DNA from: Carallia brachiata
Lineage: Eukaryota > Streptophyta > Magnoliopsida > Malpighiales > Rhizophoraceae
Direction of reading: 5' to 3'
NCBI GenBank assembly: GCA_021464245.1
Contig: JADCRB010000071.1
Span: 5,099,681 to 5,163,680, forward strand
DNA length: 64,000 nucleotides
Part shown: positions 1 to 64,000 of the stretch, one piece after another
Layout: each line of letters begins with the position of its first letter
Numbering within the stretch: position 1 is the stretch's first letter
Program-made: the position numbers and the translations under genes
Notes under the pieces: generated by a model
Seen by the model: only the letters and a program-made list of their open reading frames with translations
Database searches by the model: none
Told to the model about the DNA's origin: nothing

Positions 1-453
1 GTTAACACAATAATTCAGAATGAGAAGGAATTTCTTGACCATATTATCAAATCCACCAATATGAAGTGTCTAACTGCTCCGTAAGTTGCAAACATTGTAA
101 CTACACAGTGGCTTATCAGATACTTGTCCTCTGCTGTGATTTGTTCCAGGAAAAAAAAGAAAACGCATGTGATATTCATGTTTTCTCTCCTTGTGGGCAT
201 ATATCCTGTTGTATCTGATGGGTGCCTTGTTGGCCTGTTGAGTTTCAGGTCTGCACTTGATGGTGAGTGTGGATTTCTCGCAGCTAACTTGTATGCTAAG
301 AGTGTATTTGGAGAGGACGCTTTGGTGAACATAAGCATCGAGAAACCCACAGACGGGAAACTCAGCGGATACATTAGGATAAGAAGCAAGACCCAGGGGA
401 TTGCTCTCAGTCTGGGGGATAAGATTACACTCAAGCAGAAAGGAGGCAGCTGA
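1..453 (+). CDS. COPB: Coatomer subunit beta (beta-COP), C-terminal end, partial
   Basis: This is the 3' end of a gene that starts left of the window. The exons are 1-80 and 249-453; the intron 81-248 begins GTAAGT and ends TTTCAG. The joined frame closes at TGA 451-453. The visible residues include KCLTAP before the intron, then [39 protein letters not shown] and a final [10 protein letters not shown]. These match my memory of the plant beta-COP C-terminus, the appendage-like end of the subunit. Beta-COP (yeast Sec26 family) is part of the COPI coat, which drives retrograde Golgi-to-ER and intra-Golgi vesicle traffic. The frame is clean, with no stop or shift. The gene converges on the PTRHD1-like gene about 1 kb downstream. 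Identification rests on remembered family sequence and was not checked against a database. Confidence 0.88.
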
Positions 454-850
454 TGGAGGGTGTTAATTGTTATCGTCTCGATTTCCATTGGTACTTATTG
501 TTCCAGTTACCATCATTTTGCAACGTCACTTACACTCTTGCTTTTCAGTTGCTTGCTTTGTTTAAGTGACTTTGCCAAATTCTTTTTATATGTTGAAGGT
601 GCCTGCAACTTGTCATTCGAGCTCAAAGGTTCTGTGGCAATTTTGTCCACCTCGCTACTATAGGATGGCGAACGAGTCGCATGCATTATTGTATTTAGAG
701 CCATAATTCTACAGTTACGGATGTTTACTTGTTAAAACGAGATTTTTTCCTTGTTCCTTTTGCCCCTGTAGCATTGAGTTCAATCTTATTTTATAGACGA
801 GTATGTAACTGGAGACAACTTTTTTGTAATAAAGTGATTTTAACGTGGCT
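454..850 (+). promoter_or_regulatory. 3' UTR of coatomer beta with AATAAA signal
   Basis: T-rich sequence follows the stop codon. An AATAAA polyadenylation signal lies at 828-833, about 375 bases after the stop, followed by T-rich and GT-rich DNA. This is a plausible 3' end for the coatomer transcript. The exact cleavage site cannot be fixed from sequence alone. Confidence 0.5.
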
Positions 851-1489
851 GTTCTTCCGTTACGGCCTTGAAGCTTCCATATTGAATTATTGATGTGTTT
901 TGTGACATCATTTTGCGTAGTTACTACCATGGCGAAATCTTAGTTGCTTGTTGGGTTTGCTCAAAAAGTTGCTTTCGTCACTGAACATGAAATTTCTCCA
1001 TCTTTGTTGTCAGCATTCTCAATGCCCCTCTGTTGCTTCAGAAATTCTCTAGTTGCAACCAGAGCTTCACTCCAAATCATAACTGGAGGTCTGAAGCAAA
1101 TGCAAGATGAAATTTTACGCTCTTAAAATTTGCAGGTCGTCTGGATACCCCAATAGGGGTTGTGCATATGCCCATGCTGCAACTCTTAGAATTTATGATG
1201 TGAATTGGATTTAAAAAAAAAAAAAAAGACAACAAGACAGACAAAGAAAAGCTGATGGAATTGACGGTATCTATGGAAATTATACCAGAACAATGGTCAA
1301 CAAAAATTTGCAAGAAAATAATCTCCTCGTTGATCTCAAGAACCTTTGTTGGAACACCTCCCTGTCCCAATAATAGCACACACCACATACGCTATCAAAA
1401 AACCTTGGCAACAAAGGCAGGCAAGGTTCACCCGAAGCCACGAATCATAGGTTGGCTTTCGAATAATTGGATTAAAAAAAAATAAGGGG

Positions 1490-2177
1490 TCACTTGCAAA
1501 GTTTCAATTTTTTGAAAAACAACGAGACAATGGATTTGGGATATGGTTTGGTAGCTAGGCAAGTTGGAATGTTTTCAGGCTGCTCGATCCACAGCTTATG
1601 AGCAATTCCTCCAGCGACGAGCTTCTCTGATAAGTTCCAAATCTGGGTTTCTCCTTTCACCTCCAGCGTCACCTGAATTGAATATCCAAATGGTTAACAA
1701 AACAATAAGATAAAAGGGAAAGATATTACAGATAAAAAAAAAAAAAAAGAGAAATCGAACCTTGTGCATTGACTCTATGTTTTCGGGGGCACAATATTGG
1801 AGAGTGTGAGGATCGTCCCTGTGGGCCCAGATGGCGGCTACGGAGGCATGGCATCCCTGAGTGACCACGCTCCCCAGCGGCCACGTGTCTATTAGGTCGC
1901 GCCGGAGCACCACGTACTGAACCAGGACGTCACAGGAGGAGCCGTCTACCTTCGCTGCTCCGTCAGTTTGGTAATTAGGAAGCCCTGATTCTGACTCGGT
2001 CGCTGACTGACTCATCGAGTTCAAACCACCAAGTGGGGTACGTATACGAGATGTGAAACGGAGACGAAAGGGAAGAGAGAGATCTCTAACCCTAATTTTA
2101 GGAACCGAACGCTGCTGGTGGTGTAGGCGATAAAGCTGGTAGGCTGCGAAACGGCACGGTGACGCAAACGTCGCCAT
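1490..2177 (-). CDS. PTRHD1-like putative peptidyl-tRNA hydrolase (Pth2 fold)
   Basis: Two exons on the minus strand: 2177-1761 (139 codons from ATG) and 1672-1490, giving about 199 residues. The intron 1760-1673 starts GTTCG and ends TTCAG after a T-rich tract, and the junction falls between codons. The core LVQYVVLRRDL, then QGCHASVAAIWAHRDDPHT, and later KLWIEQPENIPTCLATKPYP, match the PTRHD1 branch of the Pth2 family. Members of this fold release peptides from peptidyl-tRNA, but activity of the PTRHD1 branch is not settled. The first 50 or so residues are rich in Arg, Ser and hydroxylated residues with few acids. They could be an organelle-targeting peptide, although a second Met (in NSMSQS) could give a shorter cytosolic form. 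The frame is intact. The gene is convergent with coatomer beta. Confidence 0.85.
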
Positions 2178-2229
2178 TTAGCATGTTTGCTTTTTTTTTT
2201 TTTTTCAAGGAAGCCATTTAGCTTATTTA

Positions 2230-5200
2230 TTTATTTATTTTTTTAAGAGGCATTTAAAACTTATTGGACTTACTTGTTAATTATTATTATTTTTATTATT
2301 AATTATTAATTATTATCATTAATTATTATTACTGATTAATAAAATAAAATTATGATATTTGATTGAATAGATATTTACTACTTACTATTTAAATTATAAA
2401 ATAACTATTTTATACACTATATATATATACAAACACACACACATTGACATCATTCTTGTAAAAGGAGAAATCTGTTTGTTTTGACTGGTCGTATGTTAGC
2501 AGGTTTTAATTATATAATCTATACTAAGATTTCTAAAAAAAAAAAAATTTGCAACGAATTTTAATAAAAAAACAACCAATAATTTTTTAGACAAAAAACA
2601 ATAATTTCATGAAAATCTTTGAAAAATATGTTTAATATAAAAATTAATATATTGTCTTATTTCTATTAATAATGACTAACATTTTTTCTTACTAATAAAA
2701 TAAAATACTTTAATTTATTAAAGGATTTTATATATAGATAAATTTAGTTTTACAAGTTAAAAGTAAAAAAATGCTATTTTGATTTAAAAGATTTGTACCA
2801 GTAATTAAAAATTTCAAAAAGTAAGTCTAACCTATTTTTTGAAACGACTGTTAATTGGACTTTTAATCAGTAATCAGTAATCCCTTCAAATATTTACCAA
2901 ACACCCATACTCATACTGTTTCAAACTAAAAGACAAATGCATCCCTAAAAAGTAGAGGCAAACACTCCCTTAGTTGATATCATCGACATGTAGTATTAAA
3001 TCAACTATTCAGAATATAATTTGGGCCTGTCTTCTTTTTTTTAATTTAAATTTTAAATTCTTGTTTATTTTCCATTATTATTTATTATTTATGAAAACAA
3101 CATTAAAAAAAGGACTCCAAAGTCACAATAATAAAAGGTAACTCTATATAACTTCACATACTCAATAAATAACTACATAATCTTATTTAATAATATCAAA
3201 AATTTTATTTATTTTATTATTTATTTTTAATTATCACTTTGCTGCTATTTTAAATTACTTAAATAAAGTTATCAAAGTTATTTTATATTATAAAAATATT
3301 TAGTTGAGCGTAGTTTTACTAGAAAATGAGAATGAAAATCAGTAATTAATATTTTTATGAAAATTTTCGTTTTCCTAATCTAATTCTCATTCTATTTATT
3401 GTCCTCTCACAACAAAACATATATATAAATACTAGAGTTTAGCCCGCGCGATGCGCGAGTTTAGATAACTAATTAAAAATTAAGTTTTGAAACTTACATA
3501 ACAATATGGAATATGTAAAAAGAAAAAAAATCTCATTGAGTTGTCCATGGATAGTTAAAATAAAATTCTATATTATTTTTTATAAATAAATAATTTAAAA
3601 TTAATTACTTATTATGTATGATGTTAATAAATTAGTTAAATATTTTTTTTGACCTCAATAATTAGAAAAATGCTAATTTTATAAACCTAAATAATATATA
3701 AAATTAATCTAAATCGTTGTAAAATCATTAACCTTTATGATTTGTTATGTCAGGAACATCGTAATAGTATCATAACATGAGCATCATAAGCCTAAATAAT
3801 ATATATATAGGCTCGTATCATATGTTTCATAATCCTCGCAACCCATCTCATAATATTGATTTTGATGAGTTTTGTTATGGATAGTCACTTTTTACCTTAT
3901 TTTTTATAAACACCAATTAAAAATCAACACATCAACACTTTTCAATAGCATTTCTATAATATTTTTGACATTCAACTTTTTGACAACCAATCAACACCTG
4001 TCATGTAAACAGCAACTGTAAAAGAGAAGGTAAAAATGACTGTTGCTAGCATTTCTCTTGATCCAAATTGGTAGTATTTTCGTAACTTTCACTTTGAAAT
4101 TGACTTTAATTAAGGACTATAGAAATAATTACAATAATAACAATTATTTACCACTAATTGCCTCAAATATTAACAGCTCAATTTTGAACATTGCCATTAA
4201 TTACCATTGATTTCGGCCCAATAATAAGGATGTATTGCTATTTGACCAATTATAATAAGGTTACTTTCTCTTTGAAATTAGCTGTAATTTAGGTTCGGTA
4301 TTTCCTTTTGCCGTTATTTTAAATTGCACCATTTCCAATATTGTACCATGTTCTATGTCTTTCCTTTCTTTCTTTTTTTTCGAGTTTTAAGGATTGCTGT
4401 CACCTTTTATAATGGCATTTAACCTTAAGTAGGGAATGATTTATAAGGTATATGTTACTATAACATTTAAATTGACAATAATTAGGCTCGATTTATTGTC
4501 ATTAAGTTATTCATTTAATTTGGTTGTTTAGGTACCATAAAAATAATAGCAATAATGTAATTTATTCTCTAATAATTGCTTTTGATTATTGATTTGAGAA
4601 TAAAATTTTAAATTGACAATCCTGACAACAAACTTAGAATTGAAAATAATGAAGACATTTTTTGGATAACTGTCAATATTTTTATTATTTTCACTCTTAA
4701 ATTGGCAATAATAAGGGTATTTCCTTTTGGAGAGGCATAATTGTGAGGATGATAATTAGGCAGAATATTATATCTGAAATTGTCAATAATTAGGGTCTTT
4801 GTAATCATTACCAACTAAGCCAAAGTCAGTTTGGTGATGTATTTACCATCATATTGTCTACCAATTTCATCGTTTATTATCATATTCTAGTTCAAGTCCT
4901 TTTTTGGGAGACGATTCTTGCAAAATGGAGTAGAAACTCCCTACATGTTCGAGCAAAAAAGATCAAACATCAAAATTTTTAAAAAGATTAAATGTGGTAG
5001 TATAGTGATCTAAATTATAGGCATCATATTTAAAAAAATATATATGTTGAATGTCTGATTTACTAATTAAACGTGTGATCTGATCATAAATCATTAATTG
5101 GATAAAAACTGAATATTCCTTGATGGCAAAGCACTCTGCCACTTCTCTCTAATTTACTATTATAGTGCAAATTCCATCTTCATAGCCAGCTAGCTAGAAT

Positions 5201-6640
5201 TCAAATATTGGCCTTGCAATATAGCTGACATTTTCTGAACAACATTGCTACAATGAGAAATTCAGTAGAAAGCAAAAGTTGAATTCAACCACAAATAAAA
5301 TAGACTTGGATATCAGATGTATAGTAAATTAGTAGATATTTTCTCCATAAATTAAATTGATTGAAATGAAAAAATTACGATACTTCATGCCTACATCATT
5401 CACGTATGAAGGAAGACTTTACTGTGTAATGGCAAGAGAGTCTAGAAACTGGCAAAAGAGAGTTTAGAGATAAAGCGAAATTAGTCATGACAAAATAAAA
5501 TGAACCACATCTGAGCAAAAATGAACCGTATAAATGTGAATATGGATTCAAATATGAATCTACGCATCAATCCATTCGTTATCCTCAAAATATAATTGTA
5601 TGTATATCCACGTATATAGTTCTATGTAGGTACTATTATTTTTTCATCCTTTTGAGGTTAGCAATTGAAAGCAGTGAAACAGAAGCAAGTTTTAAGAAGA
5701 GATACCTACATTCTGACCCACACGTTAATGACAATTGTCACAAAAAAAAAAAAAGGATTTTCAGTGTAAGACCAAAGCCAAAATCTAACACTTTCACCAA
5801 AGGCGACAATTTCCATAGCCCACAAGTCCATCAATGCACTGCAATTCCAAGAGACAAAGTTATACTCGGTGAAAAAAAAACAATTGAACGAAAAAAATTG
5901 TGTTTTACTAAAGGGGCAGAGACATAGAAATTGTTAGATAATGATGACTTTAGAAGTTGTATTTTACCTGAACTGAAAACTCTAACACCCTGAAAACAGT
6001 GACGTTAAACCAAAAAAAAAGAGAAATTGGAGAGTGAGGAAGCTAGAAAGCATGGTGGCAGTTCTCAAAAATTGGAGAGGGAGGAAAATAAAGAGCATGC
6101 TGGAGAGAGTTACGTTACGAAATTATTTTTTTGTTATTAATATGCAGTTAAGTGATTGCTAAAATTTGGGAACAGTTTTCTTTTTTCAAAGAAAAGGTTA
6201 AATTATCATGAAAATTAGGAATGAAAAATTTAAAAAATAAATATTTGATTAAAAGAGAAAAAATAGATATTTTGCTATATGACAGCATGAATTAAGGAGA
6301 ATGTTTCTCTAACCTTCTCTTTTATACTAATTAAATAGATATTTTTGATAATATATATAAATTTATATATCTATACATACACAAAAGATCAAATTCAGAG
6401 TGAAGCAACAACAGTCAAACTTACGAAAACAAAGAAAAGATGAGACTTTTAGAGAAGAAACGAGATAATTAAATGGAAAAATTAGGGAGCCGCGCGGTAT
6501 TCAACGCGTGGGACAGCCATGCGGTCCCCTCCACCATATTTGCCCCCTACATTTAGGAGGCAGTTGCCGAGTAGTAAAATAAAAAGGGCCAATCACAAGG
6601 CCAATGTGACACAGCCCTGTAATCAGACCCATAATTAAAA
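2230..6640. other. AT-rich intergenic DNA, no supported gene
   Basis: This stretch is made of A/T homopolymers, TTATTA-type simple sequence and short degenerate repeats (for example repeated blocks around AAATTGACAATAATTAGG near 4470-4800). The short open frames here (for example 5652-5927) have no recognisable domain, no splice context and low-complexity Lys-rich composition. A GC-richer patch at about 6485-6640 lies just before the LINE remnant, but I see no function in it. Confidence 0.6.
3430..3466. repeat. GC palindrome typical of dispersed plant repeat ends
   Basis: The sequence ACTAGAGTTTAGCCCGCGC followed by GATGCGCGAG forms a short hairpin (CGCG-ATG-CGCG) in otherwise AT-rich DNA. 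Related but mutated versions occur at about 14748 (TTAGACCTGCATGATGCACG) and 20534 (TTAGACTTGCATGATGCGTG). This suggests a shared terminus of a repeat family. I could not define a full element here. Confidence 0.4.
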
Positions 6641-7099
6641 AAAAATCAGGGGTTAGGAGCTCTCTCTCACAGTAGGCTTATGTTGGTTTAAGGATTGACA
6701 TTGATACATAGCCCTCAGTGTAAGAAAGGTTATGACACGAACTGTTCGATTATTCCATTAACGGTTTGGACTAATAGCCTTTGGAAATTTTGATATTTTG
6801 ATCTTGCGATCCAAATATCGCTAGGTTGGACCCGGTTTCTATTGTATCAAAGCAGAATTCTAGCGTTGACCCGTAAATACAGAGTTTTATTATAGAAAAA
6901 TCCAATGAGATTTTGGCTTTCGAGATTTTTTTTGGAAGCGAAAGTTTTGGGAGAGTAGATGAAAGTTGAAGAACGTGCATATGTGGAAGAGCTCGATCAA
7001 CTACCAAGAAGCAATAACAAAATGAAATTTGCTGCTCTTTTCTTGGAGTTAGCTAGGGAAGGCATCGGGTCAATCGCATAAACCCACCAGTCCTTTAGC

Positions 7100-8670
7100 T
7101 ACTTGGTATAAGGGGAGACCAATAGTGTCATATAAGGATGCTTTCCTTCATTCATCACTGGAGGCACAGTGGTGCAAGGAGACACTGGGATTATTAGAGG
7201 ATGAGTTTGAAAATGAGTGCGTGGATGATAGCAAAGATGAAGGTCCAAGGGACTGCCCAAAGGTGCCATTTTCAAGTATAGAGAAACTAGTGCTCAGGGA
7301 AGCATAGAAGAGAACTTTGATTATTAAGCTACTAGGACATAGTTTGGCCTATAATTTCATGCTATGGCGTCTAACTCAGCTTTAAGCTCCAAAGAGAAAA
7401 TTTGATTTGATAGATGTTGGTAACAACTTTTTCTTAGCCCAGTTTACCATGACAAAGGACTATGATTTTGTGCTTCGGGGCGGCTCGTGGGTGGTAGTCG
7501 GCCACTATTTCACAGTACGATGGTGGTCCCATGATTTTGATCCGGATAAGACTTCTATTGATCGCAGTAGCCATTTGGGTTCACTTATCACGCTTGCTAA
7601 TAGAATACTAAACCCCTGTTGCGCTTCAAAGGATTGGTAATAGATTAAGATGCCCACTCAAAGTAGACGAGACTACAGTGATTGTCTCTCACAAGAATTA
7701 TGCATAACTGTGCATAGAGATTGATCTCTCCCAACCGTTGGTGGCTCGTTATGAGATTGGGGGCAAAGTCAAACGAGTGGAGTATGAAGGTATCAATTTG
7801 TTTTGCTTTGATTATAGGAAGTATGGCCACTAAACTGGCCACTGTGGTAAAAAGGAACAGAGGGAGGGCAATAATGCTAAGGGGAAATCAAAAGGGGCAG
7901 GGAAGAGATTGGAGTTGCAGAAGGTGTATGGGCCGTGGATTTTGCTCCAACGATAGAATTGGCAGAAGAATGGCAACAAAACACAGGCCAGAGGTGCTCG
8001 ACTGGAGGGTTAAGGGGGTAATTGGAATAGGAGTGCCTATGGTTCTAGGTTTGATGTTCTTGAGGAGGAAGTAACTGGTAATGCCATCGGTAGTCATACG
8101 AGCGATCTAGGACAGGAGGACATTTTGGAGCCAACTCGAGAAGGAACATATGGAAAGCTAGTAATGGGCTCTAATAAAGGAAAAAGTAACAAACTAGGCG
8201 CACAAGAGTGCAAGGGCAAGAGGTGGTTGTAGCGCTTCAAGATCATACCCGCAACGTTAGTGGAACCTCTAAAACGTCGACACAAAATGACCTTCTTCCT
8301 AAGAATCTTTCGCATCGCCAACCGAGCTCTTCCACAGCTACAATGGCCCTACCACATGATTCAGCCCAAGGCATGACACAACAAGCTAACTGAAAGCATG
8401 AGAATGCGTTGGACATAGTGCGCCGTGCAACTAGGCTCGAATTAAGGGAAGGCTCTATTATGTCCGATAGGGAAACTCAGGAGCTTGGTAATACCATAGA
8501 CCTGGGGGAGCCCACTGAACCCAAGCCCCTAGACCCACTTTTGAATATAGAGTATGATGATTTTGTGGACTTTGCGTTGATGGTATCTCAAGTAGTAGAA
8601 ACTCTAATGCAGGTTGATGTAACTCACTCTTCTGTCGACCAAGGGAAAAATGCTATGGCCTCCTAGGAGG
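7100..8670 (+). pseudogene. LINE ORF1 remnant (DUF4283 gag-like protein)
   Basis: Broken frames encode segments typical of plant LINE ORF1. One at about 7407-7640 contains FVLRGGSWVVVGHYFTVRWW followed by HDFDPDKTSI, which is the DUF4283 signature. The region after it is Lys/Arg/Gly-rich and then acidic, like the variable C-terminal half of these proteins. Stops and shifts separate the pieces at about 7300, 7640 and 8075. ORF1 proteins of this family bind RNA and form the retrotransposition particle. This copy cannot make a full product. Confidence 0.75.
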
Positions 8671-8694
8671 TTTGGTTTTATACTTCACTCTTTC

Positions 8695-11600
8695 TATTAT
8701 GGACATCTTTGTCTGGAATGTATATGGTACCGCTAGTGCACATCTTTTGTGTTCTTTCCAGCTACTACTTTCGACCTAAAAACCTCTTATTGTAGCCTTG
8801 GTAGAGCAACGTCTAAGCAAATTGAAAGCTGACAGAGTGTGTTTAGACATCAGACTCTAGCATTTTGAGAGAAGAAGCTCGAGGGCATAGAGGGGGTATA
8901 TGAATCTTATGGGACCTTGCAAAGGTTAGAGTCACTCAGGTGCACAGTGGTAATCAATTCTTGCATACCTTAAAAAAAAAAGCAAGGCTATCCACCATAA
9001 TATTTTGCAGCGATTTATGCAAGCCCTTACTCAGGGCCATGCAGGGCCATGACGAAGATTTTGGAGTGCATTTAGCCAGATTAGTCGGTCTATGACTCGC
9101 CCTCGACTTCTTGTTGGTGACTTCAACTCTATCACGTCCCCAAAAAAGAAGTCAAGAGGTCGAGCTTGCCGTCTTTACTGATGGGCGACTTTTCTACACT
9201 GGATCAATGAGCAGGCTTTAATTGACCTTGGAGACAGTGGCCCTCATTTTACCTGGACGCAAGGTCGTACATGGCAAAATCGGGTGTCTCGTAGGCTTGA
9301 CAAAGGGTTATGTAACTTGGAATGGAGGACTATCCGGCCGGAAGCTTTAGTTTGACATTTATCTCAAATAAAATCCAATCACTATCCCATATTGATTAAA
9401 ATGTCTTCTCAATAGAATAATCTTCTGAAGGCTCGCCCGTTTCAGTTCTCGGGGCTTGGTTAACGCATGAAGGAAGGCTTCACCGAGTTAATCAAGAACT
9501 CGTGGAACAATTCTGCTTCGGTCTTGGAAGCACTGGAGGAGTTAACACCGGTCCTATTGGAGTGGAATAAGAGGGTATTTGGCAATATTTTCCATAAGAA
9601 ATAAAGACTATTGAATCGCATTCATGGATGCCAGAGAGCATTGGCTAGACATTATGTACCCTATCTGCCAGAGATAGATGACAAGCTATAGCAACAACTT
9701 GCACAAGTTTTGTAAAAGAAAGAGATATTTTGGTTCCAAAAGTCAAGGCCACAGAGGATAGTCGACGGAGATAGAAACGCAAAATAATTTCATGCTACCA
9801 CGATCGTTCGAAGGAAGCCAAATAAAATAGAAGCTCTTCGTGATAATAATGGCAATTGGGTTAGAGATGATGAGACACTAAGAATCCTGGCCAGGATTTT
9901 TTCCAAGGATTATATTCTGAAGAAAGCAACTATTGCCCTCCCTTTTCCTCTCCAAGGCAGATTTCGTGTTTTAACCTAAGGCAAAATGAACTAACTATTG
10001 AGGCGTTTCACTGAGGATGAGGTTCACTAACCAGTATGCTCAATGGACCCATATAAGGCACTCGGTGCTGATGGTTATCATGCGGTCTTCTACCAACGCT
10101 TTTGGAAGATTGTCAGGGATTTGGTGACAAAATCCACTGTATCCTTCTTTAACGGTGAAAATTTGCCTTCTGCTATGAATGAGACAGTAGTGCTAATTCT
10201 TAAGTGAAACAATCATGAGAAGCTAGTGGATTTTTGGCCCATAAGCTTGGGCAATATGACTTATAAGATACTCACTAAAGTAGTGGTCAATAGGCTAAAG
10301 CCATGTTTGTCAAATTAGATTGCTCCAACTCAATCCAACTTTGTGTCGAGGAGGCTAATCTCGGATAACATTGTGATCCTGCAGGAAGTGTTACATACTT
10401 TTAGAAATCTGAAGGGCTGCAAGGGATATATGGTTTATAAACTTGACATGGAGAAAGCCTATGATTGCTTGAGTTGGGATTTATCTTAGATATGCTGATG
10501 GAGTTATCGCTGTCAAACACTTGGATCAACTTGATAATGGATTCGGTCTTATCGGCTCACATAATGATATTATGGAATGGTGAGGCCATTGATCCCTTCC
10601 AACTATCGATAGGGACAAGGCAAGGAAATCTCCTCTCTCTTCACCTGCATGCGCTCTGTATGGAGTGTTTTTCTCATCTAATTGAAGAAGGATGTTCTCA
10701 AGACCATTAGAAGCAGATACATTTGTCTAAGGATGGACCAGAATTATCCCACCTTTTATTGCGGATGATGTAGTCCTTTTCGCTCAAGCTTTTTTCTGAG
10801 CAGGTGTAGGTTATTAAAAGGTACATGGAGGTATCTTTGCAAGATCAGGCTAAAGAGTGAGCTCTCAAAAGTCCAGAATCTTTGTCTCAAAGAACATAAG
10901 TAGAGGGAAGGTTATAGCGCTGTGCAGGGAAACAAGTCTCGGCGTCACAGACAACCTTGGAAAGTATTTGGGAATGCCAACGTTAAAGGCTAAGTCATTA
11001 ATCAAACCAATATAGAAATCCTAGAGAAGGTACAAAAGAAGCTCTCGTGTTGGAAAACCTCCCAACTATCTTTTGCAGGGCGTTTGATGTTAGTGAAAGT
11101 AGTTACATCAGCCATACCATCTTATGCAATACAGACGGCCTCCCTCCCTCTGGCAATATGTGATAAATTGGATCCATACAATGAGAACTTCCTTTGGAGG
11201 GACACAGATCAGCACAAGCATATTCATTTGATCAATTGGCTAACCATCTATCAACCGAAAGATGCAGGAGGGCTTGGTGTTAGGTAGGCTAAATTGGCTA
11301 ACTCGACAACAATGGCCAAATTGAATTGGCGCTTTGCAAAAGAACCTGGCAGCCTGTGGGTTAGAGCCCTTCAAAGGAAATATGGGGTTGGAGCAGCGGG
11401 CATAGGCCACAAATCTAAGGTGCATCTGCCACTTTGCGTGGAATGGGCCGAATTAGTGAATTTATATAGGAGAATATAGGTTGGTGGACAGAAAATTTGT
11501 CAATAATATAACAGTTATTATTATTTATGTAATAAAATTAATAAAATATGGTATAAAAAATTATTATATTATTTTTTGTTACACAAATAATTTACGTTAT

Positions 11601-12990
11601 TATACAAATATATTTTATAATTATATTATTGACAAAATTTTCTGTTCATTTCTTCTATGTCCTCCAACGTACGTTTTTCCTATAGAAACAGCTAATGTGG
11701 CGCATGGATGATAGTGAGACAACATGGTTTTGGCTAGACTGGTGGGTGGGGCCCATTCTTCTAGAAAATTATGCAGCACACCCATTGACGGAGGAGGAAC
11801 GTGCTCATTCTGTTGCTAGCTACTGGATTTTGAATAAAGGTTGGGATTGGCCTCAGCTGCGGGCTATACTACCACAGAGAATTTTGAATATGCTCGCACC
11901 TATAGCCTTGAGGCACACAATTGATAACCCATACATAATAGCATAGGGTTCTGTGAAGGATGGGAATTTCTCAGAAATCAGCCTGCAAGTCGCTCTTAGA
12001 GGCAACCCAGCGTCTTAGTGGAAGTCTCAATTCCAAAAAATTTGGGCAATCAAATGGCTGGAACGAGTGCGATGGCTTTTGTGGCAGGTAGGACATAACA
12101 GAATCATGCTAAACTATGAAAGATGGAGATGTGGTATGGCTCAGTCAAGTGGCTGCCAATTGTGCCAATCAATTGTGGAGAGAATACGTTACGCATGCTG
12201 AGAGATTGTCAGGTGGTTGCAACCTTATGGAGGAAATTGGTAAAGCCATCTCACCAGGGTACTTTCTTTTGTTGCTTCCAGCCGGATTGGATTGAGTATA
12301 ACCTTAAAGAGGAGTGTGGGAGTTCAAGCTACGATTGGAAATCTGTATTTGCAACGGCTTGCTGGTGGATATGGTAGTGGCGAAACAAACAAGTTTTTTC
12401 CTCATCGGGGCACGCAGTAAACTCTATTCTCAAGACGACCGAGGAATACTATCAGGAGAGACAAAGTGAGGCCCAAGAAACACGAGTGCCAATAACCCTT
12501 TGGGTGAGATGGAAGCCCCCTTTTTTAGAATAGATCAAAGTAAATACTGATGGCGCATCTCAGAACAATTGTAGCCTATCCAGTTCAAGTGCTGTGCTTC
12601 GAGATTGTAAGGAAAACTGGCTATGAGGTTTTGTTTAGATCAGGGTGAATGCTCCACCTTTGTAGTCGAGATATGGGGCATTTTGCAAGGATTCCAGGTA
12701 GCTTGACAATTTGGGATTTCGAAGGTTTGGTTGGAAATGGATTCACTTTATGCTATAGAAGCTATTCAAAAAGGGGTAGCTCCTAGCCACCCCCATGCAA
12801 ATTTGATCAATAGCTGTAGACTTGATTGTCCATATCTCCCACACTTACGGAGAAGGCAATCAGGTTGTTGATTGGTCAGCGGGACATACTTATGAACTGC
12901 AAGGGATAGAGTGGATTTGTATGGCTTTGTCATCCTCTCTCGGCTCCCAAAAGGTGTTTTGCCATTATTGTCCCAAGATGTCATAGGCAT
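8695..12990 (+). pseudogene. LINE ORF2 remnant (endonuclease, RT, zf-RVT, RNase H)
   Basis: Degenerate ORF2. The endonuclease begins near DIFVWNVYG (8702) and includes LVGDFNSI and SGPHFTWTQGRTWQNRVSRR (about 9110-9330). Reverse transcriptase pieces follow: GADGYHAVFYQRFWKIV (about 10070), LDMEKAYD (about 10440), QGNLLS (about 10620) and a FIADDVVLFAQ block holding the catalytic Asp pair (about 10755). A zf-RVT-like region lies near 12020-12290 and an RNase H start VNTDGA near 12540. Many in-frame stops show long decay. The order matches the intact family member at 39-43 kb. Confidence 0.8.
11488..11645. mobile_element. MITE-like inverted-repeat element nested in the LINE
   Basis: The ends are near-perfect inverted repeats of about 24 bases. 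The left end starts ACAGAAAATTTGTCAATAAT and the right end is the complement of ACAGAAAATTTTGTCAATAA. The 158-bp body is almost pure A/T and holds no gene. It separates LINE coding segments (before 11480 and after about 11695) that are contiguous in related elements, so it arrived after the LINE. No clear target duplication was identified, so the superfamily is unassigned. Confidence 0.75.
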
Positions 12991-13500
12991 AGAATGGCCT
13001 CAGTCTGTTACAAGAGTAGTTGCAAATTTATAGGCTTTTAGCCATCTGAATAGATCCAAAAAAAAAAAAAAAAAAAAAAAAAGATCTGAATGAACAGATA
13101 CAAAAAAAAAAAAAAAGCATATGCCTAATAAAATAAAAAAATAAAAAAATTATTTATATTGTCATTTAATTAGACACTTTAATCAGATAATTAAATAAAA
13201 AATTCAAAGCTGCTAATTAAAGTTGAATGTATAATATTCTTTCTATTAAAACATTGTTTATCCGTGAGTCACAATAAAAAATTTCTCTTCAGCCTCGTGA
13301 ACTTTAGATCTCCTCCTAAATTATAGCTTGATACTTTAAAAATAAAAATCAAACTCAACTTATTAAAAGACTAAAACATCTTAGAAGTCCTCTATCGCTA
13401 CTATAATCAATTAGCTTGATTTAATTTAGAATTCTTAATAATAGATAGGGATGACTTGATCGTACAAAAAAATTAGCATAAGATCCATAATCTTGCGTAT

Positions 13501-13826
13501 TTATCATATTTACTGATACTGTATTATTATTTCTATTTTGTTTAAAATAAGACATATTTAAACTTTGAATATTATTTTTTAGATTTTTTTTTGTTTTTTT
13601 CCTTTCTGGAGGGATTTAGAAGTATTTTTGTTTATTTAGAGACATTATCTTTTATTTTTCTTATTTATCATATTTACTGATACTGTATTATTATTTGTAT
13701 TTTATTTAAAATAAGACATATTTAAACTTTGAATATTATTTTTTAGAATTTTTTTTGGTTTTTTTCCTTTCTCGAGGGATTTAGAAGTATTTTTTTATTT
13801 AGAGAAATTATCTTTTATTTTTCTTA
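13501..13826. repeat. 164-bp tandem duplication
   Basis: The block starting TTATCATATTTACTGATACT at 13501 recurs at 13665, with the same downstream order (TAAGACATATTTAAACTTTG, then a T-rich run, then GAGGGATTTAGAAGTATTTT). The two copies differ by only a few substitutions and T-run length changes, so the duplication is fairly recent. There is no coding content. Confidence 0.85.
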
Positions 13827-13839
13827 ATTATACACATTT

Positions 13840-14690
13840 GTATTGTACGAGTTTTAAACATATATAAATAATTTTTAATATAAATTGAGAACATATCTGA
13901 TAAATCAAAATTGAGTAAATTTAACTTCTAACTATAAATAATGTCATAATATTTTTAAAATAAATATATTAATATTTATAAAATTTTAACTCTTAATTTA
14001 AACTAGCAAGAATAATTATAAATAATAATAATAATAATATACAATGTGAAATTCTTTTATTTTCATATTATTATAAAAAAATTTAATAATGATTAATTAG
14101 CTAAATATAATTCTATTTGACTAAGATTTTTTTAAAAAAAAATTCTAATTTTATTCAAATAGAAAGAAAGAGTGTAAACAAACTACTAAATTAATGTTAA
14201 ATAATAAAAATTATAAGAGTCTACTAAGAAAATATATTTAAATTGAACAAGTTTTAAATATATTTGAGTAATCTTTAACATGAATTGAGTTAATTGCAAT
14301 ATGTGTTAGATTATAATTGAGTTTCTAACTATAATTGAAACTGTAGATAATATGAGAATTGTTTAAAAAATCTAATTTTATAAATATCTATAGAATTTAA
14401 ATCATAATTTTATAAAATTTTGAAATTAATGTAAAATACTATTGAACTAAATTAGATAATTAGAAATAACAACAATATATTATTTGAATTTTTCATGCAT
14501 TAATTTCATCATACAAAATTTTCGACAATGATTCATTAGTTAGATAGAAATCTACCTGGCTAAGGTTTTCTTTTTGAACTTTAGTATCAGTATTTCAAAG
14601 TTAACATACTTGAGTTAATATAAAAGTCTTCTGATATTCATATAATGAAGGACTGGATGATCTAGTTAACATGGGAGTCCCTCAATTGTC
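13840..14690. repeat. Dispersed AT-rich repeat family, copies 1-2
   Basis: Two diverged copies of a block containing AAGTTTTAAATATATTTGAG, then ATGAATTGAGTTAATTGCAA, then a stretch ending GATGATCTAGTTAACATGGG. Matching blocks recur at about 15010-15140 and 20720-21160. No coding capacity is seen. The family's ends are not resolved, but copies at 14748 and 20534 start with a TTAGACYTGCATGATGCRYG hairpin. A non-autonomous DNA element is likely. Confidence 0.6.
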
Positions 14691-14744
14691 GCGATAAAAG
14701 TGAATTGTAAGTCTCTCAGCTTCAACATTATAGATTGCACTAGA

Positions 14745-15165
14745 ATTAGACCTGCATGATGCACGAATTAAGAAGTGATAAAAAAAAAAAGACTTAAATT
14801 TTGGGTATTTTTTCTTTTTAAAAAGATAACAAATTTAAGAGTTTTTTTTTTCTTTTTACAAAAAAAAATTGAAAAAAAATACTTGAATTACACTTATTTT
14901 TTCTTTTTTCAAGAAATAAATAAATTTAGAAATATTTTTTATTTTCTTCCTCTCTACATGAACAAAAAGATGAATTTAGGACCTTTTTCCTTTATTGTTT
15001 TTATTATTTTTTATTTTCCTTAATTATGAGTATTTGTGTTGTGTAAATTTTAGACATATATGAATAATTATTAACTTGAATTCAGTAAATTACAATACAT
15101 ATTAGATCGTAATTGAGTAACATGAGTAAATCCGATGCATCTTAGAATTTTAGTTCTATTAAAAT
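14745..15165. repeat. Dispersed AT-rich repeat family, copy 3
   Basis: It begins at the ACTAGAATTAGACCTGCATG hairpin-like end. It continues through long T and A runs into a block (AATTATGAGTATTTGTGTTG, then ACATATATGAATAATTATTA) that aligns with the copies at 14240 and 20720. The open frame within it is homopolymer-driven Phe/Lys and not a gene. Confidence 0.55.
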
Positions 15166-18100
15166 ATTAAGAAAGTGGATAAACTAGCTATTGAGTTAAT
15201 AAAAAAAAACTTACAAAACGTAGGGGAGACTACTAAGAAAAAAAAGTTGAATCAAATACTTAGATATTTCTAAAATTAAGCAAATACTAACACATAAGCC
15301 TTTCACCGAATTTTTCTTAGTTGGATCCCCGTGATGTACAGGAATGTGATATTTTGTTAGATAATACTAATATGAATTCAGTTAGATATTAAGATAAGAT
15401 TTAATATTTTCACTTTTGAAAAAAATGTAACATAATTATACATCGAAATTGATGCTTACTCTTAATGTAGGAAACTTGTACTAGAATTTTTAATATTCTT
15501 CTGTTCTATTCGTTTTATTGGTCACATGTTTTATACTATCAATTTGATTTGAAGCTAATTTGTGTACCATTTTATGTATTCTCTTTTTAGAAATATTATA
15601 AACTGCAATAATTCTCTACAAATAATGATGTCCGACAATTTAATTATCATAACATCAAACTAAAAAAAAAAATTAAGATAATAACTAAGCGTTCATAAGA
15701 GTTTTTTCATGTTGTATGCGACAAAGCTCTTCTTTTTAAGAAAAAGGATATCAAATGGGTGTACATAATAAAGAAATGATTTAAATTTGAGAGAGATAGA
15801 GAGATAGCAACTGAATCTATTATCATAAATATAAATAGAGAAAGAGAAAATCGAAAAAAGTTAAAAATTTTAGACATAATAAAAGACTTAAGTTGTCGCC
15901 TTTTTCCTTCTATTATGTTGTAGTTGTCTTTCAGCGAGGGAGAGAGATTAAGAGAGACTTAAATAAGCTTCTATTTAAATTTCTGAACAGGAGAATTCAT
16001 AAGCAACTTTTTTATTTCTTTTGATTATTAAAAAGGAATTAAGTAAGTTCTATTCTTAAATATGTGAAAACTAATATGTACCTAATTTGTTAGTAAAAAA
16101 AAAAAAAAAGACGTGAATTATTAGTTATCCTTTTTAAAAAAGAGAAGAATATAAAAATAATTTAATGTTGAGTTTTTTTTTTTTGACCTTCCAAGAAAGT
16201 AAAAAAGGGAAATTTGGGAGAAATTTTTTATTTTTTTCTTTTATTTTCCTTAATTTAAGAATTACTATATGTTAGGGAGAGAAAAGTTAAAGTTTTCTTT
16301 CAACTTCGATTATGCACACACACACACATTGGTATTAGACTCACACACTGCACAGGTTTAATTGTATTAGTGAAGAATTTTTTTAATTTTTTAAACAAAA
16401 ACAAAGAAAGTTATTCTCTTTTAAAAAATAGAAAAAAAACAGGATTTGAGAGTAGATCTTTTCTTTTCTTCTCTGCAATTCGAGGTAGTTCTTTTTATAG
16501 TTTTAAGAAAATATAGCTGAATTTGAGAGGTTTCTTTTATTCCAAACAAAGAAAATTATTCTCTTTTTGAAAAATAGAAAAAGAAAAAGAGGATTTGAGA
16601 TTAGTTCTTTTCTTTTCTTCTCCTTTAAGGCAATTTGAGGTAGTTCTTTTTTTAATTTTAAGAAAATATAACTGAATTTGAGAGATTTTTTTTCCATAGT
16701 TTTTTTTCCTTTCTTTTTTGCATCTTATTTTCTTCTGCTAAAAAAATTTCTAATTATAGAGATTTAATTACAAACAAAGTCTCTCTCTACGAATCAATAA
16801 AAGCCTTATTTGAAGATAATTAAATCTATATTGAACAATTATAGAAACCTATTTTTTAATATCATTTTTGACATTATACCTAAACCATCGGCAAGAATTG
16901 GATTTGAATCAATCAAGCTTTTACTCCACTGGTTTATTAGAAGCCTAATATCCGCTTTGTAGTGCAACACTGTTACTTATTATTAAAAATTTTTGTATTT
17001 GTTTTTCTTTCATTGATGACAAAGAAGAAGAAAGAAGACAGGCATCTGGGGCAAGAAAAGTAATAAATAACTACAATTCAACGAAAAAAAAAACACATAT
17101 TTGAGGTATATATGCATTGGCATTACGTTTGTGGTTTATTGTCAACAATGGATACCAAAAAACATATGCCAAATGTTCTGTTCTGCTTTTGAAGATTTTC
17201 CAAATTAACTGGAAATTGAGGCTTTTGGAGCCTTTGCCTTCCGTTGCCAAAGAGAAGGCATCAAAGTTATGTTTGAAACTTTTACCTTTTGTAGCAAAAT
17301 GGTGTACCAATATTGCTGATTGGCACTGACAATATGTATGCTGTAATTGTTGCGGTGGCTGTGTTTAAGCAGTGGCTTTGGCCACGAATTTGACGACCGA
17401 GCTAAAAAAAAAATGCAAGTCTTAGGCTGCCAACTTGATATTTATAGGACTTAAATCTCTATAAAATTATTTTTTTCAGGAGAGAAGGCATTTAGAGGGG
17501 AGTTTTGTTTTCTCCAAAATCTTGTCAATAGTTTTTTTCTATTTGGGGATAGCTGGGTCTTAAAGAGGAGTTTTTTTTTTTTTTCCTTAATTGATGAATA
17601 TAGGATTTTTTTTCCTTTAAAATATTCAGTATATTTTTTATTTAAGTTAAATAACTTCTATTGCTAAATAGGTGAATTTTGCTTAGATTTTCTCTCTCTC
17701 TCTCTCTCTCTGTTTTTTTTTTCTTAGAGAGGAGAGTTGAGAATTAAATCAGTTTCTATTACTAAATAGGTATATTTCAAAAAAAGAGAGAATAACTGGC
17801 CTCATTCATTGTCTTATTTTAGAAGTATTTTTTTTTTCTATTTAAAAATAGGCTCCCATACAGGGACATAGAAGTATGATTTTTTTTCCTTTTTTGAAGA
17901 AAGCAGAAAGGGAAATTTTTGAGTATGTTTCTTAGGGAAATTCGGAAGATTTTTTTTTTCTTTTTGCCCTTGTACTTCGTTTAATGATTTTTTTTCTTTT
18001 TTTAAGAAAATGGGAAATTTGTTTATTTTTTCCTTTTTATTTCTCTTAATTTGATAAATTGATAAGTGGCAAAGAGAGAAAAGTTAAAGATTTTCTCTCA

Positions 18101-18310
18101 ATTTTATTTTTATAGATACTAGTTTCTAACAAATATTTATAAGAAAACACAAATTTCAATAAAAAGTATATACAAAGGTATAAACTTTATTAACGAGATT
18201 ACAAATAATTAAAGAATTGTCATTTCTCTATTTGAAGCTATGTATAAATCAAGATGTTACATAAGCATATGACCACTAGTTTTTATGAGAACATAAAAAT
18301 CAAAAGTAAA
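15165..18310. other. AT-rich intergenic DNA with simple repeats
   Basis: T-rich tracts alternate with short repeats such as the pair near 16440-16480 and 16560-16640 (GAAAATTATTCTCTTTT then AGGATTTGAGA). A (CA)n run lies at about 16316-16328 and a (TC)n run at about 17692-17712. The frames at 17071-17330 on either strand have no known domain. I see no supported gene. Confidence 0.55.
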
Positions 18311-18319
18311 AATATTTAA
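18311..18319. repeat. Left 9-bp target-site duplication
   Basis: AATATTTAA, identical to 20024-20032 on the other side of the inverted-repeat element. The sequence is AT-rich, so chance identity is possible but unlikely at exactly both arm ends. Confidence 0.6.
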
Positions 18320-20023
18320 GACATAAAAGTTAATTTCACTCGCTATATTTCAATTGTTAATATATTTCACTCATAACATTTTTTTTTTGTAAAAATTAAT
18401 TCCTAACATTATTTCCGTCAGTCTAATTTGTTCCTTTTTTCAATAACACTGTTAAGTCAACTGACGTGTCGTGATTTAACGTGACACGTCATCAATATTT
18501 GTATACATCAGCACGTCATGTCAAATAATTTTTTTGTGCAGAATGATGAGGCATTGTTAATTTTTTTTATATTTGTCTAAAAGTTAAAATGTTAAATTAA
18601 AAAAATCAGTTTCTTTTAAGGAAAAACAAAAAACAAAAAACAAATTTAGAAAATTTCTATTAACCCTAAGTCGGCAGCCAAATTCGCTCCACTTTCAAAA
18701 TCTCAATTCCTCTTCTCTTCTCTTCGTCCTTCAATTTTTTGTTCTTTCTTCAGTCGGCTACCTATCTTGTGTTCAAAAAAACTAAAAATTTTAATTAATT
18801 GAGAAAATCAAACTGAACTGAATTGAATTTTCAGTTAACCAAACTTATTTTATAATCAGTTAACCGAACAGAATAAAAACTGAAACTTTCAATTCAATTT
18901 CAATTTCGAATATTAGAAAACTGTAATTAACAGAATCGAACATATATATATATATATATTGAAAATAATAGGAAAAAATATTTCTAACACAATAATTATT
19001 AACAAATAAGTGTTAATAAAATATTATAATATTTCAAATAATTAATTATTTATTTTTTATATATAATGATAGTTATAATTTTTTAATAGTTATATATAAA
19101 AAATAATTTTTTTTGACATTTAGATTATAATTTTAAATTTTTTTGTCATTAAATTCAGTTAACTAAACAATTAACTGAAATCAGATCAAAATTTTCAGTT
19201 AACTAAATTTCAGTTAACTGAATTTTCAGTTCAAAAATAATTTTTAATTTTACATAACTGAAAATTTTAGTTCAAAAATAAATTTAATGATCAAGTTTAG
19301 TTAACTGAACCGTGAACACCTCTAATTTTCATACAATCTTCCTGTTCAGCACTGAAGGAACAATAAAAGGTAGACTTGGTTACGAAAAAAAGAAGGGGCT
19401 TTGGTCGAGCAGGACTAGGAGAAGAACTCCTTTACGCATTCGGAGTTTCAAACAATGAAACGAAGATAGATAGCTCCTTCCTTTGGTTTTCTTGTGCTTC
19501 GTGCATAGAATTACAGCGCATTTTACTTGACTGAAGAAAAAAATTGGGAACCAATAATTTGGGTTTTTAGATGGGTTACGAAAAGGAACAATTAAACAAA
19601 GATAAAAGTGGAAATCAATTTGGGGTTTTAGATGTCAATGGAATGGTTCACAGCATGGGTTAGAATCATCTGGAAGAGTCGTCGACATTGGACTCTGGAG
19701 GCGCAGACGTTTTGGACAAAAGGGCAACTTTTTAGGTTTTTTTTTATTTCCTTTTAATTAAACTAAGTTTGAAAATTGATTTTTTTAATTTAACTTTCAG
19801 AAAAAAGAATCAAAATAACAATACCACGGTCAACAGATGCTAACATATACAAAAATTTATGACATATTACGTTCTATCAAACTACATCAACTGACATAAT
19901 GGCGTTACTAATGGAAGGATCAAATTTGATTGACAGAAATAACCTTATAGACCGATTTTAATAAAAAAAATATTATGAGTGAAATATAACAAAAGTTAAA
20001 ACGGTGAAATTAACTTTTATATT
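18320..20023. mobile_element. 1.7-kb element with ~200-bp inverted repeats and 9-bp TSD (MULE-like)
   Basis: The left arm (about 18324-18540; ATAAAAGTTAATTTCAC, then ATTTCACTCATAA, then GTCAGTCTAATTTG) matches the reverse complement of the right arm (about 19800-20020). The same order of blocks runs over roughly 200 bases with scattered differences. AATATTTAA flanks both sides at 18311-18319 and 20024-20032. Long inverted repeats and a 9-bp duplication are hallmarks of Mutator-like elements. No transposase frame is visible inside, so it would be non-autonomous. The interior repeats CAGTTAAC motifs (19150-19310) that may be a second nested palindromic element. Confidence 0.75.
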
Positions 20024-20032
20024 AATATTTAA
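20024..20032. repeat. Right 9-bp target-site duplication
   Basis: AATATTTAA, the partner of 18311-18319. Confidence 0.6.
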
Positions 20033-20534
20033 TTATAATGTACGGGTACAGTACATTTAAAAGGAGAAAAAATTTCAAGTACTTATTCTAAATTTGAGAA
20101 CATGTATGCATATATCTGTCACAAAGTTTATCTCATAAAAAAAGTAGTACACAATTGGTAAGCAAGAAATCAAACATAGCGGAGGTGGATGTGAAGGGGG
20201 CCTGATTGAGACTGAAATTGAGGAAAACTAATACAGCAAAATCTAAGAAACATAAAAAGAAACGGAGAGAGACTCTGGTAAGAGGCGAGAAATTTGAGAG
20301 GGACCTTTTTGTAATTTGGATGAATTTGGAGATTGTGCTAATTATGAAAGTGGTAGAGGTAAACACAAAAAAGATTGATTAAATTGAAAATTTTATTAAT
20401 TTTGTTAAACAAATAAATAATTGTCCTTAAAACTAAGGATTTTCCCATATCAACTTTTTTAGACTCTAGAATCAAAGAGAACAGTGTTGAAATTTTCTCT
20501 GTCATGTAAATACTATATTATATATATATAGTTG

Positions 20535-21165
20535 TATTAGACTTGCATGATGCGTGAGTCTATCATATTTATTAAGAAATGCAATTTTGTGAAAAGAGGC
20601 TTAAATTTTGAGTAAAGTTGTTTTACTAAATAGTTTTTTTTTCTCTTTTCCTCTTTAAGAAAACAAAAGGACAAATTCATGGATAGTTTTTATTTTATTT
20701 TTTTTTTACTTTTCTTAATTATGCATATTTAGGTTGCACAAGTTTTAAACATATTTAAATAATCTTTAATATGAATTGAGCAAATTGTAATGCATATTAG
20801 GTCATAATTGAATTTCTAATTACCATTGTTATTGTAGATAATATGAGAATTTTTTTTAAAAAAAAGCTATATTTAATAATATTTTTAGAATACAAATCAT
20901 AATTTTTTAAAAATTTGATATTAATATGAAATACTATTGAACTACATAGTTAGAAATAACAAATATAATTTTAATTTTTTTATGTATATTTTATTATGCA
21001 AAAATTTTGAAAATGATTAATTAGTTAAATAGAGTTGTGCTTGACTAAAGTATTCTTTTTGGACTGTATTATTTATGTTTCAAAGTTAGCGTGCTTGAGT
21101 TAATATGAAAGTTTTCTAAAATTTCTACAAATAAGGAATAGATGATCTAGTTAATATACTTGATT
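20535..21165. repeat. Dispersed AT-rich repeat family, copy 4
   Basis: It starts at TTAGACTTGCATGATGCGTG and continues through T runs to TTGCACAAGTTTTAAACATA, GAATTGAGCAAATTGTAATG and AATAGATGATCTAGTTAATA. All of these align in order with the 13.8-15.1 kb copies. It is the most complete copy in the window and useful for defining the family. It contains no gene. Confidence 0.6.
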
Positions 21166-22657
21166 TAGAATATATATATTTTTTACCTCAATTCTATTTA
21201 CAAAATCCGCGTGTAGCTCAGATAACAAAACTAATATCTATATCTATATAATAACTATAGTAATCCTATGACATATTGACATGGGCATGTCACATGGCAT
21301 ACTTCTCTTTTCAAACTACCATATTTTTAGTACTTCCAATTGATTCTGTAGTTCTATTTAAATAATAATAGATTTCTTAATCAGCATTTAATATAAAAAG
21401 TGGAAAAGACACAAGAAATATTATTTATAAAATTTATAGGATTAATAAAGTTAATGTCATGAATTATTCATAATTTATTAATTAGTTGGTTCTCAAGTAC
21501 TTTCATGGTTTATATTCCCACTAACTATTGAAATAACTGAAACAATGATTTTTGCCTATCTGTGTATCTTCTTCTTTATTAATTAACTACACGGCACGAA
21601 CATTAAGAAATTCATAAATTTATATAGGAGAAGAAGGTGAACAGATATACACAAGTGAATTGCATTACTATTACACCAACAGTTGCAAACGAGAAACAAC
21701 TCTTAAATGGCATTAAATCAACAGTCTACAAAATCTTCCCCTCCTTGCTTAAGCTCTTTTTTTTTTTTTTAATTCTAATATATATTTTGCTGGTTTGATT
21801 TATAGTGATGGTTCACATTTCCTCAATTAATTTCTTTGAAAACTAAAAGGCAATTGGATAGATTATTCTATGAATAGATTTATATTGTTTTATTGCTCAA
21901 ATAAAAAAACTATATTGTTTTAAGAAAAAATTGTTGTTAATTGTAATGAAGAGTTTCAGAAGAAAAGATTATTATTTTTTTTTTATGATATTCTTTTTTT
22001 TTTTTTGACAATACCTACGATACGCGTGGATAATATAAATAATATATAATAAGCATATGACAAGATCATGCCCAGTGGCACCCCTTTTTGATTGTTTTGA
22101 AATTTTTTGAGAAGTTTACAAAAAACACTAAAATCTACATTTCAACAATGAATGCACAATTTATCTAAAATTAATTGATACCTTTTTCTTTTTCCTTTTC
22201 GAATGATTCTCCAATGGAAAGTTTAACACATTTATCATTCATTTTTCAACTTTTTGTCTTTTTAAAATGGAATATATGATTCCTGTTTGATTCATATTCC
22301 TTCTACCATTTAACTCTCATTATTACCAAAGTTCTCAATTATGACAAAATATGAAGATGCCATTAGGATAGAAGAGCCCCCAGAGCTTTATGAGAATCAT
22401 AAAATCTGCCAAAGGTAGCGCACAAATAATGAAATAGACGAGGAAGAAGAGCTTGTTTTTAAGAAAGTTCTACAAAACCAAGCTCACTTGAATTTTTCTC
22501 TTTTATTTTTCATTCCCGCAATACTCATCTCATCTTGAGTTCAAGTTGTTGTTTTTTTTTTTTTTTTTAATTCTCTTTTCTTTTTATCCATCGGTGAAAT
22601 CGCATTTGTAGGCTGCAGTGATGTTAGAATTTTCCTTTCATAAGATTGATTAGATTA

Positions 22658-22706
<49 letters not shown>

Positions 22707-23322
22707 CTATTCTTTTCGTGAAGCCATTGGAAATTTGAGGGCAAAAGTGGACCAAAAGAGCATCTATGACAGGAATCACTTTACTTTTTTTTTTTTAACA
22801 AAAAAATGGAAGTAAAGTTTGGGTTCTCAGCATAATGAGTTATTTTATTTATATAAAAACAAAAATTTCAAAATAGACACGTTAAAGATTCTCCTGATAT
22901 TGAAGAATGATGTGTTGCTGCATCCAATAATAAATTTTTTTTCATAGTTGTAAGCTATCTTCAAACATTTTTTTTTTTTTTTTTGAGAAGACTAGGCAGC
23001 TTGAGGAATAAACATATTTAGCTAAATAGATTCTCTTCTAAATTCAATATAAAATAATTAATTAATATTATCAAAATATTCGTGCTGGCCCAAGTAATAA
23101 AGCTAGTTTCATTAATACGTTTTGCTTCTCTCTTAATTGATTTCTCCACCCAAGTGTCCTCTCTGCTATCATCTCTCTCTTTCTCTCATTTTCTTCTCTT
23201 GTTCTAGCTACCACCTACTATCTATCTCTCATATGTCTTCTCTCTTCTCTCTCTTCTCTTTTCTTTTACACCAACTTTCTGTCTTCCTTTTTCTCTCCCC
23301 TTTCCTCTCCCTCGCCTCACAC
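21166..23322. other. AT-rich intergenic DNA
   Basis: No supported gene. It holds homopolymer T runs, a long (AT)n microsatellite at 22661-22704 and CT-rich sequence from about 23140. The CT-rich frames encode Ser/Leu/Phe repeats and look compositional. Confidence 0.55.
22661..22704. repeat. (AT)n microsatellite, about 22 units
   Basis: An uninterrupted run of AT. Similar runs lie at 27361-27383, 45515-45553 and 60583-60615. These are likely length-polymorphic loci. Confidence 0.95.
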
Positions 23323-23325
23323 TTA

Positions 23326-24599
23326 CAGCCTGTTTGGAGTGCAAAAGGCTAAGGAGAGAAAGTGGAGAAAAAGAAAATAGCGAGAAAGAAAGTGGAGAGA
23401 GAGAATTTAATTTTTTTTTAATGTTATTTGGAGTGATAGGAGAAATGTGAGGAAAGAAAGTAGCGAGAGAACAATAATTTGTTCGAATATGAGAAAAAAG
23501 TAAGGAAAAAGAAAATTTTAATATTACAAATGATATTTATGCCCCCAAAGCTAATATTTAAAATGACATATGATGATTTGGCATGAAAAGACAAAAAATT
23601 TTGTCATAAATTTTGATTCCACAGTTATAACGTGTTAAAATTTAACTGAAATAACTAATAAGAAAAATTTTTTATCATAGATTTGGATTCCACACATATA
23701 ACATGTTAAATTTTTGGATTAATATAAAAAAATTACCAACTTTAGGTCAAATAATAAATTTAACATAAATTTTAAAAAGTAATAAATTTAAAACAATTAA
23801 ATTATTTTGTAATAAATCTCACACACCGTCAATTTAACAAATTTATGCATACATGACACGCTTACATGTAAAATTTTGATTAGATGACGTGTCATATGTA
23901 ATTGATTTTTTGATAATTAATTAAAATAAAAAAATAATTAAATAAAAAATAAATAAAATGGCCTCTACTTCCTCTCTGATTCTCTTTCCTCTTTCACCCT
24001 TCTTTCGCTCTCTCATTGCTCCTTTCTCTCTCTCTCTCACTAATTTTCTCAACGTTTCTGATTTTCTCACATGCCAAACAATCTTAAACCCCAACTTTGG
24101 GGTCTTTCAAAGGACGATAATCTCGATGCAACTCACAAACCCAAATTTTGGGACTTCTGACCTTTTTTTTTTTTAAAATTTATTTTTTGGATGGGTTAAT
24201 GTTTTGCAGGTACTGGTGGCTTCTTAGTTCATGGTCGCTTCCCTCACTTGCCACCGATTCTTTCGTCGCTGCCACCTCCTCTTCCTCTCTCTTTCTCTTT
24301 CTCTTGCTCTTTCTGGTTGCGTCATTCTCTGGCAGTCTTTCTCTCTATCCGACCTAATTTCTTTGCACAGAGTAAACAAGGGCACATTGGTCAATTCATT
24401 GTCACCAGTTAGCTTTTCTCCACTTTTCTCTCCATTTTAGATAGACGCATCGTATGATACGCCTGGATAGTATTTTCGCTTCATTTTCACCTCTAAATCG
24501 TTCATCAGTTTCTCCAAACGGATGAAAGTGCTTTTTACTGTTTAATTTTCTTTCATCTATCTTTCTTTCCCCTACTTTCCTCCCACTCCAAACAAGCTG
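23326..24599. mobile_element. Tourist/Harbinger-like inverted-repeat element with TTA TSD
   Basis: The left end CAGCCTGTTTGGAGTG matches the reverse complement of the right end (CAGCTTGTTTGGAGTG), with GGA-rich/AAAG-rich sub-terminal sequence on both sides. TTA flanks both ends (23323-23325 and 24600-24602). A TTA duplication and a GTTTGG-containing terminus fit the PIF/Harbinger (Tourist) group. The 1.27-kb interior has CT-rich open frames but no DDE transposase, so it is non-autonomous. It abuts the geminivirus-like locus, ending about 120 bases before it. Confidence 0.65.
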
Positions 24600-24906
24600 T
24601 TACTCTCCTTTTCTTTTTGATTAAGAAAGAGCCCTATATGCATACATAGGGAGGGGGGCATCGACCACCGCCTGGGTGGTGAGGGGCACACCCCCACACC
24701 AACTGGGCTACTACCTAGCCATCTTCCTCTCTTTTTCTCTCTAACTATTTGGTGTTCGGCACCCATTTTCTAAAAATTATTAAGAATTTTTTGGTCGATC
24801 AAATGAAATTTCCAATCAGTACAACGCTATGTTGGCCGTTGGATCTCTTTTTCTAGTTTTATCTGGATCATCCACTTGACTATAAAGGTACAGGCGGGGA
24901 AGACCT

Positions 24907-24915
24907 GTAATATTA
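24907..24915 (-). other. Geminivirus-type nicking nonanucleotide, unit 1
   Basis: The + strand reads GTAATATTA, whose complement is TAATATTAC, the invariant geminivirus origin nonamer cut by Rep. It lies 117 bases upstream of the Rep start codon with the expected polarity. The surrounding bases form only a very short stem now (about 3 bp), so the hairpin has decayed. Confidence 0.75.
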
Positions 24916-24936
24916 AGAGGGCGTTCCCAAGAGAGG

Positions 24937-24961
24937 TATATAACTCACCCCAATCACCCCA
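24937..24961 (+). promoter_or_regulatory. Rep promoter TATA box and iteron-like repeats, unit 1
   Basis: TATATAA at 24937-24943 is followed by two direct repeats TCACCCCA (24945-24952 and 24954-24961). On the other strand these read TGGGGTGA. GGGG-containing iterons near the Rep TATA box are the usual Rep-binding sites in geminiviruses. Unit 2 keeps the TATA box (25414-25421) but its repeats are mutated to TCACTCCA and TCACCTCA. Confidence 0.6.
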
Positions 24962-25031
24962 AGGTTTTACAGTTTTGAGGAAATAGCTCTCTTAGGATGA
25001 GTTCACTATTCACTCTAGGGTGACTTCTAAA

Positions 25032-25198
25032 ATGCCAGAAATCTAAACTTTAAGCTTTCTACTAGAAATGTCTTCTTAGCATACTTTCATTGCCCAATTA
25101 GCAAAGAGGTTATCTTAGAACAACTAATTACCATTCTAAATCACAAACCCATTAAATATATCAAAGTTGCCTGTGAAATCCAACAAAATGGTGAATCT
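25032..25198 (+). pseudogene. Rep 5' fragment in unit 1
   Basis: This fragment begins at ATG 25032, shifts frame after a few codons, then reads NVFLAYFHCPISKEV, which corresponds to geminivirus Rep motif I (FLTYPxC). After that come VACEIQQNGE-type residues that lead into motif II. It stops at the duplication junction before the HLH motif. It cannot encode a nuclease. In viruses Rep nicks the origin and recruits host polymerase for rolling-circle replication. Confidence 0.75.
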
Positions 25199-25676
25199 AT
25201 CTTCCTCTCCTTTTCTCTCTAATTATTTGGTGTTTAGCAGCAATTTTCTAAAAATTATTAAGAATTTTTTGGTCAATCAAATGAAATTTTCTATCAGTAC
25301 AGCGATATGTTGGCCGTTGGATCTCTCTTTCTAGTTTTATCTAGATCATCCATTTGACTATAAAGGTATAAGTGGGAAAGCCCTGTAATATTAAAAGGGT
25401 GTCCCCAAAAAAGTTATATAACTCACTCCAGTCACCTCAAGGTTTTATAATTTTGAGGACAGAGCTCTTTTAGGATGAGTTCACTGTTCATTTTAGGGTG
25501 ACTTCTAAAATGTCAAAAATTGAAACTTTAAGCCTTCTACTAAAAATGTCTTCATAGCATACCTTCATTGCCCAATTAGCAAAGAAGTTGTCTTAAAACA
25601 ACTAATTGTCATTCTAAATCACAAACCCATTAAATATATCAGAGTTGCCTGTGAAATCCACCAAGATGGTGAACCC
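25199..25676 (+). repeat. Tandem viral unit 2 (origin + Rep 5' end)
   Basis: Second copy of the 478-bp unit, continuous with more Rep sequence to about 25980. Differences from unit 1 are mostly transitions, which fits long residence and methylation-driven decay after duplication. Confidence 0.85.
25385..25393 (-). other. Geminivirus-type nicking nonanucleotide, unit 2
   Basis: The + strand reads GTAATATTA, so the complement is TAATATTAC, exactly 478 bases from the unit 1 site. The nonamer is intact in both units although flanking bases differ. Confidence 0.75.
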
Positions 25677-25980
25677 CATTTACACGTTGTACTGCAATTT
25701 AGTTCAAAATTTCAAATCCAGAATTGCACAATGTTTGATTGGTCGAAGTAAGAAATTTCATGCATTATCATCCAAATATACAAGCAGCACGCAATGTGGC
25801 AGCCATAAAAGAGTATATTTCAAAATATGACGACTTTGTAGAACAGTGGGAATATTTCGAAGCATCTAGTAGTTGATGCTCAAAGGGCAACATCGCAAGG
25901 CAAGTATTTCAAACTGGCAGTTTTTCAAAAGCACAGCAAGTACTACAAGAACAGGACGCACATGACACTTAGGCAGAATA
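25510..25980 (+). pseudogene. Geminivirus Rep relic, N-terminal HUH domain (unit 2)
   Basis: The start codon at 25510 is out of frame with what follows. From about 25542 the frame reads NVFIAYLHCPISKE (motif I), KYIRVACEIHQDGEPHLHV (motif II; the two His codons are 25677-25679 and 25683-25685) and QFSSKFQIQN. Near 25740-25757 the frame changes, and the next frame reads HPNIQAARN, then KEYISKYDDF, where the Tyr codon 25814-25816 is the motif III nucleophile position. It continues through FQTGSFSKAQQVLQEQ, similar to the Rep oligomerisation region, with a TGA near 25873. No helicase (Walker) part is seen. The order of motifs I-II-III is as in active Reps, but at least three breaks make it a pseudogene. 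The family is recognised by motif. Confidence 0.85.
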
Positions 25981-26142
25981 AGTGTGCCGTCAGTTTGTTT
26001 ACAAAATTCGGATGAGCCAAATCAATTTGTGTTGGCTCTAAAGCAGCTCTGAACTCAAGGGTTCTGGCTATTAGATCCTCCATGAGCAAAGACTTGGTAA
26101 AGTACAAAGTTCAATTCCATCCAGACAGCCGGTGTCAATAAA

Positions 26143-26370
26143 GGAGGTCACCCTAGAGTAAATAATAAGCTCACCCCAAAAGTTCTCCCTTCAAAACTCT
26201 AAAACCTTAGAGTAACTAGGGTGAGTTATACACATCTCTCAGGGAGGTTTTCTTAAAATTACAGGCCTCTTTGTTGGTACCTTTATAGCTGCATGGACAG
26301 TCCAGGTTAAAGTTAAAGTTAAACGAGAAGAAGAGATCTGATGGCTAACGCAGTATCGTACGATGTGGAC
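26143..26370 (-). repeat. Inverted third copy of the viral intergenic region
   Basis: GTCACCCTAGAGTAAAT, AAACTCTAAAACCTTAGAG, AGGGTGAGTTATACA and TTACAGGCCTC run in the same order as the reverse complement of 24880-25025, at roughly 75% identity. The nonamer position reads TAAAATTAC at 26254-26262, one base off TAATATTAC. In this orientation the virion-sense direction points right, toward the coat-protein relic, as in a real geminivirus. Confidence 0.75.
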
Positions 26371-26789
26371 TTATCTACAAAGACACGTGGCGACATCAGA
26401 CATTTTTTTAAATTTAAATTCTAAAATTACCCCATGGGGTTAACTTAAAGTCAAAGTCAATTGGATATAGCTATCATGTGGGACACCCACATTTGCTTGT
26501 CGGCTACGTGGGAGATACAATTCAAATTGTGGGTTCCACAACTGATTATTAAAACAAAATATTCCATTATTAGTATTTTGCCGCTTTCAGTTCAAAGTTA
26601 TAGTCTACTGAGAAGAAAAAAGGGCCCACTAGCCGTATAATCGAATATTTTCTACATAAGAAAATACGGCGGGGCAACAATTACTGTATTCATTCTTCTC
26701 TTGTAGCTTCTACGTCACAGGTACACCATGTGCCGAACCTCTCTACCCAAACTGTACCGTATTGGGAGTTACGTCAATTCTCAGTGGAT

Positions 26790-27352
26790 GTTCCCAAGTT
26801 CTAAGTTCAAGAATACTGGTGACATTGGCCTCATGAGTGGAGTTAGCCTTGGCAATCACTAATCCGGGCAACACAGTGCGAAGACATGACGACCTTCGTC
26901 GGTATATGCGGCAGAGTCAATGTGGAACCTGGGAACACTTTGACGGACATCAACGAGTATTCGGGTTCACGATATACGTGGGCATTTATGTGGATCATTC
27001 ATGATCGATATCCTCACGGTGCTAGGCCGACCATGAGGGATATGTTCAATGGAATTCCTACTGACGCCGACACGTGGAAGCGGAGTTTCACTAACCGATG
27101 CCGTTTTAGGGTTTTTACCTCAAAAACTGTCAAACTGTTGGTGGGTCCACCAAACCCCACGGAATACATTATTCAATTGTCAGTCCCGATCAAAATGTTA
27201 CGTAAGTGCGAGTGTATACCCAATACAAGGATCTCCCCGTCAGTGACATCTCATGTATTGAGACCGGAGCCATATACTCTGTAGGAGGTTATTATGCTGG
27301 CGATCAGTGCTGTTTTTCTGGGCAATTTAATGTATATTTTAATTACTGTTAA
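26790..27352 (+). pseudogene. Geminivirus coat-protein relic
   Basis: Three frame segments align in order with geminivirus coat proteins. The first, NTGDIGLMSGVSLG (about 26811), matches the TGxVxxxSDVxxG region. Next is a 132-codon open frame, 26886-27284, with FVGICGRVNV, FMWIIHDRYPHG, DMFNGI and NRCRFRVF. A final segment in another frame (about 27238 to TAA 27350-27352) has IETGAIYSV and ends FNVYFNYC, like the terminal beta strand of these capsids. Breaks lie near 26853 and 27235. Coat protein forms the twinned capsid and carries nuclear import signals in viruses; this copy is inert. The pattern looks closer to mastrevirus or citlodavirus types than to begomoviruses, but that is a judgement by eye. 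Confidence 0.72.
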
Positions 27353-29026
27353 TCATCATTATATATATATATATATATATATAAGAGTTTGTTTTAACTA
27401 TGTTTGCTCCGCACAATAATTTAATGTAATAATTCTTATTCATTGTACAAAATTAAAACAGCACAATTTTTTTTAATAATTTTGTAGAGTGTTATTTTTA
27501 TTTTTTTATTTTTTAACTAAAAAAAGATTGTAGCACATGCACCCTTCATTAATAATGGTAAAGTATTATAGCTTATTCATATTGAAATACAGAAAGAGTA
27601 ATAATTTGTATTATGAAATATCTTAATTTTTATTATTAAAAAAGAATTAACTAATTTTTTAATATTATTAAATTAAAAAAATAAAAATTAAATTATATAT
27701 TTAACAATTAAGATGTTTTATAATATAAGTTTTGAAAATATATATGGTGATATATTTCTTGTGTGTTGAACGTGGTTTGTCTCTACCTATCTACTAATCC
27801 TTGTCAGGCCCCCCTTCGTAGTCACCACTTGTTACCTTCTAGACAAAAAGAAGAAGCAATCGTGGCAGTCTGCTCATCCACATCTTATAATCTGTTGGCA
27901 AATAATTTTCTGTTCTTCAATTAGAGAAATTTTTTTTATTGTATTTATATGTATTTTGTTATATAATTATAATTATTTTTTTATGTAATTAAAATAATAA
28001 AAGTTGATATAAAAATATTATTATTTTTTTATTTTATATTTATTCTTTTTTATTGTATAAAAAATATTTGTAATTATAAAAAAAATATGTGTATGTAATA
28101 AAAAAAATTATTTTGCCGTATAATGGAACAGCAATTAATACTTATGTGCATATGTAAATAGTGGATCACCAGCTTCCCAAATATTTATTGTCAGCGAAAG
28201 AGACGTCACAGAGAGGATACATCCTGCAAATAGAGACCACTCCGCAGAAATGTTCTTGCATGGATACACGTGTACGCGCGCAAGGATCAAAACTCAAAAG
28301 ACAACAAAGTATAGTTGAGATGATGAAAATTAAAGGGCCCTGCATAATGAATGTCCATCCATTTGGTAAAACTCCTCCTTCATAAGATAAGATACGAAAA
28401 CAGATAAGATAATGTCTGAATTTAATAAGTTATCCGTAGTTGGCACGCAATGTTCATCGAATTAAACGTTAAAACAATCACAAGAGTTTGGTGTAGTCCT
28501 GTCTTGCCATTGCTTTGTACACTTCCTGAAGATGCCTGTGTATTTCAATTTTTAAATCCTCTCGAAAACTTAACCCAAAAAAAGCTCATATTAAAGAAAA
28601 AAAAAAAAAGCCGGGATGGTCATCTTAAATTATATAGCCGAAAGGTCCATGTTATCCTTTATGCTGCAGCTGACCAGCAATTTTAGAGCGGGCGACTTTT
28701 GTCTTTTCAGAAAGAAACAAAAATAATTTTACAAAATATTTGGTAAAATTTTTAAATAAAATCATCAGATAAACTGATAAATATTAATTAAAAATACTGT
28801 GACTATTTTAACCCTACATAAATAATATTGTGCAACTCTTATCTGCTTTCAGCAGAGGAAAAACCAAAACAAAAAAAAAAAAAAATTGGGCGTAAGACAT
28901 ATTTTTTATTTTTATTGATGAATGCAAAAAAACTTCTTTTTTTTTTTTTTTCTACTAGTAATACTACAAAAGGAGAGTTGAAAGCTAAAAAAAAAAAAAA
29001 AGAAAAAAAGACACAAGATGTTGCTG
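27353..29026. other. AT-rich intergenic DNA
   Basis: No supported gene. It includes an (AT)n run at 27361-27383 and several A and T homopolymers. Short frames at 28161-28385 and 28450-28686 have no recognisable domain. The right part is the 3' flank of the OXS3-like gene, with TTTATT blocks near 28900 that could serve as minus-strand poly(A) signals. Confidence 0.5.
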
Positions 29027-29961
29027 TTACTGATGTTCGAGATCTGCAAGAGAGAAACAACTATGGGATTTGAAAGAAGCATTATTGAATTTGAAGTTCC
29101 TTCCCTGGGCCTTTGGCGACAAAAATAGCTTTTCTTTTTCTTCCCCTGGATGTCTATGTGGCGGCGATGATGATGATGAAGATGGGCTCTCTTCATCTGG
29201 ACCCTGATTGTCTTCATTTTCTTCTTGTTCATCTTCGTTCAGAGCAAGAAGAGGCATGGATTTTGGGTTATGCCAACTATAGAAAGATGATCTTTTAGAC
29301 CACTTGTTCGCCATCAGGATTCTCCTCCTCTTGTTGAATGGATTCTCTGGCTTTTCCAGGTCTTTGGCACTGCCCACCGAACTCATGTCTGATAGATTGA
29401 CAAATGACTTGGATTTCCCACAGAAGTGATTTGACAATCCCCTCCTGCAATTCATCAATCAAAATTTTTCATCAATTTTAACTTAAGATTCTTGGCCACA
29501 CCGAAACCAAATCAACTCATGAATTTAACGATGATGATGATTGCGATAATAAAAAAAAAAAGAGTAAAATTTATTTCTTTAAACAGAAAAAAAAAAAAAA
29601 AGGGAAATTGTAAATGAACTCACTTTATTGGAAGAGAATCTTCCAAGGATTCCAGAGAGCCCAATCCTGCCTTGGATGACGAAACGACGTGCTGTCCTCG
29701 TCTTCTTCCTCTTCGCTTTCATCCGGGGCTCCGATGGACGACGAGCTCTCAGACGAGTTCTCCTCCTCACTGCTACCCGACCCGATCCCCCTCGGGATCA
29801 GCACCCTCTCCGGACTCCCCGCTGCCTCCTCCTCTTCCGAGAGAGGGAGGCCGGCGCCACCACCATCTGGTGCTTATCCTGCGGCGGCCGAGCAGCGGAA
29901 CAACGTAAGCCGGCGGCGAAGGGACGTCGATGGTGAAGGTGGGACCCACCAGAACTTCCAT
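29027..29961 (-). CDS. OXIDATIVE STRESS 3-like protein, frame disrupted in exon 1
   Basis: Exon 1 runs from ATG 29961 to 29624 and exon 2 from 29444 to the stop at 29027. The intron (29623-29445) has a GTGAGT donor and a TTGCAG acceptor and splits a Lys codon. Exon 1 opens [17 protein letters not shown]. The conserved block [19 protein letters not shown] lies in the next frame, and [20 protein letters not shown], leading into exon 2, is back in the first frame. Exon 2 reads [14 protein letters not shown], then [33 protein letters not shown] and a final [12 protein letters not shown]. This is the plant OXS3/O3L family: nuclear-speckle proteins linked to heavy-metal and oxidative stress tolerance. 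Two frame changes (near 29875 and 29690) cancel each other. They are assembly errors, or the intervening acidic segment is really altered. Confidence 0.78.
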
Positions 29962-30187
29962 TATTTTTTTTAATTTTTTGTTATTTTTTTGTTCGTGGTT
30001 TTTAAGGAACAAATTGAGAATAATATAATATACAGTGACCTTTTTTTTTTTTTTGTCGAATGTTTTTATCCTTCTCCTCTGCTCCGACTTGTGTGTCTCT
30101 TGGCCTTCTTCCAGACGAGGTTCCTGTCGTCAATCGGCTATTAACGCGCAGAAAACACACAGAGTAAGAGCGACAGACAGACAGAGC

Positions 30188-30213
<26 letters not shown>
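30188..30213. repeat. (GA)13 microsatellite in the OXS3-like 5' region
   Basis: An uninterrupted AG/GA run about 230 bases upstream of the minus-strand start codon. It therefore reads (CT)n in the likely 5' UTR or promoter of the OXS3-like gene. CT-rich tracts are common in plant leaders. Confidence 0.9.
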
Positions 30214-30218
<5 letters not shown>

Positions 30219-30406
30219 ATGAAAGAGATAAGGATAATTAAAGATGTTGGAAAGGTGCGCACGATAACGGAAGAAGATTGGTTTAGGTTAAGAAAAGAAA
30301 CACCCAAACAAACACGCGATAGCGAGAGAACTTTGTCCATTAATATTTATTCAGAAATAGTCAAGTGTGCGTGTATGATATGTCATTGGGATTATATATA
30401 CCCGAT

Positions 30407-30443
30407 ATGCATGTATGTATGCATGTATGCATGTATGTATGTA
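30407..30443. repeat. ATGT/ATGC tetranucleotide microsatellite
   Basis: Alternating ATGC and ATGT units about 450 bases upstream of the OXS3-like start codon. It looks like a simple repeat and no factor site is claimed. Confidence 0.85.
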
Positions 30444-30849
30444 GCAAAACCGAAGACTTTCGAGAAAGGGATTATTAGGGCCTTGCAAGAACGGGTTTTA
30501 TTGGAGTTAACGTACTGTATATAATTTTTTTTTCTTTTTTTTTTAAAGAAATTTTAAGGCTCGCCGCCGAAGTTTAAGCTTTCGACGGACGTGGTGCGAC
30601 CGCGCACCGAAAGAACGTTATTTTCCTCGACCCCCCACTTATCCTGTCCCCGCTTTTAACGACTCACGACTTCGGACTTCGCCGTCGGGCCTTGCCTATT
30701 TTTGAAACTTTAAGCTGTTTTTTTTGTTTTTTTTTCCCTTGGAAGTTAAGGAATCCAAAGATCGCTTAAAATTTGGTAGATTTTCTTCCCCTTTGTTGGT
30801 TTTGGATCTTATCCGACTATATAGATATTTATTAACTTTCAAAGGTATG

Positions 30850-32240
30850 AACATACTTTTCTATATTTAGGTCCCGAATTCCTTCTGATAATTAACTAAT
30901 AGTTTCCTTTTTTTTTTTTTTTTTGGTGATTACAAGATGCTGAATTAAGCAACACTTTAATTAGCTTGTAAACGGGAATATTTTTTTCTTTATTTCCATA
31001 AATTTTGTATCTTTTTTTAGGATTAGTTACCGAGAGTTAGAAAATAACTTTCTAAGAAAACTTGACATTGGCAGAATAGTTGTCATTGAAACTTTTAATT
31101 AATAGACCAGAGAGTTCATTTCCAGTCCTCCTAGTCACCGACTCCCTTCTTAATAATAAATATCTTATTTTTTTAGTCTTTTTTTAACAACAAAAAATTA
31201 TTTCACAACTATAACGGTAGCCAGATTCTTGAGTTGGGGGCTGGCTTTTGCTGTTGACGGCTCCCATTCAACCTCCCTTAAAAAAAAATTTACTACTAAA
31301 ATATTATTAAATTTAAAATAAATCTTCCTAAACTCAATTAGGATATTAATAAATTTAAAATTAAATATTGTTATGCTACTACTGAACTACAAATGCTAAT
31401 AAAGAATGCGGGTGTCATCTTTTTAGTCTAGTTAAATTGAAAGAGGGAAAAAAAAAAAAAAGAACGAGAGCTTGAGTTCCGTGAGATTTTGTGGCCAGTG
31501 GCCACTATGCTGTAGTGCTGCTTTATCCGGTGGTTGTAAATATTAAATTTATTAACTATTAAAGCATCTCTTAAAAACAATAAAAATTTTTCTGGTGACC
31601 TCGTTAAAAGCTTTGATGGGACAAAAAAAAACCTTTGGCGACAAAAGAAAACAATCTTCATCATGTCATGTGAATTGTGGTCCAGCTAGATTTTTTACTT
31701 TTGATTGCAAATGTAAGTAATTTTGTAGTAATGTTCTCAGTACTCAAGTTGTGGCGTAAGACAAATTTTATACACAACACTAGATTTAACTCTCTATATG
31801 GATCACTTACCAACTATTTAATTAAAATTAAATGATTTATAATGATAATGTATCTCAGTCACGGGTTTTAATTACTGAATAATATTAAATATCTTAAAAA
31901 TTTATCATGAAATATTTTAAAATATATAATTATGAAAAAAAATTATTAATTTGTTTCCTTTTTTTAATTTGACGGTATTAAAAAAATTAATAATTTTTTT
32001 CATAATTATACATTTTAAAATATTTCATGACATGATTTTTGAGATATTTAACATTATTCTTAATCACCTATGTCTGAGTTGCTGTAGCTTATGCAATTAT
32101 TACAAGGGACTTAAACTTAGGTTCAAATTTGGTTATTTAAATAATTTTTTATTCATTAAAAAACTAATTGAATCACAAGTTATACAGTAAAATCAAAATT
32201 TTTATTTTTGTAAATTTTGTTCTTTTAATTAGTGAATGCA
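30850..32240. repeat. Segmental duplication, copy A
   Basis: Three blocks (30850-31010, 31465-31800, 32062-32240) align in order with 32285-32425, 32450-32785 and 32790-32920. Examples are ACATACTTTTCTAT followed by TTTAGGTCCCGA, and GTGTGAATTGTGG-type blocks near 31665 and 32650. Copy A carries extra DNA between blocks, including the hairpin at 31853-32080. The open frames inside are not conserved between copies, so no gene is supported. Confidence 0.7.
31853..32080. repeat. Large imperfect hairpin (about 100-bp arms)
   Basis: The left arm (about 31853-31952) includes AAATATTTTAAAATATATAA-like sequence flanked by TTATCATGAAATATTTT. It pairs with the right arm (about 31981-32080), which has AAAATATTTCATGACATG and GAGATATTTAACATTATTC. 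The spacer is about 30 bases. The size and palindromic form fit a foldback MITE; a transcript across it would make a long double-stranded RNA. Confidence 0.75.
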
Positions 32241-32284
32241 ATCAAACATTTTCTTTCCCTTTTGGTTCGGATCTATATATATTT

Positions 32285-32920
32285 TAAGGCACATACTTTT
32301 CTATTTTTAGGTCCCGATAATTAACCAATAGTTAAATTTTTTTCATTACAAGAGCTGAACTAACGATAGTTTAATTACCCTGTGAACATGAATATGCCTT
32401 TCTTTATTCCCATAAATTTTGTCTGTTGAATTGGAATCTATGTATGAGGCGTGGAGTTCCTTAAGACTTTGTGGCTACTAGGATATAGTGCCGCTATACC
32501 TTTTTTTTGGCGGTTATAAATACCTAAATTCTTAATTATTAAAATGTATCCCTAAAGATAATAAAAGATTTTTCTTGTAAGGCTCGTAAAAAACTTTGAT
32601 GGGCCACAAAAAAATCTTTGATGACAAAACAAACAGTCTTGATTATATCGTGTGAATTGTGGCCTAGCTAGATTTTTTATTTGATTGCTAATGTAATTAT
32701 TTTTTTTAGTATTGCACTCGATACTCGAGTTGCAGTACAAGACAAATTTTGTACATAAATACTAAATTTGACTCTCTATGTGGATCATTTATATTAAAAT
32801 TTTTAATCACCTACGTTTGAGTTGATAAAACTTACTCAATCATTACAAAAGACTGAACTTAGATTCAAATTTCACAATTTTGATTCAGTTAGTGAAATCA
32901 AACATTTTTTTTCCTTTAGT
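32285..32920. repeat. Segmental duplication, copy B
   Basis: The more compact partner of 30850-32240, lacking the roughly 450-bp and 260-bp insertions present in copy A. Copy B is therefore likely to approximate the ancestral arrangement. Confidence 0.7.
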
Positions 32921-33055
32921 CAAATGAAAGCTTAAGGGGTAAAATGAGTATTTCTATCCTAAAATTATAGAGTACTTACAATTATCAAAAATTTATAGTA
33001 AAATTTTCATATCACTTATTTTTTCGAAAGTCAGTATTAATATGTGCAGTTTAAA

Positions 33056-33406
33056 ATGGATTTCCCAGGCCATAGGCAAAAGGTTGAGCAGTCCACATTA
33101 ACTCCAAGGTTGCAGCGCCGGATAAAAAAGAACACAAGATTCAGGGGGAAGTATTACAATGCAGTGCTACTCATCAATGACCAAATAGATCTTTGATCGG
33201 ACGGAGCGGTTGCACTGTAGATGTTGATCCAATGGAAGATAGCGTTACTGGCCCCTACAAACTTTTTTCAACGTAATAATTTCCAGCAAACAAAACTACA
33301 GCTGATATTTGGGCTACAGCAATCAAATTTACAGCTAGATATATTCTATACGGATGATCCAGTTGCTATTATCCGTACCGTGTTATCTATGTTCGATCGT
33401 TGAAGT
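33056..33406 (+). pseudogene. Unidentified coding-like remnant
   Basis: This patch of balanced base composition stands out from AT-rich flanks. One frame from ATG 33056 runs to TGA 33194 (MDFPGHRQKVEQ, RGKYYNAVLLINDQ). The same frame then continues after a second stop (about 33218) to TGA 33404, ending FYTDDPVAIIRTVLSMFDR. A neighbouring frame reads VDVDPMEDSVTGPYKL in the middle, suggesting a shift. I do not recognise the family. Viral movement-protein-like or host origins are both possible, and neither is claimed. Confidence 0.35.
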
Positions 33407-33409
33407 GCT

Positions 33410-36300
33410 TTTCTTTTCTTTTTTTTCTGCTCCATTGAGCGCCAATTTTCGAGCTAGTCCAAGCCTGATATTATATTACGTAACTTTACTACAACATCTA
33501 TGACACTTGCCAGAATATTTTTTGTACAGAAAATGATTAATAGCTTGTTTGTTTGTTAGTAAAAAAAATAAAAATCACAAATTGTTGTGATCTAATGATA
33601 AGTGTTTAGCGTTGTCAACTTAAAAATCTTAAATTCGAAAGCTATTAGAGTGTTTGGTGGGGTTAAATATACTCATTCCTTTTGTAACACTGGATTATAC
33701 TGTAACCATTTAGACAATTCAGAAGTTATCCTGAGAGAAGTGACAATATTTCTAACGAAATTCTGGGGGCGCCACCCCTATTTTTCAATTTATAAAAAAA
33801 AAAAAAAAAAGACAAAAGATAGGAAAGCAGATACCGCAGAGAATACTTTACATCGCAAGGACCAAGACCCAATTTCCACAAATTGTGAAATTTTAGGGGG
33901 TTAGGCGACCAAACTGCTAGAACTTAACTCACCACCCAAAGTGTTCGTGCAATCCAAACAGGCCTAGATGAGTCACTAACTTCAAAGTAAATATCATTGA
34001 ATAATTGTCCCTTTATTTATTTATTTATTTATTTATAAGTTGGAATGGAGAGAAGAATTTCAATTTCCCACTCCAAATTTTAAATTTAGTCGCTTGTACA
34101 CTATACCTTATATTTTTGTCGCTTGATAGACATATGTTAGCAATTGAAGGACCTCCCTTGATTTGAGTGGTCTATTGGAGCTGGAAACAGTTCATAGCGC
34201 CAATTATTCGAGGCACAATGGCAAGGCCTCCATGTCCTTTTGTCTCATGCAATATCCAGCAATGGATGCCCAGACTTGCTGCAATCTTTCATGTGAAAAT
34301 CTTTCATGTGATTGTGAGCAATTTTTCCAAATCAACATTACACATTCAATGTATCTTCCAACAGTTTCATCACTTATGCTTGGATTGAATTGGTCCTATC
34401 AAGTTTAGCAATTTGAGAATTTGATTGACACCCCTAAACCAACCACCCTGAGAATTGTTTATTTTTATCGATCAAGTACTCTTGCAAAATTCTTTACGGT
34501 TGCAATTCACACAGTTTAGCTGGACCTATAATCTATATCGGAAAAATTAGATGGCTCGAGTCTTACGGGACCGATAAATTCTCGGTCTAGGTAACCACTC
34601 CCAATCTATATATTGTCGTGTTGAACTCGTTAAAACCGATTTAATGCTTTTTTTTTTTTTTAATTCTAATTGCACATCATGTCTTTTTAAGCAAATAAAT
34701 AAATAAATGAAAATTTAAGTGTGAAACCCACATGTCACCTTTTCAGTCTCTTACCTATTATTCTCGCTGCACCTAACAGGTCTCATTATAATATAGTGGG
34801 TGTTTGATTTTGTTAATGGAGGCTATTGTTTGTTGTTAGAAATCAAAAGGCCAGATAGATACTGTTCAGTTAATTCTTTTTTAGGACTCTAAAATACTGT
34901 TGATTGAAAAAAAAAAGATGAGATCACTTTTTCTTTTATTCACCAACTGATAATAATATATGTATAAAATTATCCTTACAAAGTAGAAAAAGACAAAAAG
35001 TTATAGGCCCAAGGTGAGGTGAGAAGAGTGGCCCCCAAGCTTCTACACCAACACTAGCAAACTGATTTGATTTTGTTTTTTAATGTATATAAACAATAAA
35101 TACACGGTGAGAAAAAACTAAATGCATGTGGGACGATTAACGATTTTATATTTTTCTTTTCTTTTTCTAATTTCTTCTATTTATTTCTAATGCTACCATT
35201 CATTGATTTTGTTTTTTGTAAGATAGAAAAAGATTTAAAATAAATTGAATAATTTACCTTTTTTTTTCTTTATTTTGCTAGTTGTTTTCTTTTTCTTTTG
35301 TAAATTTTCTAAAAAATAAAAAATAGGTAAAAAATTAAATATTTTCAGAAACATAGAATTTCAGATTTTTTTTGTTTTTTTTATTTTTACCAAAAAGCAT
35401 TATAGTGACTTTCTAAAATGAATATATAGTGTCATAAATAGTCATTTGATTATCTTAACAGCAATTTACTAGTGTTAATTTAATTAAACCTTTAATTTCA
35501 TTTTATTCATCAAAAACACAATTTATAACAGTAATCAGTAACAATAATAGTAATTATTAACAATAAAACCAAATAGGACCATAATTCTCATTGCAAGAAG
35601 CAATAAATAATGTAAATTAATTAACACATATTTGGAGAAATTAGTTTCATGCAAAGAATGCCCTACGATCTTTTCTCTTTACATAATAGATTAGAGAATA
35701 TGGTTTAAACAAAGTTTTTAATAATCGAACCGCTAATTGAACCGAGAAACTTAACAGTTTAAGGTTTAACTGGTTCAGTTGGTTTAAACGGAATTGAACG
35801 GGTAAAATCAGTATTTAATATTAAATATATATAAATTAAATATCTATATAAATTATATATAAAATATTAATGTATAAATTTAATACTGTATAATAATGAT
35901 AATAAATGTTTTAAGCAAATTATATTTTAGGAACTAGATTTATATAAGATATTAACATTTGCATTAAAGATATTATAATTGGTATATTTAACAAAATGCA
36001 ATTTATAATTTAATGTACAATAAAATTAAATGAATAATTAAGTTAGTATATGAATAAATGTAATAATTCATGTCAAATATTTTAAATATAAAATATATTG
36101 TAATTTATGCATTTTATTTCAATTAATCATATTTTTTGAGGAAAAATAATTTAATATGAGAAAAATGATTAATAATTTTCTTAACAAAAAAAAAAGAAAA
36201 TAGAGATAGAGAATAGTAATTGTTAATTCATTAGTTAAATAAAGTAGAATGCTAATGCAAATGAAAATCTTGGTTCCTGTACGAATGAGTAAATAATAAG
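33410..36300. other. Intergenic DNA, no supported gene
   Basis: AT-rich DNA with a (TATT)n run at about 34013-34036, a short direct duplication (TCTTTCATGTGA twice near 34290-34315) and several homopolymers. Frames at 34163-34408 are unrecognised and have no splice or domain support. Confidence 0.5.
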
Positions 36301-36309
36301 TAAAGAAAA

Positions 36310-36490
36310 AGATTGACCAAGCCACAAGCTAGTCTAGTAGTGTAAGGTTAACACTTCAGACGAGAAATCAACGGTTCAAGACATCACATGGGGTGTGTCG
36401 ATTTCTTCCCATTATGGTGGGTGACATGGCGTGCACAGAAAATGTCATGTCATCGTTGGCCGGACTAAGATGTCGCTAATCGAACCAATT
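36310..36490 (+). mobile_element. tRNA-derived SINE candidate
   Basis: A box A-like TAGTCTAGTAG (36330-36340) is followed 33 bases later by a box B-like GGTTCAAGACA (36373-36383). After that comes a non-tRNA body (CACATGGGGTGTGTCGATTT, then GGTGGGTGACATGGCG). Polymerase III promoter spacing fits a SINE head. No clear tail or target duplication was found, so this remains a candidate. Confidence 0.45.
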
Positions 36491-37005
36491 AAATTGGAAA
36501 ATCGCGATTGGTTCGCCAATTTATGATCAAATTGGCTAGTTCACCGATTCTGTATTCGATCAGTTAGTTGGCTTCTAGTTTTTGGGTCTAACCAGCTAAT
36601 TCGGTCCAATTCTTACAACTAGCTTTGGCTAGTGGAAAAAATGCATCATATAGTGATAGCATTTGTAAGTTTTTTTTTTGCATATTTTTGTGTTTTCTTT
36701 GTTTCATAATTAAATCACGCTTACAAATCACTAAACACATCTTTATTCCTATTGTTTCTATATATAAGGGGATATAAATCTGTGCAATTAAGACTCCAAT
36801 CCAAGTTGTGGATCGGTCCTTTCTTATCTTTATATTTAGTTTTATTTTTCAAGGATGAGATGTTTTGGTTTAATTATTCAGAAATATTGATTTCGACCAA
36901 CTATTAACTAGTTAAACCTTCAATATATATGGTCTATCTGAATGTCAACAATAGCTAGCGCAGGATGTGTTCCGTAAAATTTGTAAAAAGAAAAAGCTCT
37001 GAATG

Positions 37006-37020
37006 AACAATTAAAAAAAA
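37006..37020. repeat. LINE 5' target-site duplication
   Basis: AACAATTAAAAAAAA, identical over 15 bases to 43188-43202. The TT/AAAA context matches the usual nick preference of L1-type endonucleases. Confidence 0.8.
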
Positions 37021-37369
37021 AACGAAAGTGGGTACTCTCCTTCTGGATGAGTTTTCTCTGCTCCCTTGAGGTGGCAGTGTTGTAGGGCCATGGTGCCCTT
37101 TTCTTTCCCTTGCTTGATTCCTTTTCTTTCCTTTTGTATTTCTTCTTATCTTTGCCAGGTCGTGATCTCCTAAAAGTGCTATCTGGTCTCTTTTCCTTAT
37201 TGTGTCCATGTGTCTCCCTGCTCGCTCTCTTCATTTACCCATCTTTGTCCCCTTACTACTTTCCTTTTGTTCACACTACCCGACCAAATTTCCCTCTCCT
37301 AGCCCTATTTAATCTTGTGGCAGGTGGTTCTGTCTACCTTTGGCAACCCAATTTAAGGACGCCTTAATT

Positions 37370-39002
37370 ATGGATACCGAACAAAGAGTTAATGAACTGG
37401 TTCAACTCACTGGGGCACTTGGCTGGCAGGAACCCGTTTTGGAGTTGGAGGCTAATTCTAAGGAAGCGCAGAAAGTGGCCAAATCCGTGCTTGTGGGTAA
37501 GATTTTTTCTGTAAAGCAGTTTAGATCTACAGTGGTACGGTCGATTCTTAAACGGATTTGGAATATTACGGGAGAACTTGAGGTACAGTCATTAAAGGTG
37601 AATCTGTTTCTGCTTGCGTTTAGCGAGGAAACCGAAAGGCGTCGTGTGTTAAATGGCATACCATGGAATATCTCCAACCAGCCCTTCATAGTTAAGGAAT
37701 GGCCTTCACACTTAGCTCTTGAAGAGTTGGATCTCTTACATTCACCAATGTGGCTCCAAGTTCATGGCCTTTCTTTAGAACAAATGACCCGTGAGAATGC
37801 GAATAGGATTGGGAATTTATTTAGTGGGTTAATGGAAGTTGATTATACGCTGGATAATGTGTTGAATTGGCACAGCTATATGCGGCTATTGGTCCGCGTG
37901 AAAGTTGAAGATCCTTTGCGGACGGGATTTTATACCACCAAAGCCGATGGAAGCAAGTGTTGGATCCGTTTCTTCTACGAAAAACTCCCAGAATTTTGTT
38001 TTCTCTGTGGTAGAATGGGTCATACAGACAAGAAGTGTCTCTTTCAGCATTCGGAAGAAGGACGACAAGGGCGTTATGGCAATTGGCTTCGAGCGGACCA
38101 ACTGTTCCCTCGAAAATTGGGAGTGGGTGCTATCCCGGCCGATATAGAGCAGAGTCCGGCCACACCGTTTCAGCGCAGAGAGAGGCGAGGTCGGCAAAGG
38201 AAGTGGTTCCAGCTGTGGGGACAGAGAGCACCACTCCCAATGGCCTTGAACACGTTAAATGTCCTGCAGCCTCAGACTGTGTTTCAGAATTTGCTTTTCA
38301 GACTGAGCCACAGCAGGCGTTGGGGGGTGCTCGAGATAGTGAAGGTGGGAGTGGCTCCAAAGGTCAAACCTTGTCCCATCAAAAATCTACTATGCCCAAG
38401 CTGCAAATTGGCGGCAAGAGAGAACAAAAAATTAAAGAAATTGCTGATCAGGCTATATCTCTCGATAGGGACCAGAATCTGGGATCCCCTACTCCCAAGG
38501 TGTCCCATCCAATGGTGAACTCTTCTACGAGCTTAGGTGATGTCATCACACAGCACACCCTTCAAATAGGAAACGGGCCTTTCCCCTCCATCTTAACTCC
38601 AATCCAGCTAAAAAAGCTAAAGGCCCAAACCACTTGCATGCCAAAACTGACCAAGCTTCTTTTCCTGCAGACCCAACCTCTTCCCCACCCAGAGACATAT
38701 GTGCCCAAATGGACTGGGAGTCAGGACTGACCCCCATAGACAACCTTCAAGGCCCATCAAACCTTACTGGCTTTCCCCTGACAATAAAAACCCACCCAAA
38801 AAAAAAAGGAGTACGTATGAAGTCCCTAGCCCGTAACTTTCCTCAGTCTCCCTCTTCTGTTATTCTGCCTTCTCCTTCTACGGATGTTAAAAACATGGAA
38901 GTGGAGCAATGTCCTTCATTGGACCAGCTCGGGAATGCATCTGACCTCTCTAAAGACAACATGGCGGTGGTGGCTGGCCTACAGCCACACGCACGCCAAT
39001 GA
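37370..39002 (+). CDS. LINE ORF1: gag-like DUF4283/zinc-knuckle protein, two frame breaks
   Basis: ATG 37370 opens MDTEQRVNELVQ. The first about 270 codons stay in one frame and hold DUF4283 (WNISNQPFIVKEWPSH and LHSPMWLQVHGLSLEQ). A CCHC zinc knuckle CFLCGRMGHTDKKC follows at residues 210-223. The frame then changes near 38150-38210 into a Ser/Thr/Gly-rich tail and again near 38640-38720. The last frame ends HARQ at TGA 39000-39002, overlapping ATG 38999 of ORF2 (ATGA). ORF1 proteins bind element RNA and escort it during retrotransposition. With both shifts the protein is truncated or altered. The conserved N-terminal half is intact. Confidence 0.8.
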
Positions 39003-42000
39003 TCATCTTGGCTTGGAACTGTCGGGGACTTGGGCAATCCCTGACAGTTAGAGCTCTTAGGGAGCTCATCCGCCGGCACTGCCCGGATATCGTTTTTTTG
39101 ATGGAGACGAAGCAGAGAAGGAATTATGTACAAAAATGGCAAAGAAGAATGGGCTTTGATTATGCTGATTTTGTCGACCCAGATGGTAGAGCTGGAGGTT
39201 TGTCTATTTGGTGGAGGGACTATGGGAGTTTGCAAATTCTTAGCAAATCACAAAATTATTTCAATATTAAGTGGAACGATCCTCAGGGCAACCAACCTTG
39301 GCATATTTCTTGTGTCTATGGTAACCCTTATAAAGATCAGCTTGGCAGAGTATGGCATGAGCTTAGCAGTCATAAACCACCAGCGGGGGTCCCTTGGATG
39401 TGTATCGGGGATTTTAATGCTGTCCTATCCAGCGTTGACAAAAGGGGCAAAAGGCCGGTGGATAACTATAAACGGAGATTGTTCCAGGATTTTTTAAGAC
39501 TGTAATCTAGTAGACTTGGAGTTTAGAGGGCCACCTTTCACTTGGGTGAATGGACAGGTTGGACAGGGCATGGTTGAGGAAAGGTTGGATAGGGCGGTAT
39601 CGAATTTAGAATGGCAGCTTGATTGTCCACGCGCTCTTTTGTTCCATGAGCAGCGGATAGGCTCTGATCATCGTCCGCTAATCCTTTATTCAGAGTACAA
39701 GGCTAGAAGAGCTAAGAAGGGTTTTCGTTTTGAATCTCGATGGACAGAATTTGCTGATTGCACCTCAACCATTCTCGAAGCATGGAGGGAGGAGGTTGTT
39801 GGCTCACATAGTTTCAGGCTGGCCAGAAAACTCCGTAATTGTAGTTTTTTTCTCAAGAAATGGAGCGCTAGTAAAGTGGGCAATTCCAAGCGCAAAATTG
39901 AGGTTCTGCAGCGTGACCTTTTAGCAGTTCAGTCACAGTCTTCAACAAAACAAACACAGGCACAAGAGCGTCAAATCATTGGCAAACTAGCTGAGGCTTG
40001 GAAGATGGAAGAGATGTACTGGCAACAAAAGGCTAGAATTAATTGGCTTTCGGCGGGTGACAAGAACACGAGGTTTTTTCATGCCATGACCATACGCCGC
40101 AAACAAAGGAACAATATTGTGAGGCTTCGAACTAGCCAAGGATGGGTTGAAGACAGTGAGAAGGTGGCAGATGAGGTGCTGCATTTTTTCAAGGAATTAT
40201 ATCAGGGGGGTGCCGTTGGGAATATGGATGCTATTCTCGAGGTTGTGCCTCGCCTGCTTACAGAAGAGATGAATGCTAGCCTTTGTGCGGACGTTTGTGA
40301 TACTGAGATTGAAACTGCAGTGTTTGACATGGGCCCTTTGAAGGCACCAGGGCCAGATGGTTTCTCAGGACTATTCTATCAAAAGTATTGGAATATAGTG
40401 GGCCCCGATGTGCAAAAAATGGTGAAGGCTTTTTTCTCTTCTGGCTACCTGCTAAAAGAACTCAACCGTACCCATCTTGCGTTGATACCAAAAGTGCCTA
40501 GTCCAATAGAGATCAACAACTATAGGCCAATCAGCTTGTGCAATTTTGTCTACAAGATAATTTCAAAGATACTAGTTAATCGACTAAAGCCTTGGCTTCC
40601 ATCTATTGTCTCCCCATGCCAAACGGCCTTTGTTCCCGGTCGATACATTCAAGATAATATAGTGATTGCACATGAAGCTTTTCATGGATTGAAGCAAATC
40701 CGGGGCAGAACGGGGCATATGGCAATAAAGCTTGATATGCAGAAGGCTTATGATAAAGTTGAATGGTCATTCCTGCAAAGTGTGCTTGTGAGACTGGGTT
40801 TTCGGGAATGGTGGATTGCTCGGATTATGCAGTGTGTATCTACAGTGAGTTATCAGATTTTGATCAATGGTCAAACTACTGCCCCTTTTTATCCGACGCG
40901 TGGCTTAAGGCAAGGTGACCCGCTATCTCCATACCTATTTATTCTTGTGTCAGATGTACTTGCACGACTCATAGATAAAGCAGTGATGGATGGTGGATTG
41001 CGTGGCTTTAAAATAAAGCCGCGATGCCCGGTTGTTTCCCACATCCTGTTTGCTGATGATACCTTGCTTTTTGGGAGGGCCACACTTGAGGAAACTACAA
41101 CATTGATGAATATTCTGGATTCCTATTGTATTGCCTCAGGGCAAGTCGTAAACCTTCATAAGTCAGGCATAGTATTTAGCCGAAATACCCAACCAGAAGC
41201 TCAAACATCTATACTGCAGCTCACAGGTATGAAGGCTCTCGCTGGGGGTGACAGGTATTTGGGCCTTCCATCATCTTATGGGAGGTCAAAAAGTGAGGCT
41301 CTCCGTTTTATTTCTGAAAGGATTGAACGTAAACTTCAATCATGGAAGCAACAGACCCTGTCTCTAGCAGGAAGAGAAGTATTAATCAAATCAGTGGTGC
41401 AGGCAATTCCCTCATATGCCATGATGGTATTTAAATTTCCTCTGTGTGTTTGTCAAAAAATCAACCAACTGATAGCTAATTTTTGGTGGGGACAACGTGG
41501 AGAAGAGTTCAAAATACACTGGGAGAGCTGGAAAACCTTATCTTTATCGAAAGCACAAGGTGGGTTAGGTTTTCGAGATCTCCCAGCTTTTAATTTGGCA
41601 TTGCTGGCAAAGCAAAGTTGGCGCATTCTTCAGGATCCCGATGCTTTATGGGTGCGAGTGTTGCGCGGAATCTATTTTCCGTCTGGCAACTTTCTCACTG
41701 CAAAACTAGGCCATCGGCCGTCATGGTGCTGGAATAGTCTCTTACAGGGAAGAAATCTATTGGAGCGTGGCTTGCGATGGGAGGTAGGGAATGGCAGGCA
41801 CATAAACGTATGGGAGGATCCTTGGCTTCCTGATATGCCAAATTTTCGAATCCACTCTGTTAGGCCCCCAGCAACAGACATTTTGGTAGTAGGCGATCTT
41901 ATTCATGGGGGGCTTCATGAATGGAATATGGTTAAAATAAAGCAGCTCTTCAATCTGGAAGAGGTGCATGCAATTGAGAAGCTTCAGTTGAGTCATGAGG

Positions 42001-43127
42001 GGGGTCAGGACAAATTAATCTGGAATTTTGACAGAACTGGTGACTATTCTGTGCGGCAGGGATATCACAAGGCCTTGGAGATATTGCATAGCCCTTCAGC
42101 TAGACCAAGCCAGGGGCAAACGTATGATTCAAGTGTGTGGAGGCAGGTTTGGTCATTGGAGGTTCATCCCAAAGTCAAACAATTCCTGCGTAGAGCTTTG
42201 AGAGATGCTCTTCCAACCCAACAAAATCTCTTAAAGAGAGGCGTGGGGGAGACTGAGGTTTGCCAAATCTGCGGGACGGTGGCTGAAACTACGGTGCATG
42301 TATTATTGGGCTGTGAGCATGCTCGGGCAACATGGTTTGCAAGTCTTGGTTATTATCCAAGGACAGAATCTGTGGAGTCTTTTACTGACTGGTGGGTTGG
42401 CATTGCTAGAGAGATGTGCGCACAAAAGACCCCAGAATTGTTAAATTTTATAGCTTTGCTCTGCTGGAACATCTGGAAATCTAGGAGCTCCTTTTGCATG
42501 GAGGGAAGCAAGATTCAGCCTGTACAGACTCTGGAAAGGGCCTACCAAAACTGGAACGAGACCCCCTTACTTCATTTGCCTGTGGCGCTGCATGTGCCTA
42601 GGCCTGGGATTTTCACCTCAACTGTTAGACATTGGGTGAGGCCCCCTGAAGATGTGGTGAAGTTGAACTGTGATGCTGCTTTTAAAGGGAAGAATGAGTG
42701 GTCAGGAATGGCAGTAGTGTGCAGAAATAGCCAAGGGCATGTCTTGGATGGTGGAATTATGAGACGGAAGGTTACTTCAGCACTTGTTGGTGAGGCTCTC
42801 GCTTTGCGTTTGGCCACAAGGATTGCCACCGAGGCCAAATGGCACAAAGTGATTTTGGAGACTGATTGTGAAACTCTCTTCAGGGTGGTTCAAGCAACGA
42901 AGGGTGCTGGCTTACTAGAGATCAACCAGCTAGTTAAAGACATCAAGGTGTGGTTCAACCGACATCCACAGGCACAATTGAGTTTGGTCAGAAGAGAGGC
43001 AAACCAGGTTGTGGACTGGGTGGCAAAGAATGCACGAGACCATCAGTGCTCTTTTGATTGGATATCACACCCCCCTTCCCAATTGTCTAATTTACTGGCT
43101 GCTGATTTATGTACCCAGATGCACTGA
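38999..43127 (+). CDS. LINE ORF2: endonuclease-reverse transcriptase-RNase H, one frame break
   Basis: ATG 38999 starts MIILAWNCRGLGQ, the apurinic-type endonuclease, with VFLMETKQ and CIGDFNAVLSS. That frame stops at about 39503. The remaining 1203 codons, in the next frame from about 39500 to TGA 43125-43127, begin with the end of the endonuclease (PPFTWVNGQ, SDHRPLIL). RT follows, with APGPDGFSG, YRPISLCN, LDMQKAYD and GLRQGDPLSPYLF. The catalytic FADD is at 41049-41060. A zf-RVT segment (VCQICG) and RNase H (LNCDAAF, GEALALRL, ETDCETL and a final Asp in VVDWVAKNA) follow. One extra base in the TTTTTTAA region near 39496 explains the break. All RT and RNase H acidic residues I looked for are present. 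Confidence 0.9.
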
Positions 43128-43155
43128 TTTTGGTTTATATTAATTTCTATTTGGT

Positions 43156-43187
<32 letters not shown>

Positions 43188-43190
<3 letters not shown>

Positions 43191-43202
43191 AATTAAAAAA
43201 AA
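43188..43202. repeat. LINE 3' target-site duplication
   Basis: AACAATTAAAAAAAA directly after the poly(A) tail, the partner of 37006-37020. The first two A bases cannot be told apart from the tail. Confidence 0.8.
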
Positions 43203-45511
43203 GTAATTCATATAATAAATATCTTGATAGTCCATATTTTCTTAAATATTTATTTATTTATTACAATAAAGCAGAAATAAATGTCACAAATAATTATGTT
43301 ATGATTTGATGTCAAATAGACAATATCAATCTATTCAAATCTTTTAATTTTATTTTATCACCAACATCAATATTATCAAGTAAAAAAGAAAATTACAGAG
43401 ACTAAAAACTAGATGATACAAATCCCACTTTTAATAGATAAAGTTTCGGGGCTATAGTCTTAGCAATATTTCGCAACAAAAGTGAATTTACATTTAAGAG
43501 AATGCAAATATTTATAAAAATACAAAAAAAAAAAAAAAAAGAACACATCACCTCTGAACAACCTGCTCAGATTAGGAGTGCAGATTCTTAATCTACAAAT
43601 TTTATGAGCCAACCACCGCTCCCTTGGATTTGTAACTTTTGTTTTCTTTACTCCTCGGTACATCAAAAGAATTAAAAGGATCATAGAAACTACAAGCAGA
43701 TGTAGCAAAAGATGTCTTGTCCTATGAGGCCACTCTATTGACGAATTAACATAGATTCTATTTGCTAATTGGTTTTGCCAACTTGGATAAGTTATGGCTC
43801 CGGATAATTGAATCTTAAATATTTTTTTAGTTTCTAACTAGTTACAAACATTTTAATTTTCATTTTATATGTATCCTTTTGTAACAAGAATCAATCAAAC
43901 AGGTATATAAGTAATTTAACCAGACCATATTATATAAAGATAAATATGATAAATTTTTCTTATGATAATTTATAATTTTTTCCTTTTATATATGGGAGAA
44001 AGAGAAAAACATAGCAAAATACATACGCAAATTTTTTTTATTTTTAAGATATATGTGAATTTAATTTTATATTGTCTCAGTTTGTTCAAACTATCTATTT
44101 ACTGATTGACTAATTCTTCTCCAAAAAAAAAAAGACTCATACGGAATGAAAATTAAATGTTTACGATTAATTTGCAAATTCAAAATAATGTTAAGACTTA
44201 ATTATAAAACCTCAAAAAATTTAAAAATTAGGAAAAGCTTATCCAGTATGGCTCCTGAAACTTCGCCTTCTCCGCTCCTCGTTCCGGACAAACTAAATGA
44301 TACATACAATGAAATTAAGGGCCAAACCAAAAGTGACAGACGACACGAGATGAGCCGATAAACATTATGCCTTTTTTTAAAAAAAAAAATTTGCAAATTT
44401 AGCGTGAACAAAAGACACATTAACCTTATATGTAAAATTTTATAATTAAATATAAAAATAGAGTAGTTTTTATGAAACTCTAATATTATGTTAAAAAATA
44501 TTTTTTCTAAAATTTTAATTATTAGGCGAGATCACTATAAATAACATGTTAAACTTTAGCAAAATTGATGTCCGGTCCAATCCTAGGCATTTTACATCCA
44601 TCTTAGGTGCGTTTATGCATGTCATTGTCATTTACGTTGTCAAAAACGCTCTTATCCTCATAATCATCATTTTTTTTTTCCATGGTATGATTGTTGATAA
44701 ATGATAACAAGAGGAGAATGAGGAGAGGTTTTTCTTTTTTGACATGATTATGTAAGTACGTAATTTGTGACATGCAGAAGGTATATAGTTAAATCAACAA
44801 TTTATTTTTTTTTAATTCAATATATTTTTTATAATTTAACAATTTAAATTTCATGTAACAATTTTTATCTATTATTACGTATCTATATAATTTTTTTTTT
44901 TATAGATAGACGGCAGAATGGTTTTTGGGTTTATGAAGATACTATGGAAGGAAAGTTGTTTTGTGGGCATGGCTTTCGTCGTTGATTATCTAATTTGAGA
45001 GGCAATGTCTTACAAAAAAGAGGAACATTAATATTCAATTCTCGACGTCTGCCACGAAATACAACGTGCGGGGATACAACAGGATTCGCCTGTCAAAGGT
45101 TGATTCGTCGAAGTTGGGGTAGAAAGTCCAAGCATTTGCCCTGCAAAGTCCAATCGCCATATTTGCTTCTAAGTTCTAATCTATTCGATCGTGTCCCTGT
45201 TGCCACAAATTTCACACAAAGATAAAGGTGGGGATCGGAATCGAGTTTCCGTGTAAAATAAGAAAGTGACGAGTAGTCATACAATTAATCAAATTTACTT
45301 GCGTTATGGGTTGGTTTGAAAATGGTAATTGATCTGGTCAACATCAAAATTCTTCCGTGGAAATTGTGAGAAACATATTGCATGTGAAATAAAAATTACA
45401 GACCAACACCGTAAACTTCCTTTTCTTTTTCGGTCTTTCAAATAATTCAATGAGTTATAGGCTATACTACAGAGAAAAATTATGGCTGAAATGAGACATT
45501 TTTATTTGTAA

Positions 45512-45554
<43 letters not shown>

Positions 45555-46600
45555 TTTCACAGCTTTAGCCCTCGAATTATGGGTGCAGCCAGCAGCCAAG
45601 ACCAGAGCGCTAACAAAAAAAGTTACTTGTCTTCCCATGGATCAGTAAATTAGTGAATGGACCTCATGGGGGCCTTCCCTGGGACTAGGCCATAATTAAC
45701 CGTAAACATTGGGGCATCGGATTGGATTTGGAGGCAGCAAATTGTTGGTGGGCCACCCGATCCAGAAAATCGGAAAAGAATCTAGAGAGGCAATGATGTT
45801 GGTGGCTGATTCCTTACGGGAATTCTAATCGATTTTTGTCCCTCTCTTTTTTCCCCCACTTCATTGCATTGAATTGAATAACGCCAGTTTCCCAGTTCAG
45901 TATCTTCAGTACTTTTTGTGCTCGTCTTCTATGATCTTTCTCCAAAATTTGGGGGCTTGCTTGGGCAAAAACATATATCCCACATTAGGTTCCCCGCTTC
46001 TCATAATTCCATGCCTTGTGTTTAAAATCTTTCATCATGTGGAATAGCTAGGAAGACGACGAAATCCCGTGGTGGAGAAATGGATCGTGGACTAAAAGCC
46101 CAATAAAGCATATTTCCCACGCTCTAATTGATTTCGTCTGCAAAGACCAGGCCTAAACAAAACTGGTCTTCCATTATCAAAAAAAAAAAAAAAACAAAAA
46201 ATTGCCTTGGGGTTAAAGGAAGAACTTTTCCAATTCACACTGTTAAAAAACCAATCCACCTAAAACTTTAAACTGTTGAGAGAAATTTAAAATATGAATT
46301 ATATATTAAACTCTAACACATCTTTTCACGACAAAATCCGAGTCATAAAACTCCGATATAATATTAACAAATTTATTCACCCAAAATCTTAAGTTTTTGG
46401 AAAGATACAAATCATATATTAAATTCTAATACACACAATGGAAAAAGTGGCGCAATGAGATTGCGAGACGGTAGAGCAATACTTTTGTCACCAAGAGAAT
46501 AAGCTCAAAAATGGATGAGACAACATTTGCACACCAAAGAACGACATGCTTCAAAAATTTCAACTGCGGAATGCAGATATTGAGGCTTTTGCTCATGATT
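43203..46600. other. Intergenic DNA, no supported gene
   Basis: AT-rich DNA with an (AT)n run at 45515-45553. A patch of balanced composition at about 44980-45230 contains an open frame (RRLPRNTTCGDTTGFACQRL), but I recognise no family, promoter or splice sites. The patch at 45560-46110 is also more complex but holds no frame of note. Confidence 0.5.
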
Positions 46601-47828
46601 CAATCTGTCCATTAATGATTAAAATATAAGTCTTGAACACCTATTGAACTTAGCTGGACATAACATTTTATTGGATCTTGGGTCCCATCTTATGTGAAGA
46701 AATCTAAGTTAGGTTGTATTTGGATCTTGGGTTTCTTTTTATGTAGAGAAATCCCAAGTTTGGTTGTGTTTGGTATAGCCAATGAGGGTATTTTGGTCTA
46801 TAATCCAAAATATTTAATTAGGGTCTAAATATATGTTTAGGTTATTGAAAAACCTAATTTTAAGAGAGAGATAGTGCAGAATAGAGAGAAAAGAGTGAGT
46901 GGTGGCTGTTGGAAACTTTTTAAACCTAAAGTAGTTATTTTGATCTCACGATCAAAAAGTAAGTCGTGGTTCGATTGAACCAAAATTTGGTGACTTGATA
47001 GAGGACAAATAGTACTTGATTCTAATGGTGGAGATTGGGTTTTGTTGACGATAAGTTGTGTTTTTATTATTTTCCTTGAGTCAGCGTCCTGAACAGTTTT
47101 TCTACATGCAGTTTTGATCAATCTTATAATTGGAAAGTGATTTATGGTCCGATCAAGCTGATTTTTGGTCAGTGGATAGGGGACACACATATCTTGATTG
47201 TGGACGGTTGAATCGTCGTTTGGAGTTATGAAAAGGTAAGTTTTTGGGTTAGGACAGAGACTCAAATTTTTTGTATTACTCTATTCTCTCGTCTGTGACA
47301 GGTTTGGTAAAATGAATACTCGTTGGTGGTTCGATTGAGCTAATATCTGGTCAAGTGATAGGGGACATCTAAAAAGTCAATTTGAATGGTTAGATTGTCG
47401 TTTTGAAGTATGTATCTTGGATTATTATTGACAGAATATGGTTGATCTATTTTGGAGAATTCTTTGCCTTCTCTATTGTTACAAATCGATGTTGTTCGAT
47501 TTGTTTGATGTGTTTGAGGTTGTGCACCTCTTGTGTAACTCATTTATTGATTATAGTAGAGTTGATTTATAGACTAGAATATCTCGTGGTTTTTACCCTT
47601 TGATTTGGAGGGGTTTTCTATAAAAAAAATTCATTGTGTTCTGTTTTGCGATTGTGTGTTTGCCATATTTGTTGTTCATAGGTTCAAGCAAACGGGAGAG
47701 ACTTGTAGAGATATTCGAGTTTGCTGCTCCTCTCCCAACACCTACTGAACACTTGCTAAGTCAATTTGTCCGTTAATGATTAAAATTGGAGTCCCTGAAT
47801 ACCTACTGAGCTTTCTTGGACATAACAT
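46601..47828. repeat. Repeat-flanked segment with three degenerate ~180-bp units
   Basis: A 65-bp block (CAATCTGTCCATTAATGATT onward) at 46601-46666 recurs at 47762-47828. Between them are three diverged units starting at about 46966, 47144 and 47326. Each reads like GTGGTTCGATTGA, a TTTGGT block, GTGATAGGGGACA and a TTGAATGGT-like end. A shorter internal duplication (GGATCTTGGGT, then GAGAAATC) lies at 46674-46760. The open frames inside differ between units, so this looks like a retroelement LTR or promoter fragment and not a gene. Confidence 0.6.
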
Positions 47829-47985
47829 ACATGTCACAACTGAACTTCCCAACAGCGACAACAACTTTGCCTTGTACAAATCTTTGAGGAGACACTGATG
47901 GGGTTATTTGATTGCCTTCTTGCTATACTACTTCTGCTCCTCCGTTCTTTTATGGTTGGAGGAGGGAACGAAGTGGAAACAGATT

Positions 47986-48963
47986 TGTAAACATCAAAAA
48001 AAAAAAAAAAATCAAAATCAAAATCTAGAAGGTTGAAAAAAAAATCAAATGGATTTCTAGGAGGTTGCTTCATTCAAAAGAGGTCGACAATCTGAAGTTG
48101 AAAAAATCAACTTTGCCATGTGAAGCCGGTGAAAAAGAGGAGGCGTTGAAAAAGCCAACAAAGGCCTTCGTCCTCTTCCTTCGCGAAAGCCTATAAATAG
48201 GCTGTGGATCAAATGTTTCAGGTATCGGGGGAAATAAAAACATTTGCAACCATTTGCAAACCTTTAAAAGAATCCCGAGGAAGCATTTGTGAAATCCTTT
48301 AACAAAACTTCTTCACTCATACGTTTTCGTATTTTAAGCATATACTCTCTAGACGCCATTAAGTGCGACCTTCTAGGGTAAATGCCTAAAATATTTACTA
48401 TACTCATTTCCATACGTATTTTGGATGTATGCTCTGTGGTTGCCACAGAATTGGATCTGCCAGATAAAAAACCCAAAATATTAAAATAATAAATATCTGG
48501 CTTGCATTAAGTCTCATACGACCCCCAGCAAAGCCAGTCTATCTGAGAACAAGCATCTACGGCCCTCAGCAGAGCTAAATCAGTCCGAGTGGGATCAAAC
48601 ATCAACCCTCAGTAGAGTCAAATCAGTTCACCTGAGATCAAACTTATACGGCCCTCGCCGAAACCAGACCATTCCGAATGAGATCAAGCCTCTACGGTCC
48701 TTATAGGAGTTCCAGCATTCCCTAAGATCAAGTCTCAGCCCTAAGTGAAATCTATTTTTTATCGTTCAAGAGCACACTGTGGAAATTCAACCTCTCTTAG
48801 TCAAGATCAAGCCTTCACGACCCTTAATGACATCATATAGAAGCATTAATCAGAGGATCTATTCAGAGATCGACTCCACATCAATTTTATTTTAAATTTT
48901 AAATTTTCATCTGTATTTTCGAGACCTAACTATTTCACACTCGAAACATACGGGTCATTTACA
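47986..48963 (+). repeat. 5' LTR
   Basis: It begins TGTAAACATC after AGATT and ends CATTTACA. It contains a TATA box at 48192-48199 and a run of repeated phrases in its right half (ACGGCCCTC, GAGATCAA and similar around 48500-48850). The downstream sequence AATTTTGACACACTCGGTGG should hold the primer binding site, but I cannot name the tRNA. Confidence 0.85.
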
Positions 48964-49071
48964 AATTTTGACACACTCGGTGGGACATCTCTGCTTCTCA
49001 TCTTCTGCTCTTTAAAAAAAAATTTTTAGCAGGAATCCAGCTCCCCATAGTGTTGAGGAAGAGCACGACCG

Positions 49072-49333
49072 TTGCCACCAGCAAAAAAACGATTGTTTCC
49101 TCACCTGCATCCACTACCTTATTTGGATACAAAGGTCCACAGACTGGCACATGAACACGGTTCCTTATCGCTCAAAAGAGTCCATAAACTCGCACAAGGA
49201 CATGTTCCTCGCCACCAACATAATTTTAATGGAAGATCTGCAGCTCACAAAGCAACTAAATTGCTCACGTAAACGAAGAAATCGACCACCTTCCCCGACT
49301 AAAGTTGGGGGTAGAGCATCAAATTCTATTTAA
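49072..49333 (+). pseudogene. Possible gag remnant of the LTR element
   Basis: Short overlapping frames just inside the 5' LTR read, for example, NTVPYRSKESINSHKDMFLA and later RKRRNRPPSPTKVGG. The position suits a gag start, but no conserved gag motif is visible and the frames are short. It may equally be untranslated leader. Confidence 0.3.
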
Positions 49334-49699
49334 TAGCAAAATCCGACACGTTATGCTGAAACAAGTCAGGAAAAATCAAAAGGGACCCCTACTACAGTCT
49401 TTTGTGGAGCATCATCTACCAACATTAACGCATGATGACTGACGCTCCCAACTTTGAAAACCTGCTTGCAGAAATAGAAAGAGGACTTTTACAACAGCAG
49501 GAGATCATAGATGAGCTAATTGTTAACCTCAAAAGCAGGCATCCAGAATGGCCCAAATAGCGGTAAATTGCCAAGGCGTTTCTACGAATAAAAAAATAAA
49601 AAAAAGCAAAGCAAAAAAAATGAAAAAAAATAAAAAAAATAAAAAAAAATCCAAAAATAAAAAGGAAAAAAAAAGAAAAAAAATTGAAGCTCATATACA

Positions 49700-50245
49700 G
49701 GTTTAAAACTCATCTTTAAAATCCAAATCCAGATTTAGGGGTAAACCACAAACCCCGACTCAGACTCCAAACTCAAATCTTGATTCCAGTCCAAAGTCTA
49801 AATCTAGATTCATGAGGCAAAATGTGGAGCCAAATTCAAAACCCCAAACCCAATTCTAGCCAAAAGTACAAATTCGGACCCAAATCCAAAATCTAAATTC
49901 AAACTCGGGTCAAAGCCCAAAACCAAATCTCAGTTCAGATCCAAATCCCCAAAACCCAGCAAATCCAAACTCGGGTTGAAAGCTCCAAACCCAAATTTTA
50001 GCCCAAAATCCAAATCCAAACTTGGGGGCAGACCCCAAAGCCGAATCCAAATTTCAATTCAAAATCCAAGCCCAAATTCAAACCCGGGCCAAAAGTACAA
50101 ACTCAAACTCCAGCTTAAAACCCAAATTCAGATCCAAATCCAAACCCAGGTTCAAACTCAGACTCAAAGGCCAAATCCAAATTCCGACGTAAATTCCAAA
50201 TCTAAACTTAGGGGCAAACCCCAAACACTGACTCAAAGCCCAAAT
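49700..50245 (+). repeat. C/A-rich low-complexity tract (Asn/Pro/Lys/Ser/Gln codons)
   Basis: Reiterated CCAAATCCAAA-type words with almost no G or T over more than 500 bases. One frame (49976-50257) is open and encodes PNSNPGQKYKLK-like residues only. The composition is so skewed that an open frame is expected by chance. It was probably produced by replication slippage or reverse-transcriptase template switching. Confidence 0.7.
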
Positions 50246-50257
50246 CAGCAACACTGA

Positions 50258-50785
50258 AACACACTTCTGCCTCGCTCAAGTATAAAAGGCGAACAACCCG
50301 ACAGCAAACTCCTGCCTCGCACAAGTACAAAAGGCGAACAGTTTAACAAATCAACAGCAACAATTTTACCTTGCATGAGTATAAAAAGCGACAATCCAAC
50401 AATAGATTCATGCCTTACACGAGTATAAAAGGCAAAAAATTCAGCACAGTTCAACACTCCTGCTTCGCATAAGTATAAAAGGTGACAGTCCGACAATCTA
50501 GACTCTTGTCTCGCACGAGTATAAAAGGTCACGACCCAACTCAGACTCTTGCCTCACACGAGTACAAAAGGCAAACAGTTCAACAATATATTATTACCTC
50601 GCACGAGTGTAAAAAGCGAACAACTCACCAACAGATCCAGGTTCTTATCTCACAGGAGTATAAAAGGCAACAATCAACGGTCCAGACTCCTAGCCCACAC
50701 CAGCATAAAAGGCGAAATGACAACAACTACACAAGGCCCATTTTAGAACTCCTAGCCCGCATGAGTGTAAACTGTGAACGGTAAC
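50258..50785 (+). repeat. Eleven tandem ~44-50-bp units with GAGTATAAAAGGC core
   Basis: Each unit reads roughly TCCTGCCTCGCACGAGTATA, then AAAGGCGAACA, then a variable CAACA-rich spacer. I count eleven units from 50265 to 50785. The core TATAAAAG repeats with little change while spacers differ in length. This array sits in the middle of the LTR element interior. Confidence 0.85.
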
Positions 50786-51912
50786 AGCCCAAAAATATAA
50801 AAACAATTGAAGGTTAAGTCTGAATCGTTGTTTCAATTTAAGCTCGTCTTCATCGTATGTCAAGCTTTTGTTCATTTTCAGGAAGAAAGATGGATCCAGT
50901 TGCAGAATCTCAAGACAAGAGAGATGATAGGTCACCACGCATCAGATGGTGACCAAGTTTGATGCAATTACAAATTTTGGAGGAGTACTTCCACAACAAT
51001 GAAAGTGCTTGTCCCAGTTTATCACAACTCTCCCAACTTACTTCGCAACTACGGCCATATAGAACAGTTGAAACAAAAAATGTGTATTTCTAGTTTTAAA
51101 ACTGGAGAAAAAAAGAGAGAGCAGCACAAAGAGCAGCTATTTCTGAAGCACAATCTACCATCGCAATTGTTCTTATGGTAGATCTCACCAGTATGGCGTC
51201 GACCTCAAATAAAGCTGGTCCGAGTTCCACCACTGTAATGGTCCCTCAAGGCTATTTCAACTAAAGTTATGGCCTGTGAGACTACACATACTAGTCCTAG
51301 TAGTTTTATGGAGTTAGTCAAGGGTTCATCCCTTACAGGTACTTCAATCTGAGAAGGAACTTTGCACCAGAAGAGAGCTATTCCTGTGAGACTTTGACTC
51401 TCTTTCTAGAACGTTCCGACAACATCAATTAGTCGGAAAGTTCCAGCAGTGCCGAAGTCATTGATATGCCAAAGGAGGACACAATTGACTTAAAGCTATG
51501 TCTCGGGCCCCACAAAGTCGACCGACAAGGATAAAGTACAACGACTTTTGGGACACTGCCTTGATCTGTGTAACACATGTCGGCCACCACCTCATTTATC
51601 CCTTATCATAGAAAAGGACGTGAATGAGGACTCCCACATGATCCAGCATATCCACTTTTTGACTCTTGCAAAAAAAAAAAAAAAAACTTTTTTTATTGTG
51701 TATATATATTTCCTGCATGCTCGGGTCACAGAACTCACCCCTCAGCACTCTCATTTCTCTCTGAAGAAAGAAAATGGCTAGTCCTTATGCTTTCTATTAC
51801 AATAAGTTCCGTGATCAAGAAGCTGCAGGAGCACGAGCTAAAAAGAAAATAAGTGGTTCTCTTCGAGGGGATCCTTAAAAGCCCTCGAATTTCAGCCTTT
51901 GACGCCATTAAT

Positions 51913-52012
51913 GCCATGGGTGATGAAGTTCCAACCACTTTCCTTAGTTCACATCTATCACAGCCATGGGTGATGAAGTTCCAACCACTCTCCTTAGTTC
52001 ACATCTATCACA
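51913..52012. repeat. 50-bp perfect-like tandem duplication
   Basis: GCCATGGGTGATGAAGTTCC at 51913 recurs at 51963 with one substitution over 50 bases. A weaker third copy (GATGGAGAAGTTCCAACTAC) lies near 52065. It is inside the LTR element interior. Confidence 0.9.
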
Positions 52013-52436
52013 ACGAGTAGAAAAGTTGTGACTATCCTCATATATGTTCTTAGATGCAGCGACGGATGGAGAAGTTCCAACTACTTTCCTTACGTCACGA
52101 CATACAGAGGAATCGTAACTACGACCCATCTTTCTATTCACTGGCCTTGAAGTTCCATGGTATTAGACATTCTCCATAGAAAGGTTTAAATTCTTTGCCC
52201 ACTACATCATCCTCACCAGAACCATAGAACTTCAATTTCTATATTGGCTGGAAGGCTGACATCCTCAAGGTCGTATTAGTTTCTATGGATGCCCGACTGT
52301 AGTTAAGCTAGTCGAAGTTAAAAGACCTCAAGATTCAATGTCCAACAAGATGTATTAAATTTCAAGCTGAACTTCAAGACATGGTTTGAATCGTGTTTTA
52401 AGAGTCCGCCTCATCAAACCTTGAAGTGGGAGCATT

Positions 52437-53419
52437 TGTAAATAAAAAAAAAAATCAAAATCAAAATCTAGAAGGTTGAAAAAAACAAATCAAATGGATT
52501 TCTAGAAGGTTACTTCATTCAAAAGAGGTCGGCAATCTAAGTTAAAAAAATCAACTTTGCCATGTGAAGCTGCCGATGTTGGTATTAAAAAAAAAGTGGA
52601 GGCGTTGAAAAAGCCAACAAAGGCCTTGTCCTCTTCCTTCGCGAAAGCCTATAAATAGGCTATTGATCAAATGTTTCAGGCATTGGGGAGAATAAAAAAC
52701 ATTTGCAACCATTTGCAAAACCTTTAAAAGAATCCCGAGGAAGCATTTGTGAAATCCTTTAACAAAACTTCATCACATATATGTTTTCGTATTTTAGACG
52801 TATATTTTCTGGACGTCATTAAGTGCAACCTTTAAGGGTAAAAGTCTAAAATATTTACCATACTTATTTCTATACATATTTTGGGTGTATACTCTCTGAT
52901 TGCCATAGAATTGGATCTCAATATTGAAATATTAAACATCTGTCTAGGATTAAGTCTCATACGGTTCCCATCGAAGCCAGTCCATCTGAGAATAAATTTC
53001 TACAGCTATCAGCGGAGTTAAATCAGTCCGAGTGAGATCAAACTCCAACCCTCAGTGGAGTCAAATCAATCCACTTGAGACCAAATGCATACGACCCTTA
53101 CTGGAATTAGACCATTCTAAACGAGATCAAGATTTTATGGCCTTTATTGAAGTTCCAGCATTACCTGATATCAAGTTTCGACCCTCAGTAGAATCCGTTT
53201 CCTCCAATTCAAAAGTACGTTGTGGAAATTCAACCTCTCTCGATCAAGATTAAGCATTCACGGCACTTAACGACATCACACAGAAACATTAATCGGATGA
53301 TCTACTCAGAGATCGACCTCACATCAATTTTATTTTAAATTTTAAATTTTCATATGTAATTTATATATATATTTTCGAAACTTAACTTTTTCAGACTTAA
53401 AACATACGGGTCATTTACA
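52437..53419 (+). repeat. 3' LTR
   Basis: It begins TGTAAATAAA after the purine tract and ends CATTTACA. It aligns with the 5' LTR along its full length with many substitutions and small indels. Confidence 0.85.
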
Positions 53420-54954
53420 ATATCAACTATCATTACTTACAATCAAAGGCTAAGATCGCTAGAAATCTTATTGACAACATTGATGGGTCCCTGGAATAGG
53501 CCCGTTCATTTTTGCCGGTGACATGATAAACACTAAACGGCACCAGAAGAACAACGTCCTTTACGACTGAAAAATCGTCATATTACGTTGTTTTTACATT
53601 TAACTGTATTCACACTTTCAACCAATTTTAAGCTTTTGGTTGGATGGTTTGAAATTCCCTCAAAATATGATGTCAAAAAAAAGAGAGAAAGAAATTCTCG
53701 CAAAATACATCGTATCCAGTTGCTTAGACCTCAGTTTCTTGTTTTTCCTTTTTTTTTTGTTAAAAGGAATCAGTTACCCTTTTCTTGTTTCCAATAAAAT
53801 GGTAGGAATAAGTACAAGTGGAATTTAGTACCTTGTTGAAGATTTGCATCATCAGCATGGAGTTCACTAGTCTAGCTGGAGGAATCCCTCCATTATTTTG
53901 GCAATTTCTCCTCTCTGGATATACTAGAGACAACATTCAACATTTTTGGTGAAAATATACTTTAGATTCTCAGCCAACTGAAGCAACTGCGTTTCTGTCT
54001 GAGGGTCCAGATATGCTCATCACTTCTTCATTGTGCAACTTTTCTTCCAACAATAGTAAATGATCCAACAACAATCAATAAGATGTACCACAAAGACATC
54101 GATGTGAAAACCAATCAGTAAAAGTACTCGGGGTTTTTCACAGCAGAGTTAAACAGACAAGCCTAAATCAATCGAATCCCAAATACAGCAAGCAGGGCAT
54201 CTCCTCCCAACGTGCCGCTAGATCCACTCAAGCTACAGAATCCTTTTGTTAGCCAAATTGCAAATAGAAGTTAAAGATGATACAGACCCTAAGACAATGG
54301 CGGATCGAGCAGCCATAAATAAATGTTGAATACATTTTAGACACAGCCGCATGTCTCACATCAGGTGAAAGAAAACTTATTGCCCCAGTGTTGCAAGGTT
54401 GGAACAAAACTGCAATCTCTCAACATAAACAGATAATCATCAAGGGCGGGCTCGCTTTTATGATGACATCATAATTCCGATTATCTTATAAATTAATTCC
54501 TGCTAGACCACTTGATTACTCGTAACAAATAATTAACATATGAAACCTAGCAATTACATGGTCTTATAACCAACTCCTGGTAATGAATCAATTTGGAAAA
54601 TGAAAAGTAAAATGCCGATGGCGTAATCTACCAGTTGATAAGGGCCATCTCTACTTTCACCATGATGTCTGGTACTCCTCAAGAACCCATAAGTTTGCAG
54701 GAGCACGTGGGCATCACATCAGCCACTTCGGTTGCTTCGTATTGGGCAGCAAACAAAATTTCGCCTGATGGGTTAACCATTGGGGAAGGGTCTGATGAGG
54801 TTATCATGAAGTTCATTCTTCCAAAGCAATTCATTCAATGGTACATCCCATGGACAACAATATGTACGGAACAAGGACTGCTTATCTAGCAAGGAAGTGA
54901 CGGTTCCCTAATTCCCTTTCAAGTTAACCAGCATAAATTAACACCTTTGGGTGG
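53420..54954 (-). other. 3' flank and likely 3' UTR of EXO70
   Basis: No separate gene is supported. The 300 or so bases next to the EXO70 stop have balanced composition, as in transcribed UTR. The frame at 54635-54889 on the + strand has no domain and probably mirrors this UTR. The LTR element ends at 53419. Confidence 0.45.
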
Positions 54955-57007
54955 TCAAACAACAGAAGATGCTGTACGGCGAAGATCAGCTACCACGCTG
55001 CTGATTTTCTCACCATGCTGCCCGCCTTTGAAACTTGCATACCTTCCAGGCTTTGGCAGAAACAGCGAGGAGAGCATTTGCTCCAAAGTCTGCACTGAAT
55101 ATTTTGCGTACTTACCGGAATATCCATCTTGCTCAACCAAGGGCCCATAATTCTGCATATAGCTTCGGTAAACAGGAACGACAGCCTGCACTATCTGTTG
55201 ACATGTCTTCTCCCTGAGATCTCTCTCTGGGACAATCATGCTCGACTGCTCCTTGTACATTTCATCAAAAGCTTCATTGAAAGTTTTAAGCCTTTTCTTG
55301 ACAAGGTCACGAGCAGTGGCACGTCCGCCTGAGAAAAGAATCAGACCTTCCCGACTTAAATGACCTGGTAGCTTCCCCCAACTATCTCTCAAGAAGATTG
55401 CAGCATAATTGTTCTTTTCCTGTTCATGCTTTCTTAACCAAGAGTCCCCCAAAAGATCCCCAAGTTTTGTTCCCTTCAAATGCTTGTACAAATGGTAGTG
55501 GTTGTTCATAGCAAAAAGGTTGGATGAGATTGGATCTTCATAAGCCTTTGTCCATGTCTTCAAATTGAGCTCAATAGCTTTGACAACGTTCAAAATCTCA
55601 TTAACAAGCAGCTTCTCCTGAAATTTTTCATGCTTCCAACTACGATGGATGACCAGAACCTGGGTCAATATGGGCTTATAATCATTCCCAAGCAGCTTGT
55701 TGCAATAATCTGTAATAAAGCTCACTAGTCTTGGGACACCAGCATCAGCAGGAGGTGGGATCTGCCTCTGCAACTCTACCTGGACCAGAAGTTCCCAGAA
55801 AATCTCAGATGCTCCATCGATGACCCTCTTAATGAGATCCCTTGTGAGGTTTTGGATCTCAGCGCAGGCTGCTCCACCAAAAAGCCTGTTGAAATCCAGT
55901 CTTAATTTGTTCAGAGATGCAAATATATCCAACAGCTTCAAAAGCTTGATGGGATCTTTTTTTGCTTTCTGTAACAGTTTTCCCAAACTGAAGAAATGCA
56001 AGAATGCCTGCCTGTGCAGCTATTTGGGCAAAGCATCCCATCCACACATCCAATCCAATCCTCTCAAAAACATCATTGCAGAGATTGTACTCTGCTTCAA
56101 GCAAATGCTTCACTGCAAACTCCAAATGCTTACCCCACTGAGCTATATATCCCTCTATGCTCTGCACGTCATTGAATTCAGCTATCGAGATCTCAAGGTA
56201 ATCCAAGTCAAGTGCCTGCAAACTAGCTCTAACATTTGAACTACGAACATCAACATAGATCAATATACACCTTTCAAGCCTATTATTAGCAATCAAGCGA
56301 CCAAGAATCGCTTGCAACTTTTGGATGACAGTTACAGGCAAAGGTGACGGTGCGATGACGGCTTGCTCACTGAGTGACGCAGGTGATGCCATTGGAAGTG
56401 GCACACTATGCTCCATCAAAAGCCGCCGAAACTCCCCTTCCAATTTGTCCAAAGCAGCATCTAGAAGCCCACCATCGAGGTGAGCTCTTTTATTGTCAGC
56501 TTGTGATTCTCTAAGACTCTCCAATGACTTCTTCAGATTTGAAAGATACCGCCCATCTGCCACTGCATTATCCTCCATGTACTCCAATATATCCTCCAAC
56601 CACTGAATTGCCAATCCACAATTATCCCCTAAAAATTTCAAAGCCTCCTCCAGGCGCTTGAGAACAGACAAATAACCGGGCAGATCATTACGCGGATCCG
56701 ATAAGAGAGACTTTTCTAGCCCATGAACAGCATCAAAAACCTTAAGCACCGCAGCAGCAGGCCCCACAGCACGATTAATGTGACCTCCAACGGCATCTAA
56801 AGCATCCTTGTCGGCACGAATAGGGCGGACAGCAGCCTCTAGAGAAGGCAATCGTTGTTTGATCTCATCCAATCTAGGCCCAGCCTTCCCAAGAGCAAGC
56901 CCCAGGGCTTTTGACTTCTCTAAGCTAAGCTTCAATGACTTATTAGCAGCTATCAAATGCTGAATCATATTATCATAATTTCCATTCCTGTTCACCGATT
57001 CAGCCAT
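54955..57007 (-). CDS. EXO70G1: Exocyst subunit EXO70 (G-clade-like), one frameshift
   Basis: A single-exon gene of about 683 codons from ATG 57007 to TGA 54955. The N-terminal part holds SLKLSLEKSKALGLALGKAG and VRPIRADKDALDAVGGHINR, and the Exo70 C-terminal domain includes FGGAACAEIQNLTRDLIKRV, NLFAMNNHYHLYKHLKGTKL, LLGDSWLRKHEQ and LREKTCQQIVQAVVPVYRSY. EXO70 tethers secretory vesicles to the plasma membrane as part of the exocyst. Length, lack of coding introns and the residues fit the EXO70G clade better than A1, though databases often label such genes EXO70A1-like. A T7 run (55957-55963; A7 on the coding strand) holds one base more than the frame allows, just after VTESKK. The two frames overlap there and both halves are otherwise intact. 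It is an assembly indel or a recent loss of function. Confidence 0.85.
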
Positions 57008-57570
57008 TGGAATATCAGAGACCTCTAATTATTTTCAATTCCTTTCACTCAAATTAAACAGACCGACAGACAGACGACAAGACCAAGTTCAAGAGCTATA
57101 CAGTCAAGAATCAAGATTCCATTTTTGCAAATGGGTAATCCTCGGATTCATCGAAGAAGTTTCTGGAATTAATCTGGACTGATGTAAACTATAAATCTTC
57201 CCTTTTCCTTAATATTTTCACCAAAACGTCACCAAACCAATTATACACCAACTAAAGTAAACACAAACTTACCCTCAACCCACAATTACCCGAGTGAAGT
57301 TCAATTTTCTATTTTAAGGCAGAAGAAACTCACTTGGGCTTTGAACTCGAGAGGGCGAGTTGACCCAGCGAGTTGAGCGAGCTGGTAACTGCGTTAAGTA
57401 AGGGAAAAAGAAAAGTGGAAGAAAAAAATAAAAAAAGAGGTGGGGGAAATTTGAGTAGAATCTGGGTTCAATTTAAAGAGAAGGAAAGAGAAACCCTAAA
57501 AATTCGAGGGAGAGGAGAGAGAAATACAACTTTACAACTCTTTTTGCATTGTCCGAAGTGGAGTGGTCAT
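57008..57570 (-). promoter_or_regulatory. EXO70 5' UTR with candidate leader intron, and promoter
   Basis: Reading on the minus strand, AA/GTGAGTTT at 57333 is a good donor and GACTGTATAG at 57096 a reasonable acceptor. This gives a roughly 238-base T-rich leader intron. A GA/CT-rich tract and a purine-rich block (about 57400-57530) lie upstream. The leader intron suggests a native gene and not a processed copy. Confidence 0.45.
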
Positions 57571-57679
57571 GCCACACAAAAGCTTCGCTGTCTCTCTCTC
57601 GACTCTGTCTCTCTTATTTATTTATTTACCTTTTGTTTTAACCTTTTTCGATCTCGGTTCTGTGTGCTTTAGGATCTTA

Positions 57680-59850
57680 TGTTGTGTTGGTTTGATAGAA
57701 TTTATATTAAAAAAATTAAGAAAATAAAAATATTATTATTATTATATTATTTTTTTATATGTTTTTCATTTATTTTTCATCATCTAAACAATTAACTTTT
57801 ACTCTTTTTCTCACAAATCATTATTCATTTTCTTTCTTCTAACTTTTTAATTATTTTTTTCCTCACAATTTTCAATCAATCTAAACAACTTTATTTTCTT
57901 ACAATTTTCTTTCTTATAACTTTTTATCAATCTAAATACACTATTAAAAATGCTAATAGAACTTAGAATTGGAATAAGAACGTGTTAAAAAATTATCTGA
58001 AATGATAGTTTAGTAATAAGTTGACGCGTTTTTATACTTGCGACTTAGGTTTGAATTCTTGTGCCCGCACTCTCTTTTAGTAAAAAGCTGGGTGGCCGCT
58101 GAGGTGGTTAAAGATTGTAACGTAGCGATAAATTTTAAGCTTGATAATCGTTGTGGTCTTCTGCGGCGAAACGACTCTCAGTCCTGTTAGTACTCAGGTG
58201 GGGAGTCTACCCCTTTGAGAGCGATTAAATGAAACAGTCTCAAACGGAATTATTTCGATCTCGACCCACAAATTTATGATCGATATATCTATAATAAATT
58301 TTTTTTTGTTAAAAAAAAGTGTTTAAAAACGATCAGGCTACAAGCGGCCCATCAACAATAATCAAATGTTTAATTAAGTTTATGTCATTAAGTTAACATT
58401 TTTTTTCCATTAAAAAGTCCACATTAAATTAACCTTCTTTCTTTAGTTAATATGTGAAAAACTTTGTAAAAAAATTAATATGTGAAAACTTCATAAAATA
58501 AGGACACTCAAAAGTTTTAGACATGTGGCTAAATTGATACGAATATAATTTTTAATATTAATATTGTAAGTCTCAAAATTTAAGTCTCCATCAATTAAAA
58601 AAAGGAGAAATTTTTTTTGAGTATATCATTATAGAAATGTGTTGAGTATCTAGTAATTTGGATTAACAAATTATAAAAAAATATATTAAATTTAAAAAAT
58701 AATAAATAAATAAATTTTTAAATATTATTAAATTAATTATATAATTTTTACATCTCATACTAAAGGTACCCACACATCTTCCTCTAAACAAAAACTTCCC
58801 GGGCAGGGTGCATGAACTGGAGGAATTCATGACCTTTTCGCACATCAACGGTCAATTCTGCCCATCACAAAAGACTCATTAGTCTATTATATGCCCATGA
58901 TTGATGATTTGGTTTTGTCCCCTGCTCCTCCTCTTCATGACTTTTTTCCACTATCTCCTCGTCATGAGTTCATGACTGCTTAAAAAGAGAGGCACTCCAC
59001 TTAATAATTAGACGAGGAATACTAAGTGACTAACGATCAATCTTAGACATGAGATGGTGGATCGTTGAGATTGTTAGAGTGATGTAAAAATCATTTAGTA
59101 ATTTATAAATTACAATAGTTAGATAAAAAAAACGAACAATTGAAAGATAAAAAAGGAATTGTGTATCAAAAAAAAAAGTGAAAATATATATAGTCTAAAA
59201 TTTTGTTTGAAATACTAGGTAGTATTTAATAGATAAAAAAAAAAGTAAGACTAAAGTAATATAAGGTCTTATAGCGTTGAATTAAAAAAAATTCACTAAA
59301 CAGATTAATAATTAGATAACATTATATAAACTGTATAACTCATTTAATATTATCTAAAGTTGAACGGTGCGTTGAAACAAAATAAATTTTATTGCTAAAA
59401 TTATGGAAAATAATTTTTAATTTTAAGATTCATAATTTTTTTTTATTTAATGTGTGATAGGATGGAGGTGGATCTAACTAAGGCGCCCCATTTTTACAAT
59501 GATCGTAGTTTTAGATATAGATAAAATACAGATAAAATATTCATACGAATATAAATGTGTAATCAATTGTCAATTTTGTGCAACCAGATTGACAAAATGT
59601 GTAACAACAAAATAAATATATCATACCTCTTTATTTTATTTAATCAATTTTTAATTTAGTACAACCAAATTAACAAAATGTAAAACAACAAAAATAAATA
59701 CGTTTTACCTCTTTATTTTATTTTTGCACAAAATTTCAAAACAGTTACACTAAATTAACGATTCGTTACACTTTAACTCATAGTATAAATATTTTGTAAA
59801 AGTCTAAAACTTTTTTGTTCTACAATATGTACTATTTGTGGGCCAAAACT
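57680..59850. other. AT-rich intergenic DNA
   Basis: No supported gene. It includes a SINE-like segment at 58000-58320 and a balanced patch at 58770-58990 without recognisable coding content. Confidence 0.5.
58000..58320 (+). mobile_element. Possible SINE-like repeat
   Basis: A weak box A (TAGTTTAGTAA, 58006-58016) and box B-like GGTTTGAATTC (58048-58058) are followed by a GC-richer body (GCTGGGTGGCCGCTGAGGTG, then CAGGTGGGGAGTCTACCCC). It ends in T- and A-rich runs. The box matches are imperfect, so the assignment is tentative. Confidence 0.35.
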
Positions 59851-59854
59851 CACA

Positions 59855-60190
59855 TCAAGTTAGCCTGGTGGTCGGTTGTCTGCCTGTTCTGATATTTTAG
59901 GGGCCTGGAGTTCGAGGCCTTCCACAATCACAAGACGTGTTAGTTTTCCTTGGTTTTTTATCCCCAAAAACCAGTTTATTTTACTTTTTTATTAATGCTT
60001 CGGGTTTTTCTTTTTTCCAAAAACCTGACTTCTTGAATGTTTGTTCTCTTTTGCTTTTCATTTTTTTCCTTCACAAAAACCAATTTCTTTTTCTTTTTCC
60101 TTTTTTATTTCCTTCCCAATCCAAATGCTTCAGTTTCTTTTTGCTGTCTCAAAAAACCTGTTTCTTTTTTTTTTTTTTTTTAATTTCCTT
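59855..60190 (+). mobile_element. tRNA-derived SINE candidate
   Basis: TAGCCTGGTGG (59861-59871) fits the polymerase III box A consensus well, and AGTTCGAGGCC (59909-59919) fits box B with one mismatch at suitable spacing. A T-rich region follows to a T18-type run near 60160-60180. The Phe-rich open frames here are compositional. Confidence 0.5.
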
Positions 60191-60239
60191 GACAACTTAT
60201 TTACAATGCATTTACTAAAATTATTTCAATAAATTTTTT

Positions 60240-60578
60240 TATAATCATATTGGCACCCCTTTTTAGAAATTTTTATCTTTTAATGAAACAAATTATTATT
60301 AATACTTGTTATTAAAAAGGACAAAAAATATTTAAAAACAAATTGTATATGAAAACATATATTTGTTTATAAATTGACTTCGATTTCACCAATTTTTGTA
60401 AATATCTTTTTTACAATGAGCATCATAAAAAACTATTACAGAATCTCGTGAGAGAAATAACTAAATAATTAAATGATTACTTATATAAAAATATATTTTA
60501 TTGTACAAAGATTTAAAAAAATTTAAAACAAGTATATAATTATAATGTTTATTATTTGGAATAATTAACATAATTTCT

Positions 60579-60618
<40 letters not shown>

Positions 60619-63480
60619 TGGTTATTTGTGTCTATATATGTAAAGTTCACCCCCCTTAAAAGTATTTTATGGATTCGCATTATGAAAGGTAGCATTTATT
60701 ACATTTAAGATGAGTAAAAAGGATATACTACAACATTATATGTTGAATTTTATGACAAATTTAGAAATACAAAATGATCAAACCTCTAACTTTTTACTCG
60801 TAATCAGGCATTACAATTATGTATCGTAAAATTTAGGCAATATGTCGTGATTATATTGCAAAGAAGTAAACTTTGGTGAAAGGTGTTACAAAAGACTTTC
60901 GCATTATAAGCGCCCTTTAAAGATTCACATGATTAGGAGTACTATCTATGCACTAAATACCAAACTTTATTCATTGTTAACTGTCGTTGCATAATAAACG
61001 CAGAGAATAACGTTAATTGATCAATTTTATATTTGTGCAGCCTCTAAGTCTTTTATTATAAAGAGCAATATTTTGAGACTTTTACACAATCATGTGGAAG
61101 GATACTAAAGTGAGATAGTTATGCTTATACTATTGCAACTTGGATAGCTCTAAATGTATTTAGTTGTTCAATTAAGTAATGTGATCTCAATACTGAAATA
61201 ATTACTGAAGCAATTGAAGTTCAAAATGGTTAAGACCTCAAGCTTTTGACTTTTAATCGTGCATATATAATTTCTTGAAAAATCATATGAAGTGTGGTGT
61301 CATTCATAAACTGTCGTAAATTTGAGAGCAATGTATCGTAGTAACTTTTTAGAGTCTTTATAAAACTCATTGGAAGATGTCGTACTAAGATTTCAAGTAT
61401 TATGAATGACCTTTACACAAACTTCATTATATATTTATAATACATGAATCAAAAGGTAGAGGTCTGACCATTTTATTTTTGGGAATGCTAATTATTTTTA
61501 TACAAAGTTCAAATTAGTTGCTTGTACAATTAAGTGGTATTTGGAGCTATACAACTCAAAGTTCTTCTTTGGCTTCACATGCGTGTGCCATTTATTAATT
61601 CTATCAATGGTTAACAGATATAGTAATATAATGATTTCAACGATGGATTTACAATTATGCTACGACATTTTTATGATATTTTATTACAGGTGTAAAAATA
61701 TATTACGACATTTGTATTAAATTTTACTATGCCATCACAAATCAATTGAACACTTGCAAGAAATATAAACGACTAAGTTATAAATAGACTACAACACTTA
61801 TTTTCAATTTTATTACAAATTTAAAAATATATTATTTTTTTTCCTGACGAAGTTTCCTTTATAGACATATAATTTAGTGGCATAACATATTCTTTATTTT
61901 ATAATATTTTAACAATAATTAAAAATATTGGAATTTTTTAAATCAAACCAAAGTTGGATCGCCATCGCCAATATAAAGTCATTTGGATGGTTGAATTGGG
62001 AACAAAGAAAAAATAAATAACTTGTGACATATCATCGAATATACTATGTAGTTATTTTAGTGCTACTCAAAATACTGTCATATGGTATAGATCTTATGTA
62101 GTTCGCATTTGAAATACAAATGCCAACAGTTTGTTCCCATATATAGTAGCTTTGTAGGCATAAACGATGCATTATATTAATAATTGTACTATTATACTCT
62201 TTGTTCGTTTACCATATCACTCTTTATACATTAATAAATTAAAAAAAAATAAAGTCAACTCAAACAATATTTGCCATCCATTGTCTTTGTGCCTAAATTG
62301 GTCCCAATTAAGCATCACCAACGTAGTCGTCCTCTAATTAGATATAAGTTTTTTTTCTTTTCTATAATTAATTGATTTCAATTTAGAGTAGAATTCGAGC
62401 ACTCACTAGTAACTATAAGTTTTTTCTTTCTTGATTTTTCAAGTGATGCCGTAGCATAGCTCACGAGTTAGAGATTCCCAACACACTCAAGTCTTGGTAG
62501 AAAACAATATGGAACTCACTTGAATCAGAATTTGGGTAAGCCCATTTGGCTTTAGATTTCTTGATTTTATGCCCTAATTCGTCTTAGATTTTTGTTCCTA
62601 GTTTAGTAACAATTTACGAAAAAACTAAATATGTATAGATACGAATACATTGACATAGATACAGTACGACACAAACATGACGATGCGCCAATCTTATAAA
62701 AATTAAGATAATACACAACACAAACATAACTATATATGTGTATATATATTATTGTGTAATAATTTGATGTAATTATAAGAACATGGGTTATTTTATTGTT
62801 CATAAATATATATATACACACACACACAACGTAAATATTTACTTACAAGTATAATATAAATTTTTGTTTAAATTTAATTTTTATTATAAAAATTACAAAA
62901 ATATAATAGGTATACCTGAATAATGTGCCCAACGTGTCAAAAATGTGTCCATTTTTTTAAAAAAAAAAAAATTTGAACATGTACTTATGTTGTGTCAGAC
63001 GCATGTCCATATTATGTACAATGTGTATTTGATGTGTGTCTAATACAGACATGGCGATATGATGGCCATGTCAGTGCATCCTAAGAAGAAACTCAAAGTA
63101 CATTTCAAATAATATATATGCGAAGAGGGAAAAATGACAACTAACTGAGGTGGGACGAGGATTGTCATCCTGATTCTTACCTTTAACTTAAAATAAATCT
63201 TTGTCCTTGATTCTCGATGGGAATGGAATTTAAAATACTTGATTCCATTGTGTGTTGGGATCCCATCCTGTTCATTCTCGACAATATTTTTTTTGTTGTA
63301 GACTAAAAAATAAAATTAGCAACATAACTAAATATGCATATTCAATTAAAACGAGAAGACAACAAACCAAATGGCATACTTTGGATGATTTTTACGATAA
63401 GAGGTTAAATAACAGTAAGCTAATTCATTCCAAACTGACCTATGTTTCATTCTTCCTTACGACTGTATTTGTTAATAGAG
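60240..63480. other. AT-rich intergenic DNA
   Basis: No supported gene. It has an (AT)n run at 60583-60615, short (CA)n/(TA)n tracts near 62745-62830, and diverged GTGTC/GACAC-rich blocks at 62640-62690 and 62940-63090 that may be the ends of an old inverted-repeat element. A tRNA-like TAGCTCACGAGTTAGAG lies near 62455. Confidence 0.5.
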
Positions 63481-63490
63481 TGTTGTTAAA

Positions 63491-64000
63491 TGGGTAAATT
63501 ACATATTACAGCCTCTAAATAGGATATATTTACATATCGAGATCTCATATTTATGATATTACAAAACATAACTATTAAGTAACTACCGTGAGTCAACATA
63601 GATGAAAAATATGTAAAGACCAATACACCCTCATATATATAATAAACAATTAGCAGACAACCTAAGAACCTTACTTTCATTTTTCTCTTTTCTCTCAAAT
63701 TCTCTACAGCCTACCATCTGCCTCTTCTCTTGAAACCTTCGATTTTTTAAGAAATTGGTTTTTTTTTTTTTGTGTTTTTTGCTTTCAACTAATAAGTTTT
63801 CACTTAGTAAAGTGTTTGATTTGCGTTTTTTGCTCTTTTAGTGTACTATATAGAATCAAGGGTTTCAGGTTTGGGTTTTTGGAATATAAAACACAATCGG
63901 ATTATGGAGTTAGACTATCTTAATGTGAAAAAAGGCAAGGTTTTGTTCGTGGGGGCATGTGATTGGGTTTTTTATTTTTTTTTTCTTAAGGTAAACACGT
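63491..64000 (+). mobile_element. Possible left end of a MULE-type element running off the window
   Basis: GGGTAAATTACATATTACAG at about 63491 resembles terminal repeats of Mutator-like elements (GGGTAAATTACA start). It is followed by about 190 bases of sub-terminal sequence, a CT-rich leader and a frame opening MELDYLNVKKGKVLFVGACD at 63905. The right end is outside the window, so neither the element nor the frame can be confirmed. Confidence 0.3.

What the first reader, a model, noticed from the sequence alone, without database searches (positions are those of the whole stretch)
24721..27352. Endogenous geminivirus-like locus with origin, Rep and coat-protein relics
Rep motif I (IAYLHC), motif II (GEPHLHVVLQF) and motif III (KEYISK) occur in order downstream of the complement of the TAATATTAC nonamer, a TATA box and iteron-like repeats. 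A coat-protein relic follows 0.8 kb later. The spacing and polarity of origin to Rep are those of a geminivirus. Few plant lineages have described geminivirus integrations, and those I know of are mostly Rep-only. One that keeps both Rep and coat protein is unusual. It is heavily mutated and inactive.
Basis: partly seen in the sequence, partly recalled or inferred. Interest (0 to 1): 0.92.

Follow-up and report, generated by a model that had tools for sequence, protein, structure and literature searches.

The report
Broken geminivirus fossil in plant chromosome
A plant chromosome carries broken, duplicated and partly inverted fragments of an old geminivirus, including pieces of its replication and coat genes; this is a further example of a kind of viral fossil already known from other plants.

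Summary
Window 24721-27352 is a decayed endogenous geminivirus. Three Rep pieces match Pfam Gemini_AL1 (E 1.1e-9, 3.3e-20, 6.9e-7); a 145-codon piece matches Gemini_coat weakly (E 3.9e-5, under the curated cut-off). In the 337.5-Mb assembly all 3 Rep matches at E 0.001 or better, and the one coat candidate scored, fall here.

The left half is a 478-bp tandem duplication of origin plus Rep start, 423 of 475 identical. The coat piece, on Rep's strand, follows a third, inverted origin copy, so this is a rearranged multimer, not one collinear genome. A second relic, on contig C110, has a coat 3' end 63 nt from an origin. Copies A and B diverged without visible purifying selection and with a C-to-T bias.

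Rep with other geminivirus genes nearby is common among described loci (1,601 of 2,165, mostly tea; PMC7758297), and a macadamia locus has a similar build (PMC8626973). Host and virus genus stay unknown. A new member of a known kind.

The parts
24721..25195 (+). Tandem copy A: virion-side leader, origin (virion sense on the - strand), Rep promoter and Rep start
   Evidence: 423/475 identical to copy B with no gap; Tandem Repeats Finder period 478
24907..24915 (-). Nonamer TAATATTAC of origin A
   Evidence: exact match; aligned in three origin copies
25049..25198 (+). Truncated first Rep copy, motif I region
   Evidence: PF00799 E 1.1e-9, profile 1-50 of 113
25199..25673 (+). Tandem copy B, which continues into the longer Rep piece
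   Evidence: K2P 0.12 from copy A
25385..25393 (-). Nonamer TAATATTAC of origin B
   Evidence: exact match
25527..25742 (+). Second Rep copy, motifs I and II
   Evidence: PF00799 E 3.3e-20, profile 1-72; solved Rep domain 7vg8_A E 1.1e-15
25757..25855 (+). Rep motif III region, in another reading frame
   Evidence: PF00799 E 6.9e-7, profile 78-110
25877..25972 (+). Possible continuation into the Rep oligomerization region (resemblance by eye, from recall)
   Evidence: no Pfam match; low confidence
26144..26288 (+). Third origin copy C, inverted (virion sense on the + strand); nonamer-like TAAAATTAC at 26254
   Evidence: 74% over 148 columns to copy A, opposite strand;
26707..26862 (+). Open frame just upstream of the main coat piece, possibly the coat N-terminal part
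   Evidence: position only; no Pfam match and no meaningful PDB match
26847..27284 (+). Main coat-protein piece (145 codons, open)
   Evidence: PF00844 E 3.9e-5 over 26982-27158, under the curated cut-off; the one Gemini_coat candidate scored in the genome
27206..27352 (+). Probable coat C-terminal piece in another reading frame, ending at a stop
   Evidence: no Pfam match; 27243-27359 is 84.6% identical over 117 nt to the second locus, where it lies beside an origin fragment

Best explanation
This is an endogenous geminivirus (EGV): replicating DNA of an extinct or unsampled geminivirus was joined into a plant chromosome by illegitimate recombination, probably as a multimeric or already rearranged molecule, because origin copies of both polarities are present. 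Shown: Rep and coat pieces, three origin copies in two orientations, broken frames, a tandem duplication and a second relic locus. Inferred: the A/B duplication arose after integration, roughly 4-12 million years ago (K2P 0.12, with recalled plant neutral rates of 5e-9 to 1.5e-8 per site per year), and the DNA has decayed as methylated, silenced DNA with no protein function. As it stands it should not replicate: the longest open Rep piece at the locus is 75 codons.
For: PF00799 matches in three separate pieces and a PF00844 match. The best solved-structure matches are chains named Replication-associated protein or Rep protein. All 3 Gemini_AL1 matches at E 0.001 or better (9 candidates scored; the places of the others are not shown) and the one Gemini_coat candidate scored lie within 2.6 kb in 337.5 Mb. 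Origin regions align over about 148 columns, A and B in one orientation and C in the other. Between the Rep parts of A and B dN is 0.10 and dS 0.034, and differences at codon positions 1/2/3 are 6/4/2 of 12. Neither Rep copy has a methionine codon before motif I in its open frame. C/G sites of A that read T/A in B: 5 of 12 CG, 6 of 17 CHG, 18 of 143 CHH. Of 16 origin changes unique to B, 13 are C>T or G>A. Of the 9.9 kb fetched at the second locus, only the viral pieces align to the window.
Against: The coat match is under Pfam's curated cut-off; solved structures gave nothing for that piece, the DNA-supported last piece has no Pfam match, and the single-sequence fold is useless (pLDDT 33). 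The longest Rep piece also matches another Rep family, PF23343, under its cut-off (22.6 of 27.8 bits). The origin stem-loops do not clearly fold better than shuffles. There is no indel between A and B among 52 substitutions, which is odd for long neutral decay and would fit two viral variants joined before integration; 12 differences in the Rep part are few for a dN/dS statement. No exact direct repeat of 5 or more bases was found at the assumed edges, and the right edge is not sharp. No match to the Rep central or helicase domain in the pieces scanned; the genome-wide search for the central domain did not complete.
Confidence: 0.95

Rival explanations
1. The relic comes from a genomovirus or another geminivirus-like CRESS-DNA virus rather than a true geminivirus.
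For: Rep domains of related families can share PF00799-type motifs (recalled); the Rep piece also weakly matches PF23343, and the coat match is weak; no phylogeny could be made because the viral collection gave no relatives.
Against: Rep pieces score over the Gemini_AL1 cut-off, and their best solved matches are Rep domains that I recall as geminiviral; the one viral coat family that any scanned piece matches is Gemini_coat; an exact TAATATTAC lies upstream of Rep with the geminivirus polarity. No genomovirus reference was compared directly.
Confidence: 0.04
2. The copies A, B and C are different viral variants that were concatenated before integration, rather than post-integration duplicates (a rival about the order of events, not about the identity).
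For: No indels in 475 aligned bases between A and B despite 52 substitutions; A and C differ by about 26%; geminiviruses form multimeric and recombinant DNA (recalled).
Against: dN exceeds dS between A and B on few differences, unlike divergence inside a replicating virus; both Rep copies lack an in-frame start upstream; the changes unique to B are mostly C>T or G>A. For C against A this reading remains open and may well be right.
Confidence: 0.25
3. Misassembly or exogenous virus contamination in the assembly.
For: Inverted and tandem repeats are typical assembly trouble spots.
Against: The locus lies 5.1 Mb into a contig, with plant-type genes or retroelements on both sides; the pieces are decayed and diverged; a second locus with related pieces lies in other DNA.
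Confidence: 0.01

Closest known systems
Endogenous geminiviral element on Macadamia integrifolia pseudochromosome 9 (PMC8626973; passages, and section 5)
   Same: One longer and further partial Rep copies, partial duplication, coat (AV1) genes in opposite directions, which implies inversion, a TAATATTAC origin, broken frames
   Different: Macadamia keeps recognisable AC2, AC3 and AC4 pieces and a 3,440-bp unit; here no geminivirus gene beyond Rep and coat was recognised. The sequences themselves were not compared
EGVs of the 134-genome survey, tea (Camellia) above all (PMC7758297; parts 1-5 of 7 read)
   Same: Rep with domains of other geminivirus genes nearby (1,601 of 2,165 extended loci), truncated frames, high cytosine methylation in tea
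   Different: Tea has over 900 Rep loci per genome and some transcribed Rep genes; here two relic loci were found, one with Rep
EGV1 and EGV2 of yams (PMC5014472; passages)
   Same: Partial tandem repeat with two partial Rep genes and a TAATATTAC intergenic region (EGV1)
   Different: In yams no coat homologue was detected, and at least one Rep kept its coding potential for long after integration (as told in PMC7758297); here a coat piece is present and Rep is broken
Nicotiana geminivirus-related DNA (GRD; as cited in PMC7758297; fragment content recalled)
   Same: Repeated geminivirus fragments with Rep, methylated
   Different: 116 Rep loci in N. tabacum; here one duplication and one further relic

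Membership tests
Geminiviridae (source virus) | HUH Rep catalytic domain of geminivirus type with motifs I-III | tested here: met
   PF00799 E 3.3e-20 and 6.9e-7 in two pieces, over the cut-off; 7vg8_A E 1.1e-15
Geminiviridae (source virus) | Origin nonamer TAATATTAC upstream of Rep | tested here: met
   exact at 24907 and 25385, one mismatch at 26254; not significant by itself in such AT-rich DNA
Geminiviridae (source virus) | Stem-loop carrying the nonamer | tested here: inconclusive
   z-scores -1.5, -1.3, +0.3 on decayed copies
Geminiviridae (source virus) | Geminivirus coat protein gene | tested here: inconclusive
   PF00844 E 3.9e-5, but 23.7 bits against a cut-off of 33.9; the one candidate scored in the genome, E 0.0186
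Geminiviridae (source virus) | Rep and coat genes diverge from one intergenic origin | tested here: inconclusive
   each gene has the right polarity to its nearest origin copy, but the locus as a whole is rearranged
Geminiviridae (source virus) | Rep central and helicase domain | tested here: inconclusive
   no match in the pieces scanned downstream of motif III; the genome-wide PF08283 search did not complete
Geminiviridae (source virus) | Twinned particles, circular ssDNA genome | not testable with these tools
   relic DNA only
Endogenous geminiviral sequence (EGV) | Integrated in a host chromosome with host DNA on both sides | tested here: met
   window lies at C136:5099681-5163680; LINE and EXO70 on the right, PTH2 match on the left
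Endogenous geminiviral sequence (EGV) | Partial, defective viral genome | tested here: met
   the longer Rep copy is split over two frames, the first is truncated, and the coat pieces lie in at least two frames
Genomoviridae | Best match to genomovirus Rep and coat | not tested
   no genomovirus reference was compared; only the Pfam and PDB libraries as a whole

The most novel reading that the evidence does not exclude
What integrated was not a normal genome but an already rearranged replicating molecule in which Rep and coat genes lay on the same strand, each beside its own origin, one of them inverted. In the window the order is origin(-), Rep(+), origin(-), Rep(+), origin(+), coat(+). At C110:1660058-1660324 a coat 3' end (+) lies 63 nt before an origin(-), which is the junction that a circle or head-to-tail repeat of the window's order would give. 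Two loci agreeing in this way could also be coincidence, since only two relative polarities exist, or two pieces of one parent array.
Probability: 0.12. Interest if true: 0.45.

Novelty: new member of a known kind. Interest (0 to 1): 0.25.

Why it matters
It adds one locus pair to the fossil record of geminiviruses and records a coat sequence that scores low against the known coat family, so it may come from an unsampled lineage. The internal duplicate gives a rough minimum age. If the host belongs to an order without described EGVs, it would widen the known host range of ancient geminiviruses; the host could not be named here.

Tried and rejected
Tried without result: protein database searches with the coat piece (2 candidates, none at E 1 or better) and the Rep piece (no candidate; the tool's length limits keep full-length Reps out); viral contig scans with the Rep piece, the coat piece and a solved Rep domain (15, 1 and 23 stretches matched patterns, none confirmed), so no phylogeny was possible; solved-structure searches with three coat-region pieces. 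In one search the 48-residue last piece gave a row at E 0.00023 (8pjr_A, SAKe6AC-LB, 14 residues, no stretch passing on its own) and further rows of like names and kelch proteins, which I judge chance. Pfam rows (CLIP E 0.094, Syntaxin-5_N E 0.2) are also judged chance. Structure prediction of the coat piece (pLDDT 33) was not used further. Rfam over the window at gathering cut-offs gave nothing. No exact direct repeat of 5-11 bases at the assumed edges. Naming the host from assembly size in papers failed (0 papers; 653 papers held at least 3 of 6 terms, 20 were listed, none of the 20 with the size; the rest were not seen).

Rejected: the nonamer as evidence on its own; the reading that origin, Rep and coat are one collinear genome; the statement that relics with more than Rep are rare, at least counted by locus.

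Not reached: genome-wide searches with PF08283 and with both flanks, because the search machine did not answer.

Full report
What is there. The window lies at contig C136:5099681-5163680 of a 337.5-Mb assembly in 164 contigs. It holds plant-type genes and retroelements: EXO70 at 54955-57028 on the minus strand (Exo70_C E 1.3e-86; EXO70A1 4rl5_A E 4e-10), part of a PTH2-type peptidyl-tRNA hydrolase gene near 1596-2177 (E 1.4e-6), and a LINE at 37313-43127. Between them, at 24721-27352, lie the viral pieces.

Rep. Three separate open pieces match Pfam Gemini_AL1 over its cut-off: 25031-25222 (E 1.1e-9, profile positions 1-50), 25524-25751 (3.3e-20, 1-72) and 25739-25876 (6.9e-7, 78-110); the second also matches PF23343 under its cut-off. 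Motifs I and II share a frame; motif III is in another. The solved structures matched by the second piece are 7vg8_A (E 1.1e-15), 1l2m_A (4.2e-12), four more sequences at 1.6e-8 to 1.7e-8, all named Rep or Replication-associated protein, and one weak row (8e55_A, 0.0095). From recall, 1l2m is a begomovirus Rep and the 6q1m group a mastrevirus Rep, so the piece looks nearer to begomovirus-type Reps; this is no genus test.

Coat. The open piece 26847-27284 matches Gemini_coat over 26982-27158 with E 3.9e-5 but 23.7 bits, under the curated 33.9. It is the one Gemini_coat candidate that the whole-genome search scored (1 of 1; 21.6 bits, E 0.0186 for one genome). All three Gemini_AL1 matches at E 0.001 or better (9 candidates scored; the places of the others are not shown) are in the same locus. 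If the coat match were a chance hit anywhere in 337.5 Mb, the odds of its landing within a few kb of these Rep matches would be of the order of 1e-5 (my arithmetic). The last piece, 27206-27352, is not matched by Pfam. Its DNA (27243-27359) recurs at 84.6% over 117 nt at a second locus beside an origin fragment, which ties it to the virus. Over the last 22 codons before the stop the two loci differ by 4 synonymous and 6 nonsynonymous codons. Results against: nothing meaningful in the PDB for coat pieces at E up to 10 (the best row, E 0.00023 over 14 residues of a protein named SAKe6AC-LB, I judge chance), and a useless single-sequence fold.

24721-25195 (A) and 25199-25673 (B) are a tandem duplication, 423 of 475 identical without gaps (period 478). 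Each holds an origin whose virion strand is the minus strand, followed by Rep on the plus strand, as in a geminivirus. A third origin copy, C, at 26144-26288, aligns to A at 74% over 148 columns on the opposite strand. The coat piece follows C in the virion sense of C. So each gene has correct polarity to its nearest origin, but the two halves are inverted relative to each other: a rearranged, multimer-like insertion. The alignment of the three origin regions shows conserved blocks round the nonamer and at CTTTATAG.

Decay. K2P between A and B is 0.12. In the Rep part dN is 0.10 and dS 0.034, with differences at codon positions 1, 2, 3 of 6, 4, 2 in 49 codons; there is no sign of purifying selection, though 12 differences are few. 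Of A's C/G sites, 5 of 12 in CG, 6 of 17 in CHG and 18 of 143 in CHH read T/A in B; the reverse is 0 of 4, 4 of 19 and 8 of 134. With C as third sequence, 6 changes are unique to A, 16 to B (13 of them C>T or G>A), 45 to C, and 2 sites differ in all three. This fits loss of methylated cytosines in silenced DNA, more in B than in A; methylation itself was not measured. The lack of indels between A and B is the main oddity and keeps the rival (two variants joined before integration) alive.

Second locus. The whole-genome DNA search with 24721-26320 gave the locus itself, its internal inverted matches and one other place, C110:1660237-1660324 (82%). The search with 26321-27352 gave itself and C110:1660058-1660166 (85%). 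In L010 the coat 3' end and the origin fragment are 63 nt apart, coat on plus, virion sense of the origin on minus. Nothing else of the 9.9 kb of L010 aligns to the window at E 1e-4, so it is a separate insertion or a moved fragment. The DNA search skips simple and very common words, so further short relics may exist.

Comparison with what is known. The survey of 134 plant genomes found Rep homologues in 17 genomes (one later set aside), at 2,359 loci, of which 1,885 are in two tea varieties; among 2,165 extended loci, 1,601 were associated with domains of other geminivirus genes, while Amborella and sunflower, most notably, had Rep alone (PMC7758297; parts 1-5 of 7 read). The macadamia locus has one complete and two partial Reps, a partial duplication and two coat (AV1) genes in opposite directions, all broken (PMC8626973; passages and section 5). 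Yam EGV1 is a partial tandem repeat with two partial Rep genes, without a detected coat homologue (PMC5014472, passages). Strawberries have none by Rep search (PMC11359110, passages). Of the other papers I saw only the listings. The present locus is therefore a new member of a known kind. What could make it more is the host lineage and the virus genus, neither of which could be settled here.

Noticed in passing
L010 4559-4825 (G000:C110:1660058-1660324): Second geminivirus relic in the same genome: coat 3' end and origin fragment 63 nt apart, the origin's virion sense opposite to the coat strand, in other host DNA.
   Followed up: yes
window 37313-43127: Long, largely open plant LINE (DUF4283, zinc knuckle, endonuclease, reverse transcriptase, RNase H-like), with a 1209-codon open frame; by inference young.
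   Followed up: partly
window 7053-12377: Decayed pieces that resemble the same kind of LINE by eye (only 7718-8074 was scanned, without a Pfam match).
   Followed up: no
window 49808-50257: Open frame rich in Pro, Asn, Lys and Ser repeats in a stretch with strong strand skew at 48-52 kb; nature unknown.
   Followed up: no
window 25199-25673 against 24721-25195: In the origin region copy B carries more unique changes than adjacent copy A (16 against 6), 13 of B's 16 being C>T or G>A; why neighbours differ so is unexplained.
   Followed up: partly
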